In this document: positions 1 to 64,000 of the stretch, piece by piece
Position numbering within the stretch: the stretch's first letter is position 1
How the letters are laid out: each line of letters begins with the position of its first letter
Source of the DNA: Umbilicaria muhlenbergii
Taxonomy: Eukaryota; Ascomycota; Lecanoromycetes; Umbilicariales; Umbilicariaceae
Assembly (NCBI GenBank): GCA_000611775.1
Contig: KK106982.1
Span: 868,001 to 932,000 of the forward strand
DNA: 64,000 bases
Direction of reading: 5' to 3'
Translations under genes and position numbers: made by a program
Notes under the pieces: generated by a model
Told to the model about the DNA's origin: nothing
What the model saw: the letters and a program-made list of their open reading frames with translations, nothing else
Database searches by the model: none

Positions 1-265
1 TAACCCCCAGAATGAGTTGTTGAATTATGGAAGCATCAGGTCTGACCCAGCTTGCCGATTTGCGTGACAATGATGTATAAGAAAGATAGAGGAACTTTAT
101 TACATGCTCCGTGAACGCTGTCATCTCGCACTTTTCGATCAATGGTGTTGAGATCGAATAGTGGGCTGAACTAGGAAGATCAATTGCGGGTCCGTCCTAA
201 GGCAACTAGTAATGATGTTAAGCGTCGTTTCAGAATTCCAGTCGAGTAAGAGCACGAAGAGTTCT

Positions 266-2383
266 TTAGATGGCACCCTTCGAGGGGGAGGTCTCCGTGG
301 CTTTTTTTGATGGCGTAACAGCGGTAGCCGCTGTGCACACTGCGCCGTCGTCGCTGGAATCTGGCGTTAGACTACGGCTTGCTTGGTCTGCACTCGTTTC
401 TTTAGGATCAGTGGCACCGCTGGGGCTACCGCTCGGACTCTCGATTGTAAGGCGAGGAGCATGACGAGCACGAACCGATGGCGCGTTTTCAAGCTTGACT
501 CTGGCCCCGGTCAGAGCGGAGGTAGCCTGATTTGGGTTGCTCAACGGCGGTGCATAGGTTGCATAACTTTATTTGGAGTCAGCGTGATGCGAAAACAGGA
601 TCTTGAACACTGATCCTCACATTGGTGATATGGGGGACCGGTTGAGCCAAATTCCATTTGTTCCCTGGATCCGGGCCTGCAGTGGGGTGCTCCCAGGAGG
701 CGAAGGGTGATGGTAAGGAGACAACGGGCCGAACGCTGCTTGATTATATTCGTCGGTCTTGTATTGCCGACGCTCAGTCGTGCTGGCTTTGAACTGCTTT
801 TGAAGGTCCGTGTCCGCAAAGCGAATCTGAATGCTAGCCCCATCTTTTCCAATGGGTTTTCCATGGAACTTCTCAATGATCTCCTCGCAGATCTCGTGTG
901 ATTCGAACCTGCATCAGTCAGTTGATGCATGGATATCGTGAGAAAGACAAATGCAAAGCTAACCGAGCAAACCCTACGCCACGGCTGATACCATTGTCAT
1001 CACGCATTATCTTCTTGGAGAGAATTTGATAGCCCGAGAAGATTGCTGCCAGCATCTACAACACCGTTAGTGCCCAAGAAATGATCCTTGGAGACATGTA
1101 ACTAACTGCCTCATTCATGTCTTTGGGAAGGTTAGACACGTAGAGGTTGGTGTTCTGCGGGTCACTCAAGGTCTTCAATTTGGAATTGTGAGATTCCTAT
1201 AACTATTGTTAGTCAAAAGATTTGGATAAATATCAGTCGTGATAAGCTTGAACCTACTCTAGCCCACTTTGCTTCGTATCCACGGTGGAAAAAGCCACGG
1301 ATGCAATTCTCGCCATGGATGTAGTTGTAGTAATTGATGAACCCGAAGCTACAAGTTCCGTTAGCACGTGCTTTGCAAATCAATGGGAGCAGCAAGCACT
1401 TGCCCTTTACACATCCCCCCTGCCGGCAAGTCCAGGATCGCTTTGCAGCTGATAATCTCGCCAAAACGTGCGCCATACGCATGGAGCATTTCATCGGTGG
1501 TGTTAGGGTGAAGGCCACGGATATATACGTTAGTGACGGCCAAACCATTGCGCAAGCTCTTTTCAAGGGTTCCACGTCCACCACCAGGACTGAACGGGGC
1601 AGGAATAGCCACGGGGATGGCAGGGTCCTTCAAAGTGATGGCATCAAGGTCTGCATATACGTGCTGGCCGTTCGGGGCGACAAGAATCTGGGACGGAACG
1701 TATACTTGAGTTAGCTGCTGTGGAGAAGGCGTACTCCAAGCAGTTGGAGAATGATCCGCGACAGCAACGCCCGCAAGGTATTCACGACCGCGTTGGGGTC
1801 CGAAGAAGGGTGTGCCAGGACCAGTCTCTTCGGTGGAGGACCAAGAGTTGCGGCGAGCTACTGCAAGGTCTGGTACTTCCTCTGGTTTGGGTCGGGAAGA
1901 AAGCCAGGTGGGAGGCTGCGGCGTGTTGGGCACAATCTGTATACCAGGTTGAAATCCGCTGTATGGACCTTGCTGCAAGAATTGCGTTTGGCTGGGAGCT
2001 ATTTTGTAGCTTGTCGAGCCCTGTTGATAAACGCCCTGTTGCGTCTGTATGCTGGACACTAGAACGCGACCATCCGGGAGATAGTATAGTTGGCTATTAG
2101 CATGAGATGCCGGCATAGTGGTCGCTGCGTTTGACTTTGCGGACCCAATGGAGTTCATGCCCTGAACATTGATGGAACCAAAGGCACCTGCGAGGCTGTC
2201 CATTGACTCGCTGACGGATTCCGGGTATCCAGTCGCCGAGGCTTGCGAGTAGAGCTGGCCCTGAGTATTGTACTGGATTTGGTGACCGTAGGGAATTGCA
2301 TGGCCATAGGCAGTACTAGCCAGAGGATGGACTGCAGTGTTGATAGCATGTATGACAGAGCGTTGATCATTGTGACCTTGCAT
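266..2383 (-). CDS. Two-RRM RNA-binding protein (MSSP/RBMS-like), six exons
   Basis: Predicted single-stranded RNA-binding protein of about 604 aa. Exons read on the minus strand are 2383-1404, 1348-1258, 1196-1107, 1055-964, 908-621 and 539-266; they sum to exactly 605 codons. RRM1 begins near residue 284 (NVYIRGLHPNTTDEML) and its RNP1 is GMCKGFGFINY. RRM2 begins near residue 373 (TNLYVSNLPKDMNE) and its RNP1 is SRGVGFARF, followed by the family-typical ESHEICEEIIEKFHGKPIG. The N-terminal 280 residues are Gln/Ser/Pro-rich and low in complexity; the tail is Ser/Thr/Pro-rich. Intron 1349-1403 starts with GC rather than GT. The chosen start is the ATG at 2383; an in-frame ATG at 2434 would add 17 residues, and a further upstream exon cannot be excluded. 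The family is clear; RNA targets and role are unknown. Confidence 0.88.
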
Positions 2384-3295
2384 TTTTGCTGTTATTACCG
2401 AGCTGTTCACAAAGGGGTCAGCATTGCATCTCACATTGTCGAAGATCGCAGAGCTGATCGATACAAACTGAAATGTTGGTGAGATGATGGGATAATGTCA
2501 AAGAAAGACAGTAGCTGAGCACACGGCTCTGACGACGGAGGTGTGACACAAAGAAAGATAGAGAAGCTAGGTGGGTATAGATCCCATCTGACGTCAACGT
2601 GTGATGTGCTTGAGGTGTCGTAACGCAGTTCATCACCAACACTCGCACAGATCATGCCATTCACGTACCTGGATGTCGAATGCCTCGGAGAAATAGATCG
2701 TCGGAGATGAGCTTCTTCCTCCAAAGGCTACAGTATATAGAGGTCAGAGAAATCGGAAGAGAGATCATGGATGCGGAGCACTCACTAAGGAATCCAAGAG
2801 CTAATGTTGACGTAGCTCCGTTAACAGCAGACGATACAGAAATTTGGACAAGTACTGTGATAGCAGGTGTCAGAGGAGGATAATATGAGTAGCGAATATC
2901 GAGCAGTGAGGATCGTACTGGAGGTGGCTGGTGGTCACAATGACCCTCTAACGCGTAGCAAGCTCACTATATATGAGCAGACTATCAAGGTGGATGGAGA
3001 ATGAACGCTGATGAGCAATCGCCAGTATGTGATGGAAGTGCAATAAGCTGTTGCGAATGAGGCGTGAAGAAGCTGGGTGTGTCGAGGATGAAGTTTGGTT
3101 GTGGGAGCAAGGAGATTGAGAAATAAATATTGGATCCGCGCCAATTTTAGGGTATCAACAATTCGAGGATCGGGAAGGCCCCATCAACTTCAAGCATAGT
3201 GTCGACGTCACAACATCCGCGCCCCCGATACTGCCGAGGATGGAAAGAGCAGTTGCTCCAATAGTAGATTCTTGTGAACAAAGTATACAAGGACT
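2384..3295. other. Upstream region of the RRM gene, no gene seen
   Basis: About 0.9 kb upstream of the RRM gene. Only short overlapping reading frames are present, without recognisable protein similarity. It probably holds the promoter and an intron-containing 5' UTR of the RRM gene. Confidence 0.4.
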
Positions 3296-4380
3296 CTATA
3301 ACAATGCCGTCTGAGTGAGGTGGGGGAAGGAGTGTCTTATGGGGTGCTTGCTTTGGAAAGACGCCTGAAAGAATTTTGACGCAAAGAGCACGGCAACCAT
3401 CGTGTTTTGGCAGCGTAGCCTCTTCCAATGATCGATGTTAACATGTCGCAGTATTGGGTGGGCTTTGGACAGACCCGGGTTAGAGCTCACGGTGGGCGTG
3501 ATCTGAGTGATTCCTTGACCAGGATCGCCAGGTGCATTTGACATTTGACGCAGATGATTGGATCCTAATGTTTTCCAGCTGCTCGTTGATATTAGAGCTC
3601 AGCTGCTCTTTGAGCTTGCTACATGCGTACCCCAACGGCTCAACCATGCGCCGACGATTCGACGTCGCAACTACCTTTCGCAGACGTGGAGCAGCCGCCA
3701 GACTCCATACTCAGATTTCTAAACGCATGCATCGGCTTAGCCTCGCTGGAACGGTGCATGGGGAGCTCTTGTGAGCGGAAGAGCGTGCTGGAGTCGTTCG
3801 AAGTTAGCAATTTTGCCGCGACTGGAAAGAGAAAGCACTCGAGATCGTTGCTTCGAGTACCGCTAACAACTATGCCAAAGGCTTTGATCTTTGGAGCTGC
3901 TTGTCATGCAGCGTCTTGTTCCCAAAGCAGCAAATTGCTTTACAGCATCTGCAGGTTGTGGTCCCTTACTACCAGCGCCAGATCTTGGGGACCAGCCGTG
4001 GCCAGGTTGAGGGACTGCATGAAGACATCTCCAGAGACAGAAAGCAAACGTTCTTGCTCTTCAACCCCCGTGGGCCGTTGGCCGATGCTGTTCGGCAGAG
4101 ACATCGAACGCCCGGACAGCAATATCAGAATCCGGCCGAGGACCCCGACATGCCCGACGTGGTGGAAGCCGACGCGACTGCATATTCCCGAGCTTCCAGC
4201 AGATGTGGCTACGTTAGGGTGGTTGGTTTGATGCAGTGAGATTCTCGTGGCGTGTGCTTGATGTTGCCCTGAAGAAGAACGTACGGCAGCCGGCTCGCAT
4301 ATGCGGGGAGGTTGATCGATCCTCGGCGCCTCCAAATCCTTCCCGTGTCCTTCCCGCGGCCTCACTTTGAGCTGCTCCAC
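3296..4380 (-). other. Unresolved coding-like patch
   Basis: Several minus-strand frames look partly protein-like: a 146-codon frame at 4380-3940, a stretch near 3720-3560 containing GYACSKLKEQLSSNINEQLE (heptad-like, possibly coiled coil), and a frame opening at 3544. I could not join them with convincing splice sites, and I recognise no family. A 202-codon plus-strand frame (3623-4231) overlaps them. This could be a real multi-exon minus-strand gene, a decayed one, or chance. No function is proposed. Confidence 0.2.
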
Positions 4381-5880
4381 ATCAGGCTACCTTACCTTAC
4401 TATTTTGTTATGCCAGGTACCAGCACTGTACTGCTACAGGGGACAAGAATTTCATGTTCGTTGGAGTCCTGTATGGAATTAATTCATTTGCGTGAAACCA
4501 TATTTCAGATGCGAGTCCATGCCCCTAGTCGAATCTGACCTCAGGTTGCCTATCGAGGCATTTTTGTGATGTGTCTTATTTTCTACGGAGTAGTCGCATG
4601 GTGGCCGTAGTTCCTTTAGAGTCTCGATCCGAAGCAAACTCCCAGTCCCACGGAATCCCAAACTTACCCAGACAAGCCGGCCCCAGGAATTGATGGTGTT
4701 ATTATTTACGGTCTTGCCGCCGTGCCAAATCGGGCAATAAACGAGTGTCCAATAATTCACTTCTGTTCAGATATTATCGATGATGTTCTATCTAGCAGTG
4801 TCGTACATCCTTCAAGGCAGACTTGCGATACCACGGCTGCGGAATGACAGCGCCTCCTTGTGATGAGCGTCTCTGGCGTGCAGTCACTGCTGCGGCCCGC
4901 TCACTGCCGCTTCCGATCGACTCCAGAATGACTACCTAGGTACCGAGCCACCTGCCTTATGCTTGTATGCGTGCTTGCCAACCGCGGCTTGTTCTCAACC
5001 CCAGACGCCCACAAACAAACCCCCCCTGAGGAATTATATCCAGACCGCAGCATGATTAATGCCATCAAACTTCGTTCGCCTGAAGTCGACTTCCCCCTTG
5101 GTTCAGTCGACGGCTGGCTCTCAGGTCTCCATATACTGCGATGCATAGGTGTGTGGGAAGAGAAGAGGCGATTGAGTCTTCACACCCCGACGAAATCCGT
5201 TCCATAATCCGCAAATACTAGCCCTGTTCCGGATATTTGTGACATGTGCAATGGTCTCGTGCTGACAGTTCTGGTACTTCTGAGAGCAGGCATAATTGGA
5301 AGCAGGCTATATGCCACGTTGACACAATTTGCCAAATTCAATTTTCTGCCAGAGTCAGGTCGCGGACTCAATCAGCTTCATCTCCGACGTCTTCATAAGG
5401 TACAACCGTACAAGGAGGAGAAAAGTGGTGTGGGTGAACTGCGAGCAGGGGTTCAGGTGCGGTATCCAGGTATCACCAGAGGTTTGTGCAGACTCCTCTA
5501 TTCAAGTGCGTGTGGCTTCTCGATCTACTCTGCATGAACATGCAAAGCTCTGAAATGTCCCCACGAACACTGAATCAGAATGGCAAGCAGTGCATTTATA
5601 GGCTGGCGTTTAGCGCGGTAAGCATGTGGGATTTCATGGTAAGGGTGCATGAGTCACTTGGACAAGCAAGGGCCATCAATCGATCCCACGCCAGACAAGC
5701 ATGTGCAAAGTATATTCTGATCTATGCCATCTCGAACCGAGGGAAAACGCCGATCCATTCTGGTCACCATCAACGGTGGTCTACACAAAAAAAGCCACAG
5801 GGAGCCAAGCTATGCATTTCCTTCTTCTTTTATATCCCTCATTCTCTGCCTTGGAGCACAGTTCCGTCACTGGAAAGCAC
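4381..5880. other. Gene-free 1.5 kb
   Basis: Downstream of the P450 reductase stop codon. Only short frames without recognisable similarity; no repeats or RNA genes seen. It includes the reductase 3' UTR. Confidence 0.4.
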
Positions 5881-8033
5881 TTACGACCACACATCCTCCT
5901 GGTATTGGTTGCTACTCCTCATGTTCTTAACGATCTCTTCCGCCTTCTCGATCGGCAGACCCCGCTGCTCGGCAATGATCTGGCCTAACATTACGCTGAC
6001 CTCTCTCGCCATGTTGGACGCATCTCCGCACACGTAGAAATTGGCTTTCTGGTTCTGCAGCAGGTCGTTGACTTCCTTGGCGTGTTCACACAGGCGTTGC
6101 TGCACGTACACTTTCTGGGCTTGTTCGCGCGAGAAGGCGGTGATGAGTTGAAAGTTGGAGCCAAGGGCCTGCGCGTAGGTCTGAAGGTGGGTAGGTCAGT
6201 GAACCTATGTCTTTGCAGTCGTCCGGAGCTGGAAGTACTTACGTCCCATTCGTCTTTGTAGAGGAAATCTTCACTCGATCTCCTGCACCCGTAGAACAGA
6301 ATCGTCTTTCCCACTTTCTCTCCTGCCTTTGCTTGCGCGGCTCTTTCCTGAACGAAACCTCGGAAAGGCGCCACACCGGAACCGGGGCCGACCATGATGA
6401 TGGGCTTTGAAGGATCTGAGGGGAGTTTAAAGTTCGAGTGGCGTACATGGACTGGCACGTGGATGCCATCGTACTTGTTGCGTGGGCCGGTGATGTTATA
6501 TGTGAGGCCATGAGGGTCTGGGTGGGGATCCCCATGCTGCTTCTGTTTTAACGCAAGAAGGTAGTTGGTGGTGACTCCTTTGACAATATGCTCCGCGCCA
6601 GCGATGCGGACTTCCTCTACGACGGCTGTGATGGAGATTTTGTCCTTCTGCACAAGCGATGACGAGGAGATGGAGTAATAACGGGGTTGGATCTTATGAA
6701 TGCCCTCGATCATGATTGAGAAAGGGACGTTTGACCAAGCAGTTGATTTGTTGACACTTTCCAGTACCTGGGCGATGTTGAGATATTGACTGGAAACATT
6801 TTCTTGGAAATAGTCTTTGTCGGTGCCTAACTTGGTCATCTCCGCCTTTGAGGCCTCGTCCGGAGCAAAGCCGGCTAAAGAAGACACAAATTGGCGCGAC
6901 ACCGGACCGCAGATTTCCATATGGTAACGCACTGCGGCATCATATGTGGTAGGAGTTGGGAATGGAACTCTGGCAGTTGGGTCAAGGGCCTTGACGCTGA
7001 TGACCCTGTCGCGCTTCTCCGACAGACCAAGAATATTGAGGAATCGATCTACTTCCTTGCCAGCGTTCGTGGGCCAGACAGCCACGTGATCGCCCGTCTG
7101 GTAAGACAGATTCGAGCCACTGATGTCGATTTCCATGTGCAAACAGTTGCGGTCCTTCACAGTGAAGACTTCTCTCGACTCTGCTATAGGCGCTATGTAC
7201 GGATTGTGTGCGTTGTAAGGTCCTTTGGAATTTCCCTCCAGGTGGTTCTTATTGGGCTCTCCCAGGTATACTTCATTCGACTCGGGGCTCATGTCTTCGC
7301 GTTCGGTCACGCCAAAAATCGGTTCATAAACGGCCTCCCGCTCTTCGAGGCCAACTTTCTCGGCCAATTCAGCCCACATGGGCTCTTTCCAGGCAAGGAA
7401 ATCTTCTTCCATAGTGCCTGCACCATCGTCTCCTTCGCCCGCTTCCCCAATTCGAACAGCTCCAAGTTTGATCAGTGCGGTATTGACCCGGCGAACCATG
7501 GAGTTGTAATGTTCGTATGTATTGTTTCCCAAGCCAAAGGCGACGAACTTCAGATTTGACAGAGGTTTATCCTCCTCCCCGCCACCACCACTGAAAGAGA
7601 CGCTGTCACCAGTTATGAATTCGTAGAACTCTACTGCGTTGTCGGTCGGCTCCCCCTCACCATATGTAGCTAGAACAAACATCGCCACCTTATCGTCTGG
7701 AAATGTATCAAGGTTTTCATAATCGTAATCCTCCAAATCGGCAACCATGGTCTTTAATCCGAACCTTGAAGATCCTTCCTTGGCAAGTCTGGAGGCGTAG
7801 TCCTCTGCCGTACCTGTCTGCGATCCGTAGAACACTACACAGTTCTTTCCTGTTTCATCCATCTTTTCGAGGACGTTCCTCGTCTTCGCGGCTTTTGCCC
7901 CATTTGCTGCAGAGTATGTCCCGGCATAAGGGTCTTTCGGTATGCCCCAGTACGTTCCTTTGGTGAAGTAGGCCAAAGTACCAGCGAGAAGAACGGCAAG
8001 CACGATCAGGTCAAGAGTGTCGAGTTGCGCCAT
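5881..8033 (-). CDS. cprA: NADPH-cytochrome P450 reductase
   Basis: ER-membrane flavoprotein that passes electrons from NADPH through FAD and FMN to microsomal P450s. Two exons, 8033-6243 and 6180-5881, are joined over a 62-nt GTAAGT...CAG intron and give 696 aa, the usual fungal length. An N-terminal anchor lies at about residues 8-23 (DLIVLAVLLAGTLAYF). The FMN-binding loop GSQTGTAED is at 70-78. Further motifs are the FAD segment QPRYYSISSSS, the NADPH-binding GPGSGVAPFRGF, and the C-terminal EDVWS whose Trp stacks on FAD in this family. The start MAQLDTLDL matches the conserved Pezizomycotina N-terminus. It would serve the P450 at 28.7-30.8 kb as well as sterol P450s elsewhere. All key residues are present. 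Confidence 0.97.
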
Positions 8034-9240
8034 GGTCCAGACTAGGATTACGATTAGCCCATGTCAGCCGCCCCAAAACTCGTATATTGCGACTCGAACC
8101 TTTTGGAGGGTTCTGATGTACTTTTAGCACTTGGGACCAATTCCAGACTCGTCGTCTTACCTTGAAGAACTCGCAGAGGCACTGTACTCGGGCGCCAAGA
8201 ATCCGGTATGTTTCCGTTGCTGCTTCAGCCACTGAACAGATCGCACTGAAGAGAGGGGCAGGATCAAAGAGGACACTTGACGGTAAAGTGAAGAAGAGGC
8301 TGTTAAATAATGTGGAAGACTATGATACTAAATGAATCCAGGTGGAAAGGTCGAAGTGTCACCATCTTCGGATAGTCTATCAAGTACTAAGCTGATTATT
8401 TCCGTTCCGCACCTCTCTTCCAACTTCCTTACGAAGCGAGTCATGTCGGGTTGAGTGGAGAAGGGCCCTCGCCGATTTTCTTCCACACTCGTGCTTCGAT
8501 CACGTGGCCTACCAGTTTCTGCGATAAGTCGATCCGGGTAACTGGACGAGCACTGCGACTTTGTGCGACTACGCCATATGGGTCTTTTGGGGTCTCTGGC
8601 TTGATACGGCATTCCTGGCTGCCTGGGTGGCATTTTATGCTTATCGATAGGAGAACGTTTCGCGAATGGGACTTACTCCGATAGAGCAGACACCACAGGC
8701 TGAGGCTCGACAGGCAGCTCACCATCTGCAGACCCTTCTAGTCCGAAGATTCTGGAACGTACTACTACTACCCCCTTGGCCGGTACATTACCATGATGAT
8801 GACGGCGAGTCGATTTCACTGTAGTCGAACATCCTATGTCTGTTGGAGTAATAGATTGCCTGTCAGGCCACTGGCGTCCAATGCTGTACAAGTAGCGGAA
8901 ACACTAGCGAGAGCCAAGACCGCTCCATTACGAGTAGGGTGGCGGGTGACTGGCAAGGAGGCCCGCCATCTCATTGGCCCACGAGGTGCGGCCTACTGTA
9001 AGGTACAGAGGGGAGTGCTCTGCTCAGGGACCAGCGTCTACCAAGTCGCTGCCCACAGCTGTCGTCCGCCTTGTGTCTTATGCCTCCTAGAACGGCGCAG
9101 AAAGACGGTCTACCATCGTCGGTAGACTTGTGACCAACGCATCGAAGATGCAGTATGGGTGAGTGTGTTATGGAGGGGCCTCACAATTGTTCCCATTCCC
9201 AGTCATATGCCTTAAGCTCAGGACCATAAAGAGCTTCTTA
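8034..9240. other. Divergent intergenic region, reductase / Tao3
   Basis: About 1.2 kb between two divergently transcribed genes, so it should hold both promoters and 5' leaders. No convincing gene. A sequence resembling a tRNA B box near 8090-8100 has no matching tRNA fold around it. Confidence 0.45.
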
Positions 9241-12200
9241 ATGCAGTGCAAATGCTCTGGTATCTTATGTATAGTCTGATTCGAACAAACGCTGACGCTG
9301 GTGTTTACCACAGCCGGAGTACAGCCTGGCAAAGGACGAATTTTCGCTCAAACAACTGCCCTTGACCAACCATCTTTCTCTACATCATCGCCCCAGTCTG
9401 ACTCGCCGAGCTCCGGAACAACTCATGTTAATACGCATCCACGAGAACTAATCGTCACAAGGGGTCGGGTCCCAGTGGCTGCAAATGCAGCCAGCTCAAC
9501 CTTCCAAGCACAGCAAGGGGTGCTGGCGTCGTCAGCACGGTCACAGTCAACTACGACGGGCAGCATCACTAGACCTTCGGCAGGTATGAATGGGGCGTTG
9601 GAGCGTCGACCGTCAGTTACATATGGGCATTATCGTCAGACATCGAACCTCACTGGGATCCCTCAGCATTCTCGCAATGCCAGCTTTGTCACATCTCCTG
9701 CCTCCAGCCCTCTCAGTCCAAAGACGATTGGCTCCGTGACCACCAGTACTGGATCAGGACACGAGACACCAAGTCTGACAATGTCACATATCGATACCTC
9801 GGATCGTCGTCCGAGTGATTCGCCAGCAAGCGCTACGAGTGCTTCATTACATTCTTATATTTCTACCGCAACCTTAATCGGGGATCCGGAATTCGTTGAG
9901 ACGAATAATGCGACCCTCACCCAGAGAAACGTGGATCGCACGCACAGCGTTAAGGCACGCAGGGAGCATAGTCATCATCGAGGGCACTCGAAGCATCACC
10001 ACCCGCAGGAGTTGAAGACCGTGGGCGAGTTCGCATTGCACCACCTTTTCAATTCGGTAGGCTCGTACGAAGACTTTGGAAATCTAGACTGACCTGAGCA
10101 CCAGTTTGTTGGCCAAGCAGACCATAAAATCAATCAATGCGTGAAAGCCGTGCTAATCTCACATTCACACGTGGGAGATGTGTGCGGACCTGGTGTTGAT
10201 GCTAACTTCGATCAACTGATCTCTGCGCTCGGGCATATAGCTCGTCAGAGACCCAAGCCCCTGATAGACACTATCATGTACTGGCGAAAAGCGAAGAGTG
10301 AGGCTATTGTTACTGCCAAGATGGAGCTGAATCACGTAAGTTATCCAAGGTTCTGACCGGGTCAATGCTGATGCACGTCAGAGCCGGTCCTCCGACTCGG
10401 CAAACCGTGCGCTTTCGAGGCGTAACACTGAGCCCTTGCACATCCTATACTCAGATTCCGGCCCTCTGACTTCGAGTATCGACGAGACTGGCTATCATAC
10501 TATAGACCCGCTCCAAGAGGCAGTATCTCAAGCCGAACGGCGATCGCTCGTCTCAATATACCTGCTGTGCCGAGTACTGACCGAGATTTGGAGCCAAAGC
10601 GACATGGCATCCATTACCCCAGCAATGGCGGACCGTCTAGAGGAAATCATCTTCGGTCGCCTGAAAGACGCCGATCCGGATCAGCTGGCATCGTCACCCT
10701 TTCTCTTTGCAAACTGGAACATCTACTGTCAGTTGCTAGGCGTCATGAGTGATATTAACTTCCAGGGGGTTTCGCAGCGGTTCATTTCGGACTTGAGGAG
10801 CTCCCAGAAGGAAGTCAGCGTCAAGGGGGCCGTGACCAGAGAGGCTGAGGGTAAAGTCGAATTGGTGATCCTAGCCATGCGCCATCTACTTGTCAAAACA
10901 GACTCCGAAACCGCCTGGAAAGAGTCTTGTGACTTCCTCTGCTTACTTGCAAATTTCTTTACCAACGTCCATGGGCAACGAGTCAAACATGCTTATTGTC
11001 AGGTCCTTGAGAAGCTGACGCTTCCAGTTGCTGCCGCATACACTGCTTCGCTTAGTACTCTCAAGTGGAAGGACTTTCTCGGCGCTGTAAACCACAAGCT
11101 TACGCAAATGATAATCAAGCCTCGGCACTGGCTAGAAGCGTTTCCGTTATATGCGGTCCTTCTTTGCACTTCTCCCACGGACGTCTTTCTTTCACAATGG
11201 CTGTCTGTGGTTACATCCCTTCAAGGCAAGTTGAAAGATAGGATAACAAGAGGTCCTGCTTTACAAGCTATATGCCGTCTGGTATGGGCATATGTCAATC
11301 GCACCGTCGAGCCTATTGGCAGCGTTATAAAGAAACTTGAGGATGTGACTAAAATCGTGTTGCCATCGGGCAAGAAGACGTACCTCACGACCGAGGCCGC
11401 TTTCGCAGAACCGATTGTTGAACTTATTCGCATTATCGGGTCCTCTTATCAGGACTTCTGCATCAGAAGTATCATATTTCCTTTGATCAATTCCGAGGTA
11501 GTTAGTTCAGTTCGGGACATCAAAGTTGAGCAGCTTGAACCTGAAAAAGTCGTTATTGGCATTCGCGGGTTCCTGGCGATCATGACGGACCTGGAACAAG
11601 GCGAGTATGATCGCCCTCCATTTCCCCTCTTTGGTAACGGCGTAAGCTCCGAGAAGCTTCCAACGTCCCCTCAATCTCCAAGTTCGGCGCCAACGGGACA
11701 GATTGGAAACACCAGAGAGGGACAAGTCTTGCGCCCTGTAACGGCATCGAATCTGGATGACGGAGCAAGAGAGTACTATTCTCGGTTTTGCGAGATCCTT
11801 GGGAGAATAACCCTGTTATGTGACAACACCTTCGGTGGACAAGCCGTTCTGGACGAGAAATTCAGCGGACAGACCCCTAAGACTCCTATCGCAGAGACAT
11901 TCAGCTTCAGTCGAAAGGAAGAGCACGCGCAAGGGCCAGACCACAAGCAAGCATATTACGAACTATTACATGTTGCGATTCAAGCCTTACCTCGTTGTCT
12001 GTCGGTCCACATCCCGCTCAATTCTCTTATCAACTTGCTCTGCACCGGCACAGCTCACGTCCAGCGCAACATTGCAGCGTCTTCAATAAACTCTCTGAAA
12101 TCCATAGCGAGGCAATCTCATGCTCAGGCGGTCACTATCGGATTTGCAAGATTCATTTTTGAGTTCGACATGCGCTACTCCACCATGTCCGATGAAGGCA

Positions 12201-15200
12201 TGCTTGGGCCTGGGCATATTGAAAATACCTTGCGGCTTTATGTTGAGCTGCTTCAGATATGGATCGAGGAAATCAAGCAAAAGACCAAGGACGCGGCCGT
12301 CGAGCCAGCAGACGACGGATCCCCAAGCAGCCGGGGACTTCACCTAGACCTAACAAGCTCATCTGCCCTTGTTGACGAGGTTGAGTCTCATGGTTTCTTC
12401 TTTCTCTGCTCCCAATCGCGGCGAGTTCGATCATTCGCTGTCACCGTCCTGAGACTCGTTGTTGAGTCCGACCGAGCCCTTGGCAGAGAAAATCCCAGGA
12501 TCATCCAGATTCTGGAGGGCGATTCTCAACGCGTAATGGACTCCAACGACGAACAGCTTTCGGTTGCCGAGAGAAGCCGCTTACAAAAAGGGAAGCGGAA
12601 AAGTGCATCCGTGAATACATTGATCGAACTTTGCAGCAGCGATGTGTCTTACGACTCGACGCTGTGGTTCAAGCTTTTTCCAAATCTAATCCGTCTAAGC
12701 TTCGATGTTTGTCCCGTCGCGGTGACTCTAGGGCGTGAGATTGTATGCAACAGACTGCTACAGATGCACAAGAGCATCTCAACATTGTCTGAAAATGCAC
12801 GGGCACCCCAGATACCCGCCTTTGATCTGGCCCCAACTCGGGCACTCACCAGACTGGGTGCTACACCGCCTGATGTAATCATCGAACAGTGGAAGCTGTA
12901 CCTCGTCATGGCCTGTACCACCCTGACCAACGCAGGAGCGCAGACGCAAAGTCAGCTGGCTAATACACAGCATGCGCGCAAAATATCGAAGAGCGCTCAG
13001 CAGGGGCAGGAGAAAATCAGCTCTGCTAGAGCATTGTTTGCTTATATCATCCCTTTACTTTCGGCCGGGCCCAGCTCAATTCGCGATGCAATAGTCATTG
13101 CACTTGGGGCCATCAACATCAACCTCTACAGAACGCTGCTAGAATCGTTGCAGTACGCAGTGACGACATGCAATGAAGAAGCAAAGCTACGTATCGGCAC
13201 TCATCAGCGCACTGCCAGCAGTCCGCGAAGAAATCGTCGCACTGATCGTCTAAGAACAGAAGTAACTCATGTCTACAAGCTCACATCGCACTTCTTACAC
13301 CAAAGGGAAGTGCTTCAGGATGAGTGGATTTTGAATAATCTTGTGACCTACACTAAAGACTTGAGGATTTTCTTAAGTGATGCTGAAGTTCAGAACGATT
13401 GGGAGTTTCAGAAGTTAAGGCGTCATTACTGTGGACTCATGGAAGAGGTCTTCGAAGGTATAAACCGAACGAAAGATCCGTCCAGGTGGATGCCATTCGA
13501 GTCAAGAAAGTCGGCCTTTGCCTTGATGGAGGACTGGTGCGGCTACTCTCCCAACCAGAATCAAATTACCCAACGCGAAGACAGCATGAGGCAGTCAGCA
13601 CTGGACCAACACCAGGATACTGGCGAAAAAGGCAATGTAACTGCAGCAATAGAGATCGAGAAGAGAAACCTTCGGACTGCTGCTTTGAGTGCTATGGCTT
13701 CTTTATGTGTAGGTATTCTCACTTCATTGGTACTCTATCGGAAGCTGACATGTCTTAGGGAGGCCCTATAAGCATCACCACGGAGAGTAAAGCGAACCTG
13801 TATTTTGACGTTCGTCGCATGCTTTCATGGATTGACCAAATCTTTGGGACGATTAGCGATAAGATGCACTCCATCGGGCGCCGCGCGTTGAGGAGCTTGA
13901 TCGTTTATAACAAAGACCACCCTTACCTGCTCGAGTATTCAATAGGAAAATGTTACATTGCACATAACCCAAAGGCGCCAAAAGCTCTTGAAAGCTATTT
14001 TGAGGTGGTGACCCAGGTCTTGGTGGAGCGGGACGATTACCCTTTCGCCTTCTGGCCAATCTTAGGTGCTGTGCTTTTCACACTGGGTAATGAGAAGAGC
14101 CATATTAGAATGAAGTCTGCTCGTCTGCTGCGGACTTTAGAGCAGCGACAGCAGAAAAGCTCTAAACTTCAAGACTTTGACATCAGTATCTCCGATAAGA
14201 CGACTGCGGTGTACAAATTGGCACAATTCGAAATTTCGAAGAGGCTTTCGAAGCAACATTCAGAGTCTGCCTTCTTCATTTTCTCTCAATTCTCAAGGTA
14301 CTTCAAGGAGAACGACCCGGATCATCAGCGCAACATGGTAGCGGCCATTTTGCCTTGGATACAAACAATTGAACTACAGCTGGACCCAAATGGTGGTCCG
14401 ACGGCCAACTCATACATGCTACTGGTCAATTTGCTAGAGATTACAACAAAAACGAGTAGTGCTTTACATAATGAAGTACAAGCTCTCTGGCAAGCCCTCG
14501 CGACAGGACCCCATGGCGGCAATGTCCAGCTGATTCTGGATTTTGTCATCACTCTATGTCTCGATAGGAGAGAGCAAAGTTTTGTTGATTATGCTAAGCA
14601 GATTGTCGTTTTCTTATCCAGCACGCCGGCAGGCCAGAAAGTCGTTGAGTTCCTACTCCTGCAGATTACACCAAGGAGCATGGTTCGAGTAGACCGCGAA
14701 CCTGTAGCGCCACCTCCCGATGCAGTGGGTTTACCCTATGTTGCTAATATTGCGGAAGCGCTACCAATCGGTAATAAGCAGGTCAGTCAGACTGTCCGCC
14801 TATAGGCGACTGGAGACGCTGACCATCGACAGTCTGGTTTCTCCTTGGGGCAGCTTTCCCTTATCTTGCTCGTTGATCTTATGGTGGCACCTGTAGAACT
14901 AGGAAAAGAAAGCGTACCTTTACTGTTGCAAGTCGTCATTGTTTTATGGGATCACTATACGTTACTTGTGCAGGAACAAGCTCGAGAGATGCTGGTGCAT
15001 CTCATTCACGAGCTAGTGATCTCCAAAATTGACGATGATTCTACGACTCCGAATAAGACCACGATCGAAGAATTCGTCGAGTCCATCCGACAGCACGAGC
15101 CGAAAGTTGTATGGACTTATGAAGAAAGTAATGGCAAAGACGAAGACGATGAAGGAAATCGAGTGCCAGCTTCCATGCCGCATGTGGCAAATGAAGTAGT

Positions 15201-17229
15201 AAATCTCTTCACTATCGCATACCCCGGTATCCATGAACAGTGGGCAAAGACGACATTGAGCTGGGCCACGTCGTGTCCCGTGCGGCATCTGGCTTGCAGG
15301 TCGTTCCAGATCTTCCGTTGTATTCTGACTTCGCTCGACCAGCCAATGCTAGCCGATATGCTCGCCCGGCTGTCGAACACTATCGCAGACGAGGAGAAGG
15401 ATATCCAAACGTTCTCTATGGAAATACTAACAACGCTAAACACAATCATCAGCGCACTAGAACCTGCAGATTTACTCCAGTATCCACAATTGTTTTGGAC
15501 AACATATGCCTGCCTGAACACAATTCACGAGAGAGAGTTCACAGAAACGCTCGGGATGCTCGAGCAGCTACTGGTTAAGGTCGATCTGAGCAAACCCGCC
15601 GTTATCAAGCTTCTCAGGGATGCAAAACCTGAAAAGTGGGAAGAATCCTTCGACGGCATAGCATCTCTAGTATACAGAGGGCTCAAGTCTGCTACTTCAT
15701 TGGAGAAGTCACTGTCAATCTTGGATCGAATTGCACCTTTACCAAGCAGTGAATTGGTTGGCGATCAAAGTCGGTTACTGTTCGGGATCCTCGCCAATCT
15801 ACCACGTTTCCTACATGCTTTGGATATCAGAAAACGGGACTCAAGCTGTATTCGAAATGCCAAGACTTTGGCATTAGTGGCTGAGTCCGAAAACCATCCA
15901 GATATTTCGCAGCTGCTCCACGCCTTTTTGAATTCCCGTTACCGTGTCAGTAAGGACTTTCTGGTGCCAATGCTGTCCTCGTTGCGGAGATCTTTCTTCC
16001 CAACATGGGAAGTCAAAAGTCTCATATTTCTGATGGGACTCCTGACCAACCGCCTCTCCTGGTACAAGCTCAAAACTATGGAGATCCTTTGCGTTCTTAT
16101 ACCAGATATCGATATGCGCCGGCCTGAAATAACAAGCCATGGCCCAGATCTAATCTCTCCGCTTCTACGGCTTCTACAAACGGAGTATTGTCCCCAAGCC
16201 TTGGAGGTCTTGGATCACATCATGATGATGTCCGCCACACCCATGGACAAGCATCATTTGCGAATGAGTATGGCGTCATCAGGATCTCGCTCTATCCGCA
16301 AGGAGTACGAACGAACACAGAGTCTTTACGGCATCCCAGAAGATACAGGGTGGTCTATACCAATGCCCGCAATCCATTCAAATACCACTCGTACGAATGT
16401 GCATGCAGTCTTCTACACATGTGCGAGCGCCAATCCTTGCCATGACTCTCCCGCGGCAACGCCAGATGTGGAGTTCCATACTGAAGAGTTCCAAAACGGC
16501 TCATACTTCCCTTTCGACCGTACAGCGACGATGATGTCCGAAGCAGAGGTGACCCTGGATGGCAATATGGGCGAACTCTTCTCCAAACTTGATAGCCTCG
16601 ATGATTTCTTTGAAGATAGCCTCACAATAGACGCCAATCCCAGCAGCCTATACTCAGGCCCAGCCGGGCTCGAATTCAGCCCCCACAATCCAGATGCTGG
16701 CGCCGATCTTTACGATCAGCAAACCGCGCCCATTCTCCACCAATCTCTCGCCCGTACCGCAAGCGTAACCTCCCTGCACAACGGCTTCACAGATCACCGA
16801 AGCCCCTCAGCACGAGACCCCGGTGTCATGACCCCGGTAGCCTTTGCAGCCCCCACCAGCACCACCACCGCACCAGTCGCTTTCCGTCCCAGCCTACACT
16901 CCCGCTCGGTAACCACCCCAGTCAACGCATTGCCCAAGCTCCGAGCAGGCGCCGACCTCCTCTCCGACGACGAAACGGACGAAATCTTCTCCGACGATGA
17001 ACGCTCGACGGGCAACAATGTCACTCATTCCGCCGGTAGTGGACATCATCTTTTGGGCAGTATGCTCCGCGGCACCAGGTCTGGTATGCGCAAATTGACA
17101 CCTGGAGCGGCGGGCCGGGAGTACAAACAACGGGCGCAGACGCAGAAGAGAGCACCGACTCATGGGCCTAATAGCCCGGAAGTGCCAAAGGTCCCCGAGG
17201 CGTATTTGAATATGCCACCGCAGGTTTAG
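9241..17229 (+). CDS. tao3: Cell morphogenesis scaffold Tao3/PAG1/Mor2 (Furry family)
   Basis: Giant HEAT-like scaffold of the RAM/MOR network, which in yeasts supports the Cbk1/Orb6 NDR kinase in polarised growth. Later exons are firm: 9314-10056, 10105-10335, 10382-13708, 13759-14781 and 14833-17229, with introns of 46-51 nt. The conserved N-terminal domain runs over the first junctions (GEFALHHLFNS / FVGQADHKINQC, then GPGVDANFDQLISALGHIAR). The C-terminal conserved region is on the last exon, followed by a Ser/Thr-rich tail. The start is less sure: the exon at 9314 needs one extra base from upstream, and ATGCAGTGCAAATGCTCTG at 9241-9259 supplies that phase with a 54-nt GTATCT...CAG intron, giving 2579 aa. 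The family call is firm; the first exon is a proposal. Confidence 0.93.
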
Positions 17230-17701
17230 TTTTGTTGTTGTCGTTGATCCGGCCAAAGAGGAGATGTCTGTGTCTGTTGAGCGTGTTTTTCTATTTACTT
17301 GTTGTCTGAATCTTCCGATCTTAGGATACCCTGGCATTTTCTTCTTTTGGTCGGGGTAGTGGTACGTAGCGATGAAACAGGCATCGTTTTAGGAGTCCAG
17401 GCTAGATAGATGTGCGTATTACGAGGTACTTGGATTTCCTCTAAAGGATGTTGTTATCAATGTACGGCCACTCGCTAGATGACAACGCGTATACTCAAAC
17501 CCCACGGGCCCTTGCTATCGCCACACACAGAAGTTGGCGCGGAACGTAGCGGTATCCTCATATGCCAGAAACACACCACCCTGCTCCCAGATAACCGACC
17601 TTGGAAAGTCCCTCATTTCACACCCTCCCAGAAAAAGCGCTACACCGACACCACCACGTATACGTCCCATAAAGGCCTCGGATGTATCATAGAATATTAT
17701 C

Positions 17702-20086
17702 TTATTCCCCCTCTTTCTTTCCGCCCTGTCGTGCCAAATGCGCCGCAAACTCCACCGCCGCCGCCTCACTCGCATCAACATTCGTCACCACCGGCGCGCC
17801 AAACTCCCTCCTAACCTCCGCATCCGCATTATTCTTCTTCTTCGCGCCCGGCTCCTTCTTCGCGGCCTTCACTCCCCCTTCTCTCCTCCCCTCCTCTTTC
17901 TTCTCCGCTACGTCATGCGGACAGAATAAATCGTCCGCACTCCACTTCTTGATCTGTAGCGGCTTATTCTGCTTCTTGTTTTCGGCGCAGCCCCCGATTT
18001 CGCGTCTGAACTCTGTGGCGAAGGTGGTGGAGAGCTTGTAGGCGTCTGCGGGGGTGAGGAGTTGGCCGGAGTGGGAGAGGATGGGGAGGGTGTCGAGGTC
18101 GGGGAGGTCGCCGTCGGAGGGGAGGATGGAGAGGAGGGGGGTCGATAGGAGGGGTCGCTCGGGGGATGGGGAGGTGGGAGTTATGGTGGCGGGGTCGACT
18201 GTGAAGGGTTCTTGAGGATCTGATGAAAGCTTTGCTCCGTCCGCAGGAGGTGGTGGCGTTCCTCCGTGAGTGTGCGCGACGAATTCCTCGGGGGGTTGGT
18301 AGAGCTCGTTGTGTACTGTGACAATCGCGTCTGAGGCGGGGAGGTTAGGGTACAAGAGGGTGTAGGCTCGGGCTCGCATGAGTTCAAGGACGTATTCCAT
18401 CCAAGAGGGGTATTTTTGTGATATTTGCTTGCTGCGTTGGTAGGGCGGAGAGGCGGAATTTCGAACGGCAATGCGGTTGCTGAGGAATGAGTGGAGCTCG
18501 ATCCATTTGTCTCCGAAGTAGAGAGCGGCATTGCTGTTTGGCGCTTGCCAAAGGAAAGGGGTGGTTTCTGTGGACTTGGACGCATCATCGCTACCAAGAG
18601 GATCTTCGTCAGAAGGTGGATCAAGGGGTGCGCTATCGTTCAAGTATGATGTTGGCAGTTCGAGACTGAGCCCCATAAGACCGCTCGAGGAATCACCCCG
18701 GCTGTAGGACGAGTACCTGTACTCAAGGAGATTGAATTTGAGATAGTGATAGTAAAGTGGGGAGAGCTCCACTTGGGGCGAAAGCACTAGTACATGGGAA
18801 TCCGCGGGTCTAGCAGGGTAGAAAGACTCAATGCTGTGGGCAGCCGCTTCTTCGACGGACATGCTTTGCCTGGGTATGCGGCGCCTTAGAGTGACTTGTG
18901 AAGTATGAGGCGCCCCTGAACCATCTATTGGTGGCCATACGAGATGATCCAGAAAGTGTTGAGTAGGAGGATCTATTTCGGGGGGAAGCTCGATTGTGAG
19001 ATGCGGCGGTCGAGATCCAAAGTAATCAGATTGTTCAATCGATCGCAGGAGCCTGATGAGCGAGCCCGACGAGTCCGAAGGCGCGTGGATTAGTATATCA
19101 ACGTCCGCATTGTTCCATGCTGGACGATGTTAGATCAAATACAATCAGCGCATCATTGCCGTCGATGCTCACCTTGTAGAGATCCGCTGTCTAGGCGGGT
19201 AATCCACATAAGATTCTCGGCGGCATCTGTAGGAAGCTCGATGAGTGCTCTTCCAATCTCCTTGGCTTTGGCTCGAATCGCTTTAACAAAGAATCGGCTC
19301 TCTTTGCTTGGGTCATCGGTGATGATAGCTTGCGGGTGCATGAAACTGTGGATGTGACCAAGACTTGCCCCCACGCTAACTTCCATACGTAAATCTGTGC
19401 TCCATGCGGAATAGTCTGGTCGGGCGTCTGGATACATGTCAGCCGCGACAGTTCTTTGGTCAATTAGATGAGGTCATACCATGCCAATAGATGTTGCACT
19501 CCTCGGTGACCCGGTTGATCTCTTTAAGAACGTCAATTGGAATATCCTCGCGGCCCATAATAGTAAAGTGCACATATGTTCTCTTCCATACAGCCATTTC
19601 GCATGCGATCGGTATCAGCTCGGAAGCACTCTTGAGATTCGAGACTGCGAACAAGACGTTCTTGTTGATATCTCGATGGCCTCCCGTCTTTGCAATACCA
19701 TGGAGGGATGAGCCCAGTTGATTCAAGTAAATGGGCCCGTTGTAGTAATGCTTGTCAGCGGAGCTCGGTCCCAGATCGCGTGGCGGCTGCTCCGTTGGAC
19801 TGCCTTGCTCTGCTGCAGGAGGTCTTCCAGGCCTACGTCCAGCCGTCGGAACTCCTCTGTTTCCTCTCTTATTTGCAGGGCCTAGGTCGGTAGGTATGTG
19901 CTTAACAAAAAAGTAGAGGAATATTAAGCCCGCCAACGCAATGGCCAGTCGCCTCCGCCGTACGCGCACGGGAGTCTGCCACAAGGGCCATATCGCTGGT
20001 AGTGAAAGGCCACTGCCAGGCCTGTGGTCATCGTCCTTTTTCCCAAGCTCTTCGTCGTCCGCAAAGATCCGCGCCGGTAGAGGCAT
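17702..20086 (-). CDS. Type II membrane protein, glycosyltransferase-like
   Basis: Predicted 759-aa protein from exons 20086-19480, 19427-19173 and 19119-17702 (760 codons exactly). A short basic cytosolic tail is followed by one membrane segment at about residues 48-63 (LAIALAGLIFLYFFVK), as in Golgi type II enzymes. The luminal part has a conserved fungal core: NVLFAVSNLKSASELIPIAC, then MGREDIPIDVLKEIN, then the exon-joining YWHDARPDYSAWSTD and AWNNADVDILIHAP, then SGSLIRLLRSIEQSDYF, which recalls a GT-A fold. The last 100 residues are Lys/Glu-rich. I recall this as a fungal protein usually labelled glycosyltransferase family 2-like. The substrate is unknown and catalysis is not shown by any motif I can verify. 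Confidence 0.7.
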
Positions 20087-20632
20087 TGTTGTTTCCGCGA
20101 GGTGGCTTGAGCTCGCAAGGAGCTGTGACTAGAGTCGCCAGCATGAGGAGAGTCTTCTTACTGTGCGCATGAGTCGTTGATGTAACACATCAGGCACAGG
20201 AGCGATGGCGCAACAGCGCTTGTCTCTGTGTCAACCAGCGCGAGGTGGACATGCCAAGGAAGAAGGGGGGGGGCAGCTTGACGGTGCTACTCATTCCGGG
20301 CAGGCGGCATCACCCTTAGCATCATATCTTATCTTAGGCGAATCTCGACCCCGGTCTCCTCTGCAATGCAGGCTCAGGCTTGCAGGTAGATACATCGAGA
20401 GATAGACGAGCTTTGGGATTCCCACCATCCCCCGGGAATCGTATTGAAAAAGGACAACGGCAAGGAGTGTCATCAATACGGCGGTGTTTGAGCTGGCTGT
20501 CATGTTTCAACGCCTTTCTGGCTATCGGTGCAACTAGTCGGTGGTGATTTCCTGCGTGCTTGCCCCATTACAACTCCCATCATTGGGTCCGCTCCAAGGT
20601 GCGGAAAATCGAGCGTCAGATCTCCCAGAAAG
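20087..20632. promoter_or_regulatory. Divergent promoter region, glycosyltransferase-like / MLH1
   Basis: A 546-bp spacer between two head-to-head genes. It should contain both promoters. It includes a G-run near 20263; no specific binding site could be assigned. Confidence 0.4.
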
Positions 20633-22975
20633 ATGCCAGAGCCCATGGAAGTCGACGCTGCGAGCCCAAGAGGGACCAAGAGAAAAGCAGGTGAAGCTGA
20701 CGCGCCACCCGAGGCACCCAGGAGGATCAAGGTAGATAATGTAGCCTCACAGGTAAAGACTAAGACTTATTGTTAAGATCAGGCTCTTGATCAAGATGTT
20801 GTCAATAAAATTGCCGCCGGCGAAATCATTGTTGCGCCTATGCATGCCCTGAAGGAGCTGATAGAGAACGCGGTCGATGCGGGCTCGACATCTTTGGAGA
20901 TATTGGTCAAAGATGGAGGGTTGAAGCTCCTTCAGATTACAGACAACGGCCACGGCATCAGTGTACGCTATCACAAGCCGTGGAAACTTGTCCTAGCACT
21001 AACAGGTGGTGCTGATGTCAGAAAGATGACTTGCCAATACTCTGTGAGCGGTTCACCACTTCGAAGCTCAAGGCATTCGAGGACCTCACGTCTATTGGTA
21101 CCTACGGTTTTCGTGGCGAAGCGTTAGCTAGTATCAGTCACATCGCACATCTAACCGTGACTACGAAGACTGCAGACTCTAGTTGTGCGTGGCGTGCCCA
21201 CTATGCCGATGGAAAGCTGGTCCCAGCTAAACCAGGACAGAGTGCCGAACCCAAAGCCACTGCTGGTCGTGGTGGTACGCAAATAACAGTACGTTCACCT
21301 GAGTGCTGACGCTTGATGTCCTGCTGACTTAGCCCAGGTCGAAGATCTTTTCTGGAATGTCACCCAACGCAGAAAGGCCTTCCGTTCGCACAGTGAGGAA
21401 TATGCCAAGATCCTCGACGTTGTGGGCCGCTATGCCGTGCATTGTGTGGGTGTTGCATTTTCTTGTAAAAAGCACGGGGATTCGACCATGGGTATTTCAG
21501 TCCCATCCAATGCGAACACTGTGGACCGCATCCGCCAGATACATGGCAGCTCCGTTGCGAATGAGCTGATCGAGTTCGATGTCAGTGATGATAAATGGGG
21601 GTTCAAGGCATCGGGCTGGACAAGCAACGCCAATTACCATGTCAAGAAGACTGTCATTCTTCTGTTCATCAATCACCGTTCGGTAGAATCCTCAGCAGTC
21701 AAGAAAGCTATCGAGCAAACATACTCGACCTTTCTGCCCAAAGGAGGCCATCCCTTCATCTACCTAAGCCTTGACATCGACCCCCATCGGGTCGACGTGA
21801 ACGTCCATCCAACCAAGCGCGAAGTCAACTTCCTCAACGAGGACGATATTATCGAAACAATCTGCGACTCGATCAGAGTAAAGCTTGCCCAAGTCGACAC
21901 AAGCCGCACATTCATGACCCAAAGCCTCCTTCCCGGCTCTAAAATTCCCACCGCCGCTTCCGCGCCCTCTGCCGCCTCATCAGCAACGCCAGGCTCAACC
22001 CGCCGAGCTCCAAACACCTCCACTCCGAAGCCCTACGAGAATAACCTCGTCCGCACAGACTCCAAGCTCCGCAAAATCACATCCATGCTCCCCTCCGGCA
22101 GTCTCTCAGCAACCGACGGCCAAGCCCCCACCCTCCCCTCCGACGACACCGAATACACCTACTCCGACCGCACCCCAACCCACTGCCGCCTAACCACCAT
22201 CAAAGAACTCCGCGCCACCGTCCGCGACGCCATGCACGCCTCCCTGACCGAAACCCTTGCCTCCCACACCTACATCGGCGTCGTCGATTTCCGCCGCCGC
22301 ATCGCCGCCATCCAAAGCGGCGTCAAGCTCTTCCTCGTCGACTACGGCCTTTTCTGCAACGACTACTTCTACCAAGTCGGCCTCACGGACTTTGGCAATT
22401 TCGGCTCTATACGCTTCAACCCGCCGCTTCCGGTTCGAGATCTCGTGGCTATAGCGGTCGCGCAGGAACGGGCGGCTACGGCGGACGATGGTGATGGCGA
22501 AGGAGGCGTCGAGTGGGCGGACGTGCCGGCGCGGGTGGAGAAAAGGCTCGTGCAGCGCAGGGAGATGCTGCTGGAGTACTTCTCGCTGGAGATTACTGCC
22601 GAGGGGGCGCTCGTGGGGCTGCCGCTGCTGATGAAGGGGTATACGCCGTCGATGGCGAAACTGCCGCGGTTTTTGATGCGCTTGGGGCCGTGTGTGGAGT
22701 GGGAGGACGAGAAGGGCTGTTTTCGGAGTTTTCTGACCGAGTTGGCGGCCTTTTATGTGCCGGAGCAGTTGCCGAATCCGAGGAGTGGGCAGGAAGGGCA
22801 GGGTGGGGAAGAGGATGGAGAGATCAGGGCGAGGAGAGAGAAGTTGGGGTGGGTGTTGGAGCATTTGTTGTTTCCGGCTTTCAGGGCGCGGTTGGTGGCG
22901 ACGAGGGGCCTGTTGGAGGGGGTGGTGGAGTGTGCGAATTTGAAGGGGTTGTATAGGGTTTTTGAGAGGTGTTGA
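20633..22975 (+). CDS. mlh1: DNA mismatch repair protein MLH1
   Basis: MutL-family ATPase that acts after MutS recognition, as a heterodimer with PMS1 or MLH3, in the nucleus. Exons 20633-20731, 20783-20962, 21022-21288 and 21338-22975 give 727 aa. GHKL ATPase motifs are intact: [11 protein letters not shown] (catalytic Glu and Mg-binding Asn at about 61-62), DNGHGI, and [27 protein letters not shown] follows the second junction. The second ATPase-side motif, [18 protein letters not shown], is present. The C-terminus is the MLH1-diagnostic FERC, which in this family contributes to the endonuclease site of the partner. The start MPEPMEVD is preceded by the divergent promoter; residues 1-33 are a variable leader. 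The linker at 22000-22200 is Ser/Thr/Pro-rich, as usual. Confidence 0.96.
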
Positions 22976-23170
22976 AACTGTGGAAGTATGGGTGCAGTGT
23001 CTGGAGTCGCATGTGAGGGAAGGATTATGCACATGTTAAGAGCTGCTTGCTCTACTCTGCTACTAATAGAATCGCAAAACATATCGCTTTATGCTCGAAC
23101 TTGTTCCTACTGGTCTTTAATCTTCACCGCCGCAACCGCCACCACTCCTTTGTCATCGAACATTTCCTAT

Positions 23171-24126
23171 TCACGCATCCATCCTCGTTTCCTTCAATTT
23201 AGCTCCGATTTTGCCGGCCGCAGATACGGACTCGCGGACCATGATATCGAGTTCTTGCGGCATGCTGCCACGCAGGAGATGGATCTTCTTCTTGATTTCG
23301 AACCCGAGTCTCTCGTAGATGATCAGGTTGATCGGATTACTGCTTTCAAGGTAACAGGCACGTCCTTCGGCGTCGGCCTTTCCAGTCCCAGCACCGTTAT
23401 TAGTCTCCTGATATGCACAAGCTTCTACGCCAACTAGTTTCGGGACGTACCTTCTCCGTCCCATAATTGATCGACTTCGTTGCATAGCCCTTGCCCCGCG
23501 CATTCGGCTTTGTTCCGATGTAGACGAGATACCAGGAGTGGTTGTCGCGATCACCTAGGACTTCGTGCTTCGTGGAGTGCAGGAGGGGTAAGAATTCGTT
23601 GAAGAAGCGCGTTCTGCCTTCGGTAGAAAGCTGGTAGTGCAGTCGCCACATGCCGCTGCGCAGGTAGGTGCACCAGTCGTCCATGTCTTTGCCCGGTGGC
23701 ATCCTGACTCCATGAACGCTGAGATCAGCGTTGGGTTCTCGGGGAACAAATATATCACAAATTTTAAGCACATGAGTTGGATACTCACCATAGAGCGACG
23801 CAGCTGTAGTCTGGACCGACGGCTGTTGCGAGACCGGCAAGGCAATGTGCGTAGGTGATGTACTCGAGGATGGTGACGTGGAGGTCCCACCTTTGACTTT
23901 CGGACCAATGCTCTCGGTCGGGGGTGTCGATGCAATACCTAACCACGCCGTCGTGGGCAAAGGCTTCGGCGAGGCATTGAGCCGCTGCTTTATATTCGTC
24001 GGGTCGAAGAACGCGGACTTGGGCGTCACTTGTATTGCACTGAGTAGCCATGCTTGTTGGAACGGGTTTGACAGTGGTGACAGGACTGGTTTTCTCCATC
24101 ATTGCGGATTGATGCTGGATCGACAT
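23171..24126 (-). CDS. GNAT-family N-acetyltransferase
   Basis: Predicted 265-aa acetyltransferase from exons 24126-23789, 23703-23451 and 23377-23171 (266 codons). The fold is recognisable from VRVLRPDEYKAAAQCLAEAF near the N-terminus, the acetyl-CoA pyrophosphate loop (WYLVYIGTKPNARGKGYATK, a Q/RxxGxG/A-type motif), and the closing strand YLESSNPINLIIYERLGFEI. Similar proteins are numerous in filamentous fungi, and their substrates are mostly unknown. It converges on MLH1, with 195 bp between stop codons. Confidence 0.85.
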
Positions 24127-25644
24127 GGGGATGGAGGTGAAAGGCCTTTGGTATTTGGCAGTGCAGTGCCCGCTTTCTCTGAATGAGAAGGGGAAGAGAG
24201 CTGTTTAGCTTGGCGGTTTAGGGCACTTGTTTCAGCTCCGAGGGTGAACCTAGCGTCGACTTCAGTCCAATTCATTCACGCGGGGCCAGGAGTGACTGAC
24301 GGACGTTCAAGGACTCCTATCCGCTGGTCGAGTCAAATCTCCGGTATGGACCTTCGAAAGCTGCGATCTCGATACCGTCTCAAATCGGGACGGGTAACGC
24401 AAGCAATGAAGAGATTGGCGTATATCAACCGACATCCACGCAAATGCTGGGCTGGTGACTCCTTCGAATACGCAGGGTGTATGTTGATCAAGATAAGCCG
24501 TACTAAAGGCGCGGATCGATTACCTTCAGACGTGAGGAGAGGCAGAAGACTTGTAAGCAAGCTGTCAAGATCTGGGCTGATCTCTGGCGGCGCCACCGAT
24601 GTTGTCTGAAGCTTTCAGTTGCAGTCTCCGTTTAGAGAAGAATGTTTGAAGAAACCCAAGTCTGTTAGGACTGAAGGCGAAGGTTGAGTTCTTCCACGTC
24701 AATGTCAGTGTGAAGAAGCAATCGTGCAACAGCAGAAGATCTCGCAGCGGATCACGGCCGGTTCTTAAAGTGGCGTGACAGATAGCCCGGAGACCAAGGC
24801 TGATGAGGCCTATAGGCCACCCCAAATGCTGCATTTGACTCCTGGCAGACGGGACGCGCTGCGGGCACTAATCGTATCGTGAATTTCGCAAAGGAAGCTC
24901 GTTGTACTGCATGGTCATGTGCCGGAATAGGCCAATAATGGGATCCCACGAACGATCCGACAGGCTGATGTTTGCCCATGGCTGGCGGGCGGGGGCGGCG
25001 GCCAAGACCGCGATAAGAAACAATCAGCTGCCCGCCGATGATCTGTTTACCTTATGAGAATACTTTCCTCAGGGTTCAATCCTCAGCATGGCCAGAGCAG
25101 CTGGAACATGAGGGGAAGGCAGCACAAGCACACGCCCCTGAAATGCAACCCATGCACCGGGCACCTGTTGCGCTCCGCAGCGATGGGCCGATCGGAAGCC
25201 AAAGAAGTTGTCGCATATACCTGACCTTTTCAGCCTAGCACGCCAAGGCGGCCCCTTGTCTTGCCCGCTCATCAGTCTCAGACATCAGTCTCAGACATCA
25301 GTCTCAGTCGCAACCCTTAGGGATTTTGCGTTTGGAATCTACGGAGGTACATACGTACCATCTGCACCATTGAGATACCCAGTCATGCCTATTTGGGAAC
25401 GGGTCCAGATAAACCTAATATCGAATTAAATGGAGACTGGTTAGGCCGCTGGATCCCTAGGGTTCTTGCTAAGTCACGGTCTATTTCGGACATATGCGAT
25501 TATATATTTCAGGCTGTCACGTCTTTTTGGAGGCTCGAATTGACCTTTATTTATACGTTTCTCGAGGTCGAAACCTTCGATTGCTTGCCAGCTAACGTAC
25601 AGGTTGTTGCCGTCGAAGCCATGCTTCCTTCCATTGTTGTTCAA
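24127..25644. other. Gene-free 1.5 kb
   Basis: Left edge of the accessory stretch. Short frames only, none recognised. It contains a short 13-bp tandem repeat listed separately. Confidence 0.4.
25271..25307. repeat. 13-bp tandem repeat, 2.8 copies
   Basis: The unit ATCAGTCTCAGAC repeats head to tail at 25271, 25284 and 25297, without mismatches; the third copy is partial. It is intergenic. Confidence 0.85.
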
Positions 25645-26909
25645 TCATTTAACTGTTCTGACCCTGTTTATGTCTGTATTACCGCTCTGTAGCACCTGAA
25701 GTTCAACCGTTTTTGTAATAGACATGTTCTGTAATGGCACTTCCTTGGTAATGAGTTGTTGGTTTAAATTCTCTCCGTTGCTTGGAGCATGCGCCTTCCC
25801 CTTCATAAACCCGTAAAGGGCTCGCATAAGTGGCAGGTTGGCGGCTATAATACCGATATTCTGTTCCAGACTTGCCGAGACGATTCTGTTAGCTGCGCAC
25901 CAAAGGAGGAAGCAGATACGCATACATCGCCCAGATTTGAAGGTCAACTAGCCTCCCTAACCCTTTGTGTCAGTAACTTGCAAACCACGTTGGGGACAAC
26001 TAGTACAAACACGAACATGTTTGATCATAGGGATCGCCGACGCGGTGAAATAGGGCGATACGGACAAAACAGCAAGCAGTGGCACTGTAGGCATTCATTA
26101 GCTGACTTTGTTTTGACTCTAAAGAAATCAAAGCGCTTACAATAAGCCCATCCCCATGAGGGCCCAGATGGCAGCTTTGATATGTGGTTTGATCTTGATC
26201 GTCCATAACACAGCAACGGGAAGAGTTGAGCAGATCAAATCGGTGATTACAGAGAACACTGTCACAGGATCAGCATTATACGACGTTCGGAGACAGCGGT
26301 CACACTGACCGCCCTGTAGGTATCCCATAGTGAGATACACCCAAATGCTCGAACAGTTTCCTTTGACGCTCGTATCCCACAGAGCTAGAAATGGTCTGCA
26401 CTGAACCACAAATGCTATGGCACAGACGCTGTTCACTATAGTCAAGCTAGTAATCACCACATAGAGGAACCAGCGTATTCTTTTCCTATATGTGAACCGC
26501 ATAAGGAACAGACAGATAGAGATCTTGGTGAGGCAAGTTGTTGCTATGAGTGTAATTTGAGAAATATCGTTCCACTTGGTTGCTTGAGTCAGTTGTTGAA
26601 TGGAGAGATAGAACTGATGCCTTCCGGACCCGTTCTTGATCGCTACAACGTTGAAAGCTGTATTAACAATACTACATATCTAACACATCGTCAGCAATTG
26701 AGGATCGCATCAGAGTTGAACAGCTTTCTTACTGTAGCAGCCACAATGGTGTAGTCATCCCAACCAATCTGACGAACAATAAAAAGCCGCGTTATGATTC
26801 GCAAGCATAGGATGATCGCGGCAATGGACATAGTCAATAGCGTTACAATGACCAATGCCGGGCCCCTGTTCTGGTCACCTCCTACCGGGGGAGGGTGTAA
26901 GTGATCCAT
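25645..26909 (-). CDS. Fungal rhodopsin-domain 7TM integral membrane protein
   Basis: Predicted 326-aa polytopic protein of the large fungal rhodopsin-like (Pth11/CFEM-GPCR-related) family. Six exons fit: 26909-26733, 26679-26310, 26258-26141, 26084-26017, 25947-25926 and 25870-25645 (327 codons). Conserved family blocks appear across the joins: QIGWDDYTIVAAT, TTCLTKISICLFLMRF, IVNSVCAIAFVVQCRPF, GYLQGVFSVITDLICSTLPV, ALMGMGLFATACCFVRIALF, then QIWAILEQNIGIIAANLPLM. Exon 5 is only 22 nt. Hydrophobic stretches account for about seven membrane spans. No CFEM domain is present. Ligand and signalling role are unknown. It lies beside a methyltransferase relic and a P450. Confidence 0.85.
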
Positions 26910-28171
26910 TGTGAGTGTAGAAAACGACGAGCTGAAGGACAAGCTTGTGGTTGGGACTTCTCCGAGTGAGTTCAACAAATAGCAGTACGCTGGTACTGGA
27001 GGGTCATTGAGGTTTGCCTCAGTGTTGTTATCATTATGCAGACAGACTCCAAAGGGCTTCCACGTGGGACGCGTAGCTCATTTATTTTAGAGCAGCTCAT
27101 GTTCGGCAATGGGCCCAGTGCAGGAGAATCAATATCACACTCCATTTCTGTGCCTCATTTCGCCCTTCAGTCAAGCCATCACAATGAGGCCAAGCTTTTG
27201 TTGATTCTGTGGGAAGGAGGCTGTAACACCCTGATCAAATGTGCGCCTGCGTACAATGGCACACAGATAAGCATTCGCCGTGGTTTGAACACCTTATCAC
27301 GGGCTTGCGGCGGCCTCATACTCACTGAAGGTGATGCATTGTGGATGATAACAATGAGATGTGTGGCTCGTAGGCTACCTCGGCTACGTAGCATGTCGCC
27401 CCGCGCTTGAGGCGCCGCAGTTCTTAGCGTTCGGCTTGTCTCCGGACCGTTGACGTCGGCATCCACCCAAAACCCCGTCCCTCCAATTTACGCACTAAAA
27501 CACTAGCGAAAAACTAGACCTTACGTCACCTCTCTTCTATCAAGAGTGTTTCTTGTTTATCTTTCATAGTGGACGCATTGGACTCGAATTCAAGTATTCT
27601 CCGTACTTTTCACCACGAGAACAAAGTCCTGGCTAAACCCCCAGTCTATCAGACGCACAGGCAGCATCCTCGCTGCAGCTGAATATTGGTGCGGCGAGGA
27701 TGGGGCGCGTGGCTTGGACGCTGACGACTGACGGCCCCAAGCCGCTCTCTGTTTGCAGCAGCCCGGATTGAATGACTACCTCATACCCGGCAGCCCATTG
27801 CCTGTGGGTAAGTTGATTAGGCTAGAGAATTCTGGGTCGTCTCTGTCGTTTCCCCACAATCCAGCATTGTTTAAACTTCACTGCCTAAGTAAGACTGAGG
27901 GTGTGATCCTTCGCGGGATATGTTTCTGATTTCTGTGTCAATCAGGGTGTGTCTACAGATTGGGTGGCAGAAACACCAAATCCTTTGCTCTGTCCAGAAC
28001 GTGATGGCATTACAAACATGCTATGAAGTGGCTATGGCACAATACTATTTCGTTTATACTTTGTAGGTTCTTCTATATTGGAAGTTTTTCCCTTGCTCCA
28101 AGTCTGCTTCATATCTGTAGCGATTTAATATATGACACGTTGATGTTGTTATTGCTGCAAACACAACCAAA
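26910..28171. other. Gene-free 1.26 kb
   Basis: Upstream of the 7TM gene. No gene recognised; the short frames are unconvincing. It may contain decayed material. Confidence 0.35.
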
Positions 28172-28503
28172 ATGAGTGACAAGAAAGCTCCTCCTAATTA
28201 CATCTCTGGTAGCGACTTTCACGCCTCAGCGAGGTAAGTTTCAACACCATAGACTGATCTGAAGTCCGCTAAGATCAATCCCTAGGCTGAACCTTCAACA
28301 TTCTCTTATTGAGCAACAATTGGGGTTGCTTGTTCATCCTGCAATACCGCTCGAGAAAGAGAACATACACGTTGCAGATGTTGGAGCAGGCACCTGGTGT
28401 GTATTTCTCTATAGCAAAGCATGTGCAAATGGAGTTCCAAGCTGGCGCCGCGGTGGTTTCAGACTTGGTATGCGCTTTCGGGAGGAGAGCACCTGTGACT
28501 TGA
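28172..28503 (+). pseudogene. Truncated SAM-dependent methyltransferase relic
   Basis: The start MSDKKAPPNYISGSDFHASA, a clean 52-nt intron (28234-28285, GTAAGT...CTAG) and the next exon RLNLQHSLIEQQLGLLVHPA then IHVADVGAGT match the N-terminus of fungal LaeA-like class I methyltransferases. Directly after SAM motif I the frame shifts. An extra T near 28395 moves the expected GVYFSIAKHVQ into another frame, and that frame stops at about 28503. The roughly 170 residues normally following are not recognisable. It is therefore a non-functional 5' fragment. Its neighbours (7TM protein, P450) suggest a former metabolite locus, which is inference. Confidence 0.75.
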
Positions 28504-28740
28504 AGGGTGCTGAGTCAAATGGCCTTCACAACGGAGCACTACCGTCTGGTTAGAATAGATGGGACAACGAGATTTGTGATATCACATCGCTGCTCAGATG
28601 CAGACATCCTGTTCCTTATCCTTCCAACGACATCTCAATTCGAAGTCTCAAAACAGCAACGTGGTCAAATTTCTAACACTAAGCATTGCCCCCTGGAATA
28701 CCCTACCCAACTTAACAGCCACAAGGGCCGCTTCTGCCGT

Positions 28741-30761
28741 TTAGAGATCAGCGCCCTTTCGCTCCTCAACCATCAACCATTGACCCTCGTAGATGCAAAG
28801 GCCCTTATCTCTAGAATTCAACGATTTACTTGACGTGACTGAATGAATCTTGAAATCCCTGAACAGCTATTCGTAACCCATGCCGTCAGCATAGTACCAC
28901 ACCACATCCTTTCCCAGTCGGGACTAACCTGCAAACACATCTTCTGCGATTCCAGCCGCGCAATATTCTTTCCAATGCACTCCCTCGATCCATACCCCCA
29001 AGTAAAGATATACTTCTCCATTAGCTTCGCTTTCTCCCCGTCTTCCAGCCATCGCTCCGGTCGGAAGACACCGGCATCTTCGCCGAAGATCTCGCAATCC
29101 CTGTTGATGATGTACGGATTGGCGCCAATTTCCGTGCCCGCGGGTATCCAGGTGCCATTGAGGTTGAGGCCGCCCTTGGATACATAGCGGGGGAGGACCA
29201 CGGGAGTTGAAGGACAGAGACGGAGGGTCTCGCGTACGCAGGCCATGAAGTAGGGTAGGGTATTGGTTTCTTCGAATGTGACAATGGGAGAAGTAAGGTT
29301 TCCTTGGGCGGAGAAATCGTCGATTTCGGATACGAGCTTGGTGTGGATGGACGGATTTTGTAGAACATTGTTGACAAAGGGGCAGATGAAGGCAGCCGTG
29401 GTGTCAGATGCAGCAATCATAAACATCAGGCATTCTACCTCGATGTCTTTGATTGGCATAGTACTGCCGTCGAGTAACTTGGTGCGTAGAAAACTAGATG
29501 CATAGGAATCCTGAGTAAGCGTCGAGAGGTACATTTCACATATAATCGTGACTGACCTGTCTAGAAGATCTGTGTTTTGTCCAGTTCGTGGGTCAGCCAG
29601 ACGGTTACGCAGCAGTCGGTCTCGATGCTAGAAGTTCAATTAGTAAAGCTTCACCAAAATTTTGCCGCGAACCTAGAACATGACAGAAGACTTTGCACTC
29701 ACAGACATTATTTTCCCACTTCCGCTCTTATCACCGCTATGCGGCAAAAGGTAGCTCTTGAGAAATGGATGTTTGATCACAGGGTTCATGAGCCAAGGGA
29801 GTGCAGCGACAAGACCTGCAAACAGAGACATGCTATGAAGTTCCCCGATAAGCCCCTCAACATCACAGCCCTGGCTCACAAATCCGATTGGCGAGCCAAA
29901 AGTCAGGTGCGTGACAGTGTCATACAAAAACCAACTGTGCGAGTACATCAGCATGCATCATATGTCGGAAACCAGTGCAAAAGCCACCAACCGGACCCAA
30001 TCCGCAAAGTCGATAGCCTTCCCAGTACAAGCAAATCTGTGTTTGATGATGTCGAATAGCTCAACAACACGCTCATTCACTTTGCCTTCCAACTTCCGCA
30101 GATTCTTCATAGAGACCTATTGCGAGATCAATGAAACCAATGTTCAACTCATCAACTCTTTGCACTCCGAAGCGCGAGAACTTACAGAAGGGGCCACCAT
30201 CCTTCGTTTGGCAGCGTGTTCATCGTGCTTCAAGGTCTGAAACATAGGAGCAACCTCGCCCATAACTCCATGGCTGTAGAAGTCCGTTTTATCCGCGTGC
30301 CTATGGTAGACGTCCGGTAGGAGCTTAGGATCGCTAAAAGATAGCAGATTGGGGGCAATGCGAACGATAGGCCCTATATTTCCCAAAAATATCAGCTATA
30401 ATCGGCTCAAGCCTAGGGACTATATATCTCAGACTTGACACCTACCATACTCTCGGTGCTGGGCCAACCCTAACGACGGAATATGTTGAGTGGCCATTAC
30501 ATAGAGCTTATAATGATCTGTAATGCTTGCCCAGAAGGGGCCGGGAAAGTCACGCAAAGGATGAAAATGCCGATTGTAGACACCTCTTGAAATTATGGCA
30601 AGACTACCTAACAAGATCAGACTGACAAAGTTGAGACTGATGTTAAAGAGGTTCCACAGCTTGCACAGACTGTGTGTAAGGCTGGTCAAAGAGATCGGTG
30701 TAGCAGAAAACAACATATTGTGTTGCTGTAAGAGCAACGATGAGGTCTGAAGGTATGACAA
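28741..30761 (-). CDS. Cytochrome P450 monooxygenase, pisatin-demethylase-like
   Basis: Predicted 540-aa microsomal haem monooxygenase. Seven exons, 30761-30446, 30373-30186, 30116-29992, 29934-29703, 29627-29557, 29493-28929 and 28866-28741, give 541 codons. An N-terminal anchor (FVSLILLGSLAII) precedes the hinge RDFPGPFWAS. Further motifs are the I-helix MIAASDTTA, the ExxR motif ETLR, the PERW-type FRPERWLE, and the haem loop FTWGYGSRECIGKNIA with the Cys ligand. The last intron (28867-28928) restores LFRDFKIHSV, the usual P450 C-terminal strand. HADKTDFYSHG and LKHDEHAAKRRMVAPS recall the pisatin demethylase group. Substrate is unknown. An alternative start at residue 16 (MLFSATP) is possible. 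All core motifs are intact, although both neighbours are broken. Confidence 0.92.
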
Positions 30762-31648
30762 GACAGTATAGTTGATAGCATTTGTACTACACGGGACTTT
30801 GCATCTTTCTGAAGGTGACAGATACCATTCACCATTCTAGATCTTATCAAAAGGAGAAGCGTGCTGGACTCTGCCGTAAAAAGATCTAACATTATCTTAT
30901 TGCATAAGATAAGTGAACTCTTCAGGAACCCTAGGAGAAACCTCGCTCATCATGTGAGGCTCATTGCCTATCACTGCGAGTATTATCATGTCGAGCAGGG
31001 CAATGTAGTCGCTCACATCCACTGGCAAGCCTCATGGCTCACCTTTGCCACATATCGGCGGTCTCATCCTCGATTTACAAGACATGGAAATACATTGGAT
31101 ATTCTGAAAGGGTATATGATATCGCGTCGAAAGTGAGATTTGATGACGTAGGCAGTAGTGCTGTGCACGATAGATGAGGACCTCAAGCCGACAACTGCAT
31201 CTCGGCTTTCTGTGTGCCCACATATCACGGCCCACCAGGGCCACCTTGAAGACAACTATCTTTGTCCCCGTCTTTGATTGATGGACTGTGCCATTTAAGT
31301 ACTGTACCTTGTGAATGCAGAAAATATCCTCCAGGCCAGGAAATGCATCTTTCATCGCTTGCCTTGTCGCTTGTAGCCTGTAGCTGTCGGGTATTGAACT
31401 CACCTACAGCACCTTACATAGCATACCTGGCTGGCACTATCTATCTATGTATTTGTGGGGCACTCCGCAGAAGTCACATCCGTCCTGCACATCTTGCCTT
31501 GATTGTACAACTCAGTCACTGTCTGAAAATGTTGCTTCCCCCCCCCCTCAAATCTGTTCTCTGCCGACCTCTCATCTCTGAACTGCACGTTTCCTAAGCA
31601 ACTATTAGCTCATCGAACTTCGCCCAATTCTATCTTATTTCTGTACCT
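30762..31648. other. Intergenic region, P450 / hydrolase relic
   Basis: About 0.9 kb between divergent units. It contains a C-run near 31540. No gene recognised. It would hold the P450 promoter. Confidence 0.4.
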
Positions 31649-32848
31649 ATGTCTTCAACCGCTACCAAACAGGATCCAGAAACCAAGCAAACAGTCAAAG
31701 CTCTTCGTACGTCTGGCGACCCGCCCGAACAACTTACGGTCTCTGCCCGACAAAACAAGAGCCTGCAAGGCCGCTCCAGCAACACATCCATATGGCTCAG
31801 CCAAGTCTCTCTCCCAGTGCCTGAAGACGAATGTTCGCGATGCATTGCTTAAGGCCATCAGCAGCCTCAGTGAGGGGTCAAAGACGTTTGAGACGCCAGA
31901 TCTTGTCCCAGTGCGGGCGGAATGGACAGGGTATTGCAAAAGTGTAAACAACAGCACAACAGAGATAAAAACCTTTGAGACTGAGAAATTTGATGGCATG
32001 ATGGATGACCTTTCAAGCGGGGTCACAATGCTTCTTCTTCATGGTGGAGCATACTTGTATGTCCTCAATCGACACCTGCTCTTTATCTGCGCTGCTATGA
32101 ACATCGTCTGATATTTCTTATCAGCCGGGGCACGCCATCCTCCAGCCGGCCACTGGTGATGGAACTGGCAAGACTGACGGGGGGTCGATGTTTGTCTGTT
32201 CGCTATCGCCTTGCCCCGCAGAACCCTTTCCCAGCTGTCCTCTTGGATGCCCTTGTTGCTTACCTGTCGTTGCTCCATCAGCCCGCTGGCTCCTACCATA
32301 AGCCCGTGCCGTCGACTTCCATCGTTATTACTGGAGACAGTGCGGGCGGCGGCTTGGCCTTTGCTCTCATCCAGGTCCTTCTTCAATTCAAGCAGCAGAA
32401 CATCAAATTCCGTTACCACAACCAGGTTGTGTCTCTTCCCACTCCCGCTGGACTCGCTACTCTCTGTGCCTACGGCGACTTGACTCACAACCTTCCTTCA
32501 TGGACTGCAAACGCAAAATATGACTATCTCCCACCTATATCCCCTTTGCTAGGCTCTGATCTTCCTAGCTGTGACCTCTGGCCCGCAAAACCACCGCGGA
32601 TTAACCCCTATTGCGAAGACTCGGCCCTGCGCCAATAGGAAAGATATGCGGCATAGCTTCGAACTGGTTCCAAACAGCTGTCACCCTCTGTTCCGCTGCC
32701 CGCTGCGCGATCACTTTTCCCCCGTCCGCGGACATTTCCTCACCGTAGCATAGCCACATCGGTGGCGCGCCGACCCAGCTTTTTGCAGCGGTGGGGCTCA
32801 CCAGCGGACTATGGGCAGGTACAGGCGAGGATGAAAGAAGGGCAGGCG
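31649..32848 (+). pseudogene. Alpha/beta hydrolase (fold-3, HSL-like) pseudogene with internal inversion
   Basis: Relic of a secondary-metabolite-type esterase. The start MSSTATKQDPETKQ leads to IWLSQVSLPVPED. A one-base shift near 31829 then changes frame, and reading continues as NVRDALLKAISSLSEG. The oxyanion-hole motif LLLHGGAY is followed by a 68-nt intron (32057-32124) and FRGTPSSSRPLVMELARLTG, RYRLAPQNPFP, and the nucleophile elbow GDSAGGG. The frame ends at DSALRQ (stop 32636-32638). The expected next piece, including HSPLVSPTAAKSW, MWLCYGEEMSADGG and the catalytic His region AMPHIFP, is found on the opposite strand at about 32808-32639. The gene therefore carries a frameshift and an inversion of its last part. 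An LTR-like element begins immediately after it. Confidence 0.85.
32639..32808 (-). other. Inverted 3' segment of the hydrolase gene
   Basis: About 170 bp that encode, on the minus strand, the C-terminal block of the same hydrolase (PLVSPTAAKSW, APPMWLCYGEE, VWNQFEAMPHIFP). The ends carry a short imperfect inverted repeat: CCTGCGCCAATAG at 32626-32638 and, reversed, CCTGCCCATAG at 32819-32809. The exact breakpoints lie within these arms. Confidence 0.8.
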
Positions 32849-32958
32849 TGTTGAATTTATCCAACGGATTGACTAGAGTTCGATTGCTACGAAAAGTGGT
32901 GCGAATATATAGAGGGGGGATGCCAAGCCACTAAACAGGCGACAGTGAAAACTCAACA
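32849..32958. repeat. Left LTR-like direct repeat (110 bp)
   Basis: Begins TGTTGA, ends TCAACA and contains a TATA-like GAATATATAG. It differs from the right copy at about five positions plus a G-run length change. Confidence 0.9.
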
Positions 32959-33027
32959 CTCCCCCTCACTGCAACTGCTCCCCCACGACCCTAAAATCAC
33001 AACCTCATTTTCTCACCCAAATCCCTA

Positions 33028-33570
<543 letters not shown>

Positions 33571-33624
33571 TCAGCATGGACGGAGTCAATCCGCAGCGCC
33601 TTTGCGCTGACCGGGCTCATAACC

Positions 33625-33735
33625 TGTTGAATTTATTCAACGGATTGACTGGAGATCGATTGCTACGAAAAGTGGTGCGAATATATAGAGGGGGGGATGC
33701 CAAGCCACTAAGCAGGTGACAGTGAAAACTCAACA
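33625..33735. repeat. Right LTR-like direct repeat (111 bp)
   Basis: Second copy of the terminal repeat, TGTTGA...TCAACA, followed by AGGCG. Confidence 0.9.
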
Positions 33736-33740
33736 AGGCG

Positions 33741-34182
33741 AAGCTAGAAGATCTCCTTAATGCGCGTCAGCGACACAATTCGAGACTATAGCATAAAACA
33801 TCTCTTCTCAGTAGCTCCTTCCAATGCTCCTCGCCATCTTTCAAGCCCTCTAACCCCTGGTCTTAGACAAATGTCGTTAAAAAAGACTTCCATTTATCCT
33901 AGACATGCTTCTCTTAACACCACTGTAATAAGTCCTGTGGGTTGGAAAAGTCTTCTTAGATTGAACCGGCGAATCCGTCCTGCATTCCAGTTTCCGTACT
34001 ATAATTGCACGATACCAATTGCAATGACGGTGACGACTACAGTTGCAGTTACACCACAAGGTAGGTAGGTAGTATTGCTACCTCACCTGAATATCGAACG
34101 CTCTTCCTGTCCGGCTGGCGCACAGTGGTATCATATCGCAACAACAAGAAGCAAAGCTTGCTACACGAGCCAACCAGAACGG
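33741..34182. other. Short intergenic region
   Basis: About 440 bp between the LTR-like element and the stop codon of the isomerase gene. The first bases should be the former downstream flank of the hydrolase. No gene seen. Confidence 0.4.
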
Positions 34183-35086
34183 TCACATCCTCCTGATCTG
34201 CGTCTCTCCCATGTACTTCTCCAAGCCCGAATCTAGATGCTTCCACCATTCGAAGAGCATGGTCTCGCATATGAGTTTGAACCACGGCGTGAACTTGAGG
34301 CTCTCATCCCGGAACATGGTCCTCAACTCCTCCTCAGACACATATCGGACGTCTTGGACTTCATTGGCGTTTACGTCGAGGTCGACGTCCGCCTTGATGA
34401 ATAAGATGTAGTCGACTGAAATTACCTTTGTCAGTCTTGCCCTATGATACCCACAAGCGCAGAATCCAGACTCACTTTCATGCTCCCCCCATTTCCCATC
34501 ACTTGGCGCTTTGTAGTGTATCCGAGTCAGGAAGTTGAACTTGTCCAACGGTACTTGTTTCGCCTTGATGCCCAGCTCATGGTCCAGTTTCCGCTGCGCA
34601 GCCCTCCGCACCCCCTGCACCGCCGTCTCCAATTCTGCACCCGTCTCGCCCGGCACTCCCAGTGGATGCGAACAGCAAGTGTTTGTCCACATGCCCGGGA
34701 ACGTGATCTTCTCGGATGCTCGTTGCTGTAATAGGAGGCGGTTCTTCGAGTCGAAAAGGAAAACCGAGAATGCGCGATGGAGGAGACCGTCATTGATGTT
34801 CTTCATGAGATGGCCTGCAACGGGTGTCAGTTATGAATGCAAGTGGGAGTCTATAGATGGAGTCCGTACAAACTTTCTTGCTCGCGCTACCTATGGGCAT
34901 GTCATCATTGTCGAGCACGATGCAGACTTCTTCCATCAGACGAATTTGCTCCTCGTCATATCCTTCCAGATCACCGTCGCGCGCAGATGTTTGATGAGAG
35001 CTCGCGAGACTATTATCGACCTCTGGGAAAAGGCGAACAACATTGTCCGCGGTTATGGTTTGCGTCTGCGTTGTGGTTGTGCTCAT
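34183..35086 (-). CDS. idi1: Isopentenyl-diphosphate delta-isomerase (type I)
   Basis: Interconverts IPP and DMAPP at the base of isoprenoid and sterol synthesis. Exons 35086-34870, 34814-34476 and 34415-34183 give 262 aa. The first junction restores ASKKVCHLMKNI, with 5' splice site GTACGG and a 55-nt intron. The Nudix-like core has LLHRAFSVFLFDSKNRLLLQ, then WTNTCCSHPLG, where the first Cys of the motif region is catalytic in this family. The second junction restores WGEHEIDYILF, which carries the catalytic Glu. The N-terminal 40 residues are a variable Thr/Gln-rich leader. No peroxisomal or mitochondrial signal is obvious. The gene is intact and lies just outside the decaying stretch. Confidence 0.95.
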
Positions 35087-36157
35087 TGTGGCGGGATTCT
35101 TCCGTACAAGAGCCTGGTGAAGAAATGATCCAAGGGGGCAATCGGTAGCACGAGATGGAATGTACCAGGTCTATGGCAGTATAATGTACTAAAAGAGCGT
35201 TCTTCGAGTTAGGAGGTAGAACACTCGGAGATCAGAAAAGAGGCAGTATGGAAAATGAAGGCAAGCTCACGTCCGGTTGGAGAAGCCGAGGTCACGTGAA
35301 CTGTCGCTTTCCGCACAGAGTGGGGAAGAGCCTTTCGCCTCCCATCACAAGACGCTACGCAACCGTGGTAAGGAGACGGCCATGTTGGAGGCTCAAAGCA
35401 CCAGAGAAAGGACGCCGGATAACAAAGCTGGAAGTCAAGACACCATTGACTTCAACGATGTTTTTGGGGTCCGTAGCAATGATTCCGAGGCTGAAAATGC
35501 CAATTACTGACCCAACAACAATTCAGATGAAGTGGGAGTACCCCGCGAATAATACATGAGGGAGATTGCATTGATTGAACGAGATTCAAGAAGAGCTGTC
35601 TACAAAACAGGATGTTAATAAGAGCTGTTTCCCCATCAGAACCGACTGAGAGAGAGTGAAATTCACGAGGGAGATGCTGAACCGGGACTGACAAGAACCC
35701 CGCATCTGTGGGGGCTGATGTCAAGTGGTTACCCTTGATGAGTATGCGGCCTCATGATTGGTTATGAGTGAGGCGGAATTTGAGCTTGGTATCTATTTAT
35801 CTATAGAGAGAATTTCCAGAAGACGTACGAGAATTATACACTAGATCCGCACCTAAGAGTGTGTCTAGAGCATGGAGATAACTGATTTCAAACGAGGCCA
35901 GCGACCCAGGACATAGCTCAGCCAATAGCATTCAACTTGGTCTACACGATATATGCCTACCCAAAAGCGCATCTGATATCCTTCGGAGACTCCTGAAGGC
36001 GCTGGACGTGGCTTGTGGGTGTTCGAGGACCGAAAACCATGCTTCTTTCGTATGAGGCTATGAGCCAAACAATTTGGTTTAGTTATTTCGAAAGTAATAG
36101 TAATACTTTCCCTCAATCCATATGCTACTCCGTATATCCGCGATATATGGTAACGGC
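35087..36157. other. Intergenic 1.07 kb
   Basis: Upstream of the isomerase and downstream of the DUF202 gene. A minus-strand stretch around 35560-35390 reads hydrophobic (VVGSVIGIFSLGIIATDP), but it is interrupted and has no supporting start or family, so no gene is called. Confidence 0.4.
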
Positions 36158-36786
36158 TTAGCGGCGTCTCGAATTTGCTTCCTCAGATAAGAAGAGTATG
36201 CAAGCTGCGATTATCGCGGTAGCTACCAAGACGAAGACCTGCAGACGATGTGTTAATGGGAGTATCTACGCTGGTCACGTTATACGACCACAATGACCTG
36301 AGATAGAGGAGCGCACCACTTTCGTTTTCCAACCACTCTGTACTAATGCTTGTTTTCTCGAATACTTCTTGACTGTCCGGATATAATTCGCAAAGCCGTT
36401 GCATAAACTCGCCAATGCAGCGAGCCAAAATATCACACCTAGTGGTGTTGCCGTCCGCTTTTCAAGAGCAGTTGGCTGTGATTTCAAATGGAATGTAACC
36501 AATATGGCAACACTGACAATGGACATGTAAATGCTGAGCTTGAGCCATGAAAGAAAGGTCCGCTCGTTGGCACAGTGGTCTCTTGCATCACTGCCGTTGT
36601 TTTCGAAGAGCAGTAGCCCAAAGAAAGGCTGCGCAAGGAAGATATGACCGGATCCGTGTCTAGTGGAGACGGAGTCAGCAAGGGGAAATTGTAATCACGA
36701 GAGATGGGAGCGCACTCGTCTACATTGACAGGCGTCGGACCCAAAGGTCTTCTGAAGTAAGAAAAGCAGCCATCTGTATCCTCCAT
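36158..36786 (-). CDS. DUF202-family membrane protein
   Basis: Small 164-aa protein with about three membrane spans, related to bacterial YidH and fungal vacuolar or plasma membrane DUF202 proteins. Exons 36786-36716, 36659-36317 and 36238-36158 sum to 165 codons. The family signature DARDHCANERTFLSWLKLSI precedes the first span (SIVSVAILVTF); then come GVIFWLAALASLCNGFANYI and, after the last intron, VFVLVATAIIAACILFL. The Arg-Asp...ANERT-type motif is the hallmark of DUF202. Molecular function is unknown. The last span lies on a separate 81-nt exon. Confidence 0.85.
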
Positions 36787-37390
36787 TTGTCTCAATCTCC
36801 AAAATCAGGTCCTATCGGCAACGAAGGGTCTTCAACTCAGCGCTCGAGAGGCTCCACGGTCACGTTTCCGGAGTGTATGGAAGTGGGCAACTGACGTTCT
36901 CGATGGGACTTGGGGGGAGCGGCAGCGGCAGGGGCAGCGGCAATAGCATGAGGCGGCAATAGAGAGAACGTCAACCGTCTTTCGTGCTGGCCACGTCTCA
37001 TTGCTGGTCGAGGCCGGATTTGCTGAGACTCGGCCTGGTAACGAGGTAGTCATGCGCCTAATGGAGACTCTGGACATACAGCCATGGAGGCCGAAGCCCG
37101 GACTGGCCACCGGTCATGCATGTGCGGACTTGCTTGATGCGGCATGGCGTAGTTATTCCATTCCTTATCGATTAAGGCACTGTAAGGCCACGAGCCAGCA
37201 GCAAAACACCAGCATGTCACAAGCTCAATCAAGCTCAAGCTCCAACGGCAAGTGGGGTCGGCGCGAAATCAACCATGATTGGCGCCCACGATGACTCCGA
37301 TTGTTAGTGGCAAGCAACCTTCCAAACGGAGAGCTTTGCAGTTCAATCACCCCTCGCCTTTCAACCGCACAGGACGGCACGAGCGTCCAT
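36787..37390. promoter_or_regulatory. Divergent promoter region, DUF202 / MATE
   Basis: About 600 bp between head-to-head genes, expected to contain both promoters and leaders. No specific motif assigned. Confidence 0.4.
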
Positions 37391-39579
37391 ATGTCTTCTC
37401 CAGATCCTCGCAAGTCCTCGAGACAGGGCCATCTCTGGAGACCCCGCAGTCGATCAACTGGAGAATCCGCGATAGCTGAAGCGTCAATAGCACGCGATCT
37501 GGAAGCGGAATCTGCTGATGATCAAGAAGAAGATGACGACTCCATCGATCAGGGCGACAGCGATTCAGATTCTGAGGTCTCCACACTGCGACCCGATAAT
37601 GCCCACAGCTCCTCTCTCCAATATTCAATGGTCGGCTCATACCGTCGCCCAAGCTTCACGACAGCCGGGCCACGGGCCACGGTGGTGTTTGGACAAGGTG
37701 CCGATCGAACGCCAACGAAGAAGGAGAGACACGAGGCTAGAAGGGAAGAAAGAAGCTTGCTTAGGGACAACAATGTGATTCCACCCAAGCACCCCCAAAG
37801 GGGCGAGGGCTCAGAATCTGTGGCGAGACGTCTCCATAAGAATCTGCCTGTTGTGGGTGTACCCGGTGGAGACAGGAAGGTGATACGTCCAGGCGAGACA
37901 CCTCCCGATGGAACCACGATTGGTGATCCTCTGGAACCGTCAGAAACAACAGCCCTACTGGGTGATCCCGATCTACCCTACGGGGGCCAGGACACTCACG
38001 AGAATATCAACAAGCGATGGGAGGAGGCTGTCGCAGCCGGGATGATCAAAACCACTTGGCAACGAGAGGCCAAAGTACTTGGCCGCTATTCTGCACCACT
38101 GATTATGACCTTCCTGTTACAGTATTCTTTGACGGTCGCCAGCATCTTCACTGTGGGCCATCTCGGCAGAGTGGAACTGGGAGCGGTCAGTCTGGCTAGC
38201 ATGACGGCCAATATTACAGGATATGCCATCTACCATGGTCTTGCAACGAGTCTGGATACGCTATGTGCGCAAGCATATGGATCGGGGAAAAAGAAGCTGG
38301 TAGGGCTCCAGATGCAGAGGATGGTCTACTTCCTCTGGACGATCACTATCCCCATTGGAATCATCTGGTAACCATCCAGTCAGATATACTGAGGTGGAAA
38401 ACAATGCTAAAGCAAGAATAATAGGCTCAGCGCTGAAGCGATACTAGAAAGAATTGTACCTGAACACGATGTTGCGGTTCTAGCAGGACAATATCTGAGG
38501 ATCATCCTGATCGGCGCACCTGGTTATGCCTGCTTCGAGAGTGGGAAGCGGTATTTACAAGCCCAAGGCCTATTCTCAGCATCCCTCTACGTTCTCCTCA
38601 TCTGCGCCCCACTAAATGCCCTTATGAACTGGCTCTTCGTCTGGGTAAACACTCCTCTTGCGCACATCCTCCCCCATACACAACAGAGATCAGCTAACAT
38701 TCACCACCAGCAATTCCACTGGGGATTCATCGGCGCTCCCACCGCCGTCGCCATAACCGACACCCTCCTCCCCATCCTCCTCGCCCTCTACGTCCGCTTC
38801 ATCGGCGGCCGCTCCTGCTGGCCCGGCTTCACCCGCCGCGCTCTCCACAACTGGGGTCCAATGATCCGGCTCGCCCTCCCGGGCCTCCTCATGGTCGAAG
38901 CCGAATGCCTAGCCTTCGAACTCCTCACCCTCGCCTCCTCCTATTTCGGCACCACCTACCTCGCCGCTCAGGCCACGCTGGCCACGCTGACAAGTTTGAC
39001 ATTTCAGATCCCCTTTCCGATCAGTATTGCGGCGAGTACGCGGATTGCGAATTTGATCGGGGCGACGCTGGCGGGGGCGGCGAAGACGAGCGCGAAGGTG
39101 GCGTTGGTGGCGGCGACGATTGTCGGGATCTTGAATATTGTGCTGCTTTCTTCGTTGAGGAGTTATATCCCTCGGCTTTTCACTAGTGATCCGGAGGTTA
39201 TCGAGCTGGTGGCTCAGATCTTACCGCTTTGTGCGGCGTTTCAGCTGTTTGATGCGTTGGCGGCTAATTGCAATGGTATCCTGCGCGGGTTGGGGAGGCA
39301 GGAGGTGGGGGGGTGGGTGCAGTTGTTTTGTTATTATGTGGTTGCTATGCCGATTAGTATGGGGACTGCATTTGGGTTTGATTGGAGACTGTCGGGGCTG
39401 TGGTCCGGGGTAGCGGTGGCATTAGGGTTGTAAGTCTCTTGTTTCTGGAATACGGGGTTTGAGTCTTGTTTTGCTGACGGGCCCTGCGCAGAGTTTCTTG
39501 CATCGAGGCTGTTTTCTTGTATCGGACAAGCTGGGAAAGGTCGGTGGAAGATGCGAAGAATAGGAATGCTAATTCGTGA
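37391..39579 (+). CDS. MATE-family multidrug/metabolite transporter
   Basis: Predicted 667-aa proton-coupled exporter. Exons 37391-38367, 38425-38644, 38711-39429 and 39492-39579 give 668 codons. The first 230 or so residues are hydrophilic, acidic and Ser-rich, typical of fungal MATE proteins. The transport core starts at WQREAKVLGRYSAPLIMTFL and has SLTVASIFTVGHLGRVELGA, LDTLCAQAYGSGKKKLVG, PFPISIAASTRIANLIGATL and CNGILRGLGRQEVGGWVQL, all characteristic of the family. About twelve spans are expected. The start MSSPDPRKSS is the first ATG downstream of the in-frame leader with good context; an in-frame extension upstream is possible. The closest yeast relative by type would be Erc1 (ethionine resistance). 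Substrate unknown. Confidence 0.92.
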
Positions 39580-39776
39580 GGAAGCATCGAGGGCTCAGAT
39601 AACTATACCCCAAAAAAGACTGCGTTGAGCATTTTTGGTACTTCAATCAGCTATGCATCCAAAGATCGCTGGTGATGCTATCCTCGACGATCGTCTGTCA
39701 GCCAACCTGATACGCCAGACGCCACTCATGCGCTCGTTCTCTTCAGCCAAGCAAATTTTCCATCTCGGCTCTAGGT

Positions 39777-40821
39777 TCAAAATTCCAATATCGCCCACGT
39801 ATCGTCATCCACCGTCGTGAAAATCATCCCATGACTCAACAGCTCATCTCCCGCCTTCATCACATCCGCAATTTGCATGCCCAACGTCGCCGCTATATCC
39901 TGCACATGCAGCCCCTCATTAAGTTGAGGGCTAGTCTTCAGCGCCTGATATACCCTCCGCGCTCCCGGGCTCACATTGGGCATCTGTCGTCCATTCATCG
40001 TCCCCGCATCCGCCCCGCTCTGCTCATACCCTATCTGCTGTGGTTGCCCGTACGTCCCGTTCGTGCCCTCGATGGCCGCTTTGCTGAATTGCTCCGGCGG
40101 GCCGCGTGTGAAATACAGGTGCACGAATGTGGCTTCGAGCAGGTGGTATTGGATCTCGTTTTTGTCGGTGATGGGCCGGATGACGTGTGCGCCGACGTGG
40201 CGTTTGTTGTTGAATGCTTTGAGGCGGCCCCACACGCGGGCGTATTCGTTTTCGGTAAGTTTGGGCTTCGAGGACGTGGTGGTGAGGGCGTTGTCAAGGG
40301 ACGTGGTGGCGTCGGAGTCGACCCATTGTTTTACTTCTACGGTGCCGGTGCCGTCATCGAGTTTGTAAGTTATGTTTGTGGTTTGCGAGGATATGTTACG
40401 GATTTGTCCGACGAATGTAACCTGTTGTGGAGTGCTTTAGTAAGGTGATGGCCAACAGGGACGTTGGAAGAGTTCACTTGTGTGATTTCCACGTCGTCAG
40501 TCTTGAACTCGGCATCTGGGTGCGGTTGTTGTGCGTCGAGCAGCTGCTTTATTGTGACGGGTCGTAGGGTGTCTTTGCCGTATGTTCCCTGAGTAGATGA
40601 GATCTGTTGGAAAGGAGTGAGAGATGGCAATGCTACCTTTCCAGCCGGACTGGGCTGACTCCCACCCTGCGATCCTCCCATAAAACCCCCACCACCTGCT
40701 CCTCCTTGTGCCCCATATGAGGTTGTAGAGTACTGGCCACCGGCATAACTATTGTAATCTGCACTCATCAGCTGGTGAACGTTGGACCCCATTGCAACTT
40801 TCGCTATGTGGCCTTACCCAT
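39777..40821 (-). CDS. rfa2: Replication protein A 32-kDa subunit
   Basis: Middle subunit of the RPA heterotrimer that coats single-stranded DNA in replication and repair. Exons 40821-40818, 40758-40478 and 40421-39777 give 309 aa. The first coding exon is only ATGG. The intron 40759-40817 (GTAAGG...GCTGATGAGTGCAG) joins it to give MDYNSYAGGQYS, a typical RPA2 start; without this intron the downstream frame would begin at a less typical ATG. A Gly/Ser-rich, phosphorylatable N-terminus is followed by an OB fold (VTFVGQIRNISSQTTNITYK, TGTVEVKQWVD, YARVWGRLKAFNNKRHVGAH) and a C-terminal winged helix (GLHVQDIAATLGMQIADVMK). Its protein-interaction tail is intact. Confidence 0.93.
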
Positions 40822-41211
40822 ATCTGTAGTGTTTTCAATGCGGGTTGGTGTTGATGTGGGGTAGATTAGATCAAACGAATGGTGATTCACAGTAGTTGCC
40901 GGACTGTAGGCACTAGATTACACTCGTGGTGCAGTGCAGGGTAGATATCAGTATGAGCTGCGTGGAATCTAGGGCACGCTGTCGTCGGGAATACTTCTTT
41001 CAAGTGTGTCAGCTATGGCGATGAGATGCCGACGCGTCCAAGTGAACGTGTATAGTGTTTTCGCGCGATTTAGCCTAATCGCACAGGGCTGAGATTATAA
41101 GGATTCAAGGCCAAAAACTCTAAATCTCAGTATCAACCCGTCTGAAACCACCCCGTTAGACAGCGGTATTTAATTGTAGTCTTTGGCACCGAGCGGCGAA
41201 CATCTTCCACA
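40822..41211. promoter_or_regulatory. Divergent promoter region, RPA32 / DBP10
   Basis: 390 bp between head-to-head housekeeping genes. It contains ACGCGT-like GACGCGTCC near 41030, which resembles the MCB box of cell-cycle-regulated replication genes. That link is inference. Confidence 0.4.
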
Positions 41212-43962
41212 ATGCCTCACCGGGCGCCCTCCCCAGCGCTCTCAGAGAATGAGGTTGACATTTCGAGAGCCCTTTTCGACAATGGGAGTGTTTCAGGCTC
41301 CGAGGAGGAGGGCGCACAGCAACATCCAGATCGCAAAAAACGCATGCTTGCGTCGGAGGACATGCTGGACCTAGCAGCAAGTGGGTCTGAAGATGAAGGA
41401 TTCATTGCAGCCGCACAGGCAGCATCGAACCGTAAGGCTTCGAACCTAAAAGGCAGAACGGTCAAGAAGGGTGGCGGCTTCCAGGCTATGGGCCTCAATG
41501 CCAACCTCCTCAAAGCTATAACCCGCAAAGGCTTCTCAGTACCTACACCCATACAACGGAAGACAATCCCTCTTGTGCTGGATGGCCAGGATGTCGTGGG
41601 AATGGCGCGGACAGGTTCCGGGAAAACTGCAGCTTTCGTCATACCAATGGTCGAGAAGCTCAAGGCACACAGTGCGAGAGTGGGGGCGCGAGCGTTGATT
41701 TTATCCCCGTCGCGGGAGCTAGCGCTGCAGACACTTAAGGTGGTGAAAGAGCTTGGGCGAGGAACGGATCTCAAGTGCGTGCTACTGGTTGGTGGCGACA
41801 GCCTGGAGGAACAATTTGGCTTCATGACTGGGAACCCGGATATTGTGATTGCTACGCCTGGACGGTTTCTACATCTCAAGGTTGAGATGGGGCTTGACTT
41901 GTCCTCGATACGCTACGTAGTATTCGACGAGGCCGATCGTCTCTTCGAGATGGGCTTTGCAGCTCAACTGACGGAGATTCTGCACGCGCTGCCACAACAA
42001 AGACAGACTCTTCTATTTTCGGCAACCTTACCCAAATCTCTCGTGGAGTTTGCTAGGGCTGGATTACAGGAGCCGAGCTTGGTCCGGTTGGATGCGGAGA
42101 GTAAGATCTCCCCAGACCTTGAGAATGCTTTTTTCACAGTGAAGAGTGCCGAGAAGGAGGGAGCACTGTTGCATATCCTTAACGATATCATCAAGATGCC
42201 TACCGGCCAGACCGAAGCTGCGACTCGTGTCAAAGAGGAGGGGAGCAAGAATAGCAAGAAGAGAAAGCGTAATGAGGTTGACGGGGTCAAGACACATGAA
42301 TCACCGACTGCTCATTCAACTATTATTTTTACGGCTACAAAACACCACGTAGACTACATAGCATCTTTGTTGCGTCTTTCCGGATTTTCTGTGTCTCACG
42401 CATACGGATCGCTGGACCAAATGGCGCGGAAGATGCAGGTACAAGATTTTCGAACTGGTATGACGAACATACTTGTAGTGACAGATGTTGCTGCAAGAGG
42501 AATCGATATCCCGGTGCTAGCCAATGTGATCAACTATGACTTTCCTGCACAGCCAAAAATTTTTGTCCATCGTGTGGGGCGGACTGCAAGAGCTGGCCAA
42601 AGAGGTTGGAGCTACAGTCTTGTCAGGGAGTCAGACGCCCCTTATCTCCTGGATCTGCAGCTCTTCCTTGGTAAGAGATTGATCCTTGGCCGGGATGGTG
42701 GAGGTGGGATCAATTACGCCGAGGACGTTGTTGTGGGTAGTGTCGTGAGAGACCGACTTGAGCGGAGCTGCGAGTGGGTGACAAAACTTCTCGATGAAGA
42801 CTCAGAGCTGGTGGCGCTACGATCGGTCGCAGGCAAAGGCGAGAAGCTGTATCTAAGGACCCGCAACTCAGCTTCGAGTGAGAGCGCCAAAAGATCGAAA
42901 GAGATCGTGACTTCGAAGAACTGGATGGCGTTACATCCATTGTTCAACAGCGAGTCAGATAACGCCGAAATTGAGAGGGAGAAGATGCTTGCACGCGTGA
43001 GCGGATTTCGACCACAAGAGACGGTGTTCGAGATCGGGAAACGAGGGGCAAATGGAGAAGCTGCGGATGTAATGAGAAGAAGAAGAGGGACCATCGAAGC
43101 TAGGAAGCGGAAGCAGCAAGATTCTCATGACGGTGACCCACCTGCAGATCCGGACGATAATGGTCTTGCTGCCAAGGGTGACATGCAATTATCAGGCAAT
43201 GCCGCTTTTGACGGGCCCGATGCGGATATGGATTCTGCTTCAGAAGAGGAACTTGAGGTAACATTTACGCAATCAGCTGGACCCAAAGGGAAGCACAGCA
43301 AAGACTCGTGGAAAGATTCGGAACATTTCATGTCATACACACCTTCATCGATAAACCTTGCTGAGGATAGGGGCTATGGCGTGCATTCGGGATCGTACAA
43401 CACGGCCTCGCAGAACTCGAACTTCGTTGAAGCCGCAAGAGGGGTGACAATGGATCTCAACAACGATGATGGTGCAAAGGCCTTCGCCGAGCCCAGTAAG
43501 CCGCGTGGTATGCGTTGGGATAAGAAGAATAAGAAGTACGTGGCCCGAGCCAACGACGAGGACGGCTCCAAAGGCGCAAAGATGATTCGTGGCGAAACTG
43601 GTCAGAAGATAGCGGCAAGTTTTCGAAGCGGGCGCTTTGACGCATGGAGGAAGTCGAACAAGGTGGATCGTCTGCCTCGTACAGGAGATGCTGAAATTGC
43701 GTCTAATGCTGCAAGTCGGGGCGTGGGCAAACGGTTCAAGCATAAGCTAGAAAAGGCGCCCAAGGATGCGGACAAGTACAGAGATGATTACTACAAGAGG
43801 AAGAAGCAGGTTGAGGCGGCGAAGGAGAAGAGAATTGGTAGATTCAAGGATGGCAAGGGGAAAAGCGAGTTGAGAGGTGTAGACGATGTGAGAAAGGAGC
43901 GGAGCTTGAAAGAAAAGCGGAAGGAGAAGAACGCCAGGCCCACCAAGAAGAGGAAGTTTTGA
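41212..43962 (+). CDS. dbp10: ATP-dependent RNA helicase DBP10
   Basis: Nucleolar DEAD-box helicase for 60S subunit assembly. Single exon, 916 aa. Motifs in order: Q motif ([19 protein letters not shown]), motif [12 protein letters not shown], Ia PSRELALQT, Ib TPGR, motif [15 protein letters not shown] (DEAD), motif III FSATLP, motif IV-type [41 protein letters not shown]. The long C-terminal half has the DBP10 C-terminal domain ([14 protein letters not shown] region) and a Lys/Arg-rich end ([17 protein letters not shown]) that likely carries nuclear/nucleolar signals. The start [20 protein letters not shown] is family-like. Length fits the family. Confidence 0.96.
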
Positions 43963-44362
43963 GAAACGTTAGAGATATCCCACCTGCAATTGGAGTGAAT
44001 AGATAGGATAGGAAGAGAGAACGAGATTCCGAAATATCGAAACATCCATTACGATTTCCTTCTGAAAGGCCAACAAGGCTGAGGGCTAAGGAGGCATTAA
44101 GGGCATCTCGTAGACTCATGTTGATTTGGCGATCCAGGCATTTTCCCCGGATTTCGGTAAGATCGACTTGCCTCGGTTAGATAGACTGTTGATTACGATC
44201 ATGTTGCCACCGACTCTTCCAGAAAGCCGAGCTACACGTGTCTCTTCCTCTCATATGCCGAGTACTCAAGACCGTCTTCACTCTCAGCCATTCGTATCTT
44301 CAGCGTAGACATAGAAACAGTCGGGCCTCGCACGCCTCCTCGACAGGGTGGGACACAGGAAT
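43963..44362. other. Intergenic, DBP10 / Lon
   Basis: 400 bp holding the DBP10 3' UTR and the Lon promoter, in tandem orientation. No additional gene. Confidence 0.5.
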
Positions 44363-47278
44363 ATGGCTCCATCGAATCCGAAGACCCTGCCTATCATACC
44401 TCTTGCACATGGCTCGGTATTGCTTCCGGGCATCACACTTCGAGTGCCTGTAGCCAATAGACCCGACATACCTGCGCTACTCTCGTCAGTTTACACGCGG
44501 GCCACGACTCCGAAGCCAGACGCAACCGCTATCTCGATCGGTTGCGTGCCTCTGAACTCTCCCCTCCTTAGCCCGGATGGACAGAGGCTGCTGGACGATA
44601 AGAACGCAAATAGCTGGCGAGTGTCAGACAAGTCCGATATCAACCCAGGCAAGGCCGACCGAGGGGATCTGTTCGCATATGGCACTGTTGCGAAAATATC
44701 CGGTGTCCAAGGGCGCCGGCCGGGGGAACTGGCATTGATAGTCGAAGGGGTTAGGCGGTTCAAAATATACAACATCACCCAAGACAAGCCCTACTTTGAG
44801 GCAGAGGTGACTTATCATGACGAGGACGGTAAGTAGAAGGGTGCGTCCAAAGGAGGGCATTGCTGACTAGGATGGTCTATAGTGGCTGAGCCCATCGATG
44901 CAACTGTAGAGCGACTTTTCTCTCAGCTAAAGCAGCTATCACGGGAACTGCTTGCACTTGTCCGACTATCTTCATTACTTCCCCAATCCTCAGCAAATCT
45001 ATCACCCTTGCTGGCGCGGCGGCTGGAACTGTTTATAGCTAGAAAGGACGTTCAAGAGGCGGGCGTATTGGCCGACTTCATGGCGAACGTGGTGGAGGCG
45101 TCTCATGAAGAAAAATTGCGCATATTGTCGGCAGTGAACGTCAAGGACAGGCTCGATCGGGTGGTTGAATTATTGTCGAGGCAAACCCAGGGTATTAAGA
45201 GCAGTGTCAAGATCACCACTATAACGAGCACGACCCTTCCACCTCAAAGCATTGATCCCAGCAACTACACCCAAGATCAAAGGGACGCTCTGATGCGGAG
45301 GGCAATGGGCAGTATCAGAAATCAGATGCCCCCTAACTTCTCCGGCAAAGGGAACAGTGACGGTGGAGAGGATGAACCCAATGAGATTGAGGAGCTCAAA
45401 AGGAAGATTGATGATGCTAAGCTAACCACGGAAGCGCAGAAGGTCGCCGATAGGGAACTCAAGAGATTAAAGAAGATGAACCCCGCACAAGCAGAATACG
45501 GTGTGTGCAGGACGTACTTGGAGAACCTGGCGGAAATACCTTGGACCAAGGTTACGGAGGACCAACTTGGTGCAGAGACACTGAAACGAGCCCGCAAGCA
45601 ACTTGACGATGATCACTATGGCCTTGAGAAGATCAAAAAGCGGCTGCTTGAGTATCTCGCTGTGTTGAAGCTCAAACAGGCGGTCAATGATGACCTTGAG
45701 GCTCAAATAAACCGAGGATGCGAAGAGAGTACAAATTCGAAACAAGAAGACAGGGCAGCACAGAGTACGCTTGAGAAGGATCTAGACGCTGAGAATACAA
45801 GGATCCAGATCCTGAAGAGCAAGCGCATGGTGGACAAGTCTCCAATCCTACTCTTAGTAGGTCCGCCAGGAACAGGAAAGACGAGTCTGGCTAAATCTGT
45901 GGCCACTGCGCTTGGACGGAAATTCCACCGCATCTCTCTTGGCGGGGTACGTGATGAAGCCGAGATCAGAGGGCACAGACGGACATACGTTGCGGCCATG
46001 CCGGGCCTCATTGTCAACGGTCTGAAGAAGGTTGGAGTTGCAAACCCAGTGTTTTTACTCGACGAGATCGACAAAGTCGGCGGATCAAACTTCCACGGTG
46101 ACCCTTCCGCAGCTATGTTAGAAGTCTTGGATCCAGAGCAGAATCACAGCTTTACCGATCACTACGTCAACATTCCTATTGATCTAAGCAAAGTCCTGTT
46201 CATTGCCACAGCAAATACTCTAGACACAATCCCGCCTCCTTTACTAGATAGGATGGAGACTATTTCACTGTCCGGATATACGACATTAGAGAAACGCCAC
46301 ATCGCCCATCAGCACCTCATTCCCAAACAGATCAAAACCAACGGCCTCGGCGACGGCCAGGTTGTGTTCAACGACGACGTAGTCGACACCATCATCACCT
46401 CCTACACCCGCGAATCCGGCGTCCGCAATCTCGAGCGCGAAATCGGATCCGTGTGCCGTTACAAAGCCGTCGAATACGCCGATGCCAAAGACGCCTCCAA
46501 ACCCGAAACGTACAAGCCCCAAGTCTCCGTCAACGACCTGGAAGACATCCTCGGCATCGAGCGCTTCGACGAGGAAATCGCCGAGAAGAAATCCGTACCC
46601 GGCATCGTTACGGGTTTGGTTGCCTACTCCACCGGCGGCCAGGGAAGCATCCTCTTCATCGAGGTCGCCGATATGCCCGGCAAAGGTCGCGTGCAGCTGA
46701 CGGGCAAATTAGGGGATGTGCTCAAGGAGTCGGTTGAGGTCGCTTTGACGTGGGTGAAGGCGCATTCGTATGAGCTCGGCCTCACGCACGATGCCAATGA
46801 GGATATCATGAAGAATCGGAGCGTGCATGTCCATTGTCCCTCCGGCGCGATACCCAAGGATGGGCCTTCAGCCGGGCTGGCTCACACCATTGCGCTCGTC
46901 TCGCTTTTCTCGGGGAAGGCGGTGCCGCCGCAGATAGCGATGACGGGGGAGATTAGTCTGCGGGGAAGGGTTATGCCGGTGGGTGGGATCAAGGAGAAGC
47001 TGATTGGGGCGTTGAGGGCGGGGGTCAAGACGGTGTTGTTGCCCGTGGGGAATCGGAAGGATGTTAAGGATTTGCCGCAGGAGGTTAAGGATGGGCTGGA
47101 GATTGTTCATGTTTGGTAGGTTTACTCTTTGCTTGCTTTGTGCTGTTGGTGGTTTGTAGGAGCTGCAGTACTGACGTTTGGGGGTTTTAGGCATATCTGG
47201 GAGGCTATGAGGCATGTCTGGCCGGATGCGCATTGGCCTGGTGAGCAGCATCTTGCGGGAATTGAGAGCAGATTGTAG
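44363..47278 (+). CDS. lon2: Lon protease homolog 2, peroxisomal, PTS1 on last exon
   Basis: ATP-dependent AAA+ serine protease for peroxisomal matrix quality control. Exons 44363-44828, 44883-47115 and 47191-47278 give 928 aa. The Lon N-domain begins [20 protein letters not shown]. Walker [14 protein letters not shown] lies near residue 480, and Walker B is [12 protein letters not shown]. The protease domain has [15 protein letters not shown] (catalytic Ser near 817) and [14 protein letters not shown] (catalytic Lys near 859). The last 75-nt intron leads to [17 protein letters not shown] and the terminal tripeptide SRL, a type 1 peroxisomal signal. If the intron is retained, translation stops within it after VHVW, with an intact protease domain but no SRL. 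No mitochondrial presequence is present. Confidence 0.95.
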
Positions 47279-47561
47279 ATACTGTTGCTCGTACAGGGGG
47301 CGGTTATTTTCCGGGAGTCTTGGTATATCGCCTGTATGGTGCATGATAGTTTTGGGCATGTATTTGTACTCCTATGATACCGTGCGGATTCATAGCTACT
47401 AGCAAGTCCTTTCGTTCGCTCAATATGATACAAACCACCCATGCACCAAACATAAACTCCACGCCAAGGAATATCTACAGCATCCCAGCAGAACCCATGA
47501 CATAGACTTATTGCCCCTTCGTCCCCAGTACCACCACCCCCCTTTCCTCCCCAAATTCACC

Positions 47562-48441
47562 TCACACCTCCCCCCTCTTCAACGGCACATCCACCCCCCT
47601 CTCCCCCTCCCCCTCCCCTTCCATCCCTACCTCCACCTCCCTCGGCGGACCATAATCCACCCACATCGGCCTCCACTTCTCTCTCCCCTCCAATAGCGCC
47701 CTCGCCTGCTCCCTCACAGTCTTCCCATCCACCCTCGGCCTGTTGCTCGCATCCGGGCCCAGACGCTCGCGCTCAGCGTCGTTGGCTTCGTTCGCTTTGT
47801 CGTAGACGGCTTTGTCCCATCTGTTGTGCCGGGAAAAGAGAAGGGTGGGTTAGTGTTGGTGAGGTCGGTAGGGTTGGTTGGGAGTAGGGGAACGGGATGG
47901 ATGATGGGGAGATGAAGGGACGGGGAGAGGTGGAAGGGAGGAGGGGGAGGTGGAAGGCTGGGGAAAGAGGAAAAGAGGCATGAAGGAAGACTCACGCATC
48001 AAACTCCTCCGGCGGCTCCGGCCAAACAAACGCCTTCTCCATCTCCACCGTCATTTTCTTGATCGCCCGCGGCCTGAACCACCGCCGTTGCGCAGGCACC
48101 ATCTTCCCCGGCCGGTCCTGCTGCACTCTCTGTTGCTGGATGTAGGAGCGCACGGCGAGGACGGGCAGGTTGTATGCGTGGTAGAGGTAGTCTTTTAGGT
48201 CCAGTTTGTTCAAGTGCAGCGGCACGAGGAAGGAGGCCATTGTGGGAGGCAGGTTGGGCGTCCGTAGGAGGGTGAGTCTGAAGTTGGGCCTGTGAGGGGG
48301 AAGTTTAGCTGGGGGAGTGGACGTGGGGAGGTGGTGCATGGGCGGGTAGAAGGGGGGGGAGGGGGAGGGGTACAGGAATACTTGTTTTTGGCCCTTGGGT
48401 GGGTGGAATGATTTTACGCGCAGAGGCCGTAAGGTCGCCAT
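47562..48441 (-). CDS. mrp20: Mitochondrial large-subunit ribosomal protein uL23m
   Basis: Predicted 206-aa mitoribosomal protein near the exit tunnel. Exons 48441-48374, 48289-47996 and 47820-47562 give 207 codons. Junctions restore KGQKQVFLPNFRLTLLRT and PPEEFDAWDKAVYDKA. The core NLPPTMASFLVPLHLNKLDL, DYLYHAYNLPVLAVRSYIQQ and RWFRPRAIKKMTVEM is characteristic of fungal uL23m. The C-terminal extension (KWRPMWVDYGPPREVEV, then Glu/Gly-rich) is typical of filamentous species. The second intron, 175 nt, is long for this window and very purine-rich on the plus strand. Confidence 0.9.
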
Positions 48442-48707
48442 TGTGTGAAATGTAATGCAGCAATTGACGGGGATGCTCCCCTTCAAGCCTCCCGGTTGAT
48501 TTTTGGGATGGAGATGAAAGCTGCCTGTGTTTGCACTTGTTTGCTCTTGTCAGCCCTACGGCAACAACAGTCTAGTGCTAGAGGCATTCACTGCGAAAAT
48601 TAAAGCATGTTGATGATGCAGGGGTTTCATGATGGCTATCGATCTTGCATTGCTAGCTAGCAAGATGAGGTGATACATAAGCCAGGAGGACAAAATTCAT
48701 ATCAGTA

Positions 48708-49082
48708 CAGTAAACCCTCGCTATAACAAACTTGGCAGTAACGAAATCCGGGTAATAACGAACTGAAATTGAATCCCCCAAGAAATTCCTATGTAAAATA
48801 ACGAAATATTGGTTATTACGAATTTGTTAACATTTCGCCGAAGATTCTCCAGGGTTCGTTACTATCCAGGTTAGTCTGCGTGAGATCTGGCCATACAAAT
48901 CTGTCTGAGAACAATGACTCAGCACTGAAATGGGTAAAACTTCTTAAAAAATATCCCCGTCAACCTTGGCAACTTATGATACTGAGGCCCGCCGCTGCTT
49001 ACTAAGAAACTCCTAAACGAAACCCTGTTTATAACGAACTGCTTAAGCGGAATTTTCAATTCGTTATAGCCAGGGTTTACTG
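48708..49082. mobile_element. MITE-like DNA element, pogo/Tc1-mariner type ends
   Basis: A 375-bp AT-rich element without coding capacity. The terminal inverted repeats of about 25 bp begin CAGTAAACCCT, continue (C/G)GCTATAAC(A/G)AA, and match with about three mismatches. The interior repeats ATAACGAA-like motifs several times in both orientations. TIRs of the form CAGT...CCCTCGnTATAACGAA are usual for pogo-like elements. TA precedes the left end; the right flank is GTA, so the target duplication is imperfect. Confidence 0.75.
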
Positions 49083-49085
49083 GTA

Positions 49086-49457
49086 ACGTAGTCCACGGGG
49101 CAACGCCGCACCCCCCCCCCCCCCCAAGTGCGTATTCTGAAGGCCATTGAGGCCTATAATAACGCTCTTACAAATCCAGAAAGCAGCTAGAGACACAGGC
49201 TAGGAAGTCAAAACGGCTGCAGGATAAAGAGGAGAAGCAGACTGCGAAGACTGCAGTTGTCACAGCAAAAGCAGCCTCGGAGGTGCTGAAATGCATAGAA
49301 TCCTACAGCTCTGTTATAGACTACAATGTAGAGCTTCAAAGTTCCTTATTTAGATCGAAATTTACAGCTCAATTGGTGAAATTCTGATTTTTTCCCCCCG
49401 GGGGGGGGGGTGTTGTGCGGCGTTGCCTATAGTGCGGCGTTGCCCCGTGGGATACGT
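49086..49457. mobile_element. Second TIR DNA element, TA target duplication, C15/G11 runs
   Basis: A 372-bp element bounded by TIRs that start ACGTA and share CCACGGGGCAACGCCGCAC, with TA on both sides (49084-49085 and 49458-49459). The left TIR runs into C15 (49111-49125) and the right side into G11 (49400-49410), so the homopolymers extend the inverted repeat. At the right end the subterminal GTGCGGCGTTGC occurs twice. The interior has a broken plus-strand coding remnant, reading AIEAYNNALTNPES and then, in another frame, KEEKQTAKTAVVTAKAASEV. It is probably part of a transposase-type C-terminal region, but I cannot name the family. It lies 3 bp from the previous element. Confidence 0.7.
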
Positions 49458-49702
49458 TATCTACAAACAAATTGAAACTCGCTCTTGAACACTCTCATGA
49501 GATCCTTGGTCTTTTTGGTGAAACTCGCATCAGCTCCTTCAAAGTTAATAAGAAACACATGTACCACTCTGTATGATTTCTTCCCTGTTGACAGCTGGGC
49601 GTTCAAAGCATTCTGAAGTGCACATTCAACGGCTTTCCACTCCTCAACACAAGGGCCTCCAATGACTGCGCTCATTGCGTTAAGAGGGGTTTGAGCTGAC
49701 AT
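49457..49702 (-). CDS. Short ORF ending at the TIR element, possible gene fragment
   Basis: An 81-aa frame, MSAQTPLNAMSAVIGGPCVE, followed by EWKAVECALQNALN, SYRVVHVFLINFEGADASFT and LMRVFKSEFQF. Its pattern recalls an N-terminal segment common in fungal hypothetical proteins tied to caspase-like or NLR-type domains; this is from memory and weak. Its stop codon (49457-49459) is formed across the junction of the element end and its TA duplication, so the frame may be the 5' part of a longer gene cut by the insertion. Confidence 0.35.
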   Translation of the reverse strand: MSAQTPLNAMSAVIGGPCVEEWKAVECALQNALNAQLSTGKKSYRVVHVFLINFEGADASFTKKTKDLMRVFKSEFQFVCR

Positions 49703-49823
49703 TTTTATGGGACGGCTGGGAAGGAGATCTGAATGAAGTAGAAGGATTAGGGTAAAGACTTTCTCTCGATGCAGAACTAAGCGAGAGCAGGCTCGCTACG
49801 TCGACCTTTTGAGCGGGCTTGCT

Positions 49824-50075
49824 TTAGGGACCACCACCCAACCCATCCAAATCGTTCTTGGGTACGGAATATCGACCGGCTCCACAAACGGTCGAAGTTT
49901 GCCAGTTGTATTGGCACTGACTCAACAACTTCCAGAACGAGCGAGTAAAGATACGCTCCCTGGGAAGTAGCTGACGCCAGCTATCAGAGAATTCGGTGGG
50001 AGGAAACAAGCCTTTCTCGATGTTACCGTCGGATTTAGAAACTGCCAATGGGCCAGCAAAGAAGCAAATCAGTCA
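49824..50075 (-). pseudogene. Partial, internally deleted copy of the neighbouring orphan gene
   Basis: The minus-strand translation GPLAVSKSDGNIEKGLFPPTEF, through LLPRERIFTRSFWKLLSQCQ and CGAGRYSVPKND, closely matches the 1060-aa gene to the right (about 51950-51740). After SVPKND it jumps to LDGLGGG, which corresponds to LDGFGGG about 190 bp further on in the intact gene. The copy is thus a short duplicated piece with an internal deletion, in the same orientation and about 1.9 kb from its source. Confidence 0.8.
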
Positions 50076-50410
50076 CCACGCTCGACAAACATATCCAAAT
50101 CTACGACGCCGTCAGACTAGGATTTTCTAGTAGCACATGAAGCCTAATAGTAGCCTGGAACAATTTTGAGCCTCCCCGAAACGATAAATGCCTGTCGCAC
50201 CGGTTTATGTAATGAAGTGACAGCCGTCAACACCGTCAAAACCTATCTTAGGCTGAGGCTGAGACTCGACGTCCACAGAAGATTCGGACAATGGAAGATG
50301 TTCAGGATGCGAGGTAGATAGAGTAAGAAGACTCTGATGAGGAACAATATCCCGACAAACGAGCATTCGTGACTACCTAACCTCATCGAATCCCTGAGAG
50401 CCTTGACTAC
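50076..50410. other. Spacer between relic copy and orphan gene
   Basis: 335 bp, no gene seen. It would contain the 3' UTR of the orphan gene. Confidence 0.4.
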
Positions 50411-53400
50411 TCAAACCATAACCATGTCATCTTCATCAACGTCGTCTTCTTTGTTGCCGTGTAGAGAACGAAGGTCGTGATTATCGTTAATGTCGTCTTC
50501 ATCTCCGTCGTCGTCATCGTCATCATCATCCTCTTCTTGCATGAAAACATCGTCAAACATCTCCTCGTCATCCACCATCTTTCCCTTCCCCTTGTCTTCT
50601 GTCCGCACTTTGCCCGTTCCTTCGGCATTCACGTCTATCATGAAATCATCCCAGCCGGCTTCGGATCCCTGAATAGTAGCCGTGTCCGCCGTCTTGCTTC
50701 TTGCCGATTCGGTATTGCGATCTCTATTCGCCATGACATCACTCCAGACAGAGTCGGCGTCGTAAACACGTCTCCGATCCATTGTATCAGTGAAGCCATC
50801 ATTGACGACAGTTGAGGTGTGATGGGTGCTGCCATCTGTCTGATTGCTGATGACTTCAAACTCACTCGATGCTGCACTGCTGCCAACACCGGTGTGCACT
50901 CTCGGTCCAGCGGTAGAGAATCCAGCGTGCGCAAGCGGAATCTGATCGTCAAAGACGCCTCCACTCTCATCGTCGTTGCCGCCGGCCCATAGGGTGAGAT
51001 ATTTCCACTCGGGGTCCTCTAGACAAACCAGGGTGTCGGTCAGCATGAGCTCGAGCGTATCGGCTCTCATCGATGCATCTGGCGATGCCAAAATTTGGCT
51101 GCAAATCAGACCGAGGTACTCATGAGCTTGGTTGAAGAACTTCTTGAGACTGAAAAAGTCATCGCTGAAGGTGGAATGCGGTATACTGGAGACTTCTACT
51201 TGGCTCAAATCGTCGCACAAGTCCGGATCGTAAGAGGTACGCGTCCAACCAGTAAAGAGTGAGTTTCTTGAGGGCCACTGCGTGGCAAGTGAGGAAGCGT
51301 TGGCGTTTTGATTTGGGGCGAGTGTGGCAGCTTCACGGTACGTTAGCACTGAACCATCTGAGCCTCTGGAGGACTCCGGACTGATGACGGAAACATTACC
51401 CTGTACACCGGTGGAAACGCCAAAGTTGTCCTCTCGCTCTGATGATACGTTCGGTAGTATGCGGCGAAGCTTGGAGTGAGCCATTGGTTGCTGAGTCCGA
51501 ATCGGCAGAGAAACCTGGCCTTGTTTTAGAGACCCACCACCGAACCCATCCAAAAGTGGCCGAATGCTGGAACTGGAGCTCGAAGGCGGACTGGCGGCTT
51601 GAACTGCTTGAATTGCGATCACTTGTGGATGTTCTCGGTATATGCGATTGCACTCCTGAACCAGGGTATCTAGGTAATCCCTCTTGATCTCCTTTAAGAG
51701 TCCCTCAGCTTCGTACTGCTTCGCTATAGCGGGCCAATCCTTTTGGGGTACAGAATATCGACCGGCTCCACAAACGTTCGAAACTTGCCAGTCGTAATGG
51801 CACTGGCTCAACAACTTCCAGAACGAGCGGGTAAAGATACGCTCCCTAGGAATTAGCTGACGCCAGGTATTAGAGAATTTGGTAGTAGGAAACAAGTCTT
51901 TGCCTTCGATGTTACCGCCGGATTTAAAATCTGCCAATGGGCCCGACGAGAGGCTGCAGTCATTACAGAGGATCCAATAGATACGACCGCGGAGGAAGGC
52001 TTTCAAATTGGTCATCAGTCTGGAAAAATCTGGCCGGTCGGCTGTATGGCTGAGCTCCGGGACAGATAGCTTGCGAAACTCCGGTAGGTTGTTGAGCCAA
52101 GACATCCTCTCATCGGCAAGGGTCGTGAACTCGGCTGTGATGCGCTCCATGAATGCTTTGCTGGCGTATTCTACGCGAGTCTGATAGCTCTCAGGGAGGT
52201 CCTCCCTCTTTCTTCCGTGCACACTACGTCCAGCCGGTAAGGCTTTCGGCCCCCGGCAACGATAGAGGTTAGCCAACGCCTCTTCGCCGACAAGGATAGC
52301 AAAGGTGTCCCGACACAGCTCGGAGCACTCCAAACCGTCCGAAATTCTCAAACTGATCTCTGGTAGAACCTCAAGGAAATACGAATTTGGGCTGGCACGA
52401 AGCCATCGGACAATGTAATCGGTGAGAGCGCTACGCTTGATGCCGTAATGTTTGGCGACTGCAAAGGTGGTCCAAAGCTTCGGTGCTGAGTCGATCTGGG
52501 GATCAAGGCCTTCGACAGCAGCATGAAGAACACGCTCGATGGCTGATCGGTGTCGCACAGGGCTGTACTCCAAAGGAATTGGATTGTCTTTGGTAGCATT
52601 CTTTGGCTTCATGGTCGGGGAATGGGAAACATCGACTTGCTGCTCTCCAGTGACCTGTGTTTGATTGAGGTCAACTGATCCTGCGGACGGTATCGCTCGC
52701 TCAACGCCCATCAAAACCGTTCCTGAGCCGGTATTGTCGTCGACCTTTTGACCGCTGTCTTCGCGCATACGGAACGGAGCGGCGTACTCTTCTTGACCGC
52801 CAATAAGCATCCTCGAAACATTCCAGCGTTGCCCCGCCTGATACCATTTTCTCACCCCTTCAGGGCAGCACAACTCAGCCGTCAGGTACGCCGCGTAGTC
52901 GCCTTCGGTTGGGGGAGTTAGGTCAAGAACATACTTGATGGTGTCGGGTAATCGGCCGACAAGACCCCGACGATGCGTCACGCGATACTGCGCTGTAGGT
53001 CCAAAAGCCTCGTCGAAGAAAGAAGAATCGAGGATCATGAACTTCTTCTTTTGCATGCGCAACGGATTCGTATATCGCTCACAATACCGCTGGTACGAAT
53101 AGTTGTCTTGCTCCGGCTGCTGGGCTGGAGGATCGATGAAGACGTAAGTATCGCCCTTTGGATCGTTGAGCATATGCATCTCAGTAGCTAGACGGAACGC
53201 CATGTCTTCGATCATGTCGGCAAGATGAGAATCCCGTTGGGGTTTGCTTGCAGCCGTTAAGTCCGTGGATGAGGCCCCTTCAGTGTTGTGAACAGCTTCA
53301 GTAAGTTCGCTGATTTCTTCCAAAGAGTTGTAGATAGCGGTGCGGCCGTCCTGCTCCTCTTTGATGTCGGTACTATGCTTCATGGCCATGGTCTGTCGCT

Positions 53401-53593
53401 CATAAGTCATGTACTCTGACTCTGACTCGGGCATCCAAGCATCACCCTCGCTTCGATTAGGGTTTACTATCATCAAAGAGGCGGCGATAGCAGTGGCTAG
53501 GTCCGCTTGCTCTGCGGCTGACGCAGTTGTACCATCCGGATGAAGGGCAAACATAGCGTTGCCCCCGATGCCTTCGGAGAGCCCCGCAGTCAT
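50411..53593 (-). CDS. Large orphan fungal protein, BTB-like N-terminal region, acidic tail
   Basis: Single uninterrupted exon, 1060 aa, in a family I know only as hypothetical proteins expanded in filamentous fungi. An N-terminal disordered segment is followed by a conserved block at about 180-270 (FMILDSSFFDEAFGPTAQYR, RRGLVGRLPDTIKYVLDLTP, PTEGDYAAYLTAELCCPEGV), which may be a BTB/POZ-like or other small fold. A helical middle part follows (ERVLHAAVEGLDPQIDSAPK, TFAVAKHYGIKRSALTDYIV, and RERIFTRSFWKLLSQCHYDW with Cys residues). The last 150 residues are Asp/Glu-rich, including D8, with KGKGK. No catalytic motif, membrane span or signal peptide is visible. A degenerate piece of it lies 0.3 kb downstream. 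Function unknown; a nuclear or scaffold role would be speculation. Confidence 0.75.
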   Translation of the reverse strand: MTAGLSEGIGGNAMFALHPDGTTASAAEQADLATAIAASLMIVNPNRSEGDAWMPESESEYMTYERQTMAMKHSTDIKEEQDGRTAIYNSLEEISELTEAVHNTEGASSTDLTAASKPQRDSHLADMIEDMAFRLATEMHMLNDPKGDTYVFIDPPAQQPEQDNYSYQRYCERYTNPLRMQKKKFMILDSSFFDEAFGPTAQYRVTHRRGLVGRLPDTIKYVLDLTPPTEGDYAAYLTAELCCPEGVRKWYQAGQRWNVSRMLIGGQEEYAAPFRMREDSGQKVDDNTGSGTVLMGVERAIPSAGSVDLNQTQVTGEQQVDVSHSPTMKPKNATKDNPIPLEYSPVRHRSAIERVLHAAVEGLDPQIDSAPKLWTTFAVAKHYGIKRSALTDYIVRWLRASPNSYFLEVLPEISLRISDGLECSELCRDTFAILVGEEALANLYRCRGPKALPAGRSVHGRKREDLPESYQTRVEYASKAFMERITAEFTTLADERMSWLNNLPEFRKLSVPELSHTADRPDFSRLMTNLKAFLRGRIYWILCNDCSLSSGPLADFKSGGNIEGKDLFPTTKFSNTWRQLIPRERIFTRSFWKLLSQCHYDWQVSNVCGAGRYSVPQKDWPAIAKQYEAEGLLKEIKRDYLDTLVQECNRIYREHPQVIAIQAVQAASPPSSSSSSIRPLLDGFGGGSLKQGQVSLPIRTQQPMAHSKLRRILPNVSSEREDNFGVSTGVQGNVSVISPESSRGSDGSVLTYREAATLAPNQNANASSLATQWPSRNSLFTGWTRTSYDPDLCDDLSQVEVSSIPHSTFSDDFFSLKKFFNQAHEYLGLICSQILASPDASMRADTLELMLTDTLVCLEDPEWKYLTLWAGGNDDESGGVFDDQIPLAHAGFSTAGPRVHTGVGSSAASSEFEVISNQTDGSTHHTSTVVNDGFTDTMDRRRVYDADSVWSDVMANRDRNTESARSKTADTATIQGSEAGWDDFMIDVNAEGTGKVRTEDKGKGKMVDDEEMFDDVFMQEEDDDDDDDDGDEDDINDNHDLRSLHGNKEDDVDEDDMVMV

Positions 53594-55781
53594 GACTGTA
53601 TGGCTCGAAGATGGTTGGAGGTATTCTCACGTAGATGGCAAGCTCACTTCCTGCCTTGATGTCCTATTAGAGTCTACTAGGCAAGTTGGCATTAAGTAGT
53701 GAGGGTACAGCCTACAGGAAAGTTTGTCTCTTCTCATGCCCCGCAGGAAAATGCACCGGAAGATTGTAGGAGTGAGATCTCTCTGCAGCTAGACCTTGTC
53801 AGTGCCGATAAGTTACATTGATGTTGGAAAACTTGCCAGTGCGGTCTTTGCGGATTGCTCTGATGCTTCCACCCTTTACAACGCCGTATATTTGACAGGT
53901 GTTGGGACGAGTTAAGAATGACCGGATGCTCTTCAATCTTTCGGTGAATCAAAACCGCGAGTGTTGACGATCTCTCCGTGAAGGATGGGAGGCGGGAAGG
54001 CTTGTGATGAAAAAGGCGTCTTCCTGGGATAATCTGGCCGCCCTCAAGCGCGAGACTCGTGGGCCTTTGCTATCAGAAGTAGTGGTGAGTTACAGAAGGC
54101 GCAGCAGGCTGTAAGTCAGCAGCCGATGGCAATCATCAACACATGAAAGTCGAGGAATTATTTGTTGCAATGGATGTGTAACAAGCTTGGAAACCCATAA
54201 GAAGAATCAGAAGAAAGTGAGGTATAGATAGTTCTGGTGAATCTGACGGGGATGCTCAACGTATGAGTCGTACGCCCCCGGTCAGGCTAGCTGCAGGAGG
54301 TAGCTGTGGGCCCAGACGAGAAGACGAACAGAACAAGCGAGGCAGGGCATGCAGAGAACGATGCGAGGTGCACAGGACGCTTAGAATCAATCCGTGAATC
54401 TTGGTGTGTCAAGGCAGTCTCCCAGAGCGGATTTTGAGACGGGTATTGCACATTAGGAAGCAGAGTGAACGGTGCAAGGCGTGAGGTGTGAGCATGGCGG
54501 CTGATGCCTGAAGCGTTAGCACTACCGTAAGCGTGGATGTGCTTGCAGGGACGGCGCAGCCGCAGGCATCTTATACGCCGACCAGCCCTGCCAGCTGAGC
54601 CTGAGGAGTCCGACTCGGCGGCAAGGCTGAGTCCCCTCACATGCAATTCGCCGAGGACAATGGTACTGCTGTACTGACCACTGTTTATGATTTGTATATA
54701 TCAATCTATCCTAACGCGGTGGTTAGCTATGCCTCATCTCTGTACCTTGTGCTTCTGATGTTCGTACCATAATGGCTATACTTGGGCCTTTCGCCCATAA
54801 CTGAGTATTATCCTCTGGACTATTACTACTCGCAGTTCCTGTCTCTGTCTGTTGCTGCAATGTGCCCTGTAAGATGCCACCTAGGGTGTGTACGTGTAAG
54901 ACTGCAACTGAGTTATACTGGTGTTGGCTCGGGGCTACTAACGCAGAGAAGTAACCCTTCAGTATACGAAGGACGGGATCGCTCGATTTTGTTGATGCTT
55001 GTTTGTATATATCCTGCTGGAGGGAACCAAGGTTGATAATATATGTCGAAGAGATGATCAGAGATTTTCAGAAGATGACACTGCTTTCGGCTTCTTGATG
55101 GAAAGTTAATGAAGTGTTAAGCATTCTCATAAGCAACACATCATTAACATTCACAAATTCAGTCCAACTCCACGACGAAGACGGCATATTTACATCCGAT
55201 AGGGCTGAAGTATTTTGAGGTCCAGAGCTGCTTTCTATTCTAGAACGAGATATCTTGCCGTTGACCACTTCTGCGGATTAAAGGTCATGTACCTAAACGT
55301 AGTGGAGATACCAGTGGTTAACGCCAGACTATATTGTTCAGTATATTGAGCTTCAATAGGTCAGTATTTGTTAAATACCAAGGCCAACCAAGTACAGCAC
55401 TAGAAGTAGCAAGTCTCGGCCAAGAATAATTTAGTTACTACACATCCACGAGACTCTTAACAGCATTGCTGTGCAATAATACGAGCCATTCAGCCCCAAG
55501 AATTCTCTCGTGAGGAATGTTGTATTTCCTATTCTGTTGTTGAATTATCAAAAGCATTTCCCCGCCTTGGAATTTGACCCGCGCCTAGACAATCTTATCG
55601 TTATCGATAACATGGCGATCTAGCTCAAATTCCGATAGCTGGGGTCTGCGGTGGTGAGTCGTGTGCCATTATTTCCCATTTCCCCAGATTTCTCAACATA
55701 GGACAGTCACTCAACTCGCACTAAGAAGCGGTCCTCGTAACAAGGTGACACCACTCCTACCTATCCATCATCGATGCAAAT
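53594..55781. other. Gene-free 2.2 kb
   Basis: The longest gap in the window. Short frames only, AT-rich towards 55000-55600. No repeat, tRNA or conserved protein seen. It should include the promoter of the orphan gene. Confidence 0.4.
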
Positions 55782-56155
55782 ATGTCCCTAGCCAACATCT
55801 TCAAGTAAGCCTGCTTCTACCCATTGCACTCGTTCCCTTGGTTCCCCGCACTCCATCCATTTGTTGTCGAGCATCTATTTCTGCCCTTACAATCGGTTTT
55901 TAATCTGACCACTCCCTCCGCAGTCGCCGCAATCTTCCCCTCATCGCAATCGTCAGCATGGGCGGCATGTACCTCGGCCTCAAGTCGCGCGCCATGATGC
56001 TCAAGCGGGAACAAACCGCACGGGAAGAACGGCGGGGTGGTTACGCCGTTTCGACGCATCGATCCGGTGAGTCCGATCTTGACAAAGAAATCTGGGAGAA
56101 GCCGAGCAACGGAGAGAGGGTCTGACGCTATTTGTACATAGGTGGAGGTGTTTGA
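55782..56155 (+). CDS. 59-aa single-span membrane protein, three exons
   Basis: Exons of 23, 143 and 14 nt (55782-55804, 55924-56066, 56142-56155) join to exactly 60 codons, with good splice sites (GTAAGC...CCGCAG, GTGAGT...CATAG). The protein starts MSLANIFNRRNLPLIAIVS, has one short hydrophobic segment (about 12-26), then a basic, Glu/Arg-rich stretch (KSRAMMLKREQTAREERRGG) and ends HRSGGGV. A Gly-rich RSGGGV end and this layout recall very small conserved proteins of the fungal mitochondrial inner membrane, but I cannot name it. The strict coding-length closure and splice quality support a real gene despite its size. Confidence 0.65.
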
Positions 56156-56602
56156 TTGAAAGGGTTATTGAAGGGAGGGGGGGCTTGGATGACATCACAC
56201 GATTCGCGGGCATCATTGGGAGGAGCTCCTAGGTATACATACGGGCATATCCTTTCATCTGAACATATCTCGATAGCGATAATTTGCATACTGTGGTTCC
56301 AGAGGCACCTGATGCCACGGCGTTTGCCAATTGGGGGGAGTCGGTGAAGAAAATGTCTTAAAGCTAGCCATATCTATTCGAGAAGGTGTGCAGCAACCGG
56401 CAAATGTCTAGTATCAAAAGCAAACCGCCAATGCAGTAAAGGAGAAACTGGACGCTATTCAATGCTCACTAGGCCAACCTGCGAGCATGTGATATACCTC
56501 ATTGACCAGTAAAGCCACCGACCTCTATGTTGAAGCTCTTCCGAATACAATGCCGCTAGGTTGCGAAGAGCCACCGGTTGGAAAAGAGCCGCCAACGCCG
56601 CG
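56156..56602. other. Convergent spacer
   Basis: About 450 bp between the 3' ends of the 59-aa gene and the channel gene. No gene seen. Confidence 0.45.
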
Positions 56603-59600
56603 CTAAATCGAGGTCCCGTGCAAGACTTTCGAGTCTTCTTTTTCGTCTATCCAGTCATCTTCCGACCTAGCTTTCATCTTCCCTTCTTTTCTGCTCTTCT
56701 TGGAAGGCCGGCCGGCATTCGAGCCCCGACGATCATCTTGAGACGCTTTGGCATCCCCTTTTCTCCACTCCTTGACTTCGTTCAAAATCTCCCTAAAACC
56801 CTCTTCCAGCGTGTTCATCCTCGCTAACATTAGCCGCCCCATCATCCTTTGATCATCGTTTCCGCTCCCTGCAATCTGGCCAGCCCTCATTGCGCCGGTA
56901 GCAAATGCCATCTGGGTTTGGAAGCTCGAAGGTACAGCACTAACGAAGCCCCCTCCGATTGCTTTGTTGTCCCCAATATCTGATCCTAAATCCATGGCGA
57001 ATGTCGAGTGGCGGGTATTGCGAGGGCGCGTATCCACCATAACCATCCCCGCCAGGTTAGGTGCTGACTGAAGGGTCCCCCGGGGCGGCATGATGGGTCG
57101 AGGCTGAGCGCCGCTTTTGAGGAAACGTCTTGGGGTACGTCTGCCACCCGCAGAGACTGGCGTCATGGTACCACTTGCCGTTCCGGCATTCTTAATGCTA
57201 TTTCTAGCAATTACGAGGTTGCGCGGTGGCGAAGATGAAGATCCCCCAGCGACATCTACAGAAGGACTGTACAGTACTGTGTTTGATGACACATTTCTGA
57301 CGTGTGGTCGACGAGGGGTTCGCTGCACAACCGTCGGTGTTGTGGACTGGTCTAGTGGTGATGCAAAGGCGGCATGATAGGATGACGACAGTGATTTTGC
57401 GCGAAAGGCAGTTTGGGCCTTTACCGTAGGCGTATGCTGAAAGTAATCCTTTCGGTCCTCCTTGTCCAATGTAGTATTCTCGTCTTCGTCATTAGTAGGC
57501 AGTTCATCGTCACCATCAGCATCTGTCTGCTGCGGTAGATCATCCCTGCCTAGAGTTGTATCGGTATCAACGCGTCTTTTTGTCGGTCGTGGTGTCATGT
57601 CAGTACCGGTGAAGTCCTCAGGATCCGAAGCAATAGATCTTGTGGCTTCGGTGAAATTTCGATTTGTTTCTATTTGTCGCCTCCTCGACAAATGAGATCT
57701 TCGGGATAGTGGCCTACGTGTCTCAAGCCTCTCCACGATCGAGCGATCTTGCTCCATAGGGGGACTCGCTTCGCCCTCGAGACCGAGATTCTGCATCCAG
57801 TGATCGACCACATTACTTGTCTTGCGGTGTTCCTGCCTCTTTTGAGTATTTCTGATGGTATTGTCTCGGAACGGACGACGAAACACCTCATCGAGCGCGC
57901 GATCTTTTTGATACGTTGCCACCGACGGCTCACGTAACCTATTAGTACTTGGACTGAAGAGTTTGACTCGAGCGCCTGGAGCTTCGAACACTTTCAAATG
58001 TCCTACTTCATCCGAGCGGCCACGTTGTTCGATGAGTTCCGTTGGCTCAAGGGGGCCCCCGCGCAAAAAGATGCGCTCGTAGAGGTATATCAGGAACAAG
58101 ACCGGGAAATGCGTAACCTTGATCACAGTTCGATTGACCCGAACAAACTGACGAAATGGTAAGACGTATCGCAGAGGTGTGAGGACCCAGGCGATGATAT
58201 TCGTTGGAGCAATGTAGGAGAAAAGGGCATCAGATTTGACCATAGAAATGGCGTTGACTGCGAATACGAACTGATGCTCTTCGTTTGCATTCTGGACGAC
58301 GGCCATGAAACTATAAGACTCATAGTTAGTTATATAATGGACTGAAACCCGGAGTTGCCATTATGGAAAATATCTCGAAACTGCATGACAAAAGAATGAA
58401 GTGCTTGCCTGTTTGTGAGGACCGTTATGAGGATTGTAATGACGAGGAAGTGGGTGATGAAGAGAAAGAGGGTCAAGACGGCCCTTCCCAACGGATTGAA
58501 TTTGTCCCAGTATGCCCAAGCCGCTGGTGAGAATCCCATCAGCATCTGGAACAGAGCATATGCCACACCACCAGTGTCGTAGTCATCGTCCCCAAACGAT
58601 AGAGTGAAAGCGACGAAGAAGCCACTGCAGCTGATAAGGATAAGTACAAATACTGCGATGAGATCGACAGCCATCATCCTGAAAGCAATCAGAAGTTGAG
58701 AAAAGTAACGGTAGTGATCGAGGACAGAGAAGAGACGCGGGAATAGTAACACTGCATTTGCAGCGAGGACGTCGTAGGCCATGCCAGCAACATGGTGTTT
58801 CCGAGCATCTGGCATTAGAATCCCATACAGGCGCATCCCGTAATAGCACATCAACAGCAACAGAATCCCCAAATCGAACATATTCCAGAAGCTCATGATG
58901 TAGAGACTGAAACCTTGCTCGTTGAATCCGACGACCTCATCTAGCATGAAGCCGGCACTCCAGAACCAGAAGACTACTTCGAGGGTGCTAATGTGGAGAG
59001 ACTGTTGGACGAGGACCGCCAAGTATAAGCCAAGTAGGACCGCCAGAGAGCACGTTGACAGAAACTGCCTGTACCGAGGCACCCGCAGCCTGGACAACTT
59101 GAACAGTGACGCATCGCGTGGATCATACAATGTCACTGATCTTCGCACAGTGATTATCGCGGGCTCACTGTGATCTCTTTGCTTCGCGGGCTGTAGTCTA
59201 TCTGGAGATGCATGTATCGCGGCCACACTGGTGCCCATTGCACCGTAACCGCCTCTTTGAACGGGTTGATTCTTGGGAGGAAAGCGATGCAGATTGTCTG
59301 CAGAAGAATGAAAGACAATGCTCCCGGCCCAAATTGCTTCAAGCTGCTGTACCACCAACGGATGGGCCAGGAATCGCTTCGCCTGAGCACGTATAGCCAC
59401 TTCTAGGGTAGAAACCCGAGCTGCGCGCGGCTGCGATCTAGCCATGGGTGACATCTCCCACTTCGTCTGTGGGGTGCCTTGACCACTGCTTGTGGGAGCC
59501 ATCCCCTGCAGAGGAAAGAAATCGTAGGACAGCGCGTCAATCAACTCCCTTGTACTGAACTCTTTGAGGATCTTGATGGCAAGAAGCTCACAAATCATCG

Positions 59601-60359
59601 CTCGTGTCTTACTTGTGCCGGAATTCCCCGGGTTCATTTGTACCTCTTTCTTGAACTGCAAGCAATTCGCCATCAGGGCGTAAAGCGTAGCTCTGGATAG
59701 ATGGGACGTAAGGATCTGCTGTTGTATCGGCTTGACGAGAAATTGCGAGACCTGGGGCGACCTTAGCTGGTCCCAGGAGAGCGTTGTCTCGCATCGTGGT
59801 ACGACGAGCAAGCGTATAGTGTGAGTGAGATTGTAGACCGGTATAGCATCTGCGACTGAAATCAGCTGATAACCTTCGCGCTCAGTGTTTGAGCGGAGTT
59901 ACCTAGATGTGCTGCCGAGAAAATGGGAAGTAAAGGGGTTCCCAAATCTCCATCTTCGTCCACCTCAGCCTCGTCATCGTCGGCGGACTCTTCAAAGACG
60001 TCCTGTTCATCAGCTGGTTCATCGTTGTCATAATCCGCAGCCGGTCGCCGATGGTCCTCTATCCCAGCATGTCTGGCACCCAGTAGCGGTGATGACGCGC
60101 CGCCAGCATATGGGGATGAGAAAGGCGAGCGTTCACCACGTTGAGGGAGGGCCCTTTTGGGCTTCAACAGGAACGAAAGCATACCACCTTTCCATCTCAG
60201 AGCGGCATCATCAGACGTGGGCACGGCGCGGCTCGATCTCGTCTTATCCTCGAAGCTTGAGGGGCTGTACGAGCGCGTTGGTGAAGAGCGCGTCGCACGA
60301 GCACGAAAGGGAAGGTACGAGTGCAATGACGGCGAAAGCGCGGGGGCCCTTCTTTCCAA
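56603..60359 (-). CDS. TRP-like cation channel (YVC1-related)
   Basis: Predicted 1203-aa channel from exons 60359-59903, 59855-58409 and 58310-56603 (1204 codons). The cytosolic N-terminus is acidic, then comes the conserved fungal TRP block IPVYNLTHTIRLLVVPRCET, WDQLRSPQVSQFLVKPIQQQ and KILKEFSTRELIDALSYDFF. The membrane part has about six spans (LAVLLGLYLAVLVQQSLHI, FWNMFDLGILLLLMCYYGM, LLFPRLFSVLDHYRYFSQLL, VDLIAVFVLILISCSGFFVA), a pore region around ALFQMLMGFSPAAWAYWDKF, and a last span FLFITHFLVITILITVLTN running into the third exon. The C-terminal 500 residues are Ser/Arg-rich and disordered. Intron 58311-58408 begins with GC; its use restores TNSFMAVVQNANEE. By family it should conduct calcium across vacuolar or plasma membrane. 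It is much longer than yeast Yvc1. Confidence 0.85.
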
Positions 60360-61104
60360 GGTAAATCAGCGTTTTTAGCGTGTCTGGGTACGGTACGGTA
60401 TGGGCATCACAAGACAGTGGTCCGAGCATGCTGTGGACCCACACTGGTGCAACCTAAAGATCATGGGGACCGTTGGAGAGATCCGCCAGTGCCGCCCTAA
60501 GATTGCGTTCGGTATTTACACCCGTCATCCGTCGCCTAAGCCTATCAACTCAAGGCGTGCCTCCTCCCTCTTCCCTCTTCACTTTTCACTTTTCACCGCC
60601 ACATTAGTTTGATCAAACGACAGCGGCCCATAGCGTGCTGGTAACGGATGCTGATACCTCGCGGCAGTGGTGGGGACACTTTGCTCGTTTTGGGAGAGAT
60701 GTACACCGCTTCGTTCGGAGACGGGACCTCGTACTCCTGCCCCGAGTCTTTGAAGCGCGACAAGTGAAATCTCCAGTCTTGGATCGCATTGTGCCTCACA
60801 TGCCAAACTTGCTTTTTGCCGGTACCTTATCTCGCTTGATGCTTCAATCCGGCTGCTAAGCGCGTTCGGGGTTGAGTTCATGCACAAAAGCCTGGACCCA
60901 TGCAAAAGCTTGATTAGGCGAATATCTTTCCGTGCAAATTTCGATGTTTGCTGCAAGTTCTATTGCTGAAATCCACTTGATGTGGCTCGATATCAGGTGA
61001 CGCTTTCTGCTGGCCAGCGCTATATTTTGGAAGCGGTCATATGTCGCCCTGATATAAGAATCTGGCTGGACTGATCTCTATAGCAACCGCAGCTGTGAGG
61101 CAAG
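60360..61104. promoter_or_regulatory. Divergent promoter region, TRP channel / URA2
   Basis: About 745 bp between head-to-head genes; pyrimidine-rich near 60560-60600. No specific element assigned and no gene supported. Confidence 0.4.
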
Positions 61105-64000
61105 ATGCCTGGCTCAGCAGCTCCTGAGAGCGAGCGGTCCTCAACACCACGGTCACCAACTGCATTCAACAGACGGAATGTCTTCCTGTCAATGCCAGAT
61201 GGTCCGGCGTCTGCAGCTACTACGGGACTTCCAGATGGAGAGATTCCAAGTCCAAGACTGGCTCCCAAAACTACGAAAGGCCTGGGAATCAAAGCCCCAT
61301 ATTCCCCAGTGTCGGCGTCGATGAAGAATGGGAGAGACGAAAAGATGATATGTCTAGAACTGGAAGACGGCACGGTATACCAAGGGTACAGCTTTGGGGA
61401 AGACAAGAGTATTGGTGGAGAACTAGTTTTCCAGACAGGCATGGTGGGATATCCGGAGTCAGTGACAGATCCCTCATATAAGGGCCAGATCTTAGTGATC
61501 ACGTTCCCACTCGTCGGTAACTACGGAGTTCCTTCAAGGCAAGCAATGGATGAGCTCCTCCCAGATCTTCCCGCACACTTCGAGGCCGTCGAGATCCACA
61601 TCGCAGGGCTTGTCGTAGCATCATATTCTGGCGAGGATTTCTCACATCATCTAGCCGCCTCGTCTCTAGGGGCGTGGCTCAAGGAACAGGGAGTCCCCGC
61701 CATGTATGGTGTGGATACTCGTGCCTTGACGAAGAAGATCCGCGAGCAAGGTAGCATGCTAGGCAAGATGCTGTTGCAAACGGAGCCAGAATCCAACCGC
61801 TTCGCCAATGGACTCTCCGCTGCAAAGCACATCACTGGAGGAGGGTCAAGTGACGATTGGCGGGCAGATTATGAGCGAATTGATTGGGTCAACCCTAACA
61901 CAACGAATTTGGTGGCGGATGGTTAGTTATGACTCTACCGGTTTGAAAAGTGGTTGGACTCTGACACATCGTCCCAGTCTCAACTCGGAAACCCCGTCTA
62001 TATTCGCCACCTGTGCCCATTGCTCTAAAGCATCCATCTGGCCGAGCTGTGCGTGTAATCTGCGTTGATGTGGGTCTGAAGTACAACCAGCTGAGGTGTC
62101 TTGTGTCAAGAGGTGTAGAGGTGATGGTTGTTCCGTGGGATTATGACTTTCCGAAACTCGCTGGCAAGGATTACGACGGTCTATTCATTTCCAATGGTCC
62201 TGGTGATCCCGCCACGCTTTCAAAGACCATCGAACATATCTCCATCTCCATAAAAGAGGGCAGGACCCCAATCTTTGGCATTTGCTTGGGTCACCAGCTA
62301 TTGGCACGTGCTGCAGGCGCCAGTACCATAAAAATGAAATTTGGTAACAGAGGCCACAATATTCCGTGCACAAATCTGCTATCTGGCAAATGCTATATAA
62401 CTTCGCAAAACCATGGATATGCAGTCGATGCTATGAGTCTTCCAACGGGCTGGGAAGAACTTTTTGTTAACGCTAATGATGGTAGTAACGAAGGGATACG
62501 GCATGTCGGCCGTCCGTACTTTAGCGTTCAATTTCACCCTGAAAGTACACCGGGACCGCGAGACACTGAGTTCCTTTTTGACGTCTTCATCGATACCATT
62601 AAACACAGCATGCAATCCGTGGAAACTCTGCTGCAACCAGTTGTGTTTCCAGGGGGCATTGCTGATGAGAACGAGAGGCTTCACCCACGGGTGCATGTGA
62701 AGAAGGTTCTTGTGCTCGGCAGCGGAGGTCTAAGTATCGGACAAGCCGGCGAATTTGACTACTCCGGTAGTCAAGCCATCAAAGCACTGAAACAAGAAGG
62801 CATCTACACTATTCTGATCAACCCTAATATAGCTACTATCCAGACGTCCAAAGGTTTAGCCGACAAGGTTTACTTCTTGCCTGTCGCAGCTGATTTTGTT
62901 CGGAAAGTTATCAAGCATGAACGACCAGATGCAATCTACGTAACTTTTGGTGGGCAAACTGCGCTGCAAGTCGGTATCCAGCTGAAGGACGAATTCGAAG
63001 CCCTTGGTGTAAAGGTTTTGGGCACACCTATTGAAACGATTATCACCACCGAAGATCGTGAGCTATTCGCCCGTAGCATGGAATCAATCGGCGAGAAGTG
63101 TGCCAAATCCGCCTCAGCTAGTTCAGTGGAGGAGGCTTTACGGGTCGTGAAAGACATCGGGTTTCCCGTCATCGTGCGGGCAGCGTATGCACTTGGAGGA
63201 CTTGGGAGCGGATTCGCTGACAACGACGAGCAGTTGGTGGACCTGTGCAATAAGGCGTTCGCTGCAAGTCCGCAGGTTCTCATCGAAAGAAGCATGAAAG
63301 GATGGAAGGAAATCGAATACGAAGTTGTCCGAGACGCTCGGGACAACTGCATCACAGTTTGCAATATGGAGAACTTTGATCCTTTGGGCATACACACCGG
63401 CGACTCTATTGTGGTGGCCCCCTCGCAAACCTTGTCGGACGAGGACTACAACATGCTGCGAACAACAGCAGTGAACGTTATTCGGCACCTTGGTGTGGTC
63501 GGCGAGTGTAACATACAATATGCCCTCAATCCTTTCTCCAGAGAATATTGCATCATCGAAGTCAACGCTCGGCTTTCAAGATCATCTGCATTGGCTTCGA
63601 AAGCCACTGGATATCCCCTAGCATTCATCGCAGCCAAGCTAGGTTTGGGTATTCCACTGAACGAGATCTCGAACACAGTGACGAAGGTGACTTGTGCCTG
63701 CTTTGAGCCCTCTCTGGATTACGTTGTCGTGAAGATTCCCAGGTGGGATCTTAAGAAATTCACTAGAGTCTCGACGCAGCTCAACTCATCTATGAAGAGT
63801 GTTGGAGAAGTCATGAGCATTGGGAGGACTTTCGAGGAAGCCATTCAAAAAGCCATCCGGGCTATTGACTTCCACAACCTTGGATTCAACGAAACTAATG
63901 CCCTTATGTCCATTGACAACGAACTACAGACTCCCTCGGATCAACGATTGTTTGCCATTGCGAATGCAATGCACTCAGGGTACACAGTGGAGAAGATCTG
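61105..64000 (+). CDS. ura2: URA2/pyrABCN multifunctional pyrimidine enzyme, 5' part
   Basis: Fused glutamine amidotransferase, carbamoyl-phosphate synthetase and, beyond the window, aspartate transcarbamylase, the first steps of UMP synthesis. Exons 61105-61921 and 61978-64000 (open to the edge). A roughly 70-residue leader precedes the GATase small-subunit domain ([40 protein letters not shown]). The 56-nt intron restores NLVADVSTRKP. The GATase triad region has GICLGHQL (Cys nucleophile) and SVQFHPEST. It runs without break into the CPSase ATP-grasp half ([58 protein letters not shown]). The fusion distinguishes it from the arginine-specific two-subunit enzyme. The 3' part is cut by the window end. 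Confidence 0.95.

Follow-up and report, generated by a model that had tools for sequence, protein, structure and literature searches.

A small inverted coding segment with apparent adjacent sequence loss in a predicted alpha/beta hydrolase pseudogene of Umbilicaria muhlenbergii

The hydrolase remnant and its reversed segment

The window, by which we mean the whole 64,000-nucleotide stretch of DNA that was analysed, corresponds to positions 868001-932000 of contig C2 in a genome of 34.8 Mb and 7 contigs. By their appearance, we take its pieces of genes and its introns to be of the filamentous ascomycete type. Because of its several lesions, the locus that extends from 31640 to about 33791 is read here as a pseudogene of a fungal alpha/beta hydrolase (Abhydrolase_3), with family homology provided by PF07859, which is matched both by the plus-strand part of the remnant and by a part that lies inverted within it. 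The lesions that would break the product are a frame change near 31830, the inversion with its in-frame stop at 32636, the loss of about 53-60 codons and the presence of an LTR element. The parts of the gene, together with the short repeats at the ends of the inverted part, are the following, with the evidence for each in brackets.

31640..32056, plus strand: exon 1 remnant (tblastn with exon 1 of the related gene L003)
32057..32124, plus strand: presumed GT-AG intron, 68 bp (sequence; gap between the exon matches)
32125..32632, plus strand: exon 2, part A, the catalytic core with GDSAGG, ending in ...CEDSALR (L003 and PF07859 matches)
32626..32638, plus strand: left arm of the inverted repeat, CCTGCGCCAATAG, at junction 1 (arm alignment)
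32634..32813, minus strand: inverted coding segment B', HSPLVSP...MPHIFPI, about 180 bp (tblastn, genome search, PF07859)
32809..32819, minus strand: right arm of the inverted repeat, CCTGCCCATAG, at junction 2 (arm alignment, anchored comparison)
32819..32848, plus strand: start of the putative C-terminal tail, part D, VQARMKEGQA (modest statistical support)
33741..33791, plus strand: remainder of the putative tail, KLEDLLNARQRHNSRL, and stop (tail alignment across the element)

The locus was compared with L003, a related gene found at G000:C1:5118575 (about 5118 kb) within an open frame of 314 codons. L003 is a paralogue in the same genome and not the ancestral sequence, and its identity to the window copy is 50-57% over the parts of exon 2. 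The two copies have in common the family (the Abhydrolase_3 esterases of PF07859) and apparently also the position of the intron, whereas they differ in integrity: the window copy has several breaks, but in L003 the homologues of the plus-strand part and of the minus-strand part follow each other in order within a single open reading frame. A comparison with solved structures matched L003 to esterases and lipases of the Abhydrolase_3 type, often as two blocks, as expected. Concerning further members of the family, at a threshold of E 1e-3 nothing matched L042 and a single match was obtained for L043 (E 1.5e-6), and neither was used; a search for relatives in viral contigs confirmed none.

Exon 1 of L003 was matched by tblastn at 31640-31831 in one frame and at 31830-32054 in another, and the frame change near 31830 falls where these two matches abut, leaving no space for an intron. 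No true gene start was identified for the exon 1 remnant. Downstream of it, splicing would take place at 32057..32124, and this presumed intron lies at about the same site as the break between the two reading frames of L003. Over the region 31400-34200, an Rfam search with E values up to 1 found no structured RNA. We also considered RIP as the source of the decay and rejected it, given that the dinucleotide ratios of the gene parts are near those of the window (TA/AT 0.62-0.67 vs 0.67; (CA+TG)/(AC+GT) 1.41-1.45 vs 1.27) and a strong signature is absent. Beside the hydrolase remnant, the minus strand of 28818-30761 holds reading frames that we take to be P450-like.

On the plus strand, the reading that continues after ...CEDSALR (32632) hits a stop at 32636-32638. 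Read on the minus strand from 32813 to 32634, the same DNA gives HSPLVSPTAAKSW...EAMPHIFPI, about 60 residues free of stops. Judged by homology, this minus-strand segment is the next expected stretch of the same hydrolase gene, reversed, as argued by the order of the two parts within the single frame of L003 and by their order on the Pfam profile. When the minus-strand peptide was searched against the whole genome, only the segment itself and L003 were returned (57% identity, E 1.4e-16), while the plus-strand peptide recovered L003 at 54% (E 8e-41) and four weaker matches. In the converse comparison, carried out over the 8 kb of 29001-37000, L003 exon 2 matched the plus strand over its residues 3-181 (90/179 identical, E 2e-49) and the minus strand with E 1e-18; the latter alignment is printed as residues 163-241, of which the part before residue 183 (HPLVSP) was not counted, being weak and lying partly in the LTR element that begins at 32849. 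On the profile of PF07859, which has 210 positions, the plus-strand part covers positions 23-121 (E 4.7e-17) and the minus-strand part positions 151-208 (E 2.8e-4, at 21.2 bits below the curated cut-off of 25 bits). Taken together, the genome search, the tblastn comparison with L003 and the PF07859 match rule out chance homology on the minus strand. The claim of the original prediction that a small segment lies inverted inside a hydrolase gene is thus borne out by the L003 comparison and by the order of the PF07859 matches, and so is the claim that the segment sits in its correct relative position, as the plus-strand match stops at L003 residue 181 and clear minus-strand homology starts at residue 183, with almost no gap or overlap. 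Not part of that prediction were the frame change near 31830, the presumed intron at 32057-32124, the LTR element and its target-site duplication within the putative tail, and the loss beside the inversion.

Missing codons, the putative tail and a TRIM-like element

In L003, the homologue of the segment is followed by about 53-60 further residues, and then by a tail of 26 residues in a shifted frame. The C-terminal frame of L003 changes at a G run located before the tail (2400-2409 of that locus), and this change may be due to an indel in the consensus, to a genuine lesion or to splicing that escaped recognition. With L003 as the reference, about 53-60 codons (about 160-180 bp) that are due after the segment are absent at the hydrolase locus. 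A whole-genome search with 53 L003 residues, at E values up to 10, returned L003 itself only, in a search that scored a single first-look candidate and that a diverged copy could escape. With the same residues, tblastn gave 22 chance-level matches within 29001-37000 (best E 0.096) and 35 matches in the window (best E 0.006), none of them convincing. The best of the window matches, at 48310, was set aside as lying well away from the gene in a stretch rich in Gly and Arg, and a resemblance of 15 residues at 33845-33801 on the minus strand (47%; E 0.49 in the 8 kb and 4.0 in the window), which lies just beyond the putative tail, was taken as chance. The loss is judged by the failure to find a diverged stretch of 53 residues, with a related gene of 50-57% identity as the yardstick, and no match appears to be a convincing counterpart.

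Beyond the segment, the plus-strand frame that starts at 32819 is probably the C-terminal tail of the gene. When this frame is read across the inserted element, it runs for 26 residues to a stop and aligns without gaps to the 26-residue tail of L003, with 6 identities. The gapless score was equalled by 168 of 20000 shuffles and by 2 of the 1525 stop-anchored 26-mers of the window, and the local score by 136 of 5000 shuffles. L041, a second gene of the family, was of no help with the tail. Of the two flanks of the inversion, the left one is clear from the L003 match, and the right one depends on the modest match of the tail.

The element that interrupts the putative tail has the following parts.

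32844..32848, plus strand: left copy of the target-site duplication, 5 bp (exact duplication)
32849..33735, plus strand: TRIM-like LTR retroelement, 887 bp, inside the putative tail (two LTRs, TG...CA, target-site duplication AGGCG)
32849..32958, plus strand: left LTR, 110 bp (LTR comparison)
33086..33460, plus strand: internal minisatellite with a 27/54-bp unit, 13.9 copies of 27 bp (repeat analysis)
33625..33735, plus strand: right LTR, 111 bp (LTR comparison)
33736..33740, plus strand: right copy of the target-site duplication, 5 bp (exact duplication)

Short direct LTRs, TG...CA ends, a target-site duplication and many copies would assign this element to the TRIM type, which it resembles also in the very short length of its LTRs, in the 5 bp of its duplication, in its small overall size and in the occurrence of lone LTRs beside the many copies; it is unlike TRIM in its 27/54-bp minisatellite of variable copy number. 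Matches to the LTR in the genome number at least 40 among those listed (40 of 61 candidates were scored), and 30 of them were re-examined as loci, with target-site duplications read by eye. Among these listed loci, an exact 5-bp duplication flanks 7 of the 10 distinct pairs of direct LTRs and 8 of the 12 matches that are lone LTRs, and in two further places the LTRs stand in opposite orientation. The start of the internal region, CTCCCCCT..., is common to 7 of 9 LTR pairs, the ends being alike too, and the minisatellite ranges from 0 to 14 exact cores in the 9 pairs. One of the copies, at G000:C1:7833150-7833596 (1166-1611 of locus L009), has opposite LTRs within an intact 5-bp target-site duplication and lacks part of the internal region. 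Such an arrangement resembles, by analogy, the inversion and adjacent loss of the hydrolase locus, but the way in which the element integrated may have produced it instead. Nested, palindromic-looking pieces of the same miniature LTR element family were also seen near G000:C1 position 2945000 (600-1700 of locus L033).

How the segment may have been reversed

Short inverted repeats had been predicted at both ends of the segment, and repeats are indeed present there, although weak and imperfect. Their arms match in runs of 5, 2 and 4 bases separated by gaps, for an alignment score of 14 that 1271 of 20000 control pairs taken from the window at the same spacing also attain (about 6%), as do 1621 of 21160 pairs sampled within the gene. 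A rarer resemblance is obtained when the comparison is anchored at the junctions: that of A's end to the bases past B' was equalled in 200 of 20000 controls, or in 24 of 2000 when small shifts were tolerated. As support for homology-driven recombination this is thin; the arms are compatible with a microhomology of few bases, or with a short copy of the end of A that was carried along in the event.

The arrangement at the locus can be written as A, then B reversed, then D, with C lost, and one template switch would account for all of it. In this reading, to which we give about an even chance, the segment would have been inverted and the neighbouring stretch lost in a single local template switch during replication or repair. 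Close to where A ends, the polymerase would have come off its template and read a nearby complementary strand in reverse across segment B, returning to the first template past the lost stretch through a microhomology of few bases (CAGG/GCAGG). A slight overrun of this reverse copying beyond the start of B would add a short inverted copy of the end of A, and would thereby explain the weak inverted repeat at both ends. We infer that a single event took place, that it was a template switch and that microhomology was involved; the segment itself stands locally as its own reverse complement, as a template switch would leave it.

Events of this type have been described elsewhere. In the passages of PMC7954356 that deal with it, the '1-3-2-4' template switch substitutes a shorter reverse complement for a larger region, and loses so much that the descendant cannot yield the ancestor. 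The likeness of our locus to the four-point model of short-range template switching, as set out there, is that a longer stretch appears to have given way to the shorter reverse complement of a part of it, with too much gone for the ancestor to be rebuilt; the setting is different, however, since those passages concern great ape alignments in which larger deletions were effectively disallowed, and here about 180 bp are involved, in a fungus and with no ancestral alignment. Closer in terms of organism, the relevant part of PMC8604942 reports template-switch inversions in protein-coding sequence of Saccharomyces cerevisiae. Those are likewise inversions in fungal coding sequence, ascribed in that part of the paper to template switching between inverted repeats, but the spacers given there are of 2-5 bp and the arms longer than 9 bp, whereas the hydrolase locus shows about 170 bp, weak and imperfect arms and a broken gene. 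The proposal of a template switch is weakened by this comparison, in that our inverted segment is far longer than the yeast spacer inversions (2-5 bp) listed in that part of the source.

The main rival to the template switch is end joining after breaks. According to it, two double-strand breaks, or one with resection, would have freed the segment, which was then rejoined in reversed orientation while the adjacent stretch was lost. The end product, an inverted segment with adjacent loss, would be identical, and short microhomology at the ends fits equally well. We nonetheless consider it rather unlikely, as an excised fragment of about 180 bp would have to be retained and flipped, and end joining offers no specific cause for the inverted resemblance of the end of A beyond B', though this may itself be chance, at about the 1% level.

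It is also conceivable, yet improbable, that two copies of the gene once converged here, the minus-strand piece being what remains of the second, otherwise mostly lost copy. The genome does hold at least one related gene, so that duplicates exist, and the printed minus-strand alignment reaches back to L003 residue 163. That earlier part, however, is the weak one that enters the LTR element; the plus-strand match ends at 181 where the clear minus-strand match begins at 183, no other part of the gene is present twice, and the tail-like plus-strand frame at 32819 also suits a single gene.

Still less probable, in our judgement, is the model with which the original prediction accounted for the inversion, in which recombination between the repeats flipped the segment and might flip it back. 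A reversible inversion mediated by inverted repeats would be expected to have repeats beyond chance and no loss of sequence. What the locus offers in its favour is an imperfect repeat at both ends and a junction-anchored resemblance that is uncommon (200/20000), but arms with 5 contiguous matching bases followed by gaps, equalled in score by so many of the window and within-gene pairs, are close to chance expectation, and the coding sequence adjoining the segment is missing. Reversibility fares no better, as turning the segment around again would not restore a whole gene, since the adjacent codons are missing by comparison with L003, and two orientations were not seen: a DNA search of the genome recovered the locus once, and a second orientation is not in the assembly.

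An assembly error at both junctions we regard as the least credible reading of all: small flips can arise beside repeats, and at a distance of some 270 bp there is a minisatellite of about 14 units, but the segment is single-copy by search in an assembly of 7 contigs and 34.8 Mb, the repeat finder lists no repeat of at least 9 ungapped bases at the segment ends, and a mis-join would also have needed to drop the next stretch.

Age, possible trigger and meaning

The event had been thought recent on account of the well-preserved coding of the segment, a view that we do not find supported: 60 codons free of stops say little about age, and the LTRs of the element located about 35 bp from the segment have diverged. 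The insertion of that element is probably not brand new, because its two LTRs differ by 5 substitutions and one indel. Identities with L003 by codon position were 0.64/0.68/0.46 for the inverted segment and 0.58/0.75/0.29 for the plus-strand block, and an attempt to date the inversion from these values was rejected, as L003 is too diverged.

A more speculative possibility, which we think has a small chance of being right, is that the neighbouring LTR element, through its minisatellite or its LTRs, stalled replication and so provoked the inversion and loss, and that template switching next to such elements leaves scars of this sort repeatedly in the genome; the copy at G000:C1:7833150-7833596 likewise has one end reversed and an adjoining stretch absent inside its intact duplication. 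If this were true, the link with the miniature LTR family would provide a named cause of such scars in fungi.

Whatever set it off, inversion with adjacent loss is an event of a described kind, and a fairly ordinary form of gene decay. We infer that an inversion of about 180 bp would look like a missing or divergent stretch in an ordinary alignment of one strand. The hydrolase locus can be regarded as a legible fossil of one such inversion, of about 180 bp and accompanied by loss, and it is by looking for adjacent loss that a switch able to flip back is told from a copying scar that goes one way only.
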